Positions 1 to 54,537 of a stretch of 54,537 nt of DNA are shown here, piece after piece. Within the stretch, counting starts at the first letter, position 1; each line of letters starts with the position of its first letter. The notes below the pieces were generated by a model. The model worked only from the letters and a program-made list of their open reading frames with translations. It did not search any database and had not been told where the DNA came from. The position numbers were made by a program, and so were the translations under genes. The stretch spans positions 1-54,537 of the forward strand of contig DUPM01000046.1 of NCBI GenBank assembly GCA_012838315.1, in the 5' to 3' direction. Origin of the DNA: Clostridiaceae bacterium (GTDB lineage: Bacteria; Bacillota; Clostridia; Saccharofermentanales; Saccharofermentanaceae).

Positions 1-223
1 AACCCTTAAACGCAACAGCATGTGTCTTCAACTCATTGGTGAAAGACCATACCTCAAGATTTCCGCTGAGACCAGTTACCATCTCCGTCGACTCAGTCAC
101 AACTGCTGTCTCGGTCGGCTTAGCCGTCGTCGCTGCTGTTGTGTCTTTTGTTTCGCCGTCGCAAGCTGCTATCCCGCCAAGCGCCAGAAGCGAAGCTAGG
201 ACAAGTGCAATTAGCTTTTTCAT
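1..223 (-). CDS. Solute-binding lipoprotein, N-terminal part (partial at window edge)
   Basis: The reading frame starts at ATG 223-221 on the minus strand and runs off the left edge, giving 74 residues. A good AGGAGG ribosome binding site lies at 231-236. The first 21 residues are a lipoprotein signal peptide (Lys-Lys, hydrophobic core, then IAAC with the lipid-accepting Cys at 21). A Thr/Ala-rich linker follows, and then LEVWSFTNELK, which resembles the first beta strand of family 1 carbohydrate ABC-transporter binding proteins. It is probably an extracellular sugar-binding protein anchored to the membrane. Substrate and length are unknown because the rest lies outside the window. It has its own promoter and a palindrome in the leader. 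Confidence 0.75.
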   Translation of the reverse strand, partial: MKKLIALVLASLLALGGIAACDGETKDTTAATTAKPTETAVVTESTEMVTGLSGNLEVWSFTNELKTHAVAFKG

Positions 224-260
224 TAACTTTTCCTCCTAAAATATAGTGTGGTAAATTGTT

Positions 261-281
261 CGTCGAAAAGTTATTTCGACG
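261..281. promoter_or_regulatory. Palindrome just downstream of the -10 box (possible operator)
   Basis: CGTCGAAA and its exact inverted copy TTTCGACG are separated by 5 nt. The palindrome begins about 7 nt downstream of the -10 box of the lipoprotein promoter, where a repressor could block transcription. LacI-family operators often look like this in sugar-uptake operons. That assignment is inference; no regulator gene is visible nearby. Confidence 0.4.
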
Positions 282-287
282 TGATTG

Positions 288-316
288 ATTATAGCATCTG
301 TTGATTTTATATGCAA
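288..316 (-). promoter_or_regulatory. Sigma-A-type promoter of the solute-binding lipoprotein
   Basis: On the minus strand a -35 TTGCAT (316-311) and a perfect -10 TATAAT (293-288) are 17 nt apart, 65 nt upstream of the lipoprotein start codon. Confidence 0.6.
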
Positions 317-485
317 CACCTTCAAGATTACACCGATTTTGCCTCTTTTTTCATGACACATTGCCTAAAAGCCATTATTTTTGCGCATTAAATGACATAT
401 TTCTTCAATCCCGTTGAATCGAGGTAAATTTGGTGCAAAAAATCTTTTTCCCAAAATTTTTTTGATTATGGATTAGTGTGTTATT

Positions 486-684
486 TCGGAATCGAACCAG
501 ACCTCATCCTTACCATGGATGCTGTCAGAGGTCGAATAGTCTTCGCCTGGCTTCGTCGCGTTCCCGGTTCTCCGGTGCTCACGAAACCTCGTTCGCTCCG
601 CGCCTCGACCTGTCCGCTCCTTGACATGCTCGACTCTGCAACCTCTCCCCCCGATTTTCTACCGAGAGCGCATCCATGTAAGGT
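486..684. repeat. tRNA-Thr-derived fragments flanking a GC-rich insert
   Basis: Positions 486-522 on the minus strand copy the anticodon arm and T arm of the neighbouring tRNA-Thr: 13 identical bases, a short 2-nt deletion with one change, then 23 identical bases. Positions 665-683 on the plus strand copy the D-stem end and 5' anticodon strand with one base missing. The two pieces form an imperfect inverted repeat of about 15 bp around a sequence visibly richer in G and C than its surroundings. No convincing gene lies here. The direct copy downstream of an intact tRNA resembles the displaced 3' half left by site-specific integration into a tRNA gene. A small inverted-repeat element is the alternative. 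Confidence 0.55.
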
Positions 685-724
685 TGCTGCTATCAGAATG
701 ATTACGTTAGAAACTGGATAACGC

Positions 725-749
725 AAAAAGCTCCCCGTTGGGGGAGCTT
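725..749 (-). terminator. Intrinsic terminator of the tRNA-Gly/tRNA-Thr operon
   Basis: A 9-bp stem (728-736 with 741-749) with a 4-nt loop is followed on the minus strand by five T residues. It lies 10 nt past the CCA end of tRNA-Thr. Confidence 0.85.
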
Positions 750-758
750 CCTGCGTTG

Positions 759-834
759 TGGAGCCTTTAATCGGAATCGAACCGATGACCTCATCCTTAC
801 CATGGATGCGCTCTACCGACTGAGCTATAAAGGC
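759..834 (-). tRNA. tRNA-Thr (anticodon GGT)
   Basis: This 76-nt cloverleaf has a 7-bp acceptor stem beginning GCCTTTA, a D arm with the AGTCGGTAG loop, an anticodon stem CATCC/GGATG with loop ATGGTAA (anticodon GGT, reading ACC/ACU), and a T arm with TTCGATT. The CCA end is encoded. It is transcribed together with the upstream tRNA-Gly. Confidence 0.95.
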
Positions 835-858
835 GTATGCATTCTATATTAATAGTAC

Positions 859-932
859 TGGAGCGGATGACGGGAATCGAACCCGCGTAGTCAGCTTGGG
901 AAGCTGGGGTTCTGCCATTGAACTACATCCGC
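859..932 (-). tRNA. tRNA-Gly (anticodon CCC)
   Basis: This 74-nt cloverleaf has acceptor stem GCGGATG/CATCCGC, D loop AGTTCAATGGC, anticodon loop TTCCCAA (anticodon CCC, reading GGG), T arm GCGGG-TTCGATT-CCCGT and an encoded CCA. It is the first gene of a two-tRNA operon; the spacer to tRNA-Thr is 24 nt. Confidence 0.95.
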
Positions 933-964
933 ACTTCTCATGACACAATTCTGACGCAAGAAAG

Positions 965-993
965 ATTATACAAGGATGCACTATATGTGTCAA
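965..993 (-). promoter_or_regulatory. Consensus promoter of the tRNA operon
   Basis: A perfect TTGACA (993-988) and a perfect TATAAT (970-965) are 17 nt apart on the minus strand, ending 33 nt upstream of the mature tRNA-Gly 5' end. Confidence 0.9.
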
Positions 994-1002
994 ATATATA
1001 AT

Positions 1003-1036
1003 TTGCCGGTCTTACTGTTGAAACCGGCAATTTTTT
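1003..1036. terminator. Hairpin downstream of the SGNH hydrolase gene
   Basis: TTGCCGGT (1003-1010) pairs with ACCGGCAA (1023-1030) across a 12-nt loop. It lies just past the 3' end of the minus-strand hydrolase gene, but the clean run of T residues is on the plus-strand side (1031-1036). It is best read as a factor-independent stop of uncertain direction. Confidence 0.45.
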
Positions 1037-1055
1037 CTGTCTCTATTATAGCAGC

Positions 1056-1784
1056 CTATTCTTTATTCAGCACGATCTCAATTCCGTTTTCCCGGCAGTA
1101 GCTGACAAACGTCTCGTGAATTATTTTTTGCCCCTCTTCATTGGGATGAATACCGTCTTCACAAAGATAATCCGAGACATTCCGGTGCTGTAAAAATGCA
1201 TCGCGCACATCGACTAGCGGCACATTTTCCTGATAAGCCACTTTTTTGACCTTATCCGAATAACGCTCTTGTTGTCGATAAATTTGATTCTTCTCTTTGA
1301 GGAAACGCATGATATTATCCGCCTCGACCCCATCCAATCGGCATATAAAATCAAAATAGCGTTCTGCATCGATTGGAGGAAGCGTCATCATGATCGGATT
1401 CTTTTTCGCTTGACGTATTGCGACAACCATTTCACGAAGAGTGCTTTCAAAGTCTTCCGGTGTCATGTTCGGTCGATGGTCGGCATCCGGGCTGAGCGAG
1501 ACGCTCTTCCAATCAAAATCACAATCGTTTCCGCCAAATTCGAGAAGAACATGTTGATTCCCGGACGCTTCAAGTAGAGATTTTTCGATAAGCGGCATGG
1601 CTCGGTCGGCCGTACACCCGAATCTCGCATTGTTCTTAATGTGAACGGCGAATGTTTTTTCAAAAAGTTTAACCGCAGATCCTGCAAGAAATCTATATTT
1701 TGAAGACGCGGCATCGAAAATGACACCGCGCATTATGGAGTCTCCCCATACATCTATTCCTGTTATATCGGGCATGTCATGCAC
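1056..1784 (-). CDS. SGNH/GDSL-family hydrolase
   Basis: This 242-residue protein has no signal peptide and is probably a cytoplasmic esterase or lipase-like hydrolase. The family blocks are visible: GDS at 14-16 (nucleophile Ser16), GGND at 84-87 (oxyanion-hole Asn), and DGIHP near the C terminus with the Asp210/His213 pair. The substrate cannot be deduced; family members deacylate lipids, carbohydrates or thioesters. A GGAGG site precedes ATG 1784 by a short spacer, and a second in-frame ATG lies three codons later. The gene is monocistronic with its own promoter and a hairpin at the 3' end. Confidence 0.85.
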   Translation of the reverse strand: MHDMPDITGIDVWGDSIMRGVIFDAASSKYRFLAGSAVKLFEKTFAVHIKNNARFGCTADRAMPLIEKSLLEASGNQHVLLEFGGNDCDFDWKSVSLSPDADHRPNMTPEDFESTLREMVVAIRQAKKNPIMMTLPPIDAERYFDFICRLDGVEADNIMRFLKEKNQIYRQQERYSDKVKKVAYQENVPLVDVRDAFLQHRNVSDYLCEDGIHPNEEGQKIIHETFVSYCRENGIEIVLNKE

Positions 1785-1803
1785 CTCCTGCGTGATTAAT
1801 TAA

Positions 1804-1832
1804 ATTTTATCACGTAGTTTTTGATATTGCAA
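1804..1832 (-). promoter_or_regulatory. Promoter of the SGNH hydrolase
   Basis: TTGCAA (1832-1827) and TAAAAT (1809-1804) are 17 nt apart on the minus strand, about 20 nt upstream of the start codon. Confidence 0.55.
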
Positions 1833-1895
1833 CATGCGTTTATTATTATTCGACGTGTGTCCGAATTGCTCATTTCCCTTAAGAATAGACTTCAT

Positions 1896-3659
<1,764 letters not shown>

Positions 3660-3672
3660 TCATAGGTTCGTC

Positions 3673-3700
3673 TATATATATACCTATAATATAGGGGCAA
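3673..3700 (-). promoter_or_regulatory. Possible promoter of the ABC-F gene
   Basis: On the minus strand TTGCCC (3700-3695) and TATATA (3678-3673) are 16 nt apart within an AT-rich stretch that also contains the palindrome CCTATAATATAGG. The leader to the ABC-F start would be about 160 nt. The evidence is weak. Confidence 0.3.
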
Positions 3701-3798
3701 TCCTCGCATTTTTTTGTTTTTTGCGAAGATTCACCTTCAACTCAAATATTTCGTGATGTCTCAATGGGCATCTTATTGATATGAACGGAGATTATGAT

Positions 3799-5004
3799 AT
3801 GGCAAACGATATCCACCGACGTCGAAATCAAAGAGACGCGAAAGATAGTATTCATTCTGACTCTAAATTCAAATCTACCTCCGCCCCCCCTACTCATGGC
3901 CGCTATCGAAAGCACACAATTCAACCGGATCCGAAGACATCCGCTGAACATTTGATGCGCCGTCGAAAAGCGAGGCGAAAAGCGCGACTCTTTTTGTTCA
4001 TTATGGCACTCGTGATTATTATCGTACCTGTCAGTATTTATTCTGCGTGTCGTAGACTCGACGAAAATCAGAGCAAGTCCCCCAGCAAATTTTCCGAAAA
4101 GAATCTTTATTCGGTATCTGACTTGGACTCGGCCGGCAAGATTCTTCCAAATGGCCCGCTCAAGGGCAAGGTAATATTTCTTGACGCCGGCCATGGCGGA
4201 ACGGATAACGGATGCGCTTATCCGCAGTCCGATCCACTGTATTTAGAAAAGGACTATAATCTCGAAATCACAGCTGCGGTACAAGCGGAACTTGAGAAAC
4301 TGGGCGCGACGGTTGTATTGACACGGACGGATGATTCTTGGATTTCATTATATGCACGTGCTGCAATGGTCCATGTTTATTGTATTGATTATTGGATCCG
4401 TTCCGGAAATTCAACTTTATCGGATGAGTTTCTCCTGCGCATGCGAGAGGAAATGGAAGCGACGATTCAGACGAATACCGATCAGATTGAAAACAATAGT
4501 ATGGGGCCGATGGTCGGCAGTGGTTTTTCCGAGGACATGATTCAATTACTCGAAGCAGAATATGAGATGGATGATTTTCTTTTTCTATCTATTCATAATA
4601 ATTGGAATAGCAATACCGATTTGCACGGCACTCAAGTGTATTACGTTGTCGATCAGTCGATTATTGACAGCGAGACTCGACTGATCAGTAATGATTCGTA
4701 TTATCAACATCCCGACTATATTCTGCGAGATCCGTATTACGGCCGTGACGGAGAAAAAAATGCCGTCTTGGCGCAGACCATGTACGATGCGATTACCCAA
4801 GCCGAGCCGGCATTAATAACGAACACTCCTCAAATTGTAGAAGATAATTTTGCCGTGCTTCGCGAGCATGGCATACCATCCGTGATGCTTGAACTGACGT
4901 TTGTCTCAAATCCCGGAGATCGCGATTTACTCGATGACCCTGCCGTCATCGCGAGCATGAGTGAAGGCATCGCAGATGGTTGCGTCAACTATTTTTCTTC
5001 TTAA
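3799..5004 (+). CDS. N-acetylmuramoyl-L-alanine amidase (Amidase_3), membrane-anchored
   Basis: This is a zinc amidase that cuts the bond between muramic acid and the stem peptide of peptidoglycan. The basic N terminus is followed by one transmembrane helix (about residues 66-86), so the catalytic domain faces outside. The zinc and catalytic residues are visible: His in LDAGHGG, Glu in LEKDYNLEI, His in SIHNNW, and the C-terminal Glu in MLELTFVSNP. A long insert of roughly 70 residues follows the second block (TRTDDSW). I start at ATG 3799 because GGAG lies 8 nt upstream; an earlier ATG at 3781 lacks a good site. Length is 401 residues. It may act in cell separation or wall turnover. Confidence 0.9.
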   Translation: MANDIHRRRNQRDAKDSIHSDSKFKSTSAPPTHGRYRKHTIQPDPKTSAEHLMRRRKARRKARLFLFIMALVIIIVPVSIYSACRRLDENQSKSPSKFSEKNLYSVSDLDSAGKILPNGPLKGKVIFLDAGHGGTDNGCAYPQSDPLYLEKDYNLEITAAVQAELEKLGATVVLTRTDDSWISLYARAAMVHVYCIDYWIRSGNSTLSDEFLLRMREEMEATIQTNTDQIENNSMGPMVGSGFSEDMIQLLEAEYEMDDFLFLSIHNNWNSNTDLHGTQVYYVVDQSIIDSETRLISNDSYYQHPDYILRDPYYGRDGEKNAVLAQTMYDAITQAEPALITNTPQIVEDNFAVLREHGIPSVMLELTFVSNPGDRDLLDDPAVIASMSEGIADGCVNYFSS

Positions 5005-5131
5005 TAACTGACGTTCTGAAAGCGCGAATGGATGACATGAAATCAAATGGTATGATGGAGTTAACATTGTTGTCCTTTTCGCAATGTATAATATAAATAA
5101 TATATCGAAGCACTATATGGGAGGTACTATC

Positions 5132-6322
5132 ATGGACATCGCAATCATCACCGGCGCATCATCCGGAATCGGCGAACATATTTTACGCAAGATCGTTACG
5201 GAGCGTGGCGCATACGGTAGCCTCCCATTCGAACAAATTTGGATCATTGCCCGAAGCGAAGAGAAGCTCCAAGCGTTAAAGTCTGAACTCGACCCAAAGC
5301 GGATTCGGCCGTTTGCGCTTGATCTGACTGACCCTGATGCGCTGAGGGCTTTAAGTGAAGCCCTGCAAATTGAGACGCCTAATGTTGGATTACTTGTCAA
5401 TTGTGCCGGTGTCGGCTATTCCGGTGCGACCGAATCTATGGAGCCCGCCCAATTCCGAAATACGGTCATGCTCAATTGCAGCGCGCTCAGTGAAATGGTA
5501 TCCATCTGCCTTCCCTACATGATTCCTACCGGGGATCGATGCCCTTACGCTATGGGACCGCGAATACTTAACATCGCATCTTCAGCCGGATTTATGCCTC
5601 AGCCGGGTTTCGCGGCTTATGCCGCCTCGAAGGCTTTTGTCATCAGTTTTTCCAGAGCTCTTCACGCAGAGCTTCGCATGCACAACATCTCCTCAACCAC
5701 AGTGTGTCCCGGACCGGTTGCCACGGATTTTATCAGCCACGGTAATGGTGCCGACGCATCCTTTAGAGGCATCAAGAAGTTTTTCGTCGTCCGGCCGGAG
5801 CGCTTGGCAGACAAGTCCGTTGCAGCAGCTCGAAAGGGTCGCGCCATTTTGGTTTACGGCATTTCTCAAAAGATTTTCCATGTCGCTTCAAAAATTCTTC
5901 CGACAGCTCTTCTTCTATTCTTCGCCCAGCGACTCTCCTCAGACAAACCGCAGCGTCCATCCGTCGCATCACCCGAGGCAACACTATCGACCGTACCAAG
6001 TTCGACTGTGCCCGACTCGGTTTCTGCCGGAACGCCCACTTCAGACGCCGCACAGAACATCATTGATACAACTTCCAAGTCATCTCCCAAGCGTCGCAAT
6101 GCAAAGGTATCGAGTGCCGATCCGACAGATGTTAGGCCGTTCGCTACACCAAGCGCATCTACTTTGCAATCAACGGACCAAGAACGTGTAACGGCTGAAT
6201 CGGGCAGAGTGATGCCCGATCATACTTCCAAATCTCCGTCTTCGAACTCTCCGACGCCATCTGAAAACACTTCAGATCCGGCTTCTCTTATTCTCAGCCG
6301 ATATCCGGGCAAGGGCGCGTAA
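5132..6322 (+). CDS. Short-chain dehydrogenase/reductase with Ser/Pro/Thr-rich tail
   Basis: This is an NAD(P)-dependent SDR oxidoreductase with a Rossmann fold. Visible motifs are TGASSGIG at the N terminus (cofactor binding), NCAG in place of NNAG, the catalytic Ser in NIASSAGF, and YAASK (Tyr163, Lys167). PGPVATDF follows as in classical SDRs. The enzyme domain ends near residue 280; about 115 further residues are low-complexity Ser/Thr/Pro with no recognisable fold. The ATG at 5132 has GGGAGG upstream, and the frame is open further 5' without a site. Length is 396 residues, well above the usual 250-280. The substrate is unknown. The gene is not obviously in an operon. Confidence 0.88.
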   Translation: MDIAIITGASSGIGEHILRKIVTERGAYGSLPFEQIWIIARSEEKLQALKSELDPKRIRPFALDLTDPDALRALSEALQIETPNVGLLVNCAGVGYSGATESMEPAQFRNTVMLNCSALSEMVSICLPYMIPTGDRCPYAMGPRILNIASSAGFMPQPGFAAYAASKAFVISFSRALHAELRMHNISSTTVCPGPVATDFISHGNGADASFRGIKKFFVVRPERLADKSVAAARKGRAILVYGISQKIFHVASKILPTALLLFFAQRLSSDKPQRPSVASPEATLSTVPSSTVPDSVSAGTPTSDAAQNIIDTTSKSSPKRRNAKVSSADPTDVRPFATPSASTLQSTDQERVTAESGRVMPDHTSKSPSSNSPTPSENTSDPASLILSRYPGKGA

Positions 6323-6405
6323 TGGGATTATTTGATCATATAAAATAATCTGTTTCATTTGTGACAGAAATGGGACACTTCCCAATATTTTCTCCGCCAT
6401 TCTGA

Positions 6406-6434
6406 TTGTTTTCCACTTCTATTAGTGATAGTAT
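6406..6434 (+). promoter_or_regulatory. Promoter of the PadR regulator gene
   Basis: TTGTTT (6406-6411) and TAGTAT (6429-6434) are 17 nt apart, 45 nt upstream of the start codon. Confidence 0.5.
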
Positions 6435-6479
6435 GTCAATGTTGGCTATTAATTCTAATTATTCATGGAGGTCCCCCGT

Positions 6480-6833
6480 ATGTATGATACATTAGTCACC
6501 CTCAAGAGAGGACTAACCGAGATTTTAGCATTGAGATTGTTATTGGAAGGCGATCAATACGGATATCAATTTGTCCGTTTAATTCGCGAAAGAAGCGAAG
6601 GCAAGGTATCTTTGACTGAAGGCGCTTTGTATACCACATTGTATCGCCTTGAAGCAGCTGGCCACGTCACTTCCGAGGACACTCTCGTCGGGTTAAAAAG
6701 AAGGCGTCGCTACTACAAGATTAGTGATCAAGGACGTCAATACGCCGCTGATGAGATTAAGAAATATGAGCGTCTTTCAGAGGGTGTGATGGCTGTGCTA
6801 CACTACAAGCCCAAAAGCAAGTCCGCTAAGTGA
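6480..6833 (+). CDS. PadR-family transcriptional regulator
   Basis: This 117-residue winged-helix regulator of the PadR family fits the small PadR-s2 class. The N-terminal helix TLVTLKRGLTEILALRLL, the YGYQFVRLIRE helix, the recognition region LTEGALYTTLYRLEAAGHV and the wing KRRRRYYKISDQGRQY are typical. PadR proteins usually repress a membrane protein or transporter, and often themselves. I start at ATG 6480 since GGAGGT lies 7 nt upstream at 6467-6472; the upstream ATG at 6465 overlaps that site. The gene stands alone between promoter and terminator, so its target is not evident. Confidence 0.9.
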   Translation: MYDTLVTLKRGLTEILALRLLLEGDQYGYQFVRLIRERSEGKVSLTEGALYTTLYRLEAAGHVTSEDTLVGLKRRRRYYKISDQGRQYAADEIKKYERLSEGVMAVLHYKPKSKSAK

Positions 6834-6839
6834 TGAAAG

Positions 6840-6862
6840 ACCGGCTAAGGCCGGTTTTTTTA
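6840..6862 (+). terminator. Intrinsic terminator of the PadR gene
   Basis: CCGGC and GCCGG (6841-6854) form a compact stem with a TAAG loop, followed by seven T residues. Confidence 0.9.
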
Positions 6863-6914
6863 TGCTGTTTTCTCAGTCTCTCAAGTTCTCACGTGACACT
6901 TTGCGCGCATATCC

Positions 6915-6943
6915 TTGCATATCACTTATTTAGATGGTAAAAT
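6915..6943 (+). promoter_or_regulatory. Promoter of the FeoB-associated peptide gene
   Basis: TTGCAT (6915-6920) and TAAAAT (6938-6943) are 17 nt apart. Confidence 0.6.
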
Positions 6944-6990
6944 GTTATACAAGACTAACAATCTCTTTTTTATGAAAGGAAGTGACCATA

Positions 6991-7191
6991 ATGGGTGCGT
7001 TATCATTTATCGATTATTTTATTCTTGCGACAATCGGGCTCATGGTCATCGGTGTTTTATATTTGTCACACCGGTCAACGAAGAAAAAATCTTCAAATTG
7101 CTCCGGAGGTTGCGGCAGTTGTAAGATGGCTTGCGATGTTCGTAGCATTGATGCCGCTCAGAAAAGCACAACACATTCCCAATCAAAATAA
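6991..7191 (+). CDS. FeoB-associated Cys-rich membrane peptide
   Basis: This 66-residue peptide has one N-terminal transmembrane helix (about 5-25, FIDYFILATIGLMVIGVLYL), then a basic stretch and the Cys-rich motif NCSGGCGSCKMAC. That layout is the FeoB-associated Cys-rich family, usually encoded next to the ferrous iron transporter FeoB. Its role there is not established, though metal or Fe-S handling is often assumed. No feoA or feoB gene is visible here, so the gene is an orphan flanked by its own promoter and terminator. ATG 6991 has AAAGGAAG upstream; an in-frame GTG at 6982 overlaps that site. Confidence 0.8.
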   Translation: MGALSFIDYFILATIGLMVIGVLYLSHRSTKKKSSNCSGGCGSCKMACDVRSIDAAQKSTTHSQSK

Positions 7192-7216
7192 ACCCCACGT
7201 GATGCCACGATGCCCC

Positions 7217-7247
7217 AGCATCCTTACTTCGGTAGGATGCTTTTTTC
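7217..7247 (+). terminator. Intrinsic terminator shared with the 3' end of the vanZ-like gene
   Basis: AGCATCCT (7217-7224) pairs with AGGATGCT (7234-7241), followed by a T run. It terminates the plus-strand peptide gene and overlaps the stop region of the convergent minus-strand gene. Confidence 0.85.
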
Positions 7248-8147
7248 TTTGCCTGAGCTGACTTTTTTTCGGATCCAGCCCAAAAAACGTAAGATACCAA
7301 CGCCCATGTAAAAGCCCACGACATTCATCCAAAAATCGTCGATGTCACTCTTTCCGGTGTTCAATGCATATTGCGAAATCTCAATGCACCCCGCTAATAA
7401 GATTGGAAGTAAAAGCCATGTCGCCCGACGCACTTGAGGAAAGTATGCCGCAAAGAAATAACCCAACGGCGTGAATATAAGCAGATTCCCAAAAAACTGG
7501 ATAAAAATTCCGTTACGAAAGTTGCCATTAAGAAGTTCAGGCCAGTAAATTGCAAAGGCTCCGTGAAACGGAATCAAATTTAAACTTCTTGATTCATACA
7601 TATTCACCTGCCGCTGCCAAACGAAAAGCACGACGAGCAAGATGATATATACGGGGACAAAGACGGCGGCAGATAGATGGAATGCAGACTTGAAGCTCCG
7701 ACGCATCTTATATGTATCCCATTTCCCTCTCGAAAAAAGACGAAAACAAATCATAACAATATATCCGCATGCCCATATTAGTCCAATTCGAAATGATTGT
7801 TCAAAACTAAGTGCAAAAGATAAACTGCGACCGTCGTTATAAGCTGTAATCAAGTAAAACGCCGCCATAATTAATAGCGAAAATGTGTATGTCCATGCGC
7901 ATAGAAGATAGTCTTTCGTACTCACCAGAATTGCGATTGCCACAACCAGCCCAACGCCGAGAATAAAAGTCTCTTGAACCGGCGACAGAAAATTATCGCT
8001 GGCCTGAAGCGTGACCAGCATCAGTCCACCCAGTGCCAGTGCGATCAGTGTGCGAATGGCCGGGAGACCGGCCCATTCTGAAAAAGAATTATTTGATCTG
8101 CGTTTTTTCAAAATACGTTTTCTTCGTTTGCGAGTATCCGTCATCAT
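7224..8147 (-). CDS. VanZ-like integral membrane protein
   Basis: This 307-residue protein has a basic N terminus (KRRKRILKKRR) and about eight hydrophobic helices. The C-terminal half carries the VanZ signature: FFGNLLIFTPLGYFFA, then EISQYALNTGKSDIDDFWMNVVGFYMG. VanZ was named for low-level teicoplanin resistance, but most homologues are general membrane proteins of unknown function. The N-terminal 120 residues add helices beyond the minimal VanZ domain. Its stop lies inside the convergent terminator hairpin. Upstream, a TTCTTT/TATTAT pair near 8185-8215 could be its promoter, with low certainty. Confidence 0.85.
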   Translation of the reverse strand: MMTDTRKRRKRILKKRRSNNSFSEWAGLPAIRTLIALALGGLMLVTLQASDNFLSPVQETFILGVGLVVAIAILVSTKDYLLCAWTYTFSLLIMAAFYLITAYNDGRSLSFALSFEQSFRIGLIWACGYIVMICFRLFSRGKWDTYKMRRSFKSAFHLSAAVFVPVYIILLVVLFVWQRQVNMYESRSLNLIPFHGAFAIYWPELLNGNFRNGIFIQFFGNLLIFTPLGYFFAAYFPQVRRATWLLLPILLAGCIEISQYALNTGKSDIDDFWMNVVGFYMGVGILRFLGWIRKKVSSGKEKSILPK

Positions 8148-8351
8148 CTATCTCTTTTCGACATTTTCGATAATCCGAGCATTAGCATAATACAACTTTC
8201 AAAAAAAACAAAGAATCACAACGCCTGCATTATTGACTGCCCATTTTAAGTCCCTAACGCATCTGATGTGACTCTTTGTCCGATATCCAATATCAGCGGC
8301 TCGAATTAAATCCGAATGCAAAAACACTGAGCACCGGTATAATCAATCAAA

Positions 8352-9020
8352 TTATTTGCAATTTTTTCCGTGAATCGCTTTGAAAACCGGCAAATATATC
8401 CCCGATGTGATTAGCGAAATGGTTAATCCCTTGAAAAGATTGAAGGGAACGAATGCAAAAATGATGAGTGACGTCTTGTCCGTGACCAGTCGATTGACCG
8501 ACTGCGTCATCCCGACTATTTTATCGGTCGTAAGCCCCATGAAATGAGCGTACAATTCAAGAAAAACGAAATAATTCATAAGCGGCGTGGTCACCGATAA
8601 GACAAGTGTACCAAAGAGCATCGAAATGATTGCCCCTTTTCTGGACTTCATGTAACGAAACATAAGGCCTGCCGAACCCGCAAATGCGACCCCGGCAACA
8701 AAATTAGCAAGTTGACCAATGCCAAGTGTCGATGATTTTGTGAGTAAAATCAAATTTTTCAACAGTTCAATCACTATCGCGGTTAGCGGCCCAAACGCAA
8801 ATGCGCCAATAAGTACAGGGATCTCACTGAAATCATATTTCAGAAAAACCGGCATAAACGGAAGCGGCACTTCAAGATACATTAGCACCGTAGCCATGGC
8901 CGTCAAAAGAGCACCAATTGCTACGCGACTTGTTCTCGATTTTATCTCTTCGCGGCGGCTCATCACCGATGCCCCCTTAAGCTTATTCGGAACAGTACTC
9001 GAAGCATTATTCTTAATCAT
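8352..9020 (-). CDS. ribU: Riboflavin ECF transporter S component RibU
   Basis: This 222-residue membrane protein has about six helices. The N-terminal pattern (RVAIGALLTAMATVLMYLEVPLPFMPVFLKYDFSEIPVLIGAFAFGP, quoted only to locate it) holds the LKYDFSEIP segment characteristic of RibU. RibU binds riboflavin outside and couples to the shared EcfT/EcfA module, whose genes are not in this window. The function call is strongly supported by the FMN riboswitch upstream. GGAGG at 9028-9032 is 7 nt from ATG 9020 and 4 nt from ATG 9023; I prefer the former. Confidence 0.93.
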   Translation of the reverse strand: MIKNNASSTVPNKLKGASVMSRREEIKSRTSRVAIGALLTAMATVLMYLEVPLPFMPVFLKYDFSEIPVLIGAFAFGPLTAIVIELLKNLILLTKSSTLGIGQLANFVAGVAFAGSAGLMFRYMKSRKGAIISMLFGTLVLSVTTPLMNYFVFLELYAHFMGLTTDKIVGMTQSVNRLVTDKTSLIIFAFVPFNLFKGLTISLITSGIYLPVFKAIHGKNCK

Positions 9021-9124
9021 CATTCTTCCTCCAATTTTCGATTGAGCTGCCCTCCCAACGAATATAACGTTGAGAGAAGATTCGTTTCAACTTTGATATT
9101 TCCCTCTCAAAAAAAGAAGCAGAA

Positions 9125-9154
9125 AATAAAAAAGCCGCCCCGTCATCAGGCGAC
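9125..9154 (-). terminator. Riboswitch expression-platform terminator
   Basis: On the minus strand GTCGCC pairs with GGCGGC, followed by a long T-rich run, between the FMN aptamer and the ribU start. This is the stem expected to form when FMN is bound, stopping transcription before ribU. Confidence 0.8.
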
Positions 9155-9193
9155 AAAAAAAGGTCAAACGAGTCGGCAAACTGCCGAAAATGA

Positions 9194-9311
9194 CTTCTCT
9201 CGTCCGGACTATACCGTCGGCATCGGATTCTAACCGATTCAGCTCCTGCTCGCGGGCTCGTCGACATCTCGTCGCTTCACCGCCGGTGGGGAATCACACC
9301 CCGCCCTGAAG
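9194..9311 (-). ncRNA. FMN riboswitch (RFN element)
   Basis: The minus strand contains the conserved RFN blocks in order: CTTCAGGGCGGGGTG, ATTCCCCACCGGCGGT, AGCCCGCGAGC, GAATCCGATGCCGACGGTATAGTC and CCGGACGAGAGAAG, with the closing P1 stem CTTC/GAAG. It senses FMN and turns off ribU through the terminator at 9125-9154. Confidence 0.96.
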
Positions 9312-9319
9312 TTGGCTTG

Positions 9320-9349
9320 ATTATATGCCTCTGCCACTATCGTTGTCAA
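9320..9349 (-). promoter_or_regulatory. Consensus promoter of the riboswitch-ribU transcript
   Basis: A perfect TTGACA (9349-9344) and a perfect TATAAT (9325-9320) are 18 nt apart on the minus strand, placing the transcript start at the 5' end of the aptamer. Confidence 0.88.
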
Positions 9350-9504
9350 GCATCCGTTGAACAGCATTTACTTATTGGGCGACGGGACTCGCTACATTTT
9401 GATAGAGCAATGACCTTATGATTCGAATTGCATATTTCGATCTCTTCCACTTATATCTTTGATTAAGAAAGTGTCGTCTTTTTCCACCGTTCTCATCCTC
9501 GTGT

Positions 9505-9533
9505 TTGGAAATGCGCTATGAATGACGTATACT
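9505..9533 (+). promoter_or_regulatory. Promoter of the first VanY-type gene
   Basis: TTGGAA (9505-9510) and TATACT (9528-9533) are 17 nt apart, 36 nt before the start codon. Confidence 0.55.
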
Positions 9534-9569
9534 TGTGATGGTTATTCTATACATTCGGAGCGTAATTTT

Positions 9570-10448
9570 ATGAAAAAATCGACTCAATTTATTTTCGCTT
9601 TATCAATACTTGTCGCCGCACTTGCAAGTTCTTGTGCCACCCAGAAAGCATCTTCTCCTTCGTATTCGTTGGCGCCCCCCTCCGTCGGATCGACATCTTT
9701 CGTTGCGACTCCCACTTCGACGCCGACGCCGACACCTAGCCCGGAACCCACCGCTACACCGACACCCACGCCTACTCCAACGCCGACGCCTGAGATAAAG
9801 TACATTGAACCACAAACGGATCAGCCGGTCTGGTACGATGGATATGTTGATCCAAGAACCGTTCGAGCTGAAGTCGTGACTCATCCGGAAGACATGACCG
9901 TATTAATTAACAAATATTTCGCCATGCCCGAGGATTACGTTCCGGAGATTGTGCTTGCCTCACACTCAGCAGGGCAATATCTGCGACCGGAAGCCAGTGA
10001 CGCTTGGGACTTGATGCACGCAGCTTGCATGGAGGAGATCGGAGAAAATCTCTATTTGATCTCCGGTTATCGGTCTTATGCGACGCAACGCTATAGTTTT
10101 TCCAATGCAATTGAGCGCCGCGGTTTAACAAAGGCAGTGGAAAAGAATGCATACCAAGGTCGATCCGAGCACTGTTTAGGATTAGCCCTCGACATCAACA
10201 TCGCTTCAGACCCCGAAATCAGGGACGGGTTTGCAGAGACTGCCGCAGGAAAGTGGGTTGCGGAAAACGGGCACTTATATGGCTTTTTCCTCCGCTACCC
10301 CAGAGATAAGGGGCATATCACCGGATATGGTTATGAAGCGTGGCACTACCGCTATGTCGGGCCGGAGTTAGCGACCGAATTATTCGAAAGCGGCCAGACT
10401 TTGGAAGAATATTACGGCAAAGCACAGATTATGCCTCAGGCGGAATAA
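9570..10448 (+). CDS. D-alanyl-D-alanine carboxypeptidase, VanY type (copy 1)
   Basis: This 292-residue protein is an M15B zinc carboxypeptidase that removes the last D-Ala from peptidoglycan stem peptides. It begins with a signal peptide; a Cys follows ALASS, so it may be a lipoprotein with a weak lipobox. A Thr/Pro repeat linker (about 48-78) separates the catalytic domain from the membrane. Catalytic blocks are SGYRSYATQ, SEHCLGLALDIN (zinc His and Asp) and EAWHYRYVG (zinc His). I start at ATG 9570, preceded by GGAGCG. The paralogue 76 nt downstream shares the whole architecture, pointing to tandem duplication. Confidence 0.92.
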   Translation: MKKSTQFIFALSILVAALASSCATQKASSPSYSLAPPSVGSTSFVATPTSTPTPTPSPEPTATPTPTPTPTPTPEIKYIEPQTDQPVWYDGYVDPRTVRAEVVTHPEDMTVLINKYFAMPEDYVPEIVLASHSAGQYLRPEASDAWDLMHAACMEEIGENLYLISGYRSYATQRYSFSNAIERRGLTKAVEKNAYQGRSEHCLGLALDINIASDPEIRDGFAETAAGKWVAENGHLYGFFLRYPRDKGHITGYGYEAWHYRYVGPELATELFESGQTLEEYYGKAQIMPQAE

Positions 10449-10524
10449 TCATAATCTCGCCGGATAATAGTGTTTTGCAAGCTTTATTAAGGCATTGGTA
10501 TTTCATTACTAAGTGAGGCACAGG

Positions 10525-11445
10525 ATGAATCGTAAATTAATAACTCTCATAGTTGTCAGCTTATTCGTTGTATGTACTTCAGTCACAGGTATTCTTCTTT
10601 ATCGAGTGTCTCGCATGCGCACCGAAGAAGATATCTCAACTGTTGCAAGCGATTCAACGACGAGCACGACGAGTATGTATCCAACAACATTAGAGACAGA
10701 AGCAACATCGACGTCTACAATTTCTCCAACACCGATACCTACCCCGACCCCTTCTCTGACCCCGACGCCTTCTCCAACTCCGACCCCCTCTCCGACACCG
10801 ACTCCGGTCCCTTCCCCCACCTCACCGCCTGCAACTCCTGAAGGCCCCGTATATGTGAACGGCTTTCTCGACCCTCGATCCATCACGCCAACTTTGGTTT
10901 CCGATCCGAGCTCTTTGACCGTATTAGTAAATAAATACTTTGAAGTCAGTTCCGATTATGTGCCGAGTCTTGTCGAGGTGATTTCTTCAAAGAACTGCAG
11001 TATTCGTCCCGAGGCCGCTGAAGCCTGGGATCTCATGAGAGAGGCTTGCAGTGCCGCAACCGGCAAAACACTTTACCTTTCCTCCGGATACCGCTCTTAT
11101 GAGACTCAAAAGAAGTTGTTTGAAGATGCACTTGCTAATAAGGGCCTAGAACGAGCAGTTTCAAAATACGCCTACCCTGGTCGCTCAGAGCATCAACTCG
11201 GGTTAGCCCTGGATATTACGACCACCGATACCAAGTCAATCTCTGGCAGTTTTTTATCAACCGAAGCCGGCATGTGGATGACGGATCACGCTTATGAATT
11301 TGGGTTTATCCTTCGTTATCCAAGCGGAAAAGAAAGCATCACCGGTTACGCATTCGAGGCTTGGCATTATCGTTTTGTCGGAGTAGATGTTGCGACAGCT
11401 ATGTACGGTACCGGTTTGTGCTATGAAGAATATCTCGGCATTTGA
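10525..11445 (+). CDS. D-alanyl-D-alanine carboxypeptidase, VanY type (copy 2)
   Basis: This 306-residue paralogue of the preceding gene has the same plan. An uncleaved-looking N-terminal membrane helix (LITLIVVSLFVVCTSVTGILLY) is followed by a Ser/Thr stretch, a Pro-Thr-Pro-Ser repeat linker, and an M15B domain with SGYRSYETQ, SEHQLGLALDIT and EAWHYRFVG. Zinc ligands and the catalytic His/Asp are all present. The first copy has a probable lipoprotein signal and this one a membrane anchor, so the two may work at different distances from the membrane. ATG 10525 has GAGG six nt upstream; an in-frame GTG at 10513 overlaps that site. Probably co-transcribed with copy 1. Confidence 0.92.
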   Translation: MNRKLITLIVVSLFVVCTSVTGILLYRVSRMRTEEDISTVASDSTTSTTSMYPTTLETEATSTSTISPTPIPTPTPSLTPTPSPTPTPSPTPTPVPSPTSPPATPEGPVYVNGFLDPRSITPTLVSDPSSLTVLVNKYFEVSSDYVPSLVEVISSKNCSIRPEAAEAWDLMREACSAATGKTLYLSSGYRSYETQKKLFEDALANKGLERAVSKYAYPGRSEHQLGLALDITTTDTKSISGSFLSTEAGMWMTDHAYEFGFILRYPSGKESITGYAFEAWHYRFVGVDVATAMYGTGLCYEEYLGI

Positions 11446-11470
11446 TTTTCTTTTCTCCACAGTAGCAAAT

Positions 11471-11525
11471 AAAAATCGCCCTTATTGTCTCGAAACAAAC
11501 GATGTTCGAGACAATAAGGAGCGAT
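11471..11525 (-). terminator. Long hairpin between convergent genes
   Basis: A 20-bp stem (475-494 with 505-525 of the 11-kb region, one bulged A at 11520) with a 10-nt loop is followed on the minus strand by TTTTATTT. It lies 44 nt past the stop of the minus-strand fusion gene and probably terminates it. It could also stop readthrough from the carboxypeptidase genes. Confidence 0.75.
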
Positions 11526-11568
11526 CGTATTTATAGTCAATGCGTCTGCCTGAATCAAAATACTCGGC

Positions 11569-14184
11569 TTATGCTGTTTCAATACTGGCGTCTGCCTCCA
11601 GTCCCAATATCTTAACGGCCTCTTCACGCATTTTGTACTTCATGATCTTACCGGCGGCATTCATCGGAAACTGATCTACAAAACGAATATACTTTGGCGT
11701 TTTGTGTTTGGCCATGTGCGATTTAACGAAAGCCTTCAGGTCTTCTTCCGTAATCTCAGCACCCTCTTTAAGAATGACACAGGCCATTATTTCTTCTCCG
11801 TATGTCTTATCCGGCACTCCAATGACCTGAACGTCACGAATCAGAGGATGCGTATATAAGAATTCTTCAATCTCTTTAGGATATATATTCTCACCACCGC
11901 GTATAATCATATCCTTTATTCGTCCGGTAATCTTGTAGTTGCCGTCAGGTAAACGAACGGCCAAGTCACCGGTATGCAGCCATCCGTCTTCATCTATTGC
12001 GGCTTTTGTTGCCTCCGGCATCTTATAATATCCTTTCATGATATTGTAACCGCGTGCCACAAACTCACCAGCTGTATTATCTGGTAAATCTTCGTTGGTT
12101 GCAGGGTCAACGATCTTACATTCTACACCGGGAAGCGGTCTACCAACGGTCGCAACACGAACCTCCATCGGATCACCGACACGACTCTGCGTGCAACCCG
12201 GTGAACTTTCGGTTTGACCGAATACAATGGTTATATCGGACATATTCATCTTGCCGAGGACAGCTTCCATTACTGGTACGGGACACGGAGAACCCGCCAT
12301 AATGCCGGTTCTCATGTACGAGAAATCCGTGAGCCCGAAGTTCTGATGCTCCAATAGCGCAATAAACATCGTAGGAACACCATGCATCGCGGTAATCTTG
12401 CGAACGTTTATCGCTTCAAGCGCCTTTACCGGTTGAAAATATTCAATCGGAACCATTGTTGACGCGTGTGTGACAGATGCGATCATCGCCAAAACCATGC
12501 CGAAGCAATGGAACATCGGTACTTGAATCAAAAGACGATCCGCTGTCGTAAAGTCCATGCAGTCACCGATACACTTACCGTTGTTGACGACGTTATGGTG
12601 AGTCAACATAACCCCCTTCGGAAATCCGGTGGTGCCGGATGTGTACTGCATGTTGCAGACTTCGTGCGGATATGTGTCTGATGCCATCTTATACAAGAGG
12701 CTGTCCGGGATATCATCTCCGAGAGCGACTGCCTCCGACCAATAATAGCAACCTTCTTGCTTAGAATCGATGGTAATAACGTTTTTAAGACACGGCAATC
12801 TCTCTGCGGATAGCGCACCGGGTACAGATGACTTAAGCTCCGGGCAAATCTCATTAATTATTTGAACATACTCAGAGTCTTTATAACGATCAATCATGAC
12901 CAACGTGTGCGTGTCTGATTGCCTCAAGAGATATTCTGTCTCATGAATCTTGTATGAGGTGTTGACCGTAACCAGTACGGCGCCAATGCGAACCGCTGCC
13001 CAGAATGTCATAAACCATTCCGGGTAGTTGGTCGCCCAAATGGCGACGTGATCCCCCTTCTTAACGCCCATTGCGATAAACATTTTGGCAACGCGATCCA
13101 CGTCCTCCTTGAATTGGGCGTACGTTCTGGAGTAGGAGCGAGTCGTGTATGCAAATGCACACTGATCCGGGTGTTCTTCAACGACGCGATCCAAGAGTTG
13201 ACTAAATGTCATATCGATGAGCACGTCCTTTTCGAAAATACGTTGCCCGTCCTCCTTGGCCACAAAACAACTGATAGCCGGAACGGATTGGTCCGCTGCG
13301 AATTCGAGTGCGTTGGGAGCTTTAACTTGACTTTGAGACAGAGAAGACGGAACGATTGTGTCCTCGCGGAGTTTTTCCCAGCGGCGAACGAAGTGCACAA
13401 ATTGCGGAAATACAATAGCTGCGTCTTCGATTTCACTCGACCAACGCTTGACCCATTCCAATGATACGAATCCATCGTATTTATTCTCTGTAAGAATTTC
13501 AAAAAGTGCCTTCAACGGCAAGTCGCCGGTTCCCGGCAGACGATACGTCACCACACCGTTCACAGCGCGAACAGAATCCTTGACATGAATATAGCGAACG
13601 GAGTCGCTCAGATTTGCCCAAGTATCCGCAGGCATTTCTCCGAAATATCTGTACGGGTGGTGGACGTCCCACAGTACCGCGACATGGGGACTTCCCACCC
13701 GCTGAATCAAATTCTTAAGGCGCTTGGTGTCCGCATACACGCCATTGGTTTCGACCAACAACGTGACGTGCCTTGCCGCAGCTAAAGGTGCAAGTGTTTG
13801 AAGAATCTCAACAATTCGATCGTCATCAATCTCACCCCCCGGAGCGGGATTTGCATCAGCCAAAACACGAATGAACGGTGCACCAAAGCAGTCCGCAAGC
13901 TCAATGTATTCATTAATCTCATCGAAAGCAATTGCTGCGCCTTCCGAAGAAGCAAGAACGCAGTTCGACGAAAAACAAGGGATGGTTAAGTTCAGTTGTT
14001 GGAGCGTCCGCTTTGTGTTAGCGCGCTCTTCCGGCAAAAAAGGTTTTGCTCGCGAAGCCATGATCTCTTCGCCCAATCCTCGTATTTCAATACCGGCATA
14101 ACCCAAGTCATGTGCCATCGAGTATATTTCGTTCCAATTCCAATCCGGGCATCCCAGTGTGGAAAACGCCAACTTCATCGCCAT
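11569..14184 (-). CDS. Fusion of a xylose-isomerase-like TIM barrel with an acyl-CoA synthetase
   Basis: This 871-residue protein has two complete enzyme domains. Residues 1 to about 290 are a sugar-phosphate isomerase/epimerase-type TIM barrel with the usual metal ligands visible: Glu in LLVETNG, Asp and His in LWDVHHPYR, His in RYIHVKDS and Glu in VSLEWVKRW. After a linker of about 50 residues comes an AMP-forming acyl-CoA synthetase with the P-loop YTSGTTGFPKGV, FGQTESSP, the hinge GRIKDMIIRGGENIYPKEIE and the C-terminal catalytic Lys in NAAGKIMKYKMRE. The second half resembles medium-chain FadD-like ligases. The two activities have no obvious shared pathway. ATG 14184 has GGAGGG 7 nt upstream. 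It appears monocistronic. Confidence 0.93.
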   Translation of the reverse strand: MAMKLAFSTLGCPDWNWNEIYSMAHDLGYAGIEIRGLGEEIMASRAKPFLPEERANTKRTLQQLNLTIPCFSSNCVLASSEGAAIAFDEINEYIELADCFGAPFIRVLADANPAPGGEIDDDRIVEILQTLAPLAAARHVTLLVETNGVYADTKRLKNLIQRVGSPHVAVLWDVHHPYRYFGEMPADTWANLSDSVRYIHVKDSVRAVNGVVTYRLPGTGDLPLKALFEILTENKYDGFVSLEWVKRWSSEIEDAAIVFPQFVHFVRRWEKLREDTIVPSSLSQSQVKAPNALEFAADQSVPAISCFVAKEDGQRIFEKDVLIDMTFSQLLDRVVEEHPDQCAFAYTTRSYSRTYAQFKEDVDRVAKMFIAMGVKKGDHVAIWATNYPEWFMTFWAAVRIGAVLVTVNTSYKIHETEYLLRQSDTHTLVMIDRYKDSEYVQIINEICPELKSSVPGALSAERLPCLKNVITIDSKQEGCYYWSEAVALGDDIPDSLLYKMASDTYPHEVCNMQYTSGTTGFPKGVMLTHHNVVNNGKCIGDCMDFTTADRLLIQVPMFHCFGMVLAMIASVTHASTMVPIEYFQPVKALEAINVRKITAMHGVPTMFIALLEHQNFGLTDFSYMRTGIMAGSPCPVPVMEAVLGKMNMSDITIVFGQTESSPGCTQSRVGDPMEVRVATVGRPLPGVECKIVDPATNEDLPDNTAGEFVARGYNIMKGYYKMPEATKAAIDEDGWLHTGDLAVRLPDGNYKITGRIKDMIIRGGENIYPKEIEEFLYTHPLIRDVQVIGVPDKTYGEEIMACVILKEGAEITEEDLKAFVKSHMAKHKTPKYIRFVDQFPMNAAGKIMKYKMREEAVKILGLEADASIETA

Positions 14185-14312
14185 GTTATGTCCCTCCAAT
14201 TGAATATTTCGAAATGTTCTCGAAAAAATCTGCCTGTAATAAGATGAATATTTCAAGCATATAATAATCGCCGATTTAATTCAAAGCATCGCAAGAAAAA
14301 AGGCATAAATCG

Positions 14313-16172
14313 TCACTCTTCTTGGTTTATATTGAACCTTGACTTGCTTTTCTCGTTCTGGATTTCATGGAGAAGCGAAAACGAATCCGCCTCCGAAAGT
14401 GGTCTTCCCCAAATATAGCCTTGTATAAAATCGCACTGTAACTCTCGCAATATAGAGAGCTGACTCGGATGGTCAACGCCCTCAGCAACCACTTCGATGT
14501 CCATCTCATGCACCATAGAAACAATGGTGCTGACCATCAACCGCTGAACCGGCCCTTGTACCATGTCATCAACAAAAGCCTTGTCGATTTTAAGCGTATG
14601 AATCGGAAGTTGCTGTAAGTATTTTAGCGATGAGTAGCCGGTGCCAAAATCATCCAAGGCCACACGAATGCCCATATCTCGCAACGCATCCAGTACTTTG
14701 ATTACTTCTTCGACCGAAGTGATCATCACCGATTCGGTGACTTCAAATTCTAAGTGCTTCGGATTACAGCCGGTGTCCTTCAAAATGCGTTTCACGGAGC
14801 GCAAAAATGATGGTGACATGACTTGGATTGGAGATATATTCACTGACATGACCAGATCCTCACCGAATGCCTCTGCCATTTTCTTCTGTGTCAAACAGGC
14901 TCGTTGCATAATCCACTCGCCCAAAGGTAAAATGAATCCGACCTGTTCTGCCAACGGTATGAATTGTGCCGGGCTAACGATGCCGAATTTTGAACTCTTC
15001 CATCGTGTTAAAGCTTCAAACCCACGTATCTTCTGCGAATGAGTATGGTATTGCGGCTGGAAGACCAAAAAGAGTTCTCCGTTCTCAATGGATGAAAGAA
15101 GACCGTTCTCATAATTGACACGAACCATTACATCTTCGCTCATCATTTTTTCAAAAAACTGCACACCGTTCCGGCCGGCTTCCTTGGCCTTGTACATTGC
15201 GGTCTCTGCGTTCTTAATTAATTCTGCGGAAGAATTTCCATTTTGAGGATAAAGAGATATTCCGGCGCTCGCGGTAACGGACACTTCGTGATCGCCTAAA
15301 GTAATCGGCGACGAAATTGACTTGCACACCGCCTCGGCGTAAGCACGCAATGACACTTCGTCCAGAGAACGTTGAATGATAATGATGAACTCGTCCCCAC
15401 CTAAGCGTCCGACCATGTCATCGGGATGTGCTGTACGAACAATGCGCTTGGCGACTTCTTTGAGAAATTGGTCTCCGGCCTTATGGTTAAGTGAATCATT
15501 AATTCGCTTGAACTGGTCCAAATCGAAATACACAACGGCAAAATCAAGCGACTTTTGAGACAACAAACTGATCAGCAGATCGATTCGATCCGCTATCTTA
15601 GTTCGATTCGGAAGCTCAGTGAGCGGATCATAGTGAACCATGCGATAGAGCTTCTGTTCATTTTCTTTCATTGATATATTATACTCAATGAGTTTTTCAT
15701 TCTGCTGTTTGGCTTGCCGTTCCTTGTCCGCCAATTCTTCATTCATTTTGACCATCGTGTTCTTCTGTAACTCCACCTCTCGCATCTGACGAATCAGACG
15801 CATACTATAAAGAAGTATGAGGTACAACATAACGATCGTTCCTAAGGGAACAATCGCGCCGGGTAACACGGAATGATCACGTTTTGCAAATGCAATGATG
15901 ATAACCATGACCATTTGAGCCACACCTGAAACAATGGCTGCATAAAATCCACGTTTGCCGGCCAAAAAGACAATCAGCACGGACACTATGGCCTGAAGCA
16001 TGGAAATTATGCCGTTGATTCCTATATCTCCGTACCGCGCGTGAATGAAAGATGCGAAAGCAAAAAAAAGGAAGTAGAGTGTGATTTTCAGAGGAACATG
16101 CCGCTCCTTACCGAATCCGTCAATCGATCGATCGATAAAGCTGTCGAGAAAATTACGCCGCTTGTTTGCCAT
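14313..16172 (-). CDS. Membrane GGDEF-EAL cyclic-di-GMP signalling protein
   Basis: This 619-residue protein has about four to five N-terminal transmembrane helices (about 30-140), a coiled-coil stretch (QMREVELQKNTMVKMNEELADKE region), a GGDEF domain and an EAL domain. The GGDEF active site reads GRLGGDEF, intact for diguanylate cyclase. The EAL domain keeps EALTRW, EVTES, DDFGTGYSSL, LKIDKAF and EGVD, so phosphodiesterase activity is plausible. Which activity dominates cannot be told. The sensor is an unassigned membrane region. ATG 16172 has GAGGG just upstream; a frame extension to 16199 is less likely. A TATAAT lies at 16220-16215 on the minus strand. Confidence 0.92.
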   Translation of the reverse strand: MANKRRNFLDSFIDRSIDGFGKERHVPLKITLYFLFFAFASFIHARYGDIGINGIISMLQAIVSVLIVFLAGKRGFYAAIVSGVAQMVMVIIIAFAKRDHSVLPGAIVPLGTIVMLYLILLYSMRLIRQMREVELQKNTMVKMNEELADKERQAKQQNEKLIEYNISMKENEQKLYRMVHYDPLTELPNRTKIADRIDLLISLLSQKSLDFAVVYFDLDQFKRINDSLNHKAGDQFLKEVAKRIVRTAHPDDMVGRLGGDEFIIIIQRSLDEVSLRAYAEAVCKSISSPITLGDHEVSVTASAGISLYPQNGNSSAELIKNAETAMYKAKEAGRNGVQFFEKMMSEDVMVRVNYENGLLSSIENGELFLVFQPQYHTHSQKIRGFEALTRWKSSKFGIVSPAQFIPLAEQVGFILPLGEWIMQRACLTQKKMAEAFGEDLVMSVNISPIQVMSPSFLRSVKRILKDTGCNPKHLEFEVTESVMITSVEEVIKVLDALRDMGIRVALDDFGTGYSSLKYLQQLPIHTLKIDKAFVDDMVQGPVQRLMVSTIVSMVHEMDIEVVAEGVDHPSQLSILRELQCDFIQGYIWGRPLSEADSFSLLHEIQNEKSKSRFNINQEE

Positions 16173-16423
16173 ATCGCCCTCACAAATATGAATCTGCATA
16201 CTCTGACATAATCAATTATAGAGCGGAGAGAAGGAGTTGCACAGATAAAATACAGAATCTATATATTAATCATAGAATAATTAAAAATCTTCACATTTTA
16301 CCCACATTTTACCTTAATCACGTACGATGTATTGCATGTCGCGCGACAATTCTCTAGCATGTATATAGATTGTATTTTGACACCTCTGAGCCAGAGATAT
16401 GCAAGACATAGGAGGCAACCGTT

Positions 16424-18130
16424 ATGACTGACCCTCATGATCAAAGATCCTCTGATACCCACCCCAAGCAACATAAACGAATCATTGTCATCGGTGGTGT
16501 TGCAGCAGGCACCTCTGCCGCTGCCAAAGCGCGCCGCAATGACGAAGATGCATCAATAGTCATTTATGACATGGATCGGCACGTCTCCTACTCCGGTTGC
16601 GGTCTTCCTTACTACATTGGCAATCGCGTGACGGATATAAACGAGCTGATTCCTCGCGGACCCGAATTTTTCTTGAAAAAATACCGCGTCGAGGTCAACA
16701 TCCTTCATCGTGTTGAGTTAATTGATCCCGATAGAAAAACATTACGCGTTCGACGCTTGAGCGACGGTTTTGTGTTCGAAGATAACTACGACATTTTAGT
16801 CATCGCGACCGGTGCGTCATCCATTACGCTGCCTGTAACAGGCGCAGATTTACCCCATGTTTTTACTCTAAGAAATCCATCGGATGCCATGGCTATCAAA
16901 GATTTTATCGCTAATAATTCGCCTCGGAGCACGGTCATTGTCGGGACTGGTTTCATCGGTCTTGAGATGGCAGATAATCTGGCATTGCTTGGGCAAAACA
17001 TCACGTTAATCGAGAAGCGCCGGAAACCCTGCCCACCTCTTGATGATGACATGGCGGATTACCTGTCGGAACATTTGGATAAAATGGGCGTCCGCCTCTT
17101 GACCGGGGTCAGTGTCGCTTCTATTTCTGATAAGGAAGTGATAACCGATGCCGAAGATTCAGTCGCTGCCGATATGGTTATTGTTGCCATCGGCGTCCGT
17201 CCGAATACCGCGTTGGCAGAATCCACCGGCATTCGCTTGGGGACAACCGGAGCCATTGCCGTCGATACCCAAATGCGTACGAACATTCCAGATATATTCG
17301 CTTGCGGTGACTGCAGCGAGAATTGCTTTACTCTGACCGGCGAACCTTTCTATCGTCCGCTGGGATCAACTGCAAATAAAACGGGCCGCATCACAGGCGA
17401 CGTAATGACCGGATCCGACGAATCTCATCGCGGTGTCCTCGGCACCGGCATTTTCGAAACCCTCGGCATGACCATTGCGACGACCGGGCTTAAGGAATCC
17501 GAAGCTAGACAGATGGGTTTTAACGTCATCGTCAGTCACAACATCAAACCAAACAAGCCCACTTATCTTGGCGGAAAAGAGATGGTCATTAAGACCATTG
17601 CTGACAGCGAGACCCACCTGCTCTTAGGCGTGCAAATCGTCGGCTACGAAGGCGTAGATAAGCGAATTGATGTCTTTGTTACGGCAATGAGCGCCGGCAT
17701 GAAAGTCGAGGACCTCGTTCACCTGGATTTGGCATATGCGCCACCTTTTTCGACGACCAAAGATCCGGTGATATATTCCGGCATGATTCTTTCCAATGCT
17801 CTGAATCGCAATCGTCGTCTGATCAGTGTCAATGCTTTGTCTGAGTCGGAACCTGCGTCACCGATTATTATTGACACCCGCATTGCGGCGCAATATGAAA
17901 AGGGACACGTCGATGGCGCCATCAGCGCGCCGCACGACCGCCTACGAGAAGTCATCAACGACCTGGATCACGCTCGGCCGGTGATTACATATTGCAATAA
18001 AGGCACGACCGGTAACGCCGTACAAAATATACTGCTCAACAAGGGCTTCAAAAACGTATATAATCTATCCGGCGGATATAAACAGTATAAGACGCAGAAG
18101 CGCAAAGGCAATTCGCCTGAGGACAAATAA
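16424..18130 (+). CDS. CoA-disulfide reductase-like flavoenzyme with C-terminal rhodanese domain
   Basis: This 568-residue protein belongs to the FAD/NAD(P)H pyridine nucleotide-disulfide reductases. An N-terminal FAD fold (IIVIGGVAAGTSAAAKARR) is followed by the redox Cys in SYSGCGLPYYIG, the NAD fold (VIVGTGFIGLEMADNL) and the second FAD block IFACGDCSE, then a dimerisation domain and a rhodanese domain with Cys in ITYCNKGTTGNAV. This layout matches CoA-disulfide, CoA-persulfide or polysulfide reductases (Cdr/Npsr type), which handle thiol and sulfur redox stress. Choosing among these substrates is inference. GGAGG lies at 16411-16415, 8 nt before ATG 16424. The next gene begins 32 nt later and may be co-transcribed. 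Confidence 0.9.
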   Translation: MTDPHDQRSSDTHPKQHKRIIVIGGVAAGTSAAAKARRNDEDASIVIYDMDRHVSYSGCGLPYYIGNRVTDINELIPRGPEFFLKKYRVEVNILHRVELIDPDRKTLRVRRLSDGFVFEDNYDILVIATGASSITLPVTGADLPHVFTLRNPSDAMAIKDFIANNSPRSTVIVGTGFIGLEMADNLALLGQNITLIEKRRKPCPPLDDDMADYLSEHLDKMGVRLLTGVSVASISDKEVITDAEDSVAADMVIVAIGVRPNTALAESTGIRLGTTGAIAVDTQMRTNIPDIFACGDCSENCFTLTGEPFYRPLGSTANKTGRITGDVMTGSDESHRGVLGTGIFETLGMTIATTGLKESEARQMGFNVIVSHNIKPNKPTYLGGKEMVIKTIADSETHLLLGVQIVGYEGVDKRIDVFVTAMSAGMKVEDLVHLDLAYAPPFSTTKDPVIYSGMILSNALNRNRRLISVNALSESEPASPIIIDTRIAAQYEKGHVDGAISAPHDRLREVINDLDHARPVITYCNKGTTGNAVQNILLNKGFKNVYNLSGGYKQYKTQKRKGNSPEDK

Positions 18131-18162
18131 ATTGAATTGACAGAGGAAGACATTTTCGGACA

Positions 18163-18885
18163 ATGACCGAACGACCGAAGACACATTTATCTGTCTCAGA
18201 AAGAGAAGCCATGACGGAGAAGTTTTTAGGCTATATTTTCGATCTTGATGGAACGCTTCTTGATTCCATGCAATTGTGGTTGGATATCGACAGAGCATTT
18301 CTACGCGAACTCGGATTCGAAGCGGACGATGATTATTCGCAAGCAGTGAAGAGCATGGGCTATGAGGCCGCCGCACAATACACCGTTGATCGATATCTGC
18401 TCGATTTATCCGCTGAGGAAGTCATGCGCCGCTGGCAGGAAATGTCGTTTATCGCCTATGACCGCCATGTAGATCTGAAGCCGGGGGCACTTGATTATTT
18501 GCACACATTAAAAACCCAAGGCAAGCGCCTCGGTATCGCGACCGCTCTGAACCAAACACACATTGAGGCGGCGCTCAACCGGCATGCCATCAAGCATCTT
18601 TTTGACACAATTACCATGTTAAGCGAGGTTCACCGCGGCAAGGGACATCCGGATATTTATCTCTTGGCGGCACAACGATTGGGTATCCATCCCTCTCATT
18701 GCATCGTCTTCGAAGACATACTCTCCGGCATTAAGGGTGCAAAAAAAGGCGGATTCACCGTCTGTGGCGTTTTTGACGCATCTTCAGAAAAAGATTGGAC
18801 GGAGATTGGCGCCTATGCAGACTTGACCATCAGGCACTGGGACGAGCTTCGCACCATTCGGTCCGATGAAGCAGACGCACGTTAA
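18163..18885 (+). CDS. HAD-superfamily phosphatase, beta-phosphoglucomutase-like
   Basis: This is a HAD hydrolase with an alpha-helical cap of the beta-phosphoglucomutase/phosphatase subclass. Motif I is FDLDGTLLDSM (nucleophile and acid Asp), motif II the Thr in GIATALN, motif III the Lys in KGHPDIY, and motif IV VFEDILSGIKGA. The substrate is unknown; relatives hydrolyse sugar phosphates or phosphoglycolate. The frame allows a start at 18163 (240 aa, GAGG 16 nt upstream) or at 18211 (224 aa, beginning MTEKFLGYIFDLDGT, the usual distance to motif I). Neither has a convincing binding site; the longer is listed. Its 3' end lies 19 nt from the end of the truncated uvsE on the opposite strand. 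Confidence 0.88.
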   Translation: MTERPKTHLSVSEREAMTEKFLGYIFDLDGTLLDSMQLWLDIDRAFLRELGFEADDDYSQAVKSMGYEAAAQYTVDRYLLDLSAEEVMRRWQEMSFIAYDRHVDLKPGALDYLHTLKTQGKRLGIATALNQTHIEAALNRHAIKHLFDTITMLSEVHRGKGHPDIYLLAAQRLGIHPSHCIVFEDILSGIKGAKKGGFTVCGVFDASSEKDWTEIGAYADLTIRHWDELRTIRSDEADAR

Positions 18886-18904
18886 TTCCCCCTTCAACGA
18901 CGTG

Positions 18905-19510
18905 TCATATATAAACCACCGGCACACCGATCTCAGAACTGATTTGAAGGACGTCATCAACCGTATATAAACGCTCGTCATTCTCAATAACCAGCCGTCT
19001 TCGGATCTTATCGTCTAAAGCGCGAAATCGCTTAACAAATCGTCGCATCGCCTCGACTTTATCGTCATATACGCCCCCGATGTGGAGGACAATTTTCGAT
19101 GACAATGGTGTGCCGAGCACATCGAGAAATTTCGCATGCCAAGTCAAATCGTCAACGGCTCGAGTCAGAACACCTTCGTCTTTTGTATTAATCACCGTAT
19201 ACTGACCGGGATGCATGGACACCCGAATTCGTCCAGCCATAATTTTACCGGAGATTCTCTTTAATGACTCTTGAAAATCATTCGCCCAATCGACCGTATT
19301 AACGGCTGTACCGGCGAACGGAATGATGTCAGAGCTGATTCGAAACAGTCTTATGCCTTGCTCGACATTGTAGTCAATCTGTCTTTCCAAAGAACGCAGG
19401 TTGCTGCCAATGATTTCCGAAAGCAATTCCGGCGTCGCAAACTTCTTCGTACATGTTCGCAAGCCCGTTCCGGGGACACCAATCGAAATACACGCATAGC
19501 CGATGCTCAT
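18905..19510 (-). pseudogene. uvsE: UV damage endonuclease UvsE, C-terminally truncated
   Basis: The 201 residues match the N-terminal two thirds of UV damage endonuclease, a TIM-barrel enzyme nicking 5' of UV photoproducts. Visible blocks are GYACISIGVPGTGLRTCT, LFRISSDIIPFA, SMHPGQYTVIN (metal His), VLHIGGVYDDK and LVIENDERLYTVDDVL (metal Glu). The frame ends at VPVVYI followed by TGA, exactly where the family has a metal-binding Asp-x-x-His-His strand; the remaining 90-100 residues, with the last metal ligands, are missing. No continuation is seen in other frames, which run antisense into the HAD gene. It is probably inactive. It is the last gene of the fumarase transcript (27-nt gap) and lacks a good binding site. 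Confidence 0.75.
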
Positions 19511-19537
19511 CTTACGAAAATCCTTCTGTAGTGATGC

Positions 19538-20155
19538 TTAATGCAAAAAGTCTACACTTTTATTAATCTGCTCAATGATGGGCTCTTGCTTCTCGGCAAA
19601 GCCCTTTTTGTTGCGCTCAAACAAATTATTGCCTTGTGTATCAATGGAGACGATGAGCGGCCCAAAATCCTTCACGCGCATGACCCACATCGCTTCAGGC
19701 ATCCCCAGATCCAACCACTCCACACGCTCAACTTCTTCGACGCGCTCAGCAGCTAATACGGCACAGCCTCCGGGGAAAACGGTGTGAATGGCGCATTGTT
19801 GCACACATCCTTCAGTTGTCTTCGGACCCATACCACCCTTGCCGACAATCAATTTAACGCCTGTCTTCTCGAGGAATTCTTTCTGATAACGGTCCATACG
19901 CATACTCGTTGTCGGACCGACCGAGATGACTCGATATCCGCTACTCTGAGACACATCTTCCTGCATGATTGGTCCGGCATGAAAAATGGCCTTACCCGCC
20001 AAATCAACAGGAAGAGCCTTCCCCTGCTTAATCGCGCGTTGGTGCACATCATCTCGACCTGTAATCAGTTCACCGGTTAAGTAGACGATATCTCCGATAC
20101 GCAGATCGCGAATATCTTCATCGCGAATCGGTGTGGTTAAGTATACTTTATTCAC
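19538..20155 (-). CDS. Fe-S fumarate hydratase, beta subunit
   Basis: This 205-residue protein is the C-terminal (beta) subunit of class I fumarase or L-tartrate dehydratase, which interconverts fumarate and malate using a [4Fe-4S] cluster. Family blocks are LTTPIRDEDIRDLRIGD near the start, IFHAGP, VGPTTSMRMD, IVGKGGM and EAMWVMRVKDFGPLIVSID. Its start overlaps the alpha-subunit stop by 4 nt, so translation is coupled and equimolar subunits are expected. Fumarase is more likely than tartrate dehydratase in a general metabolic context, but the sequence alone does not exclude the latter. Confidence 0.93.
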   Translation of the reverse strand: MNKVYLTTPIRDEDIRDLRIGDIVYLTGELITGRDDVHQRAIKQGKALPVDLAGKAIFHAGPIMQEDVSQSSGYRVISVGPTTSMRMDRYQKEFLEKTGVKLIVGKGGMGPKTTEGCVQQCAIHTVFPGGCAVLAAERVEEVERVEWLDLGMPEAMWVMRVKDFGPLIVSIDTQGNNLFERNKKGFAEKQEPIIEQINKSVDFLH

Positions 20156-21066
20156 AATGCCACCCCCCTATGGGACAGAACCTCATACTCTAAATTCGAA
20201 TGGATTCGGATTCTTGAGCGCCGATGCGCCCAACAGCCGGTCGAAATACCCACGGCTAAAGTCGCCGGATGCCGCGCTGCGTGTTCAATGTGAACGGCCA
20301 TGACGGATTCGGCGCCTGTGAGTCCCCCCGGACCGATCCCCACCGCATCGAGCCCGTCTCGAATCTGTTTCTCAAGCATAGCGCCTCTGGGATTTGGGTT
20401 CTCGGAACCAATCGTGCGTAGCAACGCCTTTTTCGAAAGTTTGGCAGCAACTTCAGCGGATCCTGCGATACCCACACCGACCAACAACGGCGGGCAAGCG
20501 TTAATACCCAGTGTTGTTACGCGGTCAAATACGAATCTTACGATTCCCTCATAGCCTTCAAGCGGCATCAAAACTTTCGCCATACCGGGAAGACTGCAAC
20601 CACCGCCTGCCATGTACATATATATTTCTATGTCATCTCTTCCGGGAACAATTTCCCATTCAATCCAAGGGACGCGATATCCAATGTTTGTACCGGTGTT
20701 TTTCTCATCGAAAACTTCAACCGCATTCTGACGAAGCGGTGCGGATTGGGTCGCTTGGAGAACCGCCTCTTGCAGTGCACCCTCAATCACATCCATGTAT
20801 GGAAAAGCAGTACCGACTCGAACAAAATACTGAACGAGTCCCGTATCCTGACACACCGGTCGATCTAAGCGATTCGCCATATCCATATTTTCGAACATCG
20901 CATCATAAATAATCCGGGCAAACTCACTGTGCTCAGCTTCACTCATTTCTCTAAGTCGCTCAACGACATCGTCCGGCAAATGTTTGGACGAATAATCCGT
21001 AAACGACGCGACAATATCGGTTAGTCGCGCCTTCGCGTCAGAAGCCGTCAGAAATCTGCTATCCAT
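20152..21066 (-). CDS. Fe-S fumarate hydratase, alpha subunit
   Basis: This 304-residue alpha subunit of class I two-component fumarase carries the three Cys that hold the [4Fe-4S] cluster: VCQDTGLVQYFVRVG (Cys72), MAGGGCSLPGMAK, and CPPLLVGVGIAG. The later GIGPGGLTG and AVHIEHAARHPA segments are typical. ATG 21066 has GGAGAG five nt upstream; the frame is open a few codons further with no site. It is followed by the beta subunit and the remnant of uvsE and preceded, 50 nt upstream, by an acetyltransferase gene on the same strand. The oxygen-sensitive cluster fits an anaerobic host. Confidence 0.94.
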   Translation of the reverse strand: MDSRFLTASDAKARLTDIVASFTDYSSKHLPDDVVERLREMSEAEHSEFARIIYDAMFENMDMANRLDRPVCQDTGLVQYFVRVGTAFPYMDVIEGALQEAVLQATQSAPLRQNAVEVFDEKNTGTNIGYRVPWIEWEIVPGRDDIEIYMYMAGGGCSLPGMAKVLMPLEGYEGIVRFVFDRVTTLGINACPPLLVGVGIAGSAEVAAKLSKKALLRTIGSENPNPRGAMLEKQIRDGLDAVGIGPGGLTGAESVMAVHIEHAARHPATLAVGISTGCWAHRRSRIRIHSNLEYEVLSHRGVAL

Positions 21067-21116
21067 ATCATCTCTCCTCAATTCAATTATTCACATTATT
21101 CACATCAGCAATTTCA

Positions 21117-21536
21117 CTACTCTGCGACGTGATCAAAATAATCCAAGTCATCACGCTGATAAAAGCCGTGTGCTGTAAAAAAGTCATGCCCGGCATCATT
21201 ATCTGCATCCACCAAAACGCCTGCTTTTCGAATAGAGTCCTCGGCGAAAGCAGCGTAGAGCGCATCCAGCAGAGCCTTGCCGATGGTTCTCGAACGATTA
21301 GGGTCGAGTATTGCCGTATGGTAAATATGTCCGCGTCGTCCGTCATGACCTGCAATCAAAATCCCGACGATGCGATCCTCGACACGCGCGATAAAACTAC
21401 AGTTGGGATTACGTCGGATAAATCGCTCAAAGCCAGCAGGATCGTCATCCTCAATGCGGATGCCGCTATGCGCAACCTGAGTCAATATATTATAGACGAC
21501 TGAATAATCTTGAGCAGTTATTATTGAAATCTCCAT
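21117..21536 (-). CDS. GNAT-family N-acetyltransferase
   Basis: This 139-residue protein has a single GNAT fold. It shows the beta4 strand FIARVEDRIVGILIAGHDGRRGHIYHTAILDPNRSR, where the usual acetyl-CoA loop Q/RxxGxG/A is represented by RSRTIGKALLDAL, and a C-terminal FFTAHGFYQRDDLDYFD. The acceptor substrate is unknown. ATG 21536 has a GGAGGT site; the open frame upstream to 21638 has none. It is the first gene of a probable transcript with the fumarase subunits, though no metabolic link is apparent. Confidence 0.87.
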   Translation of the reverse strand: MEISIITAQDYSVVYNILTQVAHSGIRIEDDDPAGFERFIRRNPNCSFIARVEDRIVGILIAGHDGRRGHIYHTAILDPNRSRTIGKALLDALYAAFAEDSIRKAGVLVDADNDAGHDFFTAHGFYQRDDLDYFDHVAE

Positions 21537-21821
21537 ATGACACCTCCCTAACTTATCGAAAGCATATTCAGTATAACCTTTTTGGTTGCATTTATGAATG
21601 CTCTCGAAAATGATCGCTTCATATCGAGAGAACTTCAAAAATGCAATTCAGATGCTTCGCATTTTCGCATTTTTCTGTATGCCTCGGCTGCTTTCATGTG
21701 TTAAAAGTATATGTTTTTCAGGCGCTTCAGGGAAATCGAACACACCTGTCTTCCGAAAACGAGATGTCCCATTTTCTGCAACTTCCACTTCATAATATTT
21801 CATAAATTATGTTTTTACCTA

Positions 21822-21850
21822 TTTCCAATTTCCCGTTGTCGCGTTATAAT
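21822..21850 (+). promoter_or_regulatory. Promoter of gdhA
   Basis: TTTCCA (21822-21827) and a perfect TATAAT (21845-21850) are 17 nt apart. The leader to the gdhA start is about 80 nt. The rest of the gap 21537-21939 shows no further gene; a minus-strand TATACT near 21570 may serve the acetyltransferase gene. Confidence 0.6.
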
Positions 21851-21861
21851 CAATCCGTTGA

Positions 21862-23280
<1,419 letters not shown>

Positions 23281-23317
23281 TTCATCTCCCTTTGAAGCTG
23301 AGCAACAAGTACAATAC

Positions 23318-23356
23318 GAGAGGATGCGACTTTACGGTCACATCCTCTTCTTTTTT
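23318..23356 (+). terminator. Intrinsic terminator of gdhA
   Basis: GAGAGGATG pairs with CATCCTCTT around a loop that holds a further GAC/GTC pairing, followed by CTTTTTT. Confidence 0.8.
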
Positions 23357-23412
23357 GCATAAAAATGCCTCCGACAAATCAGAGACATCATGATAGGACA
23401 CAAAAAACTATC

Positions 23413-23979
23413 CTATGCTTCCAAGCAGTAGTCTGCTAAGTCTACGCACTCGATACCGTTAAACTTAAACTCAACGATCCAAGGGCGAAGCGTGCGAACG
23501 CGACTAATCTCATCAAATCCAAAACGATCGGTATAGTGCTTAATAACCGTACCCAAAGCATTCTCATGCGTTCCGACAACGATACTCTTATTCATATGCT
23601 TGATTAACAGCATGTTTGTTGCCGCGACGCTGCGTGCCTGCACCGTCTCAAGGCATTCGCCTTCTCTTCTGCGATAGAGAAAGTCGGTCCACTGATGTTC
23701 AAGAAAATCTTCGTAATCGTCAATCCAAGCATCGGCAATCTTGCGCTCTCTAAAGTCCCGCTCAAGGTAAATCGTCTTCGAAAACTTCTCGGCGAGAGGC
23801 TTAACAGTCTCAACCGCACGACGAAACGGACTTGAATAGACATAGTCCACATCTTTATTTCCAAAGTACTCCGACAAACGAATGCTGTCAGTCTTGCCCT
23901 TGGTCGTCAACGGACGATGAAGCTCGTCCTTCTGACTCAAATCCGGCTCTGCATGTCTGATAAAATAGATCGTTGTCAT
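23413..23979 (-). CDS. Histidine phosphatase family protein
   Basis: This 188-residue protein belongs to the phosphoglycerate mutase-like branch. The phospho-accepting His sits in YFIRHAEPD near residue 8, the conserved Arg in SSPFRRAVET, and the second His in VVGTHENALG. It is probably a small-molecule phosphatase; the substrate cannot be named. ATG 23979 has a GGGGGTG site; the open frame upstream to 24078 has none. It lies 204 nt downstream of the PAS-GGDEF gene and may have its own promoter in the AT-rich spacer. Confidence 0.87.
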   Translation of the reverse strand: MTTIYFIRHAEPDLSQKDELHRPLTTKGKTDSIRLSEYFGNKDVDYVYSSPFRRAVETVKPLAEKFSKTIYLERDFRERKIADAWIDDYEDFLEHQWTDFLYRRREGECLETVQARSVAATNMLLIKHMNKSIVVGTHENALGTVIKHYTDRFGFDEISRVRTLRPWIVEFKFNGIECVDLADYCLEA

Positions 23980-24183
23980 TATCGCACCCCCCGTAAAATC
24001 AGATAGAGTCACGAAAACGTCTCTCAAAAGCATTCTCGTGCTTATCCGCTGCGGAAAAGCATGGCAATCTTTTGTCAACCACTATTAACATTATAAGCCG
24101 AATGGACATAAAATCAATTACTTTTGTTGTTAAATAAAATAAACAATCGTTGTCATAGACTAATATATAATTACCAAGAATTA

Positions 24184-25119
24184 TTACCCAGTCGTCACCT
24201 GATTACGACCGGCCTCTTTACTCTTGTAGAGAAAATCATCGGCTCGCTTGAGAATAGATTCGAGTGAATCTTCCGCTCTAACCATCGTAGCCCCAATCGA
24301 AATCGTTACTTTCAAGGCATCTCCGTTGGAGCGAATTCCGGTGTTTTCGACGATGGTCCGCATGGCGTCCGCGATGACGTACATGTTCTGCTCGTTCGTA
24401 CCGGATAGCACTGCGACAAATTCTTCGCCGCCGAAGCGGCCAAACAAATCGGATGAACGAATCATGAGTTGACAGGATTCACCCACCATCTTAATGACTT
24501 CATCACCCATCTCGTGACCATAATTATCGTTAAACGCCTTGAAGTGATCGATATCAATAAACATCACACAAAACGGCAAAGAGAGTCGTCTGAAACCCTC
24601 AAGGCGCGACTTGATAAAATCCTCGATGTATCTGCGATTAAATAATCCGGTCAACTTGTCCGTGAAAGCCAAAGTCTTGTACTTCTCGGCCTCGTTCTCA
24701 ATCTCCTGACGCTTGCTGACATCCACGAAGGATTCCATGACACCTAAAATTTTGGAAAACTTCTTAATGGGCACCGTTCTCAAATGCACCGGCACGCGAT
24801 AACCGTTACGATGACGAATCCATACTTCACTCTCACGAACCTTGCCGTCAAGCATAGCCATTTTCACAGGCGACCTCGCCTCGTGAATCGGCTCTCCGTT
24901 TTCACCGATGGGAGACAAAACATTATCTGTGACCGTCATACCAATCATCTCGGACGCCGAGATGCCCGTAATCCTTTCTGCACTATCATTCCAAAAACGG
25001 AGAACAAATTTACGATCAATAAAGTAAACGCCCTCTTGAGAATGATCCAGCATCGTGCGACAGAGCTCCGACTCAGACATGACTCCGGAATCAATCGGAT
25101 TCAGCAAGGGTTGATGCAT
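24184..25119 (-). CDS. PAS-GGDEF diguanylate cyclase
   Basis: This 311-residue soluble protein has a PAS sensor domain (about 18-135, with GVYFIDRKFVLRFWNDSAERITG and a PAC end GVMESFVDVSKR) followed by a GGDEF domain whose active site reads GRFGGEEF. DKLTGLFNRRYIEDF and FIDIDHFKAFNDNYGH are the usual cyclase motifs, so it should make cyclic di-GMP in response to a PAS ligand or partner. Its ATG overlaps the stop of the upstream HD-domain gene by one base (TAATG), which couples the two. It is the second cyclic-di-GMP gene in the window, besides the GGDEF-EAL protein. Confidence 0.93.
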   Translation of the reverse strand: MHQPLLNPIDSGVMSESELCRTMLDHSQEGVYFIDRKFVLRFWNDSAERITGISASEMIGMTVTDNVLSPIGENGEPIHEARSPVKMAMLDGKVRESEVWIRHRNGYRVPVHLRTVPIKKFSKILGVMESFVDVSKRQEIENEAEKYKTLAFTDKLTGLFNRRYIEDFIKSRLEGFRRLSLPFCVMFIDIDHFKAFNDNYGHEMGDEVIKMVGESCQLMIRSSDLFGRFGGEEFVAVLSGTNEQNMYVIADAMRTIVENTGIRSNGDALKVTISIGATMVRAEDSLESILKRADDFLYKSKEAGRNQVTTG

Positions 25120-25658
25120 TATTTTCCTCCCATTTCAGAACGCAAAGCGCTCAGCAAAGCACTGTTGTATTTATGTCCGAGAGTCTCTATAAAAGAGCAG
25201 TATTTATCAATCAAGCAAACGATGAGCGACTCCCTATAGCGGGGGCAACGGCGCAGTGTAAGCGGCCACATGTGGCTCGAGATGATATTGATCTCTATTT
25301 CATTGAGTCGAAAATGTTCTTTTGCGTTGCGAAGAGCCGTGTCCGGATGACTGAATCCGTGAAGTTTTCTTCCCTTCACAGGAATGTGCCAGTCATATAA
25401 GTAAAAATCGTGAAGCAATGCACCTCGAATCAAACTATTCTCGTCCAAGCGGATACGAAGAAACCGAGAAACCCGAAGGCTGCAATGCGCAACAGCATAT
25501 ACATGCTCGAGTGTCGAGGTCCTGCCGTGTTGGCAATAATTCGCCATCTCAAGAACTAACGGTTCATTGAGCAACTCATTGTCTAGTCGAAGCAACGAAT
25601 TATTCCGATGTCGCCGCACCAGCGAAATGTCCGCCACACGATTCTCCCCCTCTGTCAT
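25119..25658 (-). CDS. HD-domain protein
   Basis: This 179-residue protein has a metal-dependent HD fold: EHVYAVAHCSLRVSRFLR, ALLHDFYLYDW (the His-Asp pair), GFSHPDTALRNA and LIDKYCSF. Small stand-alone HD proteins of this type are predicted phosphohydrolases of unknown substrate. I prefer ATG 25658 with AAGGGA upstream; a TTG at 25700 would add 14 residues. It is translationally coupled to the PAS-GGDEF gene, so a link to signalling nucleotide turnover is possible but unproven. Confidence 0.82.
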   Translation of the reverse strand: MTEGENRVADISLVRRHRNNSLLRLDNELLNEPLVLEMANYCQHGRTSTLEHVYAVAHCSLRVSRFLRIRLDENSLIRGALLHDFYLYDWHIPVKGRKLHGFSHPDTALRNAKEHFRLNEIEINIISSHMWPLTLRRCPRYRESLIVCLIDKYCSFIETLGHKYNSALLSALRSEMGGK

Positions 25659-25844
25659 CAAAAGCAGTCCCTTATTGCTCCGGTTGATATCACGCGTCAA
25701 GCGAAAAATGACAACACAAAAAAGGCCCCACCATTATTTCTAAAGTAAATATACCGACTCGGATTATTGATGTCAAACACGTTCTTGTTAATATTGTACA
25801 AACTTCTGCTTGTGTGCTCTGAAATCTTTGCCGCCTGACCTGTC

Positions 25845-25873
25845 TTGTCACCTGTAAAGACAGGTGATAAAAT
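25845..25873 (+). promoter_or_regulatory. nadA promoter with NiaR-type operator
   Basis: TTGTCA (25845-25850) and TAAAAT (25868-25873) are 17 nt apart. The spacer is occupied by an exact palindrome, CACCTG-N6-CAGGTG (25849-25866), whose minus-strand core TGTCTTTACA resembles NiaR sites. A further ACCTGTCTTG half-site lies at 25838-25847. The niaR gene ends this operon, so repression of nadABC by niacin-bound NiaR is the likely logic. Confidence 0.75.
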
Positions 25874-25906
25874 ACTCTTACTCTAAGAAATAATGAGGAT
25901 AAACGA

Positions 25907-26815
25907 ATGAACGACCTTATCTCGCGATTAGAAACACTCAAAGCCCAGCGTGACGCTGTTGTTTTAGCTCACTATTACGTTGACGGTGACATCCAAGACG
26001 CTGCCGACTATGTGGGTGATTCCTATTACCTCAGCACCATTGCGAAAAATCGTCCCCATCAGACGATTCTTTTTTGCGGCGTAAGGTTCATGGCCGAGAG
26101 CGCAAAAATACTCAGTCCCGAAAAGACCGTCTTAATGCCTGACACCCTCGCAGACTGTCCCATGGCTCACATGGTAACACCTGAGTATGTCAACGACATA
26201 CGATCCGCTTATTCTGATTTAACTGTCGTTTGCTATATAAATTCGACAACAGAGACAAAGGCGGTTTCAGATGTTTGCGTAACATCATCGAATGCCAAAA
26301 AAATCATATCTGCCATCGATACCAAGAACATCCTATTCATTCCCGATCGTAATCTTGGCTCATATTTACAAGGGTTTTTCCCAGAGAAAAATTTTATACT
26401 GCCAAACGGCTGTTGTCCGGTCCATGACAATCTACAGATTGAAGATATATCATCTATTAAAAGTAGTATTCCCGACGCACTGGTGTTGTCTCACCCGGAA
26501 TGTGCTTCGGATATAATAAAAGTCTCTGATTTTGTAGGGAGCACCTCTGAAATTATCGCCTTTCCGGCTCAATCTGCCGCACATAATTTCATCATTTATA
26601 CCGAGAACGGAGTCGCTCACATCCTTAAGAAAAAATACCCGAGTAAGGTCTTCCATTTCCCTTCGCCGCCCCCGGTATGTAAAGATATGAAGATGATTAC
26701 TTTGGAAAAGGCAGTACACGCGCTCGAGACCATGGCAAATCCGATCGAGGTTCCGGAATCACTCAGAAAGGCTGCACAAAAATCGCTCGTGAGAATGCAC
26801 GAGCTTGCGGATTAA
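25907..26815 (+). CDS. nadA: Quinolinate synthase A
   Basis: This 302-residue Fe-S enzyme condenses iminoaspartate with dihydroxyacetone phosphate to quinolinate, the second step of de novo NAD synthesis. The three cluster ligands are Cys84 (ADCPMAH), Cys169 or 170 (PNGCCPVH) and Cys258 (PPPVCKDMK). AHYYVDGDIQDAADYVGDS is the conserved substrate region at the N terminus. It is the first gene of nadA-nadB-nadC-niaR, with a GAGGAT site before ATG 25907. The nadB start follows the stop by 4 nt. Confidence 0.96.
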   Translation: MNDLISRLETLKAQRDAVVLAHYYVDGDIQDAADYVGDSYYLSTIAKNRPHQTILFCGVRFMAESAKILSPEKTVLMPDTLADCPMAHMVTPEYVNDIRSAYSDLTVVCYINSTTETKAVSDVCVTSSNAKKIISAIDTKNILFIPDRNLGSYLQGFFPEKNFILPNGCCPVHDNLQIEDISSIKSSIPDALVLSHPECASDIIKVSDFVGSTSEIIAFPAQSAAHNFIIYTENGVAHILKKKYPSKVFHFPSPPPVCKDMKMITLEKAVHALETMANPIEVPESLRKAAQKSLVRMHELAD

Positions 26816-26819
26816 CAAT

Positions 26820-28145
26820 ATGAAAGATATGAATCAAACCATCGATGTCATCATTGTCGGCACTGGTGCCGCCGGTATTTTCTGTGCATTGAACTTGCCG
26901 GATACATTATCCATACACATGGTCACCAAAGACAGTCTTGAAAACAGCGCATCCTATTTGGCTCAGGGCGGGATTGCCGCTCTTCGGGATGCCAGTGATT
27001 ACGACGACTATTTTGAAGACACTCTCCGAGCCGGCCACTACAAAAACTCCAGAAAAGCGGTTGATACAATGATTCGTCAATCACCGCTGATTATTAGAGA
27101 ACTATTGGACTACCACGTCCGATTCAATCGCACCGGAGACGAGTTATCATACACGAAGGAGGGCGGTCACTCGCAATCCCGTATTCTTCATCATAACGAC
27201 ATCACCGGCAAGGAAATTACCAGTAAGCTACTTAACGGACTTCGAAAAAAGAGCAACATAATCATCGAAGAATACACTAGAATGGTCGATATTGTAGTTC
27301 GTGACGGCCAATGCATCGGTATTGTGACGATTGACAAGACCGGTGCACCGAAAGTTCTTTTTGCAAAGGCCGTTGTACTTGCCACGGGTGGAATCGGAGG
27401 ACTTTTTAAACATTCTACGGCGTTTTCTCATATTACCGGCGACGCATTGGCGGTCGCCGTCAAGCACAACGTCAAGCTTCGCGATGTAAACTACATTCAG
27501 ATTCACCCGACAGCGCTATATTCCGAAAAGCCGGGACGACGTTTTCTGATTTCCGAAGCGGTACGGGGCGAAGGCGCTTATTTGCTGAATGCGGCTATGG
27601 AGCGCTTCACCGATGAGCTACAGCCTCGCGATGTCGTTTCCGATGCAATTCACGAGCAGATGATTAAGGACGGGCGTGGATATGTCTATTTATCGTTAAC
27701 CCACTTGCCTGCCGAAATGATTATAACGAGATTCCCAAACATATATCAGCACTGCTTGAAGGCAGGATATGATTTGACCAAAGAGCCCATCCCCGTTACC
27801 CCTGCCCAACATTATTTCATGGGCGGAATCAAGGTGGATTTAAAGGGACAAACCTCCATGCCTTATCTTTATGCAATCGGCGAGACGAGTTGCACCGGTG
27901 TTCACGGCAAGAATCGTCTCGGAAGCAACTCATTGCTTGAGAGTTTGGTGTTTGCACAACGAGCGGCTTCGGATATCACTCAGAACATTCCATACCGGCC
28001 GACCGAACAACCTGAAATCGATTTATCAATCTATCAAGATAAAGATTTTGATCTGGAATACAAAAATATCGTCCTCGACGAAATCAAAAGAAGGGATCCA
28101 AAATTTTATGAAGAATGGTGTAATGACAATAGTCAAATGGGATGA
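26820..28145 (+). CDS. nadB: L-aspartate oxidase
   Basis: This 441-residue FAD enzyme oxidises L-aspartate to iminoaspartate, the substrate of NadA. The FAD-binding DVIIVGTGAAGI, SSYLAQGGIAA-like ASYLAQGGIAAL, HPTAL, RGEGAYLLN and the C-terminal GETSCTGVHGKNRLGSNSLLE are visible. It is about 100 residues shorter than the E. coli enzyme and lacks the C-terminal helical domain, as is common in Clostridia. I start at ATG 26820 since similarity begins there; the binding site is weak, consistent with coupling to nadA. It overlaps nadC by 23 nt. Confidence 0.94.
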   Translation: MKDMNQTIDVIIVGTGAAGIFCALNLPDTLSIHMVTKDSLENSASYLAQGGIAALRDASDYDDYFEDTLRAGHYKNSRKAVDTMIRQSPLIIRELLDYHVRFNRTGDELSYTKEGGHSQSRILHHNDITGKEITSKLLNGLRKKSNIIIEEYTRMVDIVVRDGQCIGIVTIDKTGAPKVLFAKAVVLATGGIGGLFKHSTAFSHITGDALAVAVKHNVKLRDVNYIQIHPTALYSEKPGRRFLISEAVRGEGAYLLNAAMERFTDELQPRDVVSDAIHEQMIKDGRGYVYLSLTHLPAEMIITRFPNIYQHCLKAGYDLTKEPIPVTPAQHYFMGGIKVDLKGQTSMPYLYAIGETSCTGVHGKNRLGSNSLLESLVFAQRAASDITQNIPYRPTEQPEIDLSIYQDKDFDLEYKNIVLDEIKRRDPKFYEEWCNDNSQMG

Positions 28146-28965
28146 GGCCATCATTAGTGCGCTCAAGGAGGATATCACATACGAAGATATCAGTACACAA
28201 GCGGTCATGCCAAAACCGACAGCAGTCAGCGTCGACTTGATTTGCAAGCAAGACGGGATCATATGCGGACTCGACGTTTTTGAGAGAGTATTTACCTTGT
28301 TGGATGCTAAGGTTATTTTCAAGCGCTTTGTTAATGACGGAGATCTTGTCAAAGCCGGAAGCAAAGTCGGTGTGCTCACAGGTGACGGCAGAGTCATATT
28401 GTCCGGAGAACGTACGGCACTTAATTTTCTTCAGCGCATGAGCGGGATAGCAACGCTCACCTCGCAGATGGTCAAAGCGCTTGACGGTTCAGGAACGCGC
28501 TTGCTTGATACAAGAAAGACGACACCCAACATGCGTGTTTTTGAAAAGTATGCAGTGAAGTGCGGCGGCGGAACCAATCACCGCTACAATCTATCCGACG
28601 GTGTTCTTCTGAAAGACAATCACATTGACGCAGCGGGCTCTGTAAAGCGCGCAATTGAAATGGCGCGTGCATATGCGCCCTTCGTTCGTAAAATTGAAGT
28701 GGAGGTAGAAAACCTCGATATGTTACAGGAAGCGCTGGATGCAGGGGCCGACATCGTCATGCTCGATAACATGGACAATGAGACCATCATAAAAGCTGTT
28801 GCGATGGTGCGTGGCAAGGCACAGACAGAAGTGTCCGGCAACGTCACAATGTCTAGACTTGAAGAACTATCGAAGTTGGGTGTGGACTTTATCTCATCCG
28901 GGGCATTGACGCACTCTGCACCGATTTTAGATTTGTCGATGAAGAACCTTCATCCGATTAAGTAA
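28123..28965 (+). CDS. nadC: Nicotinate-nucleotide diphosphorylase (quinolinate phosphoribosyltransferase)
   Basis: This 280-residue enzyme converts quinolinate and PRPP to nicotinate mononucleotide with loss of CO2, completing the de novo branch. Signature segments are LNFLQRMSGIATLT, LLDTRKTTPNMRVFEKYAVKCGGGTNHRYNLSD (shortened here by description: the RKTTP and GGGTNHR motifs), KDNHI and the EVEVENLD/DIVMLDNM strands. ATG 28123 lies inside the end of nadB; an alternative ATG at 28108 adds five residues. Expression is probably coupled to nadB. Confidence 0.95.
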   Translation: MTIVKWDEAIISALKEDITYEDISTQAVMPKPTAVSVDLICKQDGIICGLDVFERVFTLLDAKVIFKRFVNDGDLVKAGSKVGVLTGDGRVILSGERTALNFLQRMSGIATLTSQMVKALDGSGTRLLDTRKTTPNMRVFEKYAVKCGGGTNHRYNLSDGVLLKDNHIDAAGSVKRAIEMARAYAPFVRKIEVEVENLDMLQEALDAGADIVMLDNMDNETIIKAVAMVRGKAQTEVSGNVTMSRLEELSKLGVDFISSGALTHSAPILDLSMKNLHPIK

Positions 28966-29036
28966 CCATTTTGCCAACCCACGCAACATACCCAGAACCG
29001 CATGTGCGCACCATCTCAAAGCCGGAGGCAGAACGA

Positions 29037-29549
29037 TTGGACAACGGATCGAGAAGAATAAAGATAATGGAGATTCTTAGAAATCGCATTGAACCGATTT
29101 CCGGAAGTGACTTAGCGCGCGAGTTAGGCGTGAGCCGACAAGTCATCGTACAGGATATCGCTTTTCTTCGCGCTTCCGGCGAATCCGTTTTGTCCACCGG
29201 AAAGGGATACTTGCCCGGTGAATTATCGCAGGATGGGTTTTCGCGTGTCGTATTTGTGCGCCACCGCGCAGACGAAATCCGAGATGAATTGTATACCATT
29301 GTCGATTTTGGCGGCCGTATACAGGATGTCTTTGTTATACATCCGGTCTATGGAAAAATTTCGGCAGAACTGTCTGTGCGCAATCGAAAAGATGCAGATT
29401 GTTTTCTTAGGGATATTCATAACAAGAAGACCAAGCCACTTCTCGAACTCACCGGTGCGGTTCACGCGCATACGATCACGGCCGAGAGCCAAGAATCCTT
29501 GGACGCCATTGTCGAAGCGCTGAAAGACCGAGGATATCTTAGCGAGTGA
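29037..29549 (+). CDS. niaR: NiaR transcriptional repressor of NAD synthesis
   Basis: This 170-residue niacin-responsive repressor (YrxA type) has an N-terminal winged HTH (RIKIMEILRNRIEPISGSDLARELGVSRQVIVQDI region) and a C-terminal 3H domain in which three His positions bind metal and ligand: VFVIHPVYGKI, RDIHNKKTKPL, and GAVHAHTI. I choose the TTG at 29037: GGAGG at 29024-29028 is 8 nt upstream and the protein then begins MDNGSRRIKIME, the normal family start. The frame is open to 28971 without a site. As last gene of the nad operon it likely represses its own synthesis through the palindrome in the nadA promoter. Confidence 0.92.
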   Translation: MDNGSRRIKIMEILRNRIEPISGSDLARELGVSRQVIVQDIAFLRASGESVLSTGKGYLPGELSQDGFSRVVFVRHRADEIRDELYTIVDFGGRIQDVFVIHPVYGKISAELSVRNRKDADCFLRDIHNKKTKPLLELTGAVHAHTITAESQESLDAIVEALKDRGYLSE

Positions 29550-29574
29550 CCCACTTCTTTCTGTATTTATTACA

Positions 29575-29602
29575 TTGATTTCAAGCGCATCTATGCTATA
29601 AT
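29575..29602 (+). promoter_or_regulatory. Promoter of the DUF1538/PII pair
   Basis: TTGATT (29575-29580) and a perfect TATAAT (29597-29602) are 16 nt apart, giving a leader of about 60 nt. Confidence 0.65.
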
Positions 29603-29616
29603 CAAGGTTAAAATCC

Positions 29617-29640
29617 AACCGTGGCAACACGGTTTTACTT
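29617..29640 (+). terminator. GNRA-capped hairpin in the DUF1538 leader
   Basis: AACCGTG (29617-29623) pairs with CACGGTT (29628-29634) around a GCAA tetraloop and is followed by TTACTTATTT. It begins about 8 nt after the predicted transcription start. It may end the nad operon transcript, act as an attenuator, or stabilise the 5' end of the new mRNA. The T run is short, so termination is unproven. Confidence 0.45.
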
Positions 29641-29669
29641 ATTTCAGTTTGATTTTCGGGGAGCGTACG

Positions 29670-31160
29670 ATGACACTTTTAGTCGATAAATTTAAAGAAG
29701 TACTCTTGTCGGTATTCCCGATTGTGATTCTTGTGTTATTGGCTAAAGTTTTGTTTGTCCCTATATCAATTGATGCGATGCTTCGGTTTTTGTTGGGTGC
29801 GATAATAATTATCATCGGTTTAGCATTTTTTCTTGCGGGCGTCGAAATAGGTGTCGCCCCCATCGGTCATTTCTTGGGCGAGAAATTAATTCGTAGCGGA
29901 AAACTGGTTATCCTTCTGGCGTCAAGCATCGCGCTCGCTTTTTTCATATCGGTTGCCGAGCCAGACTTGCGTATTCTAGCTTCGCAAGTGGATTTAGTAT
30001 CCGGCGGAGCCATCCCGAAGTTTCTGTTGGTCATCGTTGTTTCTTTGGGATTTGCCACCCTGATGTCTGTGGGTATGATTCGCATCATTCGGAATATTCC
30101 GGTATACATCGTCATGCTTGTAATTTACGGTGTGATATTGATTCTTTCGTTTTTTGTTTCGCCTGAATTTTTATCCGTCGCCTTCGACGCATCCGGTGCA
30201 ACCACCGGTGCATTGTCTGTCCCCGTCATTTTGGCTATTTCGATTGGTGCCTCGAAGCTCAAGAAGAACACCAAGGCCTCAGAGAAGGACAGTTTCGGCT
30301 TGGTCGGCATTATTTCAACCGGCCCGATTCTGGCGGTTTTGATGCTCGGTCTACTTCTTCGACCAAATTTTTCTGTCGCCGGTCCCGACGAGATTATTCA
30401 AACGTCGAATGGCTCGATTGTTGGGCCCTTTCTTTCTTCTTTTCGAACATCACTAATTGAGACCGGAGTGTCGCTACTTCCAATTGTCATATTCTTCCTC
30501 TTCTTCGCACTTCGCAAGGGCGCGATGATGAAGCGCGACATTAACCGCGCTCTCAAGGGACTGGGCTACGCGTTCATCGGGCTTTCTTTGTTTCTTTGCG
30601 GAGTGCACACCGGCTTTTTGGATGTTGGCAGACTCATCGGTCTTCACGCTGGACAAATACCGAATCGGGCCCCCATCATCGTTACCGCTTTCGTATTGGG
30701 TCTAATTACCGTTTTAGCCGAACCGGCCGTTCACGTTCTGACTGCGGATATTGAAAGGGTTACGGGCGGCTATGTCAAGAAGAAGGCCGTAATGGTTTCT
30801 CTGTCTTTAGGCGTTGCGCTTGCGATTACCTTTTCGGTCCTTCGCATCATCATACCCGCATTGCAACTTTGGCATTTTCTCTTACCCGGCTACGTCATCG
30901 CCCTTGCGCTAACATTCATTTCACCGAAGATATTTGTCGGTATGGCTTTTGATGCAGGCGGGGTCGCCTCCGGCCCTATGACCGCAACCTTCATTCTCGC
31001 ATTCACTTCAGGAGCAGCGTCCGCTGTTGAAGGAGCGAATGCGCTATCGGACGGCTTTGGTATGATTGCAATGGTTGCGATGATGCCGATTATCACAATC
31101 CAGATTCTCGGTACGCTTTTCAAAATCAAGTCGCGCAAGAACAAAGGAGTGTCAACATGA
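29670..31160 (+). CDS. DUF1538-family membrane protein (predicted transporter)
   Basis: This 496-residue protein is almost entirely hydrophobic, with about 12 helices arranged as two related halves (about 1-240 and 250-490). Repeated blocks such as FLAGVEIGVAPIGHFLGE versus FLCGVHTGFLDVGRLIGL, and VAEPDLRILASQVD versus LAEPAVHVLTADIE, show the internal duplication typical of DUF1538. Gly-rich segments SVAFDASGATTGALSVP and GMAFDAGGVASGPMTATF recur in equivalent positions. The family is unassigned; the repeat architecture suggests a transporter or channel. ATG 29670 has GGGGAG upstream. It overlaps the PII-like gene by 4 nt, a strong sign of functional coupling. Confidence 0.85.
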   Translation: MTLLVDKFKEVLLSVFPIVILVLLAKVLFVPISIDAMLRFLLGAIIIIIGLAFFLAGVEIGVAPIGHFLGEKLIRSGKLVILLASSIALAFFISVAEPDLRILASQVDLVSGGAIPKFLLVIVVSLGFATLMSVGMIRIIRNIPVYIVMLVIYGVILILSFFVSPEFLSVAFDASGATTGALSVPVILAISIGASKLKKNTKASEKDSFGLVGIISTGPILAVLMLGLLLRPNFSVAGPDEIIQTSNGSIVGPFLSSFRTSLIETGVSLLPIVIFFLFFALRKGAMMKRDINRALKGLGYAFIGLSLFLCGVHTGFLDVGRLIGLHAGQIPNRAPIIVTAFVLGLITVLAEPAVHVLTADIERVTGGYVKKKAVMVSLSLGVALAITFSVLRIIIPALQLWHFLLPGYVIALALTFISPKIFVGMAFDAGGVASGPMTATFILAFTSGAASAVEGANALSDGFGMIAMVAMMPIITIQILGTLFKIKSRKNKGVST

Positions 31161-31843
31161 TAGCGGAAACCACCAGAGATTATTCCATTTTGACAGTTGT
31201 CGTTCACCGAGATTACGCCGAGCGTGTCATGCGCATCGCAAGGAAGTGCGGCATCACGGGGAGCACCGTTCACTATGCTTCGGGTTATTCTTCAAACCCC
31301 TTACTACGCGCACTGTCACTTTCCGACGTATCACTTGAGATGGTCATCATGCTTGCCGAAAGATCTATAGCTATTGACACAATGAATAACCTCGACCGTG
31401 TTTTCAAATTCCACAAACGCCACCACGGTTACGCATTCTGCGCTCCCGTTACGGCAATTACAGGAATTAAGAGTTGCGAAGGTTTTTGCAACGCATCACC
31501 AAAAGGAGAGACCGATATGAAATACCGAGCCATTTATACCATCGTCGATCGCGGAAACGCCGAAAACGTTATTGAAGCAGCGAAAAAGGCCGGTGCCAAA
31601 GGCGGCACCGTTATTCAAGGTCGCGGCTCCGGTATACACGAATCAGAGGTGTTGTTTTCGATTGCCATCGAACCTGAAAAAGAGATTATTTTGGTCATCT
31701 GCCCCGACACGGATGCACCGGCAATTGTTGAATCAATACGTAAAGATCTGAATATCGATGAGCCCGGCCGCGGTATCATTTATGTCCAAAAAGTCGAACA
31801 TGCCATCGGCGTCTCGGGACTCGAAGAATCCCCTGTGAACTAA
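31157..31843 (+). CDS. Double PII-like regulatory protein
   Basis: This 228-residue soluble protein has two ferredoxin-like PII-related domains. The N-terminal one (about 8-105) starts SILTVVVHRDYAERVMRIARKCGITGSTVHYASG. The C-terminal one (about 121-220) is closer to GlnK: YTIVDRGNAENVIEAAKKAGAKGGTVIQGRG, then PEKEIILVICP and IDEPGRGIIYVQKVEHAIGV. PII proteins sense ATP/ADP and 2-oxoglutarate or other small molecules and often bind a membrane transporter. Coupling to DUF1538 by a 4-nt overlap suggests it gates that protein, by analogy with GlnK-AmtB. An AAGGAG site with ATG 31517 precedes the second domain. Confidence 0.85.
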   Translation: MIAETTRDYSILTVVVHRDYAERVMRIARKCGITGSTVHYASGYSSNPLLRALSLSDVSLEMVIMLAERSIAIDTMNNLDRVFKFHKRHHGYAFCAPVTAITGIKSCEGFCNASPKGETDMKYRAIYTIVDRGNAENVIEAAKKAGAKGGTVIQGRGSGIHESEVLFSIAIEPEKEIILVICPDTDAPAIVESIRKDLNIDEPGRGIIYVQKVEHAIGVSGLEESPVN

Positions 31844-31851
31844 GACAATAA

Positions 31852-31889
31852 GCCGCTAGCTCTTGTCCGTGTTCCACCAAGGCTTGGCG
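31852..31889. repeat. 38-bp direct repeat, copy 1
   Basis: This 38-bp sequence is identical to 31921-31958. The period is 69 bp. This copy lies outside any gene, 8 nt past the PII gene stop. It repeats the last codons and stop of the adjacent minus-strand gene. Confidence 0.9.
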
Positions 31890-31920
31890 AACGTCGGTAT
31901 ATTATACTGCTAAATGAAAC

Positions 31921-31958
31921 GCCGCTAGCTCTTGTCCGTGTTCCACCAAGGCTTGGCG
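31921..31958. repeat. 38-bp direct repeat, copy 2 (3' end of the multidomain gene)
   Basis: This copy encodes the C-terminal AKPWWNTDKS and stop of the minus-strand multidomain protein. The exact extra copy at 31852-31889 indicates a small tandem duplication of the gene end. Confidence 0.9.
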
Positions 31959-34273
31959 TCAATGTTCGAGTAGTAACGTTGAACAGGAATGACTGATTTG
32001 TTGCGGATTTCAAATACTTCCCAGATGACACCATTTTTCTGAACCGGCACATAGAATCGCTCAGCCAAACCAGCTTGTGTGTATACACTGACGGTCGCTC
32101 CGGAATAAGACAACTCTCTTGAGGTTGTTTGGTTCACCTCGCTGTTGCTATAATCTGTAACGTAATACTTGTATACACCGTCTTGGAGCGCTCCGATTGT
32201 GATAGTTTCGGGTCCGTAGCCCGCTGTCGTATCAATATCCAGACGATTCGCGCTACTGTCTTCTCTGTTTCCAAACCAAATATGATACGCAGTCCCCGCA
32301 TCGGATTCGTTGTACGGCGTAAATAGATGCGCGTCCAAGTCATTCGGAACCATATCCCAAGTCAAGACAATTCTGATCTCTCCGGGTTGTGGAATCGGAC
32401 ACATAACAGCGCGGCTGATTATCACCGCATCTGAAGCAATCACGGTCTGATACAACGTCGTCCTGTTCGGCGCGATAATTTCTGCGGTATAGGTACCCGC
32501 CGGCAAAGAAGCGCACGCAATGCCGTGACCGTCCGTTTTTAAGGTTGTAAAAATCTCTCCGTCAATATTCTCCATCCCGGAGCGAAGATGTATCGTAGCT
32601 GCGGATATACGCTGCATCTGTGACTGCACACCGTCATCCCATAAGACGGTCGACATCGCAACGGCATCGACGACCAAAATGCAAACATCCTTCATCTCCC
32701 CGTCGTTTTCTGAAAGTACTATCGTCGGCTGAAACTCATCCGGCAACAGTCCGGTCTGAGCGAGATGGTGGCGCATGACATCTGAATATCCGTTCTTTTG
32801 GATAACTATCGCGTACTGATTCTCGCCCTCCGGAACATTGATGCTGTACATCCCATTATCGTCAGTTAGTCCAACGAATACCTCCACACGATTATAATCG
32901 AGTGCAAAAAGACGATACGTTGCAGCGGCTATGGGCTGACCGGATGTGTCAGAAACGTAACCGACAATGCGTCGTTTTTGGGGTACTTCGACGACACTAT
33001 CATAGGTGATATAGGCGCGATTCAATATCGCGCTCTCCTTTAAGTCATAGGCGGTGCGAATTTCCGGCTCAACCATGCTGTACAATAAAGGTTCCGAGCC
33101 TAATGTGTTATTGAATTCATTTTCTCCAATGACGATATCTGTGAGAAGCTGTGCTTCGTCAACTTGACGCCACTTGACCAAAACGTCATCGCTATAGTAA
33201 TAGCGTTCACCGGCCATAACGGGCGACGCATACGTCGGCGTATAGATACTGTCAATGCGCGTAAATACAAAATTCAATCTGCCGTCATCCTGATAGTAGT
33301 AGTCGGTAATCCTTAGTGTGTTATCTGAAAGGTATTCAATCGCTGTAATCTTATTGATAATGTCGAGCATTGGGCTTCTGAAAATTTCGAAATCGATAAT
33401 ATTTCCCGTCGAAGAATCAATCATTCTTCTTTTTTCGACAAGGTAACTGTTAATCAGTCCATCCTCATCACTGTCCGGCATCGAATCCTCCAAAGTATAG
33501 AACAGAGATTTATCCCATGTCAGCGTATCCATGTGCGGATTTGGCGAATAGTAGACTTTATCATAGGAAATCGTTGATATATTGTCTTCACCGCTATTGA
33601 GTTCAGAGAGCGTCGTCGCCAGCGCCTGGGCGGATTCTGACATGCACACGACTTTTATCGAGGCCATCACTTCGGGGTCAGACACAAAGTGAACCTCAAT
33701 AATCGCTTCACTACCGGGGATGTCGGAGGTCACGACACCAGATGAATCTACGGTAATCAGGCTCGTATCAGAACTCTCCCATGCTATGGCTTCACCGGTA
33801 TCACCCGTCAAATAATCAGACAATAGCAGATAGTTACCCGAGTTGAGTTGAACTTGTTGTGTTGAAAATCCAATACTGGGTTGTGCTTTGGGTACAGTGA
33901 TCTCCGTACTCTCGCGTGTTTCAGGAATTATCAGATCCGTGACGGCTATTCCCTGATTATCCATCTTCTCGACAATAATCTGACGAATGGTTTTCCCGAA
34001 AAGAAGGCTGCCTAACGCTACAATCAAAATCGCTGAAAGGCAAGCAAGTGCGAGCGTTAGCGGATCTTGAAAAAGAAGTCCCGGTCGCTTTTGGACTAAC
34101 TTTGGACTTGCTGTTTCCGGCTCTCCGGGAAGAAGTCGATTGGCATCGCTCAAATTATCGACCTCTGAATGATCCTCATTCAGAACCATTTCTTCAAAGT
34201 CGATCGGCGTACCGCAATACATGCAAAATACGCTTTCGTCACTAATCGTCCTGTCGCAACCTTGACACTTCAA
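31925..34273 (-). CDS. Membrane-anchored multidomain protein: zinc ribbon, Ig-like and carboxypeptidase-regulatory-like domains
   Basis: This 782-residue protein is of unknown function. It begins with a zinc ribbon (Cys 3, 6, 17, 20) and a short acidic stretch, then one transmembrane helix (about 71-93), placing the rest outside. A bacterial Ig-like segment (about 135-200, with IAWESSDTSLITVDSSGVVT) follows, then about 230 residues without clear similarity and a carboxypeptidase-regulatory-like beta sandwich (about 430-495, RIVGYVSDTSGQPIAAATYRL). A second such region lies near 545-610, and a C-terminal domain begins IRIVLTWDMVPNDLDAHLF, like YfaP-type domains. TTG 34273 has GGAGGG 6 nt upstream; an ATG at 34294 without a site would add seven residues. 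Confidence 0.75.
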   Translation of the reverse strand: MKCQGCDRTISDESVFCMYCGTPIDFEEMVLNEDHSEVDNLSDANRLLPGEPETASPKLVQKRPGLLFQDPLTLALACLSAILIVALGSLLFGKTIRQIIVEKMDNQGIAVTDLIIPETRESTEITVPKAQPSIGFSTQQVQLNSGNYLLLSDYLTGDTGEAIAWESSDTSLITVDSSGVVTSDIPGSEAIIEVHFVSDPEVMASIKVVCMSESAQALATTLSELNSGEDNISTISYDKVYYSPNPHMDTLTWDKSLFYTLEDSMPDSDEDGLINSYLVEKRRMIDSSTGNIIDFEIFRSPMLDIINKITAIEYLSDNTLRITDYYYQDDGRLNFVFTRIDSIYTPTYASPVMAGERYYYSDDVLVKWRQVDEAQLLTDIVIGENEFNNTLGSEPLLYSMVEPEIRTAYDLKESAILNRAYITYDSVVEVPQKRRIVGYVSDTSGQPIAAATYRLFALDYNRVEVFVGLTDDNGMYSINVPEGENQYAIVIQKNGYSDVMRHHLAQTGLLPDEFQPTIVLSENDGEMKDVCILVVDAVAMSTVLWDDGVQSQMQRISAATIHLRSGMENIDGEIFTTLKTDGHGIACASLPAGTYTAEIIAPNRTTLYQTVIASDAVIISRAVMCPIPQPGEIRIVLTWDMVPNDLDAHLFTPYNESDAGTAYHIWFGNREDSSANRLDIDTTAGYGPETITIGALQDGVYKYYVTDYSNSEVNQTTSRELSYSGATVSVYTQAGLAERFYVPVQKNGVIWEVFEIRNKSVIPVQRYYSNIDAKPWWNTDKS

Positions 34274-34343
34274 ACCATCGCCCTCCGTACCCATGATATT
34301 ATTGCATTCCGATTTCTAAATCAACTTTAATATATGTATGAAG

Positions 34344-34376
34344 CAAAAAAATGGGGCGAGATTACTCTCGACCCAT
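34344..34376 (-). terminator. Intrinsic terminator of the peroxiredoxin gene
   Basis: On the minus strand ATGGGTCGAG pairs with CTCGCCCCAT (10 positions, one mismatch) around a 6-nt loop, followed by seven T residues. Confidence 0.88.
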
Positions 34377-34401
34377 TCTATGTCTCTTCAGAAAACTAAG
34401 T

Positions 34402-35073
34402 CTACTTCTCGCGCTTGAAGCACATAAACCAATCCAAACAGTACTGATCATCTGCCTTCGTCTCCATGCGCTCCTTCGCTGTACCGCAAGATCCGGCAGT
34501 CGGAATGATGACATCGTCACCCGGTCTCCAATCTGCAGGAGTCGCAACGGAGTCATTATCGGCCTTCTGCAAGGCCTGAATAATGCGTTTGATCTCATCA
34601 AAATTACGCCCCGTAGAAAGCGGATAATACAAGATTGTGCGAATAATGCCCTTCGGATCAACAACAAAAACGGCTCGAACGGCTTGAGTATTGGATTGAC
34701 CCGGCTGAATCATCCCATACTTCGTGGCAACATCCATCCGAATGTCTTCAATGAGAGGAAACTTAACTTCCACATTCTTATATCCGTTCCACTCAATCTC
34801 TTGAATCTTGCGAAGCCAAGCGATGTGAGCATAAAGAGAGTCAACAGACAATCCCACCAATTCAGTATTCATCGCCTTAAACTCATCTGCCATCGAGGCA
34901 AATGTCATGAACTCTGTTGTGCATACAGGCGTAAAGTCAGCAGGGTGAGAAAATAGAATGACCCAACTTCCCTTGTAATCATCGGGGAAATTAATGGGTC
35001 CCTGTGTCGTGACCGCGGTAAACGAGGGAGCCGCTTCTCCAATCAGTGGCATAGTATTTCTTGTCTCTTCCAT
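34402..35073 (-). CDS. Peroxiredoxin, Prx6/AhpC-TSA type
   Basis: This 223-residue thiol peroxidase reduces hydrogen peroxide and organic peroxides. The peroxidatic Cys51 sits in PADFTPVCTTE, and the conserved Arg in VRAVFVVDPKGIIR. The length and the C-terminal extension (TPADWRPGDDVIIP) place it in the Prx6 group. Three further Cys occur near the C terminus (SCGTAKER and DQYCLDWFMCFK), as in archaeal-type enzymes that use a resolving Cys. ATG 35073 has GGAGGTG upstream; an extended -10 (TGGTATAAT, 35131-35123) lies 50 nt upstream. It has its own terminator. A defence role against oxygen exposure is expected in an anaerobe. Confidence 0.94.
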   Translation of the reverse strand: MEETRNTMPLIGEAAPSFTAVTTQGPINFPDDYKGSWVILFSHPADFTPVCTTEFMTFASMADEFKAMNTELVGLSVDSLYAHIAWLRKIQEIEWNGYKNVEVKFPLIEDIRMDVATKYGMIQPGQSNTQAVRAVFVVDPKGIIRTILYYPLSTGRNFDEIKRIIQALQKADNDSVATPADWRPGDDVIIPTAGSCGTAKERMETKADDQYCLDWFMCFKREK

Positions 35074-35190
35074 TGTACACCTCCATGTATTTTATAATGA
35101 TTTCAACTTGGTAACATGTACAATTATACCACGATTCTTTGACGGAATCATGAATGTATGAAAACAACTTGTTAATTTATTCTATTCCGC

Positions 35191-35604
35191 CTATGGGTGG
35201 GCGTGCAATTCGAACAATTTATGAAGTGCCGGATTCGCCTTGCCGAGGTGCACCGGGCGTCCATTTCCATTCAAAAAGCAATGTGACGATTGGCCCTTCG
35301 CCCGAACCGTATGGCCTTCTTCGTCATAAATGATATACGAAATACTCAAACGGACACCGGAATATTTTGATATGGCGCAGTGTATCCGCACACGATCCGG
35401 AAATCGCACCATCGAAAGATAACGACAATCCACCTCCATAACCGGACATGTCAGCCCCTCTTCTTCCATCCGATCATAACCGAAACCGATTTCTTTGAGA
35501 AAATGTGTTCTGGCTTCTTCGAACCATCGGATGTAGTTGGAATGATGAACTATTTTCATTTGGTCAGTCTCGTAGTATTGTGTCAGATGGTAATAATCCT
35601 GCAT
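35191..35604 (-). CDS. Acyl-CoA thioesterase, YbgC/4HBT hotdog fold
   Basis: This 137-residue hotdog-fold thioesterase has the catalytic Asp14 in YYETDQMKIVHHSNYIRWFEEAR, followed by the YLSMVRFPDRV strand. It is predicted to hydrolyse short or medium acyl-CoA thioesters; the natural substrate is unknown. The Gly usually found after the catalytic Asp (DxxGxV) is replaced by Lys. A GAGGAG site precedes ATG 35604. No operon partner is clear. Confidence 0.88.
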   Translation of the reverse strand: MQDYYHLTQYYETDQMKIVHHSNYIRWFEEARTHFLKEIGFGYDRMEEEGLTCPVMEVDCRYLSMVRFPDRVRIHCAISKYSGVRLSISYIIYDEEGHTVRAKGQSSHCFLNGNGRPVHLGKANPALHKLFELHAHP

Positions 35605-35725
35605 ATGATTTCTCCTCTGATTATATTAAATTTGATTATATGAATCATTTATAATCACCCAAATAATTGTACAATGGTATCCGTATTACTGCAAAAAATG
35701 TGCTCCGAATGATTTGAGGATAAAA

Positions 35726-36421
35726 ATGAAACAAACAGACAACTCTTGCGACTCATTGATTCTAGCGAGTAAGTCGCCCCGAAGGCGGCAAATACTTGAA
35801 CAAACGGGTTTGTCCTTTTCCATTATGGTTTCTGACCTTGACGAAGGTGCTGTCGCACGTGAGGTTCATCGCAATCATGAGACAGAAAGCGTTAATTTTC
35901 GAGCCGAGCTCTTGTGCACCGAGCTTGCAAAGCGAAAAGCGCAGAAAATATCGCTTTTGAATCCGAACGCGGTCGTCATCGGTGCGGACACCGTAGTTGT
36001 CACTGAAGACCGAATTTTAGGTCAACCTGATTCCGTGTCCGAGGCACGCGACATGCTTTTACATTTGAGCGGAAGGACACACATGGTGTACACCGGCGTT
36101 GCGATTGCATCCGCATCCGGCACTCAATCGTTTTGCGAAAAAACAAATGTGACGTTCTGTCCTCCGGACCATGATCAGCACCGCTTTATTGAACTCTATC
36201 TCCGAACCGGCTCACCGATGGATAAAGCAGGCGCTTATGGCATCCAAGATTTAGGCGCGACACTGATTGAAAGAATCGACGGAGATTATTACAATGTAAT
36301 GGGTCTTCCGTTGGCACGATTGTGTCGCGAGCTAAGACAGATTGATGCTTCATTTTTTCCGATTGACCAAGTAGAGGTCAACTCGGAGTCGGAGGATATT
36401 ATATGCCCGGACTCGTATTAG
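35726..36421 (+). CDS. maf: Maf-family nucleotide pyrophosphatase
   Basis: This 231-residue Maf/YhdE-type protein hydrolyses non-canonical nucleoside triphosphates and has been linked to septum formation. Motifs are LILASKSPRRRQIL at the N terminus, AVVIGADTVVV (catalytic Asp), LSGRTHMVYTGV and MDKAGAYGIQD. ATG 35726 follows a GAGGAT site. Its end overlaps the patatin gene by 19 nt, so the two are co-translated. A tail of about 35 residues beyond the conserved core is unremarkable. Confidence 0.93.
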   Translation: MKQTDNSCDSLILASKSPRRRQILEQTGLSFSIMVSDLDEGAVAREVHRNHETESVNFRAELLCTELAKRKAQKISLLNPNAVVIGADTVVVTEDRILGQPDSVSEARDMLLHLSGRTHMVYTGVAIASASGTQSFCEKTNVTFCPPDHDQHRFIELYLRTGSPMDKAGAYGIQDLGATLIERIDGDYYNVMGLPLARLCRELRQIDASFFPIDQVEVNSESEDIICPDSY

Positions 36422-37242
36422 AAGGTGGCACCATGCGTCCTATTTTCAGCGCCGGTGCGATGGATTGCCTCCTGGATCACAATATCATATTTCCTTACTG
36501 TATCGGCGTATCCGCCGGCATCAGCAACGCGGTCTCATACATTTCTCGCCAAAAGGGCCGTAATCTCGAAATTCTCAAGCTATATCGCAACGACCCCAGA
36601 TATTACGGAAAGCGAAACTTGCTTCGAGACCGCAGCTTATTTGGCATCCGCTTTATTTTCGAAAAAATCCCGAATGTTCTTGTTCCATTCGATCACGAGA
36701 CGTTCCGAGACTACGAAGGCAAGGTTCTTGCCGGAATCACCTGCGCAGAAACCGGGGAGATTGAATTTGTGGATTGTCGTGATGAAGACGAGCACCACTC
36801 CATACTCAAGGCCACCTGTGCCATTCCGATTATTTTTCCCGGTGTGAAATGGAACGGAAAGGTCTACTACGACGGTGGCTTGGCTGACTCTATTCCGCTA
36901 AAAAAATCAATCATCGACGGCAACACGAAAAATCTTGTGATACTGACGCAACCGAAGGGGTTTGTTAAGACTTATAGCAATAAATACGACCGAGCAATTT
37001 CATTAATCGGCCGCAAATACCCATTTATGCCGGACGTCCTTCGCAACCGACATATCCACTATAACCAGGCACTTGAGTTGTGCGAAGAACAATCACTGCT
37101 CGGAAACGCAGTCATTTTGCGTCCAGAGTACTCAATCAACAGTTTGGAGAGCGATTTCTCACAGCTCGAAAAAGCGTACCGACACGGTTACGACGTCTGC
37201 AACGCTCAAATTGAAGCGATCAGAAGTCTTTTTCAAGAATAG
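36403..37242 (+). CDS. Patatin-like phospholipase
   Basis: This 279-residue patatin-family lipid acyl hydrolase (YjjU-like) shows the oxyanion loop LVLEGGTMR, the nucleophile elbow GVSAG (Ser37) and the catalytic Asp157 in YYDGGLADSIP, so the Ser-Asp dyad is intact. There is no signal peptide; a cytoplasmic or membrane-peripheral lipase is likely. The start lies inside maf (19-nt overlap) with GGAGG-like bases in that gene (GGAGGATATT). The in vivo lipid substrate is unknown. Confidence 0.92.
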   Translation: MPGLVLEGGTMRPIFSAGAMDCLLDHNIIFPYCIGVSAGISNAVSYISRQKGRNLEILKLYRNDPRYYGKRNLLRDRSLFGIRFIFEKIPNVLVPFDHETFRDYEGKVLAGITCAETGEIEFVDCRDEDEHHSILKATCAIPIIFPGVKWNGKVYYDGGLADSIPLKKSIIDGNTKNLVILTQPKGFVKTYSNKYDRAISLIGRKYPFMPDVLRNRHIHYNQALELCEEQSLLGNAVILRPEYSINSLESDFSQLEKAYRHGYDVCNAQIEAIRSLFQE

Positions 37243-37274
37243 TCGTACGAGCTCGTCTCCAATGTATCTTTGAA

Positions 37275-38228
37275 TTATTGATCCGATTTCGGCACGCGAC
37301 AGTCTTCAAAAAGCGGCGTGCTGAAATATCGCTCTGCGGTATCCGGCAAAATCGTGACCACCGTCTTGCCGGGGCCGAGTTTTTGCGCCATTTTGATTGC
37401 AGCTGCGACATTCGAACCACCGGAAATACCGCATAACAGGCCTTCTTTTCGGGCTAAATCCTTGGCCGTACCGATGGCTTCATCGTCCGTCACCACATAG
37501 ATCTCTGAGTAAATATCCGTATTCAGATTCTCGGGGATTAGCCCGTCACCAATGCCCATCTGCAAATGCGTGCCGATATTTCCACCGGCTAAAATCGCAG
37601 CGTTCTCGGGTTCCACAGCCCAAATCTCAATCTGAGGATCCTGAGCCTTCAAAACTTCTCCAATACCTGACAATGTACCGCCCGTACCAATGCCCGCACA
37701 AAAACCATCGATTGGTCCGGCAACCGACTCCAATATTTCAAGTGCAGTATGGTGCCGATGAACCATCGGATTCGCCGGGTTTGTAAACTGCTGCGGTACA
37801 AAGACTTTATTGTTCTCTTCTTTCATTGCCATCGCTCGATTCAGACACGATTGAATGCACTCTCCGATGTCGCCGTCGTCATGCACCAAAATAACTTCAG
37901 CCCCATAGTGTTCAACGAGTTTTTGTCGTTCACAGCTAACAGAGTCCGGCATGATGATAATGGTCCTATATCCCTTCACTGCGCCGACTAAAGCCAGACC
38001 AATGCCTTGATTGCCGCTGGTCGGCTCGACAATAATGCTATCTTGAGACAGAAGTCCCTTATGTTCGGCATCCTCAATCATATTCAGCGCCGTGCGCGTC
38101 TTAATCGACCCACCGACATTAAGACCTTCATACTTGACCAGTATTTGAGCGGCATTCGGGGGTGTCATGCGAGAGAGACGGACCATGGGAGTATGCCCGA
38201 CCGCTTGAAGAATATTATCGTAAATCAT
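37275..38228 (-). CDS. cysK: Cysteine synthase (O-acetylserine sulfhydrylase)
   Basis: This 317-residue PLP enzyme makes cysteine from O-acetylserine and sulfide. The PLP Lys43 is in GGSIKTRTA, the substrate loop reads PTSGNQGIG (Gln replaces the usual Thr), the phosphate-binding loop is GIGTGGTLSGIG, and the C-terminal Ser region GISGGSN is present. The general CysK/CysM fold is certain; distinction from cystathionine beta-synthase-like relatives is less so. A minus-strand TATAAT at 38268-38263 probably belongs to its promoter. It converges with the patatin gene, leaving 32 nt. Confidence 0.92.
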   Translation of the reverse strand: MIYDNILQAVGHTPMVRLSRMTPPNAAQILVKYEGLNVGGSIKTRTALNMIEDAEHKGLLSQDSIIVEPTSGNQGIGLALVGAVKGYRTIIIMPDSVSCERQKLVEHYGAEVILVHDDGDIGECIQSCLNRAMAMKEENNKVFVPQQFTNPANPMVHRHHTALEILESVAGPIDGFCAGIGTGGTLSGIGEVLKAQDPQIEIWAVEPENAAILAGGNIGTHLQMGIGDGLIPENLNTDIYSEIYVVTDDEAIGTAKDLARKEGLLCGISGGSNVAAAIKMAQKLGPGKTVVTILPDTAERYFSTPLFEDCRVPKSDQ

Positions 38229-38352
38229 GGCTGAACGACCTTTCGTTGCAGTTATTCAGATCATTATACGCAAATTCTGAGTAAATTGCACAAGTAATTC
38301 GAAAGGACCCGGCATCCGGCCCAAACAAACAATGACGCGACGCGACGAACCA

Positions 38353-40896
38353 TTAACGACAAAGCACGCCTTGAGAAGACACGTCCGAATAGACGCACAT
38401 GGACGTTGTTTTAGCCACGTGGATGACATCCGAAAATCGGGGATCAGTGCCCATGAACTGCGCAAACATATTGTCACGCGCGATAACGTAGGTCGGCGAG
38501 AATACGTTCTCCTTATCCGCCGAGAATACAGCAACATAAAAAATGCCGCTCTCGACTAAATCTTGAAAAAAGTGACTGCCGTATGAAAGTTCCGGGCTGA
38601 ACCCATCCGACGATATCTCACACAAGACGGCTACGGATGCAATCTCCGCGAAATGAACCGGCACACCAAGTGACGGCGTCATCGTTCCCCATCGCCCCGG
38701 TCCGGCAAGCAATACCGAATGCGATTTAAGTTTATGATTAAGCATGCCAATAAGACGAGCCACTTCGTACTGATCGCGTGAAGAAAGGGCTGCGTATTCA
38801 CGAGGTCGGACATAAATAACATAATCAATTTTTTGACAAATATTTCCGCCCATAAAGTGCCCATGGCTATGGAAAAAGCAAGGGCGATCTCCTGCATCCT
38901 CCGGGAAAGGAAGCGCCTCCCCGACACTTCGCGTCTGTAGCGGTCGACACTGCAGCAAATTGATGCGATATGCACCGTCGCGGTCGAAATTTATCGTGAA
39001 TTCGATGTCAACCGGATAATCGTACGCATCTGCCAAAACCGCTAACATGGATTTCATCGTCGATGCAAAATCGGTCCTTCGCAACAGGCCGTCGAAATCG
39101 ACTATCTCCGGGACGCTTTTCGTTGCGTGACCACGCTCTCGGAGACGCTGCATGGTATCGAAATCCGGCGTGACGAAAAGCCTCTTGTCTGCTTTGAGGT
39201 CCAAATTAATAATATTGGAAACCTGCTTTTCACACAGTACATTTTTCGGAAGGTCAAGAACGTCTGCCCCGTGCTGCGAATAGAGCAATCGTTCCTCAGG
39301 GTGAACCGGAAGAACGCGCATCGGTTGGTCGAGCGTAACCATGCGAACATAGTCGCCTTCGGTACGGTCCACCGCGCGAGTACCCAGTCCAAATACAAGT
39401 CGGAGCATCCCAGATGTAGGATCCACTTGGTCGTCCCAGACATATAAATTGTATGAATTTCCGACCCCCGCAGCATGAGGGTAGAAATTCGATTCGTGAT
39501 AGTCGCCGGAAACGCGCTGGACGAGGATCGCCATCTGTTCATCCTTATCTGACAAACCCCGATTCAAACGGTACCGAAGCGCATCCCTATTCATAGTACT
39601 TGCATATATGTCGCGCACAGCCTGCTCAAAGGCTGTATATCGTTCTTCAGGCGTCCCTTGATTGACACAAAACACACTATCGTACTTGCCTGCAAAGGCA
39701 TTGCCGAAGTTATCCTCCAACAAAGAACTGGAGCGGACAATAATCGGAGATTGCCCGAAATACTCGAGCATCTGCCAGAATTGCTCCTTTATATCTTCAG
39801 AGAATACCCCGGTGCGCAATTTTTCTTGGAACTCCGGCGCCAGTTCGAAATATCCCTCTTCTTCTTTTTGGCGTGTCCTCAGAGCCCACCAACCGTTTTG
39901 AACAATATACGAATAGAAAATGTCCGCTCCAAGATAGTAAGAATCATGCGCTTCAAGCACTTTTGAAAAACGCTCAGGATCTGCAGCACGCAAAATCTTG
40001 CGTGCCACGAGCATACCAACGCTTTTACCTCCGATAAAACCGGTTCCTATCTCTCGTTGGCCGATGCGAATCAAATCCTTGAGTTTAAAAAACCTCAGAC
40101 ACAAATCGTGCATACGAGATTGAGCTCCCAAAAGCATAGTAATCAGAAGCTCGCGCATCTCTTCTTGCGCCTGCTTTTGAGAATCCGGTATCGATACGGC
40201 ACGCTCAAGTATCTGTCTCCAGTAATCTTCTTCGCGACTTCCTCGTGATAAATCCGAAAACAAAGCTGCGGCTTCCGCACTCGAAGTGATGCTCCGAGCG
40301 TGCGCCTCTTCCAATTGATGCGGCAAGAACATCGTCGAAGAATATCTCTTCCAAACTTTTAACGGATGCACGCACGGGAAAGGCTCCATGTGATAAAGAT
40401 CCAAAAGCAACTGAGTCGTTTCACGGATACCCGCAATCGTCGTGTTCGTGTGCGCCCCTCGGCGAAGCGCAAAATACGCAACGGTATCCAACACATACAA
40501 ATATGGACACATTATATTGAAGAAATTACGTATCATGAGATCGGAGTGCCAAGATGACAATAAGTCAGAGAGGCAGTCAAATACGTAAAACGCTTGCTCG
40601 CCTTCTCGTCCGATCATGGCATAAAGTGTTGTCGTAAAGGACTCGAACCCATCCTCCGGATTCGCATTAAAAACGGTAATGCCACTCTTATCCTCAAACA
40701 GAGGTGCATGATGTCCGAACCGGACATAAATAATGTTGCGCCCGTCTTGCTTTGCCTTATCTACAAAGGCTCGAGCCAAGTCGGCATAATCCGGAATAGC
40801 GTCCACTTGCCAGACCACATTATCGCCCAAGCGCAACTGATCAATGACCTGATCCAATCCGGCATGCCCGGTGCTGACTCTTCTCTGAATATTCAT
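38353..40896 (-). CDS. PEP/pyruvate-binding ATP-grasp protein with KaiC-like N-terminal domain
   Basis: This 847-residue protein has an N-terminal region (about 5-230) resembling RecA/KaiC-type modules: STGHAGLDQVIDQLRLGDNVVWQV followed, where a P-loop is expected, by a sequence without GKT/S, so ATP binding there is doubtful. From about 290 to 640 it matches the ATP-grasp domain of PEP synthase and pyruvate phosphate dikinase (IGGKSVGMLVA, PIIVRSSSLLEDNFGNAFAGKYDSVFC, EFTINFDRDGAYRINLLQCRP). The swivelling His domain and the PEP-binding barrel are absent, so it cannot be a complete PEP synthase. The last 200 residues are unassigned. ATG 40896 has AGGTGG upstream. Function unknown; phosphoryl transfer to an unidentified partner is possible. 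Confidence 0.85.
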   Translation of the reverse strand: MNIQRRVSTGHAGLDQVIDQLRLGDNVVWQVDAIPDYADLARAFVDKAKQDGRNIIYVRFGHHAPLFEDKSGITVFNANPEDGFESFTTTLYAMIGREGEQAFYVFDCLSDLLSSWHSDLMIRNFFNIMCPYLYVLDTVAYFALRRGAHTNTTIAGIRETTQLLLDLYHMEPFPCVHPLKVWKRYSSTMFLPHQLEEAHARSITSSAEAAALFSDLSRGSREEDYWRQILERAVSIPDSQKQAQEEMRELLITMLLGAQSRMHDLCLRFFKLKDLIRIGQREIGTGFIGGKSVGMLVARKILRAADPERFSKVLEAHDSYYLGADIFYSYIVQNGWWALRTRQKEEEGYFELAPEFQEKLRTGVFSEDIKEQFWQMLEYFGQSPIIVRSSSLLEDNFGNAFAGKYDSVFCVNQGTPEERYTAFEQAVRDIYASTMNRDALRYRLNRGLSDKDEQMAILVQRVSGDYHESNFYPHAAGVGNSYNLYVWDDQVDPTSGMLRLVFGLGTRAVDRTEGDYVRMVTLDQPMRVLPVHPEERLLYSQHGADVLDLPKNVLCEKQVSNIINLDLKADKRLFVTPDFDTMQRLRERGHATKSVPEIVDFDGLLRRTDFASTMKSMLAVLADAYDYPVDIEFTINFDRDGAYRINLLQCRPLQTRSVGEALPFPEDAGDRPCFFHSHGHFMGGNICQKIDYVIYVRPREYAALSSRDQYEVARLIGMLNHKLKSHSVLLAGPGRWGTMTPSLGVPVHFAEIASVAVLCEISSDGFSPELSYGSHFFQDLVESGIFYVAVFSADKENVFSPTYVIARDNMFAQFMGTDPRFSDVIHVAKTTSMCVYSDVSSQGVLCR

Positions 40897-41115
40897 ATAA
40901 CGCCACCTCATTGACAAGTAACCGAAACGACGCCATTGTCGAATGCGGGTGGTAAATTAGTCACTCTCATTTTATCACGTGAGGCCGAGCGAAAAAATGC
41001 ATTCTCAAGAATATCCGTTCGTTTACTCTTTTTGATTGACTTTGAGAGAAATGAAACATTAAATGAATTTGACTCGTCTTATAATTAGGAAGCAAATGAT
41101 AGAGAGGTATCTACG

Positions 41116-42429
41116 ATGATAAAAATGAAGTTCAAATTTCAATTGTCCGCCTTGATTCTTGCCCTATTAATGGGTTTATTGAGCGCATGTAACGGTGTGA
41201 CGCTTCTAGCCGAAGACACGACGAATAGCGAGAGTGAAAATAAAAATGTTTCCGCCGCATTGGCAACGCCGCTGGCAGAAAAATCAGCGCTGTCAGATCA
41301 ATCCTATCAGAGTCTAGACGCTCAAACGGTCACCGGTATGAATCAATTTGGCATGAATGCCTTGCAAGAACTTTATGGCGGAGAAAATCTGATGATTTCC
41401 TCGGTCAGTCTCGAGCTTGCATTGTTAATGACCGCGACAGGAGCAAAAGGCACGACTCGAGACGAAATGCTCAGCGCACTTCAAATTCCAGAAATTGATA
41501 GTGTGAGTTTCGATAATACGATGTCTCAACTCATGTGGCGCGCGAACCAAAACGGCCTTAACGCTGCAAATTCGATTTGGTTCCAGAAGGATTACGGTAT
41601 TTCAGCGGATTACGCGGAAAGATGCGCCAAAACTTTCGCATCTGAGTTGTATGAGGTTGATTACATCTCGAACGCAAAGCAAGCAGAAGAATATATTAAC
41701 AGCTGGACTTCCGAAAACACCAATGACAAAATTCCTAAAATCGTCGAAGACTTGTCAGCCGACACACGAATGGTGCTGGTCAATACGCTTTACTTCCTAG
41801 GTGATTGGCAATACGAATTTGACGCCAATAATACTTATAATCAAGATTTTAACGGCACGACTTCAACAAATTCAGTCCCTTTTATGCACGCCCGGTTTGA
41901 TGTGCCGTATTTCGAAGGAAATACATTTCAATATATGGCGCTACCTTTTGTCGGAGATGATAACTATACGACCAATGCGATGGCCTTCATTTTACCTAAA
42001 CCGGGTTATGACATGAACGATGCCATTGCCGAGGTAGAAGAAATGACATTTTCAAATATTGTTGCTTCGGCGATAGTCAAGGAAGTCGTCATCTCTATTC
42101 CAAAGTTTGAGTTTGAATACAGCACGTCAATGGTATCGACGATGGAGTCCCTTGGGATGAAATTGGCTTTCAGTGATGCGGATTTCAGCGGCATGACCGA
42201 TGATGACAACGGTCTTGCAATCTCGGATATCATCCATAAAACATATATCAAAATCGATGAGGCAGGTGCCGAGGCCGCTGCGGCGACTGCGGTGATTATG
42301 GAAGAAACCGCTATTATGGAAGACCCTGAAGTTATCCTTGAATTCAAGGCAGACCACCCATTCTTGTTTTCAATCTGCGACGTTAATGACGGTATTATGC
42401 TATTTTCGGGAATTGTGTCTGAACTGTAA
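41116..42429 (+). CDS. Serpin, lipoprotein (copy 1)
   Basis: This 437-residue serine protease inhibitor has a lipoprotein signal with lipobox LSAC at about residues 22-25, a linker of about 40 residues and a complete serpin fold. Serpin landmarks are NSIWFQ, LVNTLYFLGDWQYEF, FMHARF, IPKFEFEYS and ISDIIHKTYIKIDEAGAEAAAATAV. The inhibitory hinge (GAEAAAATA) is small-residue rich, so loop insertion is expected. Counting from the hinge as in alpha-1-antitrypsin places P1-P1' near Thr-Ala (EET-AIM), though the loop is longer than usual, so this is approximate. Target proteases are unknown; a cell-surface defence against host or neighbour proteases is inference. A -10 TATAAT lies at 41080-41085. 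Confidence 0.94.
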   Translation: MIKMKFKFQLSALILALLMGLLSACNGVTLLAEDTTNSESENKNVSAALATPLAEKSALSDQSYQSLDAQTVTGMNQFGMNALQELYGGENLMISSVSLELALLMTATGAKGTTRDEMLSALQIPEIDSVSFDNTMSQLMWRANQNGLNAANSIWFQKDYGISADYAERCAKTFASELYEVDYISNAKQAEEYINSWTSENTNDKIPKIVEDLSADTRMVLVNTLYFLGDWQYEFDANNTYNQDFNGTTSTNSVPFMHARFDVPYFEGNTFQYMALPFVGDDNYTTNAMAFILPKPGYDMNDAIAEVEEMTFSNIVASAIVKEVVISIPKFEFEYSTSMVSTMESLGMKLAFSDADFSGMTDDDNGLAISDIIHKTYIKIDEAGAEAAAATAVIMEETAIMEDPEVILEFKADHPFLFSICDVNDGIMLFSGIVSEL

Positions 42430-42477
42430 GTCAATCTTTATACCCATAACGAATCGATCAGAAAGGATGAAAAACCG

Positions 42478-43758
42478 ATGAAAAAGATGATAAAGAAAAT
42501 CCTGATTATCTTGACAGTGACCACATTTGTGCTGGCCGGTTGCCGTAATAACGGTTCCGACTCCGAAAAAACGCCGGATTCCTCCGCGACGAAATATGTT
42601 GCCACCCTTAAGCAGCAGGCACACGAACCCTTTTCAAGCGCCTACTCCGATGGCTTAAATGAATACGGTCTCAACGTTCTGAATCTGCTCAATGACGGCA
42701 ACAACGTTTGCATATCACCGGCAAGCCTGGAATTAGCGCTGCTCATGACCACTGAAGGCGCGCAAGGCGAGACCCGAGATGAACTATTGAACGCACTATC
42801 AATGAGCGGTATGTCATCAGAAGAGATTCAAGAGGCCTCTAGACAGCTCATGTGGCGTCTCAATCAAAACGGCATGCAAACCGGTAACTCGATTTGGTTG
42901 CAAAATGACTTTCCCTTCGATCAAGGGTATCTCGATATCTGCACCGAAGCTTTCATGAGCGATATGTTCCTGGTTGATTTTGAGAAAGATGCAGACGCAA
43001 CTAAAAACGATATCAATACCTGGACTTCAGAGAAAACAAACGAACGAATTCCAAAAATTATTGATAGTCCTTTGGATCCGATGACTCGTTTGGTCCTCGT
43101 CAACGCTGTCTTTTTTCTCGGAGAGTGGGAGACGCCATTTAAACCAGACAACACTTATGAGGAAGCATTTCACGGTCACTCGGCCGAAAGCGAAACAGAA
43201 TTCATGCACGCGAAATTCTACACTTCCTATTATGCTTCTGAAGACTTTTCGCTCATCAGTCTTCCCTTCGATTCTCCGGACGAAAAGGAAGACAACACTT
43301 TCGAGATGGCTTTTATTCTGCCTGACGAAGATTCAAACATCGAAGAGTTAATTGCAAACCTTTCGGGTGGCAAATTCGATTCAGCAATCAATGCAAGCAC
43401 GTATGAGGAGACCAAAATTGCTCTTCCTAAATTCGAATTTGATTATGCGACCGGAATGGTCGGCCCCATGCAAGATCTCGGTGCGTCTCAAGCATTCACG
43501 GATGCCGCCGAGTTTGACGTGATGACCGGATCGCCGAATGATTTGTTTGTCTCCGAAATTCTCCATAAAACCTATATACGCGTTGACGAAGAAGGCGCGG
43601 AAGCCGCAGCAGCCACTGCAGTCATCATCGGCACCACTGCGATGCCCATTGAAGAAGAGTTCAAAGTTTTTACCGCTGATCGCCCTTTCATCTTTGCCAT
43701 TTACGATCGCTTGGACAATACCATTTTGTTTATCGGCATCGTGTCGGATCTCGGCTAA
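42478..43758 (+). CDS. Serpin, lipoprotein (copy 2)
   Basis: This 426-residue paralogue of the preceding serpin lies 48 nt downstream with an AAAGGATG site. The lipobox is VLAGC (Cys about 22). The fold landmarks recur: NSIWLQ, LVNAVFFLGEWETPF, FMHAKF, LPKFEFDYA and ISEILH-like VSEILHKTYIRVDEEGAEAAAATAV. The reactive loop differs after the hinge (IIGTTAMPIEEEF against IMEETAIMEDPEV), again with Thr-Ala at the counted P1-P1'. The hinge is conserved while the scissile region differs, as expected for duplicates that diverged in target specificity. Terminator at 43797. Confidence 0.94.
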   Translation: MKKMIKKILIILTVTTFVLAGCRNNGSDSEKTPDSSATKYVATLKQQAHEPFSSAYSDGLNEYGLNVLNLLNDGNNVCISPASLELALLMTTEGAQGETRDELLNALSMSGMSSEEIQEASRQLMWRLNQNGMQTGNSIWLQNDFPFDQGYLDICTEAFMSDMFLVDFEKDADATKNDINTWTSEKTNERIPKIIDSPLDPMTRLVLVNAVFFLGEWETPFKPDNTYEEAFHGHSAESETEFMHAKFYTSYYASEDFSLISLPFDSPDEKEDNTFEMAFILPDEDSNIEELIANLSGGKFDSAINASTYEETKIALPKFEFDYATGMVGPMQDLGASQAFTDAAEFDVMTGSPNDLFVSEILHKTYIRVDEEGAEAAAATAVIIGTTAMPIEEEFKVFTADRPFIFAIYDRLDNTILFIGIVSDLG

Positions 43759-43796
43759 ATTCTTTGCGCCGTTATCCGATATATCTCCTAGATGCG

Positions 43797-43841
43797 CCGC
43801 ACGTTTGGTCAACCTCCGAACGTGCGGTGTTTATATTTTTT
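43797..43841 (+). terminator. Intrinsic terminator of the serpin pair
   Basis: CCGCACGTT (43797-43805) pairs perfectly with AACGTGCGG (43819-43827) around a 13-nt loop, followed by TGTTTATATTTTTT. Confidence 0.85.
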
Positions 43842-43859
43842 GCGATTCACTCGAATCGG

Positions 43860-43888
43860 TTGACTTGAGTTTCTAAACGTGATATGTT
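43860..43888 (+). promoter_or_regulatory. Promoter of the polyamine operon leader
   Basis: TTGACT (43860-43865) and TATGTT (43883-43888) are 17 nt apart. It lies directly after the serpin terminator and about 375 nt upstream of the speD start codon. Confidence 0.55.
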
Positions 43889-43894
43889 TTGAAC

Positions 43895-44264
43895 GTTCAT
43901 ATTCTTCTTTTCAAGTGAATTGCAGACTGGAACAATTTGACCGCCATCGCCTTGATGCTTTGGTGAATAGGCCATACGGACAGCCGGGTCAAACGCCGAT
44001 CGGCAACTCATGTTGCCTTATTGATTGGGTTCGAAGCCCAAATTTATAAGTTGGTTACTTTATAACCATTGTGCCTACGCACAACTTAACTTGTGAATGG
44101 TCAATAAGAGTATGAAGGCGTTAGCTGAATCGACTCTGGACATGTCTGGATATGGATTGTGGATTATTCCCTTTTTATGTCCCTACAAGATGACATACGC
44201 AAGTTTTGTTGCCGCCGGCAAGAAAGACTGGCGTTTTTTATTTTTACAAGAAGGGCGAACTGTA
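43895..44264 (+). ncRNA. Structured leader RNA of the polyamine operon (candidate attenuator or riboswitch)
   Basis: The stretch between the predicted promoter and speD is non-coding and packed with stems. TTTGACC (43936-43942) pairs with GGTCAAA (43987-43993). GGCAAC (44002-44007) pairs with GTTGCC (44012-44017), with a competing GCC/GGC stem at 43995-44004. TTGGG (44025-44029) pairs with CCCAA (44037-44041) around TTCGAAG. TATAAGT (44045-44051) pairs with ACTTTATA (44057-44064), and GGTTA (44053-44057) with TAACC (44063-44067) as a competitor. TTGTGC (44069-44074) pairs with GCACAA (44079-44084). GGACAT (44138-44143) pairs with ATGTCC (44177-44182). A second GGTCAA at 44099-44104 could replace the first. 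An intrinsic terminator closes the leader. It matches no riboswitch class I recognise. Confidence 0.6.
44213..44245 (+). terminator. Leader terminator immediately upstream of speD
   Basis: CGCCGG (44213-44218) pairs with CTGGCG (44228-44233, one G-U pair) around a 9-nt loop, followed by TTTTTTATTTTT. It ends just before the AAGAAGGG binding site of speD. A competing short stem, TTGCC/GGCAA, overlaps its 5' arm. Confidence 0.75.
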
Positions 44265-45047
44265 ATGACGCACGAAAAGCTCCGACTCTATGGCTTTAAC
44301 AACTTAACGAAGTCCTTAAGCTTCAACATATATGATGTGTGCTACGCGCGCACCGAACGCGAGCAGCGCGATTATATTGCGTATATCGATGAGCAATATA
44401 ACTCGGAGCGTTTGACGCATATTCTGACCACGCTCACCGAGATGATTGGTGCCCAAGTGCTCAGCGTATCCAAGCAAGATTACGAGCCGCAGGGCGCAAG
44501 CGTTACGCTGATGATTGCCGAGGAGGCGATGATTCCTCATATAGAGAGCGATACAATCGTTGCACATCTCGATAAAAGTCATGTTACCGTGCACACCTAC
44601 CCGGAATTTCATCCGGAGACGGCCATTGCGACTTTTCGCGTTGATATTGATGTGGCAACCTGCGGCGAAATTTCTCCGTTATCGACGCTTGACTATCTGA
44701 TTAATAGTTTTGACTCTGATATTATTACGATGGATTATCGCGTGCGCGGATTTACACGTGATGTCGACGGACACAAGTTGTTTAACGACCGTAAAATCGT
44801 CTCTATTCAGGACTACATTGACCACAAGATTTTGTCTCGCTATGACGCGATAGATATCAACGTTTACCAAGCGAATATTTTCCACACGAAGATGCTGATC
44901 AAGGACATTGATTTGCAAAATTATCTCTTTAAGACCGATGTCTACGAAGTATCTCCTCAAAAGCGCTTGGAGATTACCAATAACCTCCGGCGTGAGATGA
45001 TTGAGGTTTTTTCCGGTTCAAACGTCTATGAAGGCGTCGATCGATGA
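44265..45047 (+). CDS. speD: S-adenosylmethionine decarboxylase proenzyme
   Basis: This 260-residue enzyme of the E. coli-type class makes decarboxylated SAM, the aminopropyl donor for SpeE. It is a self-cleaving proenzyme: the Lys-Ser bond in [15 protein letters not shown] (Ser105) yields the pyruvoyl group. Other conserved blocks are [29 protein letters not shown]-like [22 protein letters not shown] and [11 protein letters not shown] start at ATG 44265 because homology begins there and AAGGG is 9 nt upstream; the frame is open to 44097 but that part is the structured leader. Its stop overlaps the speA start by 4 nt. First gene of the polyamine operon. Confidence 0.95.
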
Positions 45048-46492
45048 TGCGCCTCGACCATAATCGCGCGCCGATCGCAGAGGCTTTGACGGATTTTTCT
45101 GCGCTTCGAGTTGTCCCTTTTGACGTACCCGGACACAAGCGCGGCCACGGTAATCGTGAATTAACGGATTTTCTTGGCGCTAAGTGCATGAGCCTTGATG
45201 TCAATTCAATGAAGCCGCTCGACAATCTGTGCCACCCGGTTTCAGTGATTCGCGAGGCAGAAGAATTAGCGGCCGATGCTTTTGGGGCTTCCTCCGCTTT
45301 CTTCATGGTCAACGGCACCACTTCTGCCGTGCAGGCGATGGTCATCTCGGCTTGCCAGGCCGGCGATCAGATTATTTTGCCGAGAAATGTTCACCGAAGC
45401 ACGATCAACGCGCTCATATTGTCCGGCGCCATTCCGGTGTACGTCAATCCCGGAATCAATCAGCGCTTGGGCATTCCGTTAGGGATGGCACTTGAGGATG
45501 TGAAAGACGCGATCCTCCGCTACCCAAACGCAAAGGCTATTCTTGTGAATAATCCCACTTACTACGGTGTCTGTTCAAATCTGAAGGCCATCGTCGAATT
45601 AGCTCACTCGCATGGTATGATGGTTTTAGCAGATGAAGCCCACGGCACGCATTTCGGTTTTTCGGAACTGCTCCCTCTTTCCGCCATGCAGGCCGGTGCA
45701 GACATGGCAGCCGTCAGTATGCACAAGTCCGGTGGATCTTTGACACAAAGTTCTTTCCTGCTTTGCGGCCCGAAAGTCGCCGGTGAGCATGTCCGACAGA
45801 TCATCAACCTAACCCAGACGACGAGCGGTTCTTACCTCTTGCTCTCGAGTCTGGATTTGTCGCGCAAGAATCTAGCGCTCAATGGCGGGACGATTTTCGC
45901 GAAAGTATCCGAAATGGCACAATACGCCCGCGATGAAATAAATAGTATCGGTGATTATTATGCTTTTTCAAAAGAATGCATTAACGGTGACACCGTCTTT
46001 GATTTTGACACGACGAAGCTCTCCGTCAATACAATGGATATCGGATTGGCCGGTGTCGAGGTCTACGATATTTTGCGCGATGAATACGATATCCAGATTG
46101 AATTCGGCGATGTCGGCAATATTCTGGCTTATCTTTCGGTCGGTGATCGCCCAAGAGATATTGAGCGATTGGTCAGTTCTCTATCCGAAATTCGCAGACG
46201 CCACAAACGAAGCAGAGCAGGCATGCTCAATCAAGAATACATTGCACCGACGGTCTGTCATACACCACGCGATGCGTTTTTCTCAGAGAAAACGTCTGTA
46301 CCGATCGACCACAGCGCCGGACGTGTCTGTGCCGAATTTGTCATGTGCTACCCACCGGGCATTCCGATTCTCGCACCCGGCGAGATGGTCACACGAGAGA
46401 TTATCGATTACATAAACTACGTGAAAAAGAAAGGTAGCTTCTTGACGGGGACCGAAGACCCTAAAGTCGGTTCCATCAACGTCATGAAGTGA
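45044..46492 (+). CDS. speA: Arginine decarboxylase, PLP fold-type I (Orn/Lys/Arg family)
   Basis: This 482-residue decarboxylase has the aspartate-aminotransferase fold of the short Orn/Lys/Arg decarboxylases, close in length to Bacillus SpeA. Motifs are [10 protein letters not shown] at the N terminus, [23 protein letters not shown], and the PLP Lys at about residue 228 in [14 protein letters not shown]. The C-terminal [11 protein letters not shown] is typical. Arginine rather than lysine or ornithine as substrate is inferred from the agmatinase gene (speB) in the same operon. The start overlaps the speD stop by 4 nt, so translation is coupled. Confidence 0.92.
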
Positions 46493-46510
46493 GCATCTGG
46501 AGGGTATAAC

Positions 46511-47416
46511 ATGGATCTTTGGTTTTCAGAATATCATACACCGGACGTTAGATTGTCTTTCCGCGTCGACCAGCAACTTTGCAGCTTGCAGAGTGATTTT
46601 CAGCGTATAGATGTTTTTACGTCCCCTGAACTCGGGCGCATTCTGGCACTCGACGGCTTTGTCATGCTGACCGAAAAAGACGAGTTCATATATCATGAGA
46701 TGTTGGTGCACGTACCGATGGCCGTACATCCGAACGTTCGCGACGTTTTGGTGATTGGCGGCGGAGACGGCGGCATTTTACGAGAGCTTAAGGCGTATCC
46801 GGAAATCGAACGTGTTGATTTAGTTGAGATTGATGAAGAGGTCATTGAGGTGTGCAAAAAGCATCTGCCGTTCACGGCTTGCGGCTACGATCACCCGCGT
46901 CTTCACGTTCATGCCGAGGACGGACTCAAGTTCATACGCCATTGCGAAAATGCCTACGACTTGATTATCGTCGATTCGACCGATCCTTTCGGGCCCGGAG
47001 AAGGGCTTTTCACGAGAGAATTCTATGGAAATTGCGATCGCGCTCTTCGTGACGACGGAATTATGGTCAATCAGCACGAGAGCCCTTTTTATAAGAACGA
47101 TGCCATTGCGATGCAGCGTGCACACAAGCGGATTGTTGAGTCCTTCAAAATCAGCCGGGTCTATCAGGCACACATTCCAACCTATCCGTCCGGGCACTGG
47201 CTATTCGGCTTTGCATCCAAAAAATACCATCCCATCACCGATCTGAGCGCCAAAGACTGGAAAGCTCGAGAAATTAATACGCGTTACTATAATACGAATT
47301 TGCATCGCGGTGCTTTTGCATTACCGGTTTATGTGCAAGAATTATTAGAGAATGTCGAAAATGTCGATGAAACCACCGATTTAAATGCGAATCGCGCGCC
47401 GAACACGGAGGCATAA
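46511..47416 (+). CDS. speE: Spermidine synthase
   Basis: This 301-residue aminopropyltransferase moves the aminopropyl group from decarboxylated SAM to putrescine. The SAM-binding VLVIGGGDGGILRELKAYPEIERVDLVEID region, the catalytic Asp in DLIIVDSTDPFGPGEGLFTREFY, and the GHWLFGFASKK end are typical. The preceding speD supplies its donor and speB its acceptor. A GGAGGG site lies upstream of ATG 46511. A polar tail of about 15 residues after PVYVQELLE is unremarkable. Product specificity (spermidine or a longer polyamine) cannot be set by eye. Confidence 0.94.
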   Translation: MDLWFSEYHTPDVRLSFRVDQQLCSLQSDFQRIDVFTSPELGRILALDGFVMLTEKDEFIYHEMLVHVPMAVHPNVRDVLVIGGGDGGILRELKAYPEIERVDLVEIDEEVIEVCKKHLPFTACGYDHPRLHVHAEDGLKFIRHCENAYDLIIVDSTDPFGPGEGLFTREFYGNCDRALRDDGIMVNQHESPFYKNDAIAMQRAHKRIVESFKISRVYQAHIPTYPSGHWLFGFASKKYHPITDLSAKDWKAREINTRYYNTNLHRGAFALPVYVQELLENVENVDETTDLNANRAPNTEA

Positions 47417-47421
47417 GAATA

Positions 47422-48288
47422 ATGAAAAACGAGTTAAACAACCAATCCATATTTGGTATTAATTGCACACTTAAGAGAGCTAGAGCAGTTATTTTTGGTG
47501 TGCCGTATGACGGTACGACATCGTATCGACCGGGTACGCGATTCGGCCCGCGCGCTTTTCGAGCTGAAAGTTACGGATTTGAGAGTTATAGCCCCTATTT
47601 GGAGAAGGATATTTTGGAGCTCCCCATTCATGATTCCGGAGATTTGGACTTGCCATTTGGCGACAAGCAAAAGACCTTGTCCATGATTAAGGAGCGTACG
47701 GCGAAGATCTTTAATGCCGGCAAAATACCCATCATGCTCGGAGGCGAACATCTGGTAACACTCGGAGCGGTTTCGGCCGCGGCAGAGCGTTTCCCGGACC
47801 TTTGCATCCTCCACTTGGATGCGCATGCCGACTTACGCGACGATTATATCGGGGAGAAATTCTCACATGCGACGGTCATGCGCCGATGCCACGACTTAAT
47901 CGGCGACGGATCCATTTTTCAATTTGGTATTCGTTCCGGCACGGTTGATGAGTTTCGATTTGCCGCCAATCATACGCATTGCAAACGTTTTGATTTACAG
48001 GGTTTTGAACAAGTAGTCGCTACACTTTCGAATCGCCCGATTTATCTTTCCATCGATCTGGATGTCTTGGACCCCAGTGTCTTCCCGGGCACCGGCACCC
48101 CGGAAGCCGGCGGTATTTCTTTTCAGGAATTACTGGCCGCCATTCACGCTCTTTCTGGTTCAAATGTGGTCGGGGCCGATTTGTGCGAACTCTCTCCGAC
48201 TTATGACCCGAGCGGCATTTCCGTAGCGGCAGGCATCAAGGCATTGCGCGAACTTTGTCTTTCCATCGTCAAATCCGACGAAATATAA
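47422..48288 (+). CDS. speB: Agmatinase (agmatine ureohydrolase)
   Basis: This 288-residue manganese enzyme of the arginase/agmatinase family hydrolyses agmatine to putrescine and urea. The two-metal ligands are all present: His in MLGGEHLV, the Asp-His-Asp set in LHLDAHADLRD and the Asp pair in YLSIDLDVLDPS. GVPYDGTTSYRPGTRFGPRA is the N-terminal substrate loop. The gene begins 5 nt after the speE stop. With speA it gives the arginine-to-putrescine route and explains the order of the operon. Confidence 0.95.
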   Translation: MKNELNNQSIFGINCTLKRARAVIFGVPYDGTTSYRPGTRFGPRAFRAESYGFESYSPYLEKDILELPIHDSGDLDLPFGDKQKTLSMIKERTAKIFNAGKIPIMLGGEHLVTLGAVSAAAERFPDLCILHLDAHADLRDDYIGEKFSHATVMRRCHDLIGDGSIFQFGIRSGTVDEFRFAANHTHCKRFDLQGFEQVVATLSNRPIYLSIDLDVLDPSVFPGTGTPEAGGISFQELLAAIHALSGSNVVGADLCELSPTYDPSGISVAAGIKALRELCLSIVKSDEI

Positions 48289-48303
48289 ATAGGGGGAAAT
48301 AAT

Positions 48304-49503
48304 ATGGGAAAAATTCTGGTTATCGGTTGCGGCGGCGTGGCTTCGGTCGCCATTCACAAAATTTGTCAAAACGATTCTGTTTTCGACGAGATGATGATTG
48401 CAAGCCGAACGGTTTCGAAGTGCGATGCGCTCAAAGCCAAGCTCGACGGCGGTAAAGTCAAAATCCAAACCGCTCAAGTTGACGCCGATGACACGGCGGC
48501 TCTGGTGGAACTCATTCGTTCTTACCATCCGGATGTGGTACTCAATCTGGCCCTACCCTATCAAGATTTGACCATTATGGACGCCTGCCTTGAAACCGGC
48601 ACGCATTACATCGATACGGCCAACTATGAGCCCAAGGATACCGCAAAATTCGAATACAAATGGCAATGGGCTTATCGCGAACGTTTTGAGGAAAAGGGCA
48701 TCACCGCTCTTCTCGGAAGTGGTTTTGATCCCGGTGTTACCGGTGTTTTCACCGCTTATGCGCTCAAGCATCACTTTGACGAGATTCACGAAATCGACAT
48801 TCTCGACGCAAACGCGGGCGACCACGGTTATCCCTTTGCGACCAATTTCAATCCTGAAATAAACATCCGAGAGGTCACGGCGAACGGCAGTTATTGGCAG
48901 GACGGACAATGGGTCGAGACCGAGCCGATGGAAATTAAGCGCGTCTATAATTTTCCGGAGATCGGCCCAAAAGATATGTATCTTCTCCACCACGAAGAGA
49001 TCGAATCTTTGGCCAAGAACGTGCCGGGAATCAAGCGCATTCGCTTCTTTATGACTTTTGGCCAGAGCTATTTGACCCATTTGAAGTGCCTCGAAAATGT
49101 CGGAATGACATCGATTGAACCCATCATGTATGAAGGCCGACCCATTGTTCCGCTTCAGTTCCTCAAGGCGGTCTTGCCGGATCCGGCGTCTTTGGGTCCG
49201 AGAACCGTCGGAAAGACGAATATCGGCTGCATTTTCAAAGGCATCAAAGACGGTAAGGAAAGGACTTACTATATTTACAATGTTTGCGATCACCAAGAGT
49301 GTTACAGAGAAGTCGGATCCCAAGCGATTTCTTATACAACCGGCGTGCCGGCCATGATTGGTGCAATGCTCGTCATGAACGGAAAGTGGCGCAAGCCCGG
49401 CGTATATAACGTCGAAGAATTTGATCCGGATCCGTTTATGGACGCGCTGAATATTTGGGGCTTACCGTGGCAAGAAAGCTTTACTCCGGAGATCGTAGAT
49501 TGA
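48304..49503 (+). CDS. Carboxynorspermidine/carboxyspermidine synthase (saccharopine dehydrogenase family)
   Basis: This 399-residue NAD(P)H enzyme of the saccharopine dehydrogenase fold condenses aspartate semialdehyde with putrescine (or diaminopropane) and reduces the imine, giving carboxyspermidine (or carboxynorspermidine). KILVIGCGGVASVAIHKI is the Rossmann start; LNLALPYQDLTIMDACLETGTHYIDTANYEP and LLGSGFDPGVTGVFTAYA are characteristic segments. The assignment over a true saccharopine dehydrogenase rests on the adjacent nspC and polyamine genes. GGGGG precedes ATG 48304. Its stop and the nspC start share one base (TGATG). Confidence 0.93.
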   Translation: MGKILVIGCGGVASVAIHKICQNDSVFDEMMIASRTVSKCDALKAKLDGGKVKIQTAQVDADDTAALVELIRSYHPDVVLNLALPYQDLTIMDACLETGTHYIDTANYEPKDTAKFEYKWQWAYRERFEEKGITALLGSGFDPGVTGVFTAYALKHHFDEIHEIDILDANAGDHGYPFATNFNPEINIREVTANGSYWQDGQWVETEPMEIKRVYNFPEIGPKDMYLLHHEEIESLAKNVPGIKRIRFFMTFGQSYLTHLKCLENVGMTSIEPIMYEGRPIVPLQFLKAVLPDPASLGPRTVGKTNIGCIFKGIKDGKERTYYIYNVCDHQECYREVGSQAISYTTGVPAMIGAMLVMNGKWRKPGVYNVEEFDPDPFMDALNIWGLPWQESFTPEIVD

Positions 49504-50642
49504 TGAACGATGCATTTGAATTTGCTAAAGAGGTTAGAACACCGGCTTACGTCATCGACCGGGTGGCTTTAGAGAATAATCTAAAATGCCTGGCCGACGT
49601 ATCCGCGCAGTCGGGCGCCCGGATTCTTCTGGCTCAAAAGGCGTTTTCAATGTTCCATGTCTATCCGTTGATCTCAAAATATCTTCACGGCACAACGGCC
49701 AGCGGTCTTTACGAGGCCAAGTTGGGACATAAGCACTTCGGCGGTGAGACGCATGTGTTTTCACCGGCATACACGAACGAGAATTTCGATGAGATTCTTG
49801 AAGTGTCCGATCACATTGTCTTTAATTCCTTTTCGCAATGGATAATTTTTCGAGATAAAGCGTTAAAAGCGGGAAAATCCTGTGGCATCCGCGTCAATCC
49901 CGAATGTTCAACGCAAGACCATGCGATATATGACCCATGCTCGCCTTTTTCTCGATTAGGAGTGACCATTGATAATTTTCGAGAAGATCTCCTCGACGGC
50001 ATTTCGGGACTACATTTTCACACACTCTGCGAACAAAATTCGGACGCTCTCGAATCCACTTTGAGCGCATTCGAGTCGAAGTTCGGTCGTTTCATTCACC
50101 AAATGAAATGGATCAATTTCGGTGGTGGTCATCATGTAACGCGCGCCGATTACGATGTCGAAAAACTCATCTCACTGATTAAGTCATTCAAGGCGAAATA
50201 CGCCGTCGAAGTCTATCTTGAGCCCGGTGAAGCGGTTGCGCTGAATGCCGGTTATCTGGTATCGACCGTCGTTGATGTTTTTGAAAACGGTATGCCGATT
50301 GCCATTCTCGACACTTCCGCAGCTTGTCACATGCCGGACGTTATAGAAATGCCTTATCGTCCGAACATTGTCGGCGCCGGCGCACCGGGAGAAAAACCTT
50401 ACACTTTTCGACTGGGCGGCCCGACTTGTCTGGCCGGTGATATCATTGGCGACTACGCTTTTGATGCGCCGCTTGCCCCGGGCGACCGACTGATTTTTTG
50501 CGATATGGCAATATACTCGATGGTCAAGAATAATACATTTAATGGCGTGCCGCTACCCGATATAGGTGTGACGCACGAGGATGGGAGCTATCATCTGATT
50601 CGCCGATTCGATTATTCCGATTTTGAGAGTCGTTTATCCTAA
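49503..50642 (+). CDS. nspC: Carboxynorspermidine decarboxylase
   Basis: This 379-residue alanine-racemase-fold PLP enzyme decarboxylates carboxyspermidine or carboxynorspermidine to the finished polyamine. The PLP Lys46 is in RILLAQKAFSMF; RVNPECSTQDHAIYDPC, GLHFHTLCEQN, INFGGGHHVTRADYDVE, LEPGEAVALNAG and GGPTCLAGDIIGDY are family hallmarks. I start at ATG 49503, one base overlapping the synthase stop, not at the open-frame extension to 49455. With the preceding gene it forms a complete SAM-independent route to spermidine, beside speD/speE. Last gene of the operon before larA. Confidence 0.95.
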   Translation: MNDAFEFAKEVRTPAYVIDRVALENNLKCLADVSAQSGARILLAQKAFSMFHVYPLISKYLHGTTASGLYEAKLGHKHFGGETHVFSPAYTNENFDEILEVSDHIVFNSFSQWIIFRDKALKAGKSCGIRVNPECSTQDHAIYDPCSPFSRLGVTIDNFREDLLDGISGLHFHTLCEQNSDALESTLSAFESKFGRFIHQMKWINFGGGHHVTRADYDVEKLISLIKSFKAKYAVEVYLEPGEAVALNAGYLVSTVVDVFENGMPIAILDTSAACHMPDVIEMPYRPNIVGAGAPGEKPYTFRLGGPTCLAGDIIGDYAFDAPLAPGDRLIFCDMAIYSMVKNNTFNGVPLPDIGVTHEDGSYHLIRRFDYSDFESRLS

Positions 50643-50689
50643 TGTCGCTCATGTTATAATATGTTATCGATATTTTCGGAGGACCGTTC

Positions 50690-51940
50690 ATGAAATACCC
50701 TTTTGGATACGGCAAAAAGACCATTGAGATTGATTTGCCCGATGCGCGTGTCATGACTGTCATGCGACCGAACGAGACCGAGTTGCAATTAACGGGCGTA
50801 GACGAAGTGAATCGATCGCTGGCTGAACCGATTGAGAGCAGGCCCTTGCATGAATTGGTTCACCCCGGCGAAAAGATTGCCATCATCACCAGTGATATCA
50901 CCCGCCCGATTCCCAGCTATAAGATCCTTCCATCCGTATTGGACGAATTGAGTCGCGCCGGCATTCACGACGAGGATATTGTCATCGTCTTCGGGCTTGG
51001 CAGTCATGAAGGCCACAGCCCCGATAGAATGAGGCAGTTGGTCGGCGACGCGGTATATGATCGTATTCGTTGTTTGGATTCAGATATGGATGATTATGTC
51101 CACCTTGGTACCACCTCTCGCGGCACACCGGTCGATATCTTTACACCGGTGGCACAAGCGGACCGACGTATTTGTCTGGGTAATATCGAGTTTCACTATT
51201 TTGCCGGTTACAGTGGTGGCGCAAAAGCCATCATGCCGGGCGTCTCCACTCGTGATGCGATTCAATCCAATCACAGTGCCATGGTGATTCCCGAAGCCGC
51301 AGCCGGTCGCCTGGAAGGCAATCCGGTACGCGATGATATCGAAGAGGCCGGTAGCATTTGCGGTATTGATTTCATCATTAATGTCGTCTTGGATGAGAAA
51401 AAACAAATCATCAAGAGCTTCGCCGGACATCCGGTACATGCGCACCGAGCCGGTTGCGCATTTCTGGACTCGTTTTATAAAGTATGCGCACCCGAGCGTG
51501 CGGATATTGTCATCGTCAGCGCCGGCGGTTTTCCCAAAGACATCAATATGTATCAAGCACAAAAAGCACTCGATAACGCCAAGCACGCGGTCAAGAATGG
51601 CGGGATTATCGTCTGGCTGGCCGCTTGCAGCGAAGGCTTAGGAGAGTCTCATTTCGAGGATTGGCTGACCGGTCACGAAAAGAGCGAGGATATGATTGAA
51701 CATATTCGCCGTGATTTTGTGCTCGGCGGGCATAAGGCCGCTGCCATTGCGATGGTGCTCCAAAATGCACGCATTTTTTTGGTCTCCGACATTGATCCGA
51801 ATTATGTCAAAGGCTTATTTCTCGAGCCGTTTACGGACGCTCAGGTTGCAGTCGACGAGGCCCTTCGAATCATGGGCTCTCAGTCGAAATTGATCCTTAT
51901 GCCATTCGGCGGTTCAACCTTGCCTAAATGCTCACCCTGA
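50690..51940 (+). CDS. larA: Nickel-dependent lactate racemase family protein LarA
   Basis: This 416-residue protein is in the LarA family, which interconverts D- and L-lactate or other 2-hydroxyacids using the nickel-pincer nucleotide cofactor. TSDITRPIPS, GLGSHEGHS, His169 and Lys179 in EFHYFAGYSGGAKAIMPG, and His195 in SNHSAM correspond in spacing to the metal and cofactor-anchoring His174, Lys184 and His200 of Lactobacillus LarA. The cofactor genes larB, larC and larE are not in this window, and other 2-hydroxyacid substrates are known in the family. GGAGG precedes ATG 50690. A TATAAT at 50655-50660 in the 47-nt gap may give it a separate promoter. Confidence 0.9.
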   Translation: MKYPFGYGKKTIEIDLPDARVMTVMRPNETELQLTGVDEVNRSLAEPIESRPLHELVHPGEKIAIITSDITRPIPSYKILPSVLDELSRAGIHDEDIVIVFGLGSHEGHSPDRMRQLVGDAVYDRIRCLDSDMDDYVHLGTTSRGTPVDIFTPVAQADRRICLGNIEFHYFAGYSGGAKAIMPGVSTRDAIQSNHSAMVIPEAAAGRLEGNPVRDDIEEAGSICGIDFIINVVLDEKKQIIKSFAGHPVHAHRAGCAFLDSFYKVCAPERADIVIVSAGGFPKDINMYQAQKALDNAKHAVKNGGIIVWLAACSEGLGESHFEDWLTGHEKSEDMIEHIRRDFVLGGHKAAAIAMVLQNARIFLVSDIDPNYVKGLFLEPFTDAQVAVDEALRIMGSQSKLILMPFGGSTLPKCSP

Positions 51941-52010
51941 ATATCTGTAGTATTATTAATCAATGAACAATCACATCATACCCACATCTGAACATCGAAA
52001 AGGACGCTTT

Positions 52011-53303
52011 ATGGCCAAAAAGTATAATCGTCAAGAAATCAAATGGCATCGCTTGGACAATACCGCGAACTTGTTTCCGGTCATTACCAACAGCAATTAC
52101 AGTAATATGTACCGGATTTCGATGCGTCTTAATAACGACATCGATCCACTTCTCTTGCAAAGTGCGCTCGACACCACCTTGCCGCGTTTCGGAAGTTTCA
52201 AGGTGAGACTTCGTCGCGGATTTTTCTGGTACTATTTCGAATCCAACGACAAGCCTTGTCTGGTCGGCGAAGAAATATCTAAGCCTTGCGCTTATTTCCC
52301 AAGATCGCACAACAACCACTATCTGTTCCGTGTCTCTTATTTTAAAACGCGTATCAACCTTGAGGTCTATCACGTATTGACGGACGGCGCCGGTGCAGTC
52401 AATTTCCTTCGCGAATTAGTCTGCCGTTACCTAGATCTTCTCGTTGCTGACGAGACGGATTCCGCAATCCCTGTCAAACCCGCCGTCGATGTTTTCTCAG
52501 ATATTGAGGACAGTTACAACAAGAATTTCACTGGGCAGAATCCGGTCGGTTATAACGCCTCTCCGGCCTATCGTATTCGAGGCGAAAAGATGCCGATTTA
52601 TACCACCGGCGTTATCCATGGATATGTCTCTATCAAAGAAATAATCGCTTATTGCCGTGAAAACAATATGACAATTACTCAGTATCTGGTTGCGAATGTT
52701 CTTTGGTGTATTTACAAGGCAAACTTAAACGGGCAGCCGAGCAAGAAACCGATTAGCGTCTCAGTTCCTGTAAACCTTCGGCCATATTTCGATTCCACTT
52801 CAACGATGAATTTCTTTTCGATTGTTCCAATCGTTTTTCATCCGTCAAGTACAGAGCATACCTTCGATGAAATTCTTAAGTCTGTACAGGATCAATTTGA
52901 AAAATCCTTAACACGAGAGTATTTTGAGTCCAAGATTGCATATAATGTCTCTTTTGGAAAGAAATGGTATTTGCGTATATTGCCGCTTTTTATTAAAAAT
53001 ATCGGCCTCAAGTATACGTATGTGCGTTCCTCTCGTGCGAATACCATCACGCTTTCTAACATCGGGCGCATTAAGTTGCCGGACGAATACAAAGATCGTG
53101 TGGAGAGTGCCGAACTCGTAATGGGCGCGACCAACGTCGAGGCGCTCAAGTTTGCGATTTGCTCATATGAACGCTCTTTGATTATTACGGTCACATCGCA
53201 ACTGAAAGACACATATCTTCAGAAGGCTTTTTACCGAAAGCTAACATCCGACGGACTAAAAGTTCAAATTGAGACCAATGGAGCCAACTATGAAGTATTG
53301 TAA
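52011..53303 (+). CDS. Condensation-fold acyltransferase (alcohol acetyltransferase-like)
   Basis: This 430-residue protein has the chloramphenicol-acetyltransferase/condensation fold. The catalytic motif HxxxDGxG appears as YHVLTDGAGAVNFLREL, and the second conserved Asn/Arg region as SVSVPVNLRPYFDSTSTMNFFS. It should transfer an acyl group from CoA or a carrier to an alcohol or amine; the partners are unknown. No carrier protein or adenylation domain is encoded here. ATG 52011 has AAAGGA 7 nt upstream; an earlier ATG at 51963 lacks a site. It overlaps the zinc-ribbon membrane gene by 14 nt, implying a joint function. Confidence 0.82.
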   Translation: MAKKYNRQEIKWHRLDNTANLFPVITNSNYSNMYRISMRLNNDIDPLLLQSALDTTLPRFGSFKVRLRRGFFWYYFESNDKPCLVGEEISKPCAYFPRSHNNHYLFRVSYFKTRINLEVYHVLTDGAGAVNFLRELVCRYLDLLVADETDSAIPVKPAVDVFSDIEDSYNKNFTGQNPVGYNASPAYRIRGEKMPIYTTGVIHGYVSIKEIIAYCRENNMTITQYLVANVLWCIYKANLNGQPSKKPISVSVPVNLRPYFDSTSTMNFFSIVPIVFHPSSTEHTFDEILKSVQDQFEKSLTREYFESKIAYNVSFGKKWYLRILPLFIKNIGLKYTYVRSSRANTITLSNIGRIKLPDEYKDRVESAELVMGATNVEALKFAICSYERSLIITVTSQLKDTYLQKAFYRKLTSDGLKVQIETNGANYEVL

Positions 53304-53958
53304 TAAGTGCCAACTCGAAATCCGCGATGATTCAATCGTGTGCCCTTTGTGCAAAGCGGTCACTGAAGATCTGGACGGCGTAAAGTACGAGTCCTTTTAT
53401 CCGGACGCCAACATCGATTATAAAAAATTCCACTTCCTTAAGCGCATCTTCTTGTTTCTGTCAGTGGTTGCTGTGATGACATCCGTGGTTCTCAACGTCA
53501 TTTTCTACACCGGATTCCTATGGTCACTCATTACTATCGCCGCGATCATATACTTATGGATTGGCATTTCACACTCTCTCGGCCACCATATCAACATCGC
53601 ATCTAAGATTTTAGCCCAGAGTGTTTTGGGATCTCTCTTTATTGTCCTCATCGATTTTTTGGTCGGTTATCTCGGGTGGTCCGTTAGCTTTGTCATACCG
53701 AGCATATTTATTCTTGCTGATCTGGCGGTCGTCATTCTGATTCTTGTAAATCGAATGGATTTCAGAAATTATCTGCTCTATCAATTCGCGATAGCATTGT
53801 TAGGCCTATTCCCTATGATATTGTTCTTAATCACTCGAATTGGTCACCCTGCCATGGTCATCATATCTGCGGCAGTTTCTTTATTGACATTAATCGGTAC
53901 AACGATTCTCGGCGACAAGACCGTAAAAACCGAGATTAAAAAGCGATTCCATTTTTAA
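53290..53958 (+). CDS. Zinc-ribbon membrane protein, DUF6320-like
   Basis: This 222-residue protein has a four-Cys zinc ribbon at the N terminus (YCNKCQLEIRDDSIVCPLC) and then about six hydrophobic helices from residue 48 onward (FLSVVAVMTSVVLNVIFY first). It matches the DUF6320 layout as I know it; no function is assigned. The ATG lies within the end of the acyltransferase gene, with GGAG upstream. Translation is thus coupled, and a membrane scaffold or acyl-acceptor role with the acyltransferase is a reasonable guess. Terminator follows. Confidence 0.82.
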   Translation: MKYCNKCQLEIRDDSIVCPLCKAVTEDLDGVKYESFYPDANIDYKKFHFLKRIFLFLSVVAVMTSVVLNVIFYTGFLWSLITIAAIIYLWIGISHSLGHHINIASKILAQSVLGSLFIVLIDFLVGYLGWSVSFVIPSIFILADLAVVILILVNRMDFRNYLLYQFAIALLGLFPMILFLITRIGHPAMVIISAAVSLLTLIGTTILGDKTVKTEIKKRFHF

Positions 53959-53994
53959 CCGCAGTTCGTATATTGCGAATATCTAGAGAATGCA

Positions 53995-54027
53995 TTAAGG
54001 GCACCACTTGGTGCCCTTAACTTTTTT
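53995..54027 (+). terminator. Intrinsic terminator after the DUF6320-like gene
   Basis: A perfect 12-bp stem (TTAAGGGCACCA with TGGTGCCCTTAA, 53995-54020) with a 2-nt centre is followed by CTTTTTT. Confidence 0.92.
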
Positions 54028-54073
54028 CCGACTCACAGAAAAAATTTTTCCGCAATGATTGAGTTAAAATCTG

Positions 54074-54520
54074 TTACTCGATTTCAATGCTGGATCCCTG
54101 TCGGTCCGTCTTTTGCTTCGGTACTTGAACGCAGAGTACACCATTGTCAAGTTTTGCCTTGATGCCGTCAGGAATAGCATCTGCAAGATAGATGCTTCGG
54201 CTCATTGCACTGTAACGGCGCTCTTTATGGATGTAGTTCTTCTTTTTATCCTCTTTTTCTTGGGACTGAGCGACTCGAATCGTCAATCGACCCTGATCAA
54301 TTGATAGGTCGACATCTCCCTTTTCGATACCCGGGAGCTCTGCTTCAACTTCGTAATGATCTTCACAATCCTCGACATCAATCTTGAATGTATCCGCCAT
54401 TAAGTTTCTTCGAAATGGCCAAGCATCCGAGAAGAAGTCATCGAGCATGCTGTCAAAGCCATCAAATGCACCGGCGCGCATGCCATCGTTCTTACGGTTA
54501 AACGGTACAAGTCCTGCCAT
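54074..54520 (-). CDS. Small heat-shock protein, Hsp20/alpha-crystallin family
   Basis: This 148-residue ATP-independent chaperone binds unfolding proteins. The alpha-crystallin domain covers about 42-140: FKIDVEDCEDHYEVEAELPGIEKGDVDLSIDQGRLTIRV is its N-terminal part, and ISLADAIP-like IYLADAIPDGIKAKLDNGVLCVQVPK its end, with the family motif A-x-x-x-n-G-v-L seen as AKLDNGVLCV. The C-terminal I-x-I anchor appears as IEIE. The start is ATG 54520 with AAAGGAG at the window edge. Any CIRCE-type operator would lie outside the window. Confidence 0.93.
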   Translation of the reverse strand: MAGLVPFNRKNDGMRAGAFDGFDSMLDDFFSDAWPFRRNLMADTFKIDVEDCEDHYEVEAELPGIEKGDVDLSIDQGRLTIRVAQSQEKEDKKKNYIHKERRYSAMSRSIYLADAIPDGIKAKLDNGVLCVQVPKQKTDRQGSSIEIE

Positions 54521-54537
54521 ACAAAACAACTCCTTTC

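Follow-up and report, generated by a model that had tools for sequence, protein, structure and literature searches.

The only DUF1538 member whose activity has been measured is UmpAB of Halomonas zhaodongensis, a heterodimer with Na+(Li+,K+)/H+ antiport activity that depends on pH (PMC5484666; NF041627/NF041628). UmpAB was active in E. coli when cloned on an insert of 4.2 kb, for which only ORF1-4 are listed, none of them a PII (PMC5484666), and therefore a PII protein is not required for transport itself. Gating of transporters by PII proteins has precedents in GlnK-AmtB and SbtB-SbtA (PMC13249358). Here we describe two contiguous genes, one for a DUF1538 membrane protein and one for a tandem PII protein, located in a window of 54,537 nucleotides (the whole stretch of DNA that was analyzed). 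We hold with moderate confidence that this pair is an operon for a DUF1538 (UmpAB)-type monovalent cation/proton antiporter and its dedicated PII gate.

As a previous reading made from the sequence alone had stated, the two genes overlap by 4 nt (Table 1), and this ATGA overlap may couple their translation. The sequence GGGGAG is found 6 nt upstream of the DUF1538 start codon at 29670, and 67 nt separate that codon from a promoter-like site. That both genes share a single promoter, as had also been proposed, is plausible, the site being a consensus match that is no functional evidence by itself. Downstream of the promoter-like site, and still ahead of the DUF1538 gene, there is a hairpin with a T-rich stretch after it (29617-29634), which could be the terminator of the upstream gene or a leader attenuator, although such sites occur at near chance rate. 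The genes directly upstream, on the same strand, are nadB-like and nadC-like and are accompanied by one for a 3H-domain regulator (26805-29549). Right after the PII gene lies a 38-base perfect direct repeat (31852-31889 and 31921-31958, 69 bases apart) that covers the 3' end of the gene convergent with it. Elsewhere, the window contains an FMN riboswitch (9188-9317, minus strand, 99.9 bits) and an Rfam match above gathering score, unexpected here, to the Streptococcus sRNA family SpF59 (43938-43999). In the window, and likewise in 30 further loci, the sequence preceding DUF1538 contained no riboswitch that would hint at an effector. One for c-di-AMP was found immediately after a DUF1538-PII-PII operon (L164, 4491-4663) but was discarded as a clue to the effector: the gene that follows it resembles asparagine synthetase, and the riboswitch probably has nothing to do with the operon.

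Table 1. Features of the DUF1538-PII locus (window positions)
Feature	Position	Strand	Basis
Promoter-like site TTGATT-16-tgTATAAT	29575..29602	+	Consensus scan, 10/12 matches
DUF1538 gene, 496 aa	29670..31160	+	ATG start; PF07556 twice, 1e-123
DUF1538 repeat 1	29721..30356	+	PF07556 match 1-211, 204.5 bits
AEP motif, repeat 1 (E97)	29955..29963	+	Invariant in alignment A1; E97 invariant in A2; model helix break
FDASGATTG motif, repeat 1 (D173)	30183..30209	+	D173 invariant in A1 and A2; model helix break
DUF1538 repeat 2	30483..31115	+	PF07556 match 1-210, 212.8 bits
AEP motif, repeat 2 (E351)	30717..30725	+	Invariant in A1; L132 equivalent E347 invariant in A2
FDAGGVASG motif, repeat 2 (D428)	30948..30974	+	D428 invariant in A1; L132 equivalent D424 invariant in A2
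Tandem PII regulator gene, 228 aa	31157..31843	+	PF00543 2.1e-15; model pLDDT 88.5
ATGA start/stop overlap, 4 nt	31157..31160	+	Read directly from sequence
PII domain 1 (T1 type, diverged)	31190..31471	+	PF00543 about 19.5-19.7 bits, below cut-off 25
PII domain 2 (T2 type)	31532..31813	+	PF00543 about 41-41.8 bits, above cut-off 25

The membrane protein matched only PF07556 in Pfam, with two domains and a whole-protein score of 411 bits (gathering cut-off 22.6); it is neither an Amt-family channel nor SbtA, and the Pfam search gave no match to PF00999 up to an E of 1. Its two halves align to each other at a score of 244 (shuffle mean 49, sd 9). Together, the two repeats would make up a single antiporter unit that corresponds to the heterodimer of UmpA and UmpB; in the window they are encoded by one fused gene, and split gene pairs exist in relatives. 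The nearest NCBIfam models are those of UmpA and UmpB (1.9e-45 and 1.2e-43), the equivalog cut-offs of which were missed (155.1/490 and 149.4/500 bits). The earlier claim that the transported substrate is unknown was too strong, given that UmpAB, the only DUF1538 pair studied, exchanges Na+ (Li+, K+) for H+. Antiport by the window protein is suggested by its distant relationship to UmpAB, and since it scores far below the equivalog cut-offs, its ion could differ.

Among 71 aligned DUF1538 proteins, E97, D173, E347, and D424 (L132 numbering) are invariant, with several glycines nearby. In the confident model (pLDDT 88.2) of a homologous natural fusion, both repeats have their AEP and FDxxGxxxG motifs at or near helix breaks. 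Helix breaks are a frequent place of ion binding in secondary transporters. E97 and D173 are candidate ion-coupling acids, and the paired acids in the broken helices probably carry the ions. No solved relative of the membrane part was found by sequence profile. Searched within the fusion model, the membrane domain gave a best Foldseek E of 0.02 with TM under 0.25, and the matches listed by VIA-align were all to the PII domain; these searches used the whole fusion model, and a missing match would not by itself establish a new fold.

When both partners were searched separately in 398 genomes of the phylum, DUF1538 was present in 139, DUF1538-type PII in 140, and both in 137. The sequence-only reading had named frequent occurrence of each gene alone in other genomes as a finding that would speak against it; this was checked and did not turn out so, since 137 of the 139 genomes with DUF1538 also carry the PII. 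Excluding the genome of the window, 136 are common to the 138 with DUF1538 and the 139 with PII (Fisher p about 1e-100). The two genomes with only DUF1538 are G401, where it lies at a contig end, and G153, where the matches are weak. Kinship and selection affect the individual loci: some of the fetched loci are not independent of each other, such as L143 and L201 with their identical PII genes, and 60 loci of the phylum were chosen by DUF1538 score. The 398-genome test is free of both problems. All the fetched loci together comprised 176 DUF1538 clusters with an adjacent co-directional PII gene and eight without it, most of the latter being contig ends or short fragments. Among the DUF1538 loci fetched from the same order and family, almost every one that does not run into a contig end has a PII gene next to it, and so do 78 of 80 named loci from a genome collection (mostly Bacillota, with Mobiluncus as an actinobacterium and a bin of Spirochaetales). 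The exceptions are L109, the contig of which stops 750 bases downstream, and L098, which may be a chimeric assembly, the sole sign of this being unusual reading frames downstream. In a plasmid collection, DUF1538 and PII queries run apart matched the identical nine of 72,556 records, and the matches included alphaproteobacterial umpA-umpB-PII operons. These results strongly supported that the link between DUF1538 and PII is real and general.

The association goes as far as gene fusion. At least 16 loci code for a single DUF1538-DUF1538-PII chain, with the PII at the C-terminus of DUF1538; since the fused PII is soluble, this C-terminus should be cytosolic. In all 15 fusion loci for which the preceding sequence is available, it contains a tandem PII gene, which brings the number of PII domains per antiporter to three. 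In other loci, three PII domains are in one chain (L039, L040, L062, and L066) or distributed as two plus one (L043, L055, L070, and L072). Where the antiporter is split, it is accompanied by one or two PII genes; a few loci are 1:1, and the DUF1538:PII ratios found across loci are 1:1, 2:1, 2:2, and 2:3. The match in repeat number that had been taken as evidence of gating is thus true for the window (2:2), but it is not a rule, since 1:1, 2:1, and 2:3 also exist. Two DUF1538-PII operons lie side by side in one genome in L209, L186, L190, and L111.

In a phylogenetic tree of PII domains, based on few columns and with its deeper forks unsure, domain 1 of the window protein grouped with sequences of the T1 type or of first PII genes (100/99), as most domain 1 sequences do, and domain 2 with those of the T2 type, of second PII genes and of fused domains (99/96). 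The fused PII domain showed a single origin (100/99). This suggests a history in which one PII gave rise to two unlike PII genes, followed by gene fusion and by the addition of a third, tethered domain. Because PII proteins work as trimers, it may be speculated that the three PII domains per antiporter form one heterotrimer.

The tandem PII protein of the window reached 57.3 bits against PF00543 as a whole (cut-off 25), and its halves align to each other at 65 (shuffle mean 24.9, sd 4.2, max 44). The model, a monomer prediction, consists of two PII-type ferredoxin-like domains, and the structures closest to it are PII proteins (domain 2 to 1hwu: Z 11.1, rmsd 2.1, 83 residues). The best PDB profile match of the protein was 9p1x (3.7e-07), presumably a NifI. 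Alignment to E. coli GlnK (L226) revealed that T-loop residues 41-46 are absent from DUF1538-type PII proteins and that Tyr51, Q39, K58, K90, R101, and R103 are not kept; at these GlnK positions, domain 2 of the window has F51, H39, E58, I90, G101, and S103. In GlnK, Q39 and K58 are 2-oxoglutarate residues, and K90, R101, and R103 are ATP residues. The B-loop glycines are kept, and DUF1538-type PII proteins have strongly conserved EPEKE and PGxGIxF segments of their own. Judging from these residues, classical sensing of ATP and 2-oxoglutarate is unlikely, and a ligand of the adenine-nucleotide type is possible.

The loss of the canonical ATP and 2-oxoglutarate residues, together with the near-obligate presence of PII and its fusions, could also be explained if PII were a structural subunit or an assembly factor of the transporter instead of a ligand-controlled regulator. 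We consider this improbable, since UmpAB showed activity from a clone lacking any PII gene, and since the strong conservation of EPEKE and PGxGIxF is the pattern that a ligand-binding or docking site should show. In the genome of the window (95% complete), no canonical GlnB or GlnK over the Pfam cut-off was found besides the window PII. PII proteins such as GlnB and GlnK often have several targets, and both facts would be compatible with a PII that senses the occupancy of the transporter and signals elsewhere, the membrane protein being its anchor or sensor. This we regard as very improbable, because the C-terminal fusions link PII to the transporter and because a non-systematic look at the neighbors, in the loci inspected for these two genes, found no third partner family.

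Related PII genes were also found next to other transporters. In G098, one of them adjoins a PF00999 sodium/hydrogen exchanger gene. Using this PII as a query, matches were obtained in 103 of the 398 genomes, some of the weakest being DUF1538-type PII proteins. In the 32 distinct loci inspected (the 30 with the best scores, one from a Subdoligranulum plasmid and one from the genome to which the window belongs), a PF00999-type gene was immediately adjacent to the sister PII gene in all cases, PF00999 being confirmed by Pfam in four. In the window's own genome (G000:C81, L033 200-1761, minus strand), the PII gene (116 aa) overlaps the PF00999 exchanger gene by ATGA. In G464 (L223 3658-5592), a genome without DUF1538, a DUF1538-type PII gene lies beside one for a transporter of the CitMHS/ArsB superfamily. 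The presence of PII beside unrelated families of cation/proton antiporters independently favors an antiporter role for DUF1538.

The CitMHS/ArsB neighbor, the low scores of the window protein against the UmpA and UmpB equivalog models and the gating of a Na+/bicarbonate symporter by SbtB (PMC13249358) would also fit a PII-gated transporter of a metabolite or anion (e.g., bicarbonate or a carboxylate), with cation/proton exchange as a side activity of UmpAB. This seems to us unlikely, although less so than the two explanations above, since Na+(Li+,K+)/H+ antiport is the activity measured for the sole DUF1538 member assayed, and since the sister PII proteins accompany PF00999 sodium/hydrogen exchangers.

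We therefore keep the PII-gated cation/proton antiporter as the preferred reading. The tandem PII would be produced with the antiporter by coupled translation and would dock on its cytoplasmic face, where an effector bound in the PII clefts would change the exchange, most likely restraining it. Restraint instead of activation is our guess, by analogy with GlnK-AmtB and SbtB-SbtA and from the fact that UmpAB works without PII. The dedicated gated transporter of the sequence-only reading stood as far as the PII-transporter pair is concerned, which is strongly supported by co-occurrence, adjacency and fusions, whereas plugging in the manner of AmtB is an analogy, and the shortened T-loop makes such a plug uncertain. 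The low scores against the UmpA and UmpB equivalog models also count against the PII-gated antiporter, as do the symmetry mismatch between a PII trimer and a two-fold antiporter and the lack of a convincing match for the membrane domain among solved structures. With less assurance, and as a tentative proposal, a branch of PII proteins with a non-canonical effector site may be dedicated to gating antiporters that exchange monovalent cations for protons and that come from no fewer than two unrelated families, perhaps from three (DUF1538, PF00999, and CitMHS/ArsB); in its DUF1538 branch, one PII gene would have led to two unlike domains and then to a third one fused to the transporter, resulting in a heterotrimeric gate with one domain tethered.

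In the open-access literature, no earlier report was found that connects PII with DUF1538 or with antiporters of the cation/proton type, and the PII-antiporter module is real, general and apparently unreported. Every cell depends on keeping protons and sodium in balance, and how metabolism switches antiporters is seldom known. If PII proteins gate antiporters, PII gating would be widened from uptake (ammonium, bicarbonate, nitrate) to ion extrusion, and many genes annotated as "P-II family nitrogen regulator" would be mislabelled, coding in fact for regulators of ion homeostasis. The natural fusions offer a direct handle for structures and for the search for effectors.

Compared with known systems, the window pair resembles UmpAB in its DUF1538 domains, in the E, D, and R residues conserved in both repeats and in its two homologous halves. 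It differs in that UmpAB is encoded by two separate genes instead of one, in that the window protein is distant and below the equivalog cut-offs, and in its PII, which is not mentioned in the main text of the UmpAB paper (PMC5484666). As in GlnK-AmtB, a PII-fold protein is encoded beside a membrane transporter; however, AmtB is an ammonium channel unrelated to DUF1538, and the window PII has a T-loop without Tyr51 and about six residues and has not kept Q39, K58, K90, R101, and R103 of GlnK. SbtB-SbtA is similar in pairing a divergent PII with one transporter and in matching the PII fold, but its transporter belongs to another family, and the PII of DUF1538 systems is tandem or fused. NifI1-NifI2 likewise pairs two PII subunits that differ from each other; NifI acts on nitrogenase, whereas in DUF1538 systems the pair is usually one chain and is linked to a transporter. 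Finally, the pairs of PF00999 exchanger and single PII share a PII gene adjoining that of a cation/proton antiporter and, in the window's genome, the same 4-nt overlap, and they differ in an antiporter family unrelated to DUF1538 and in a single PII with a longer T-loop region.
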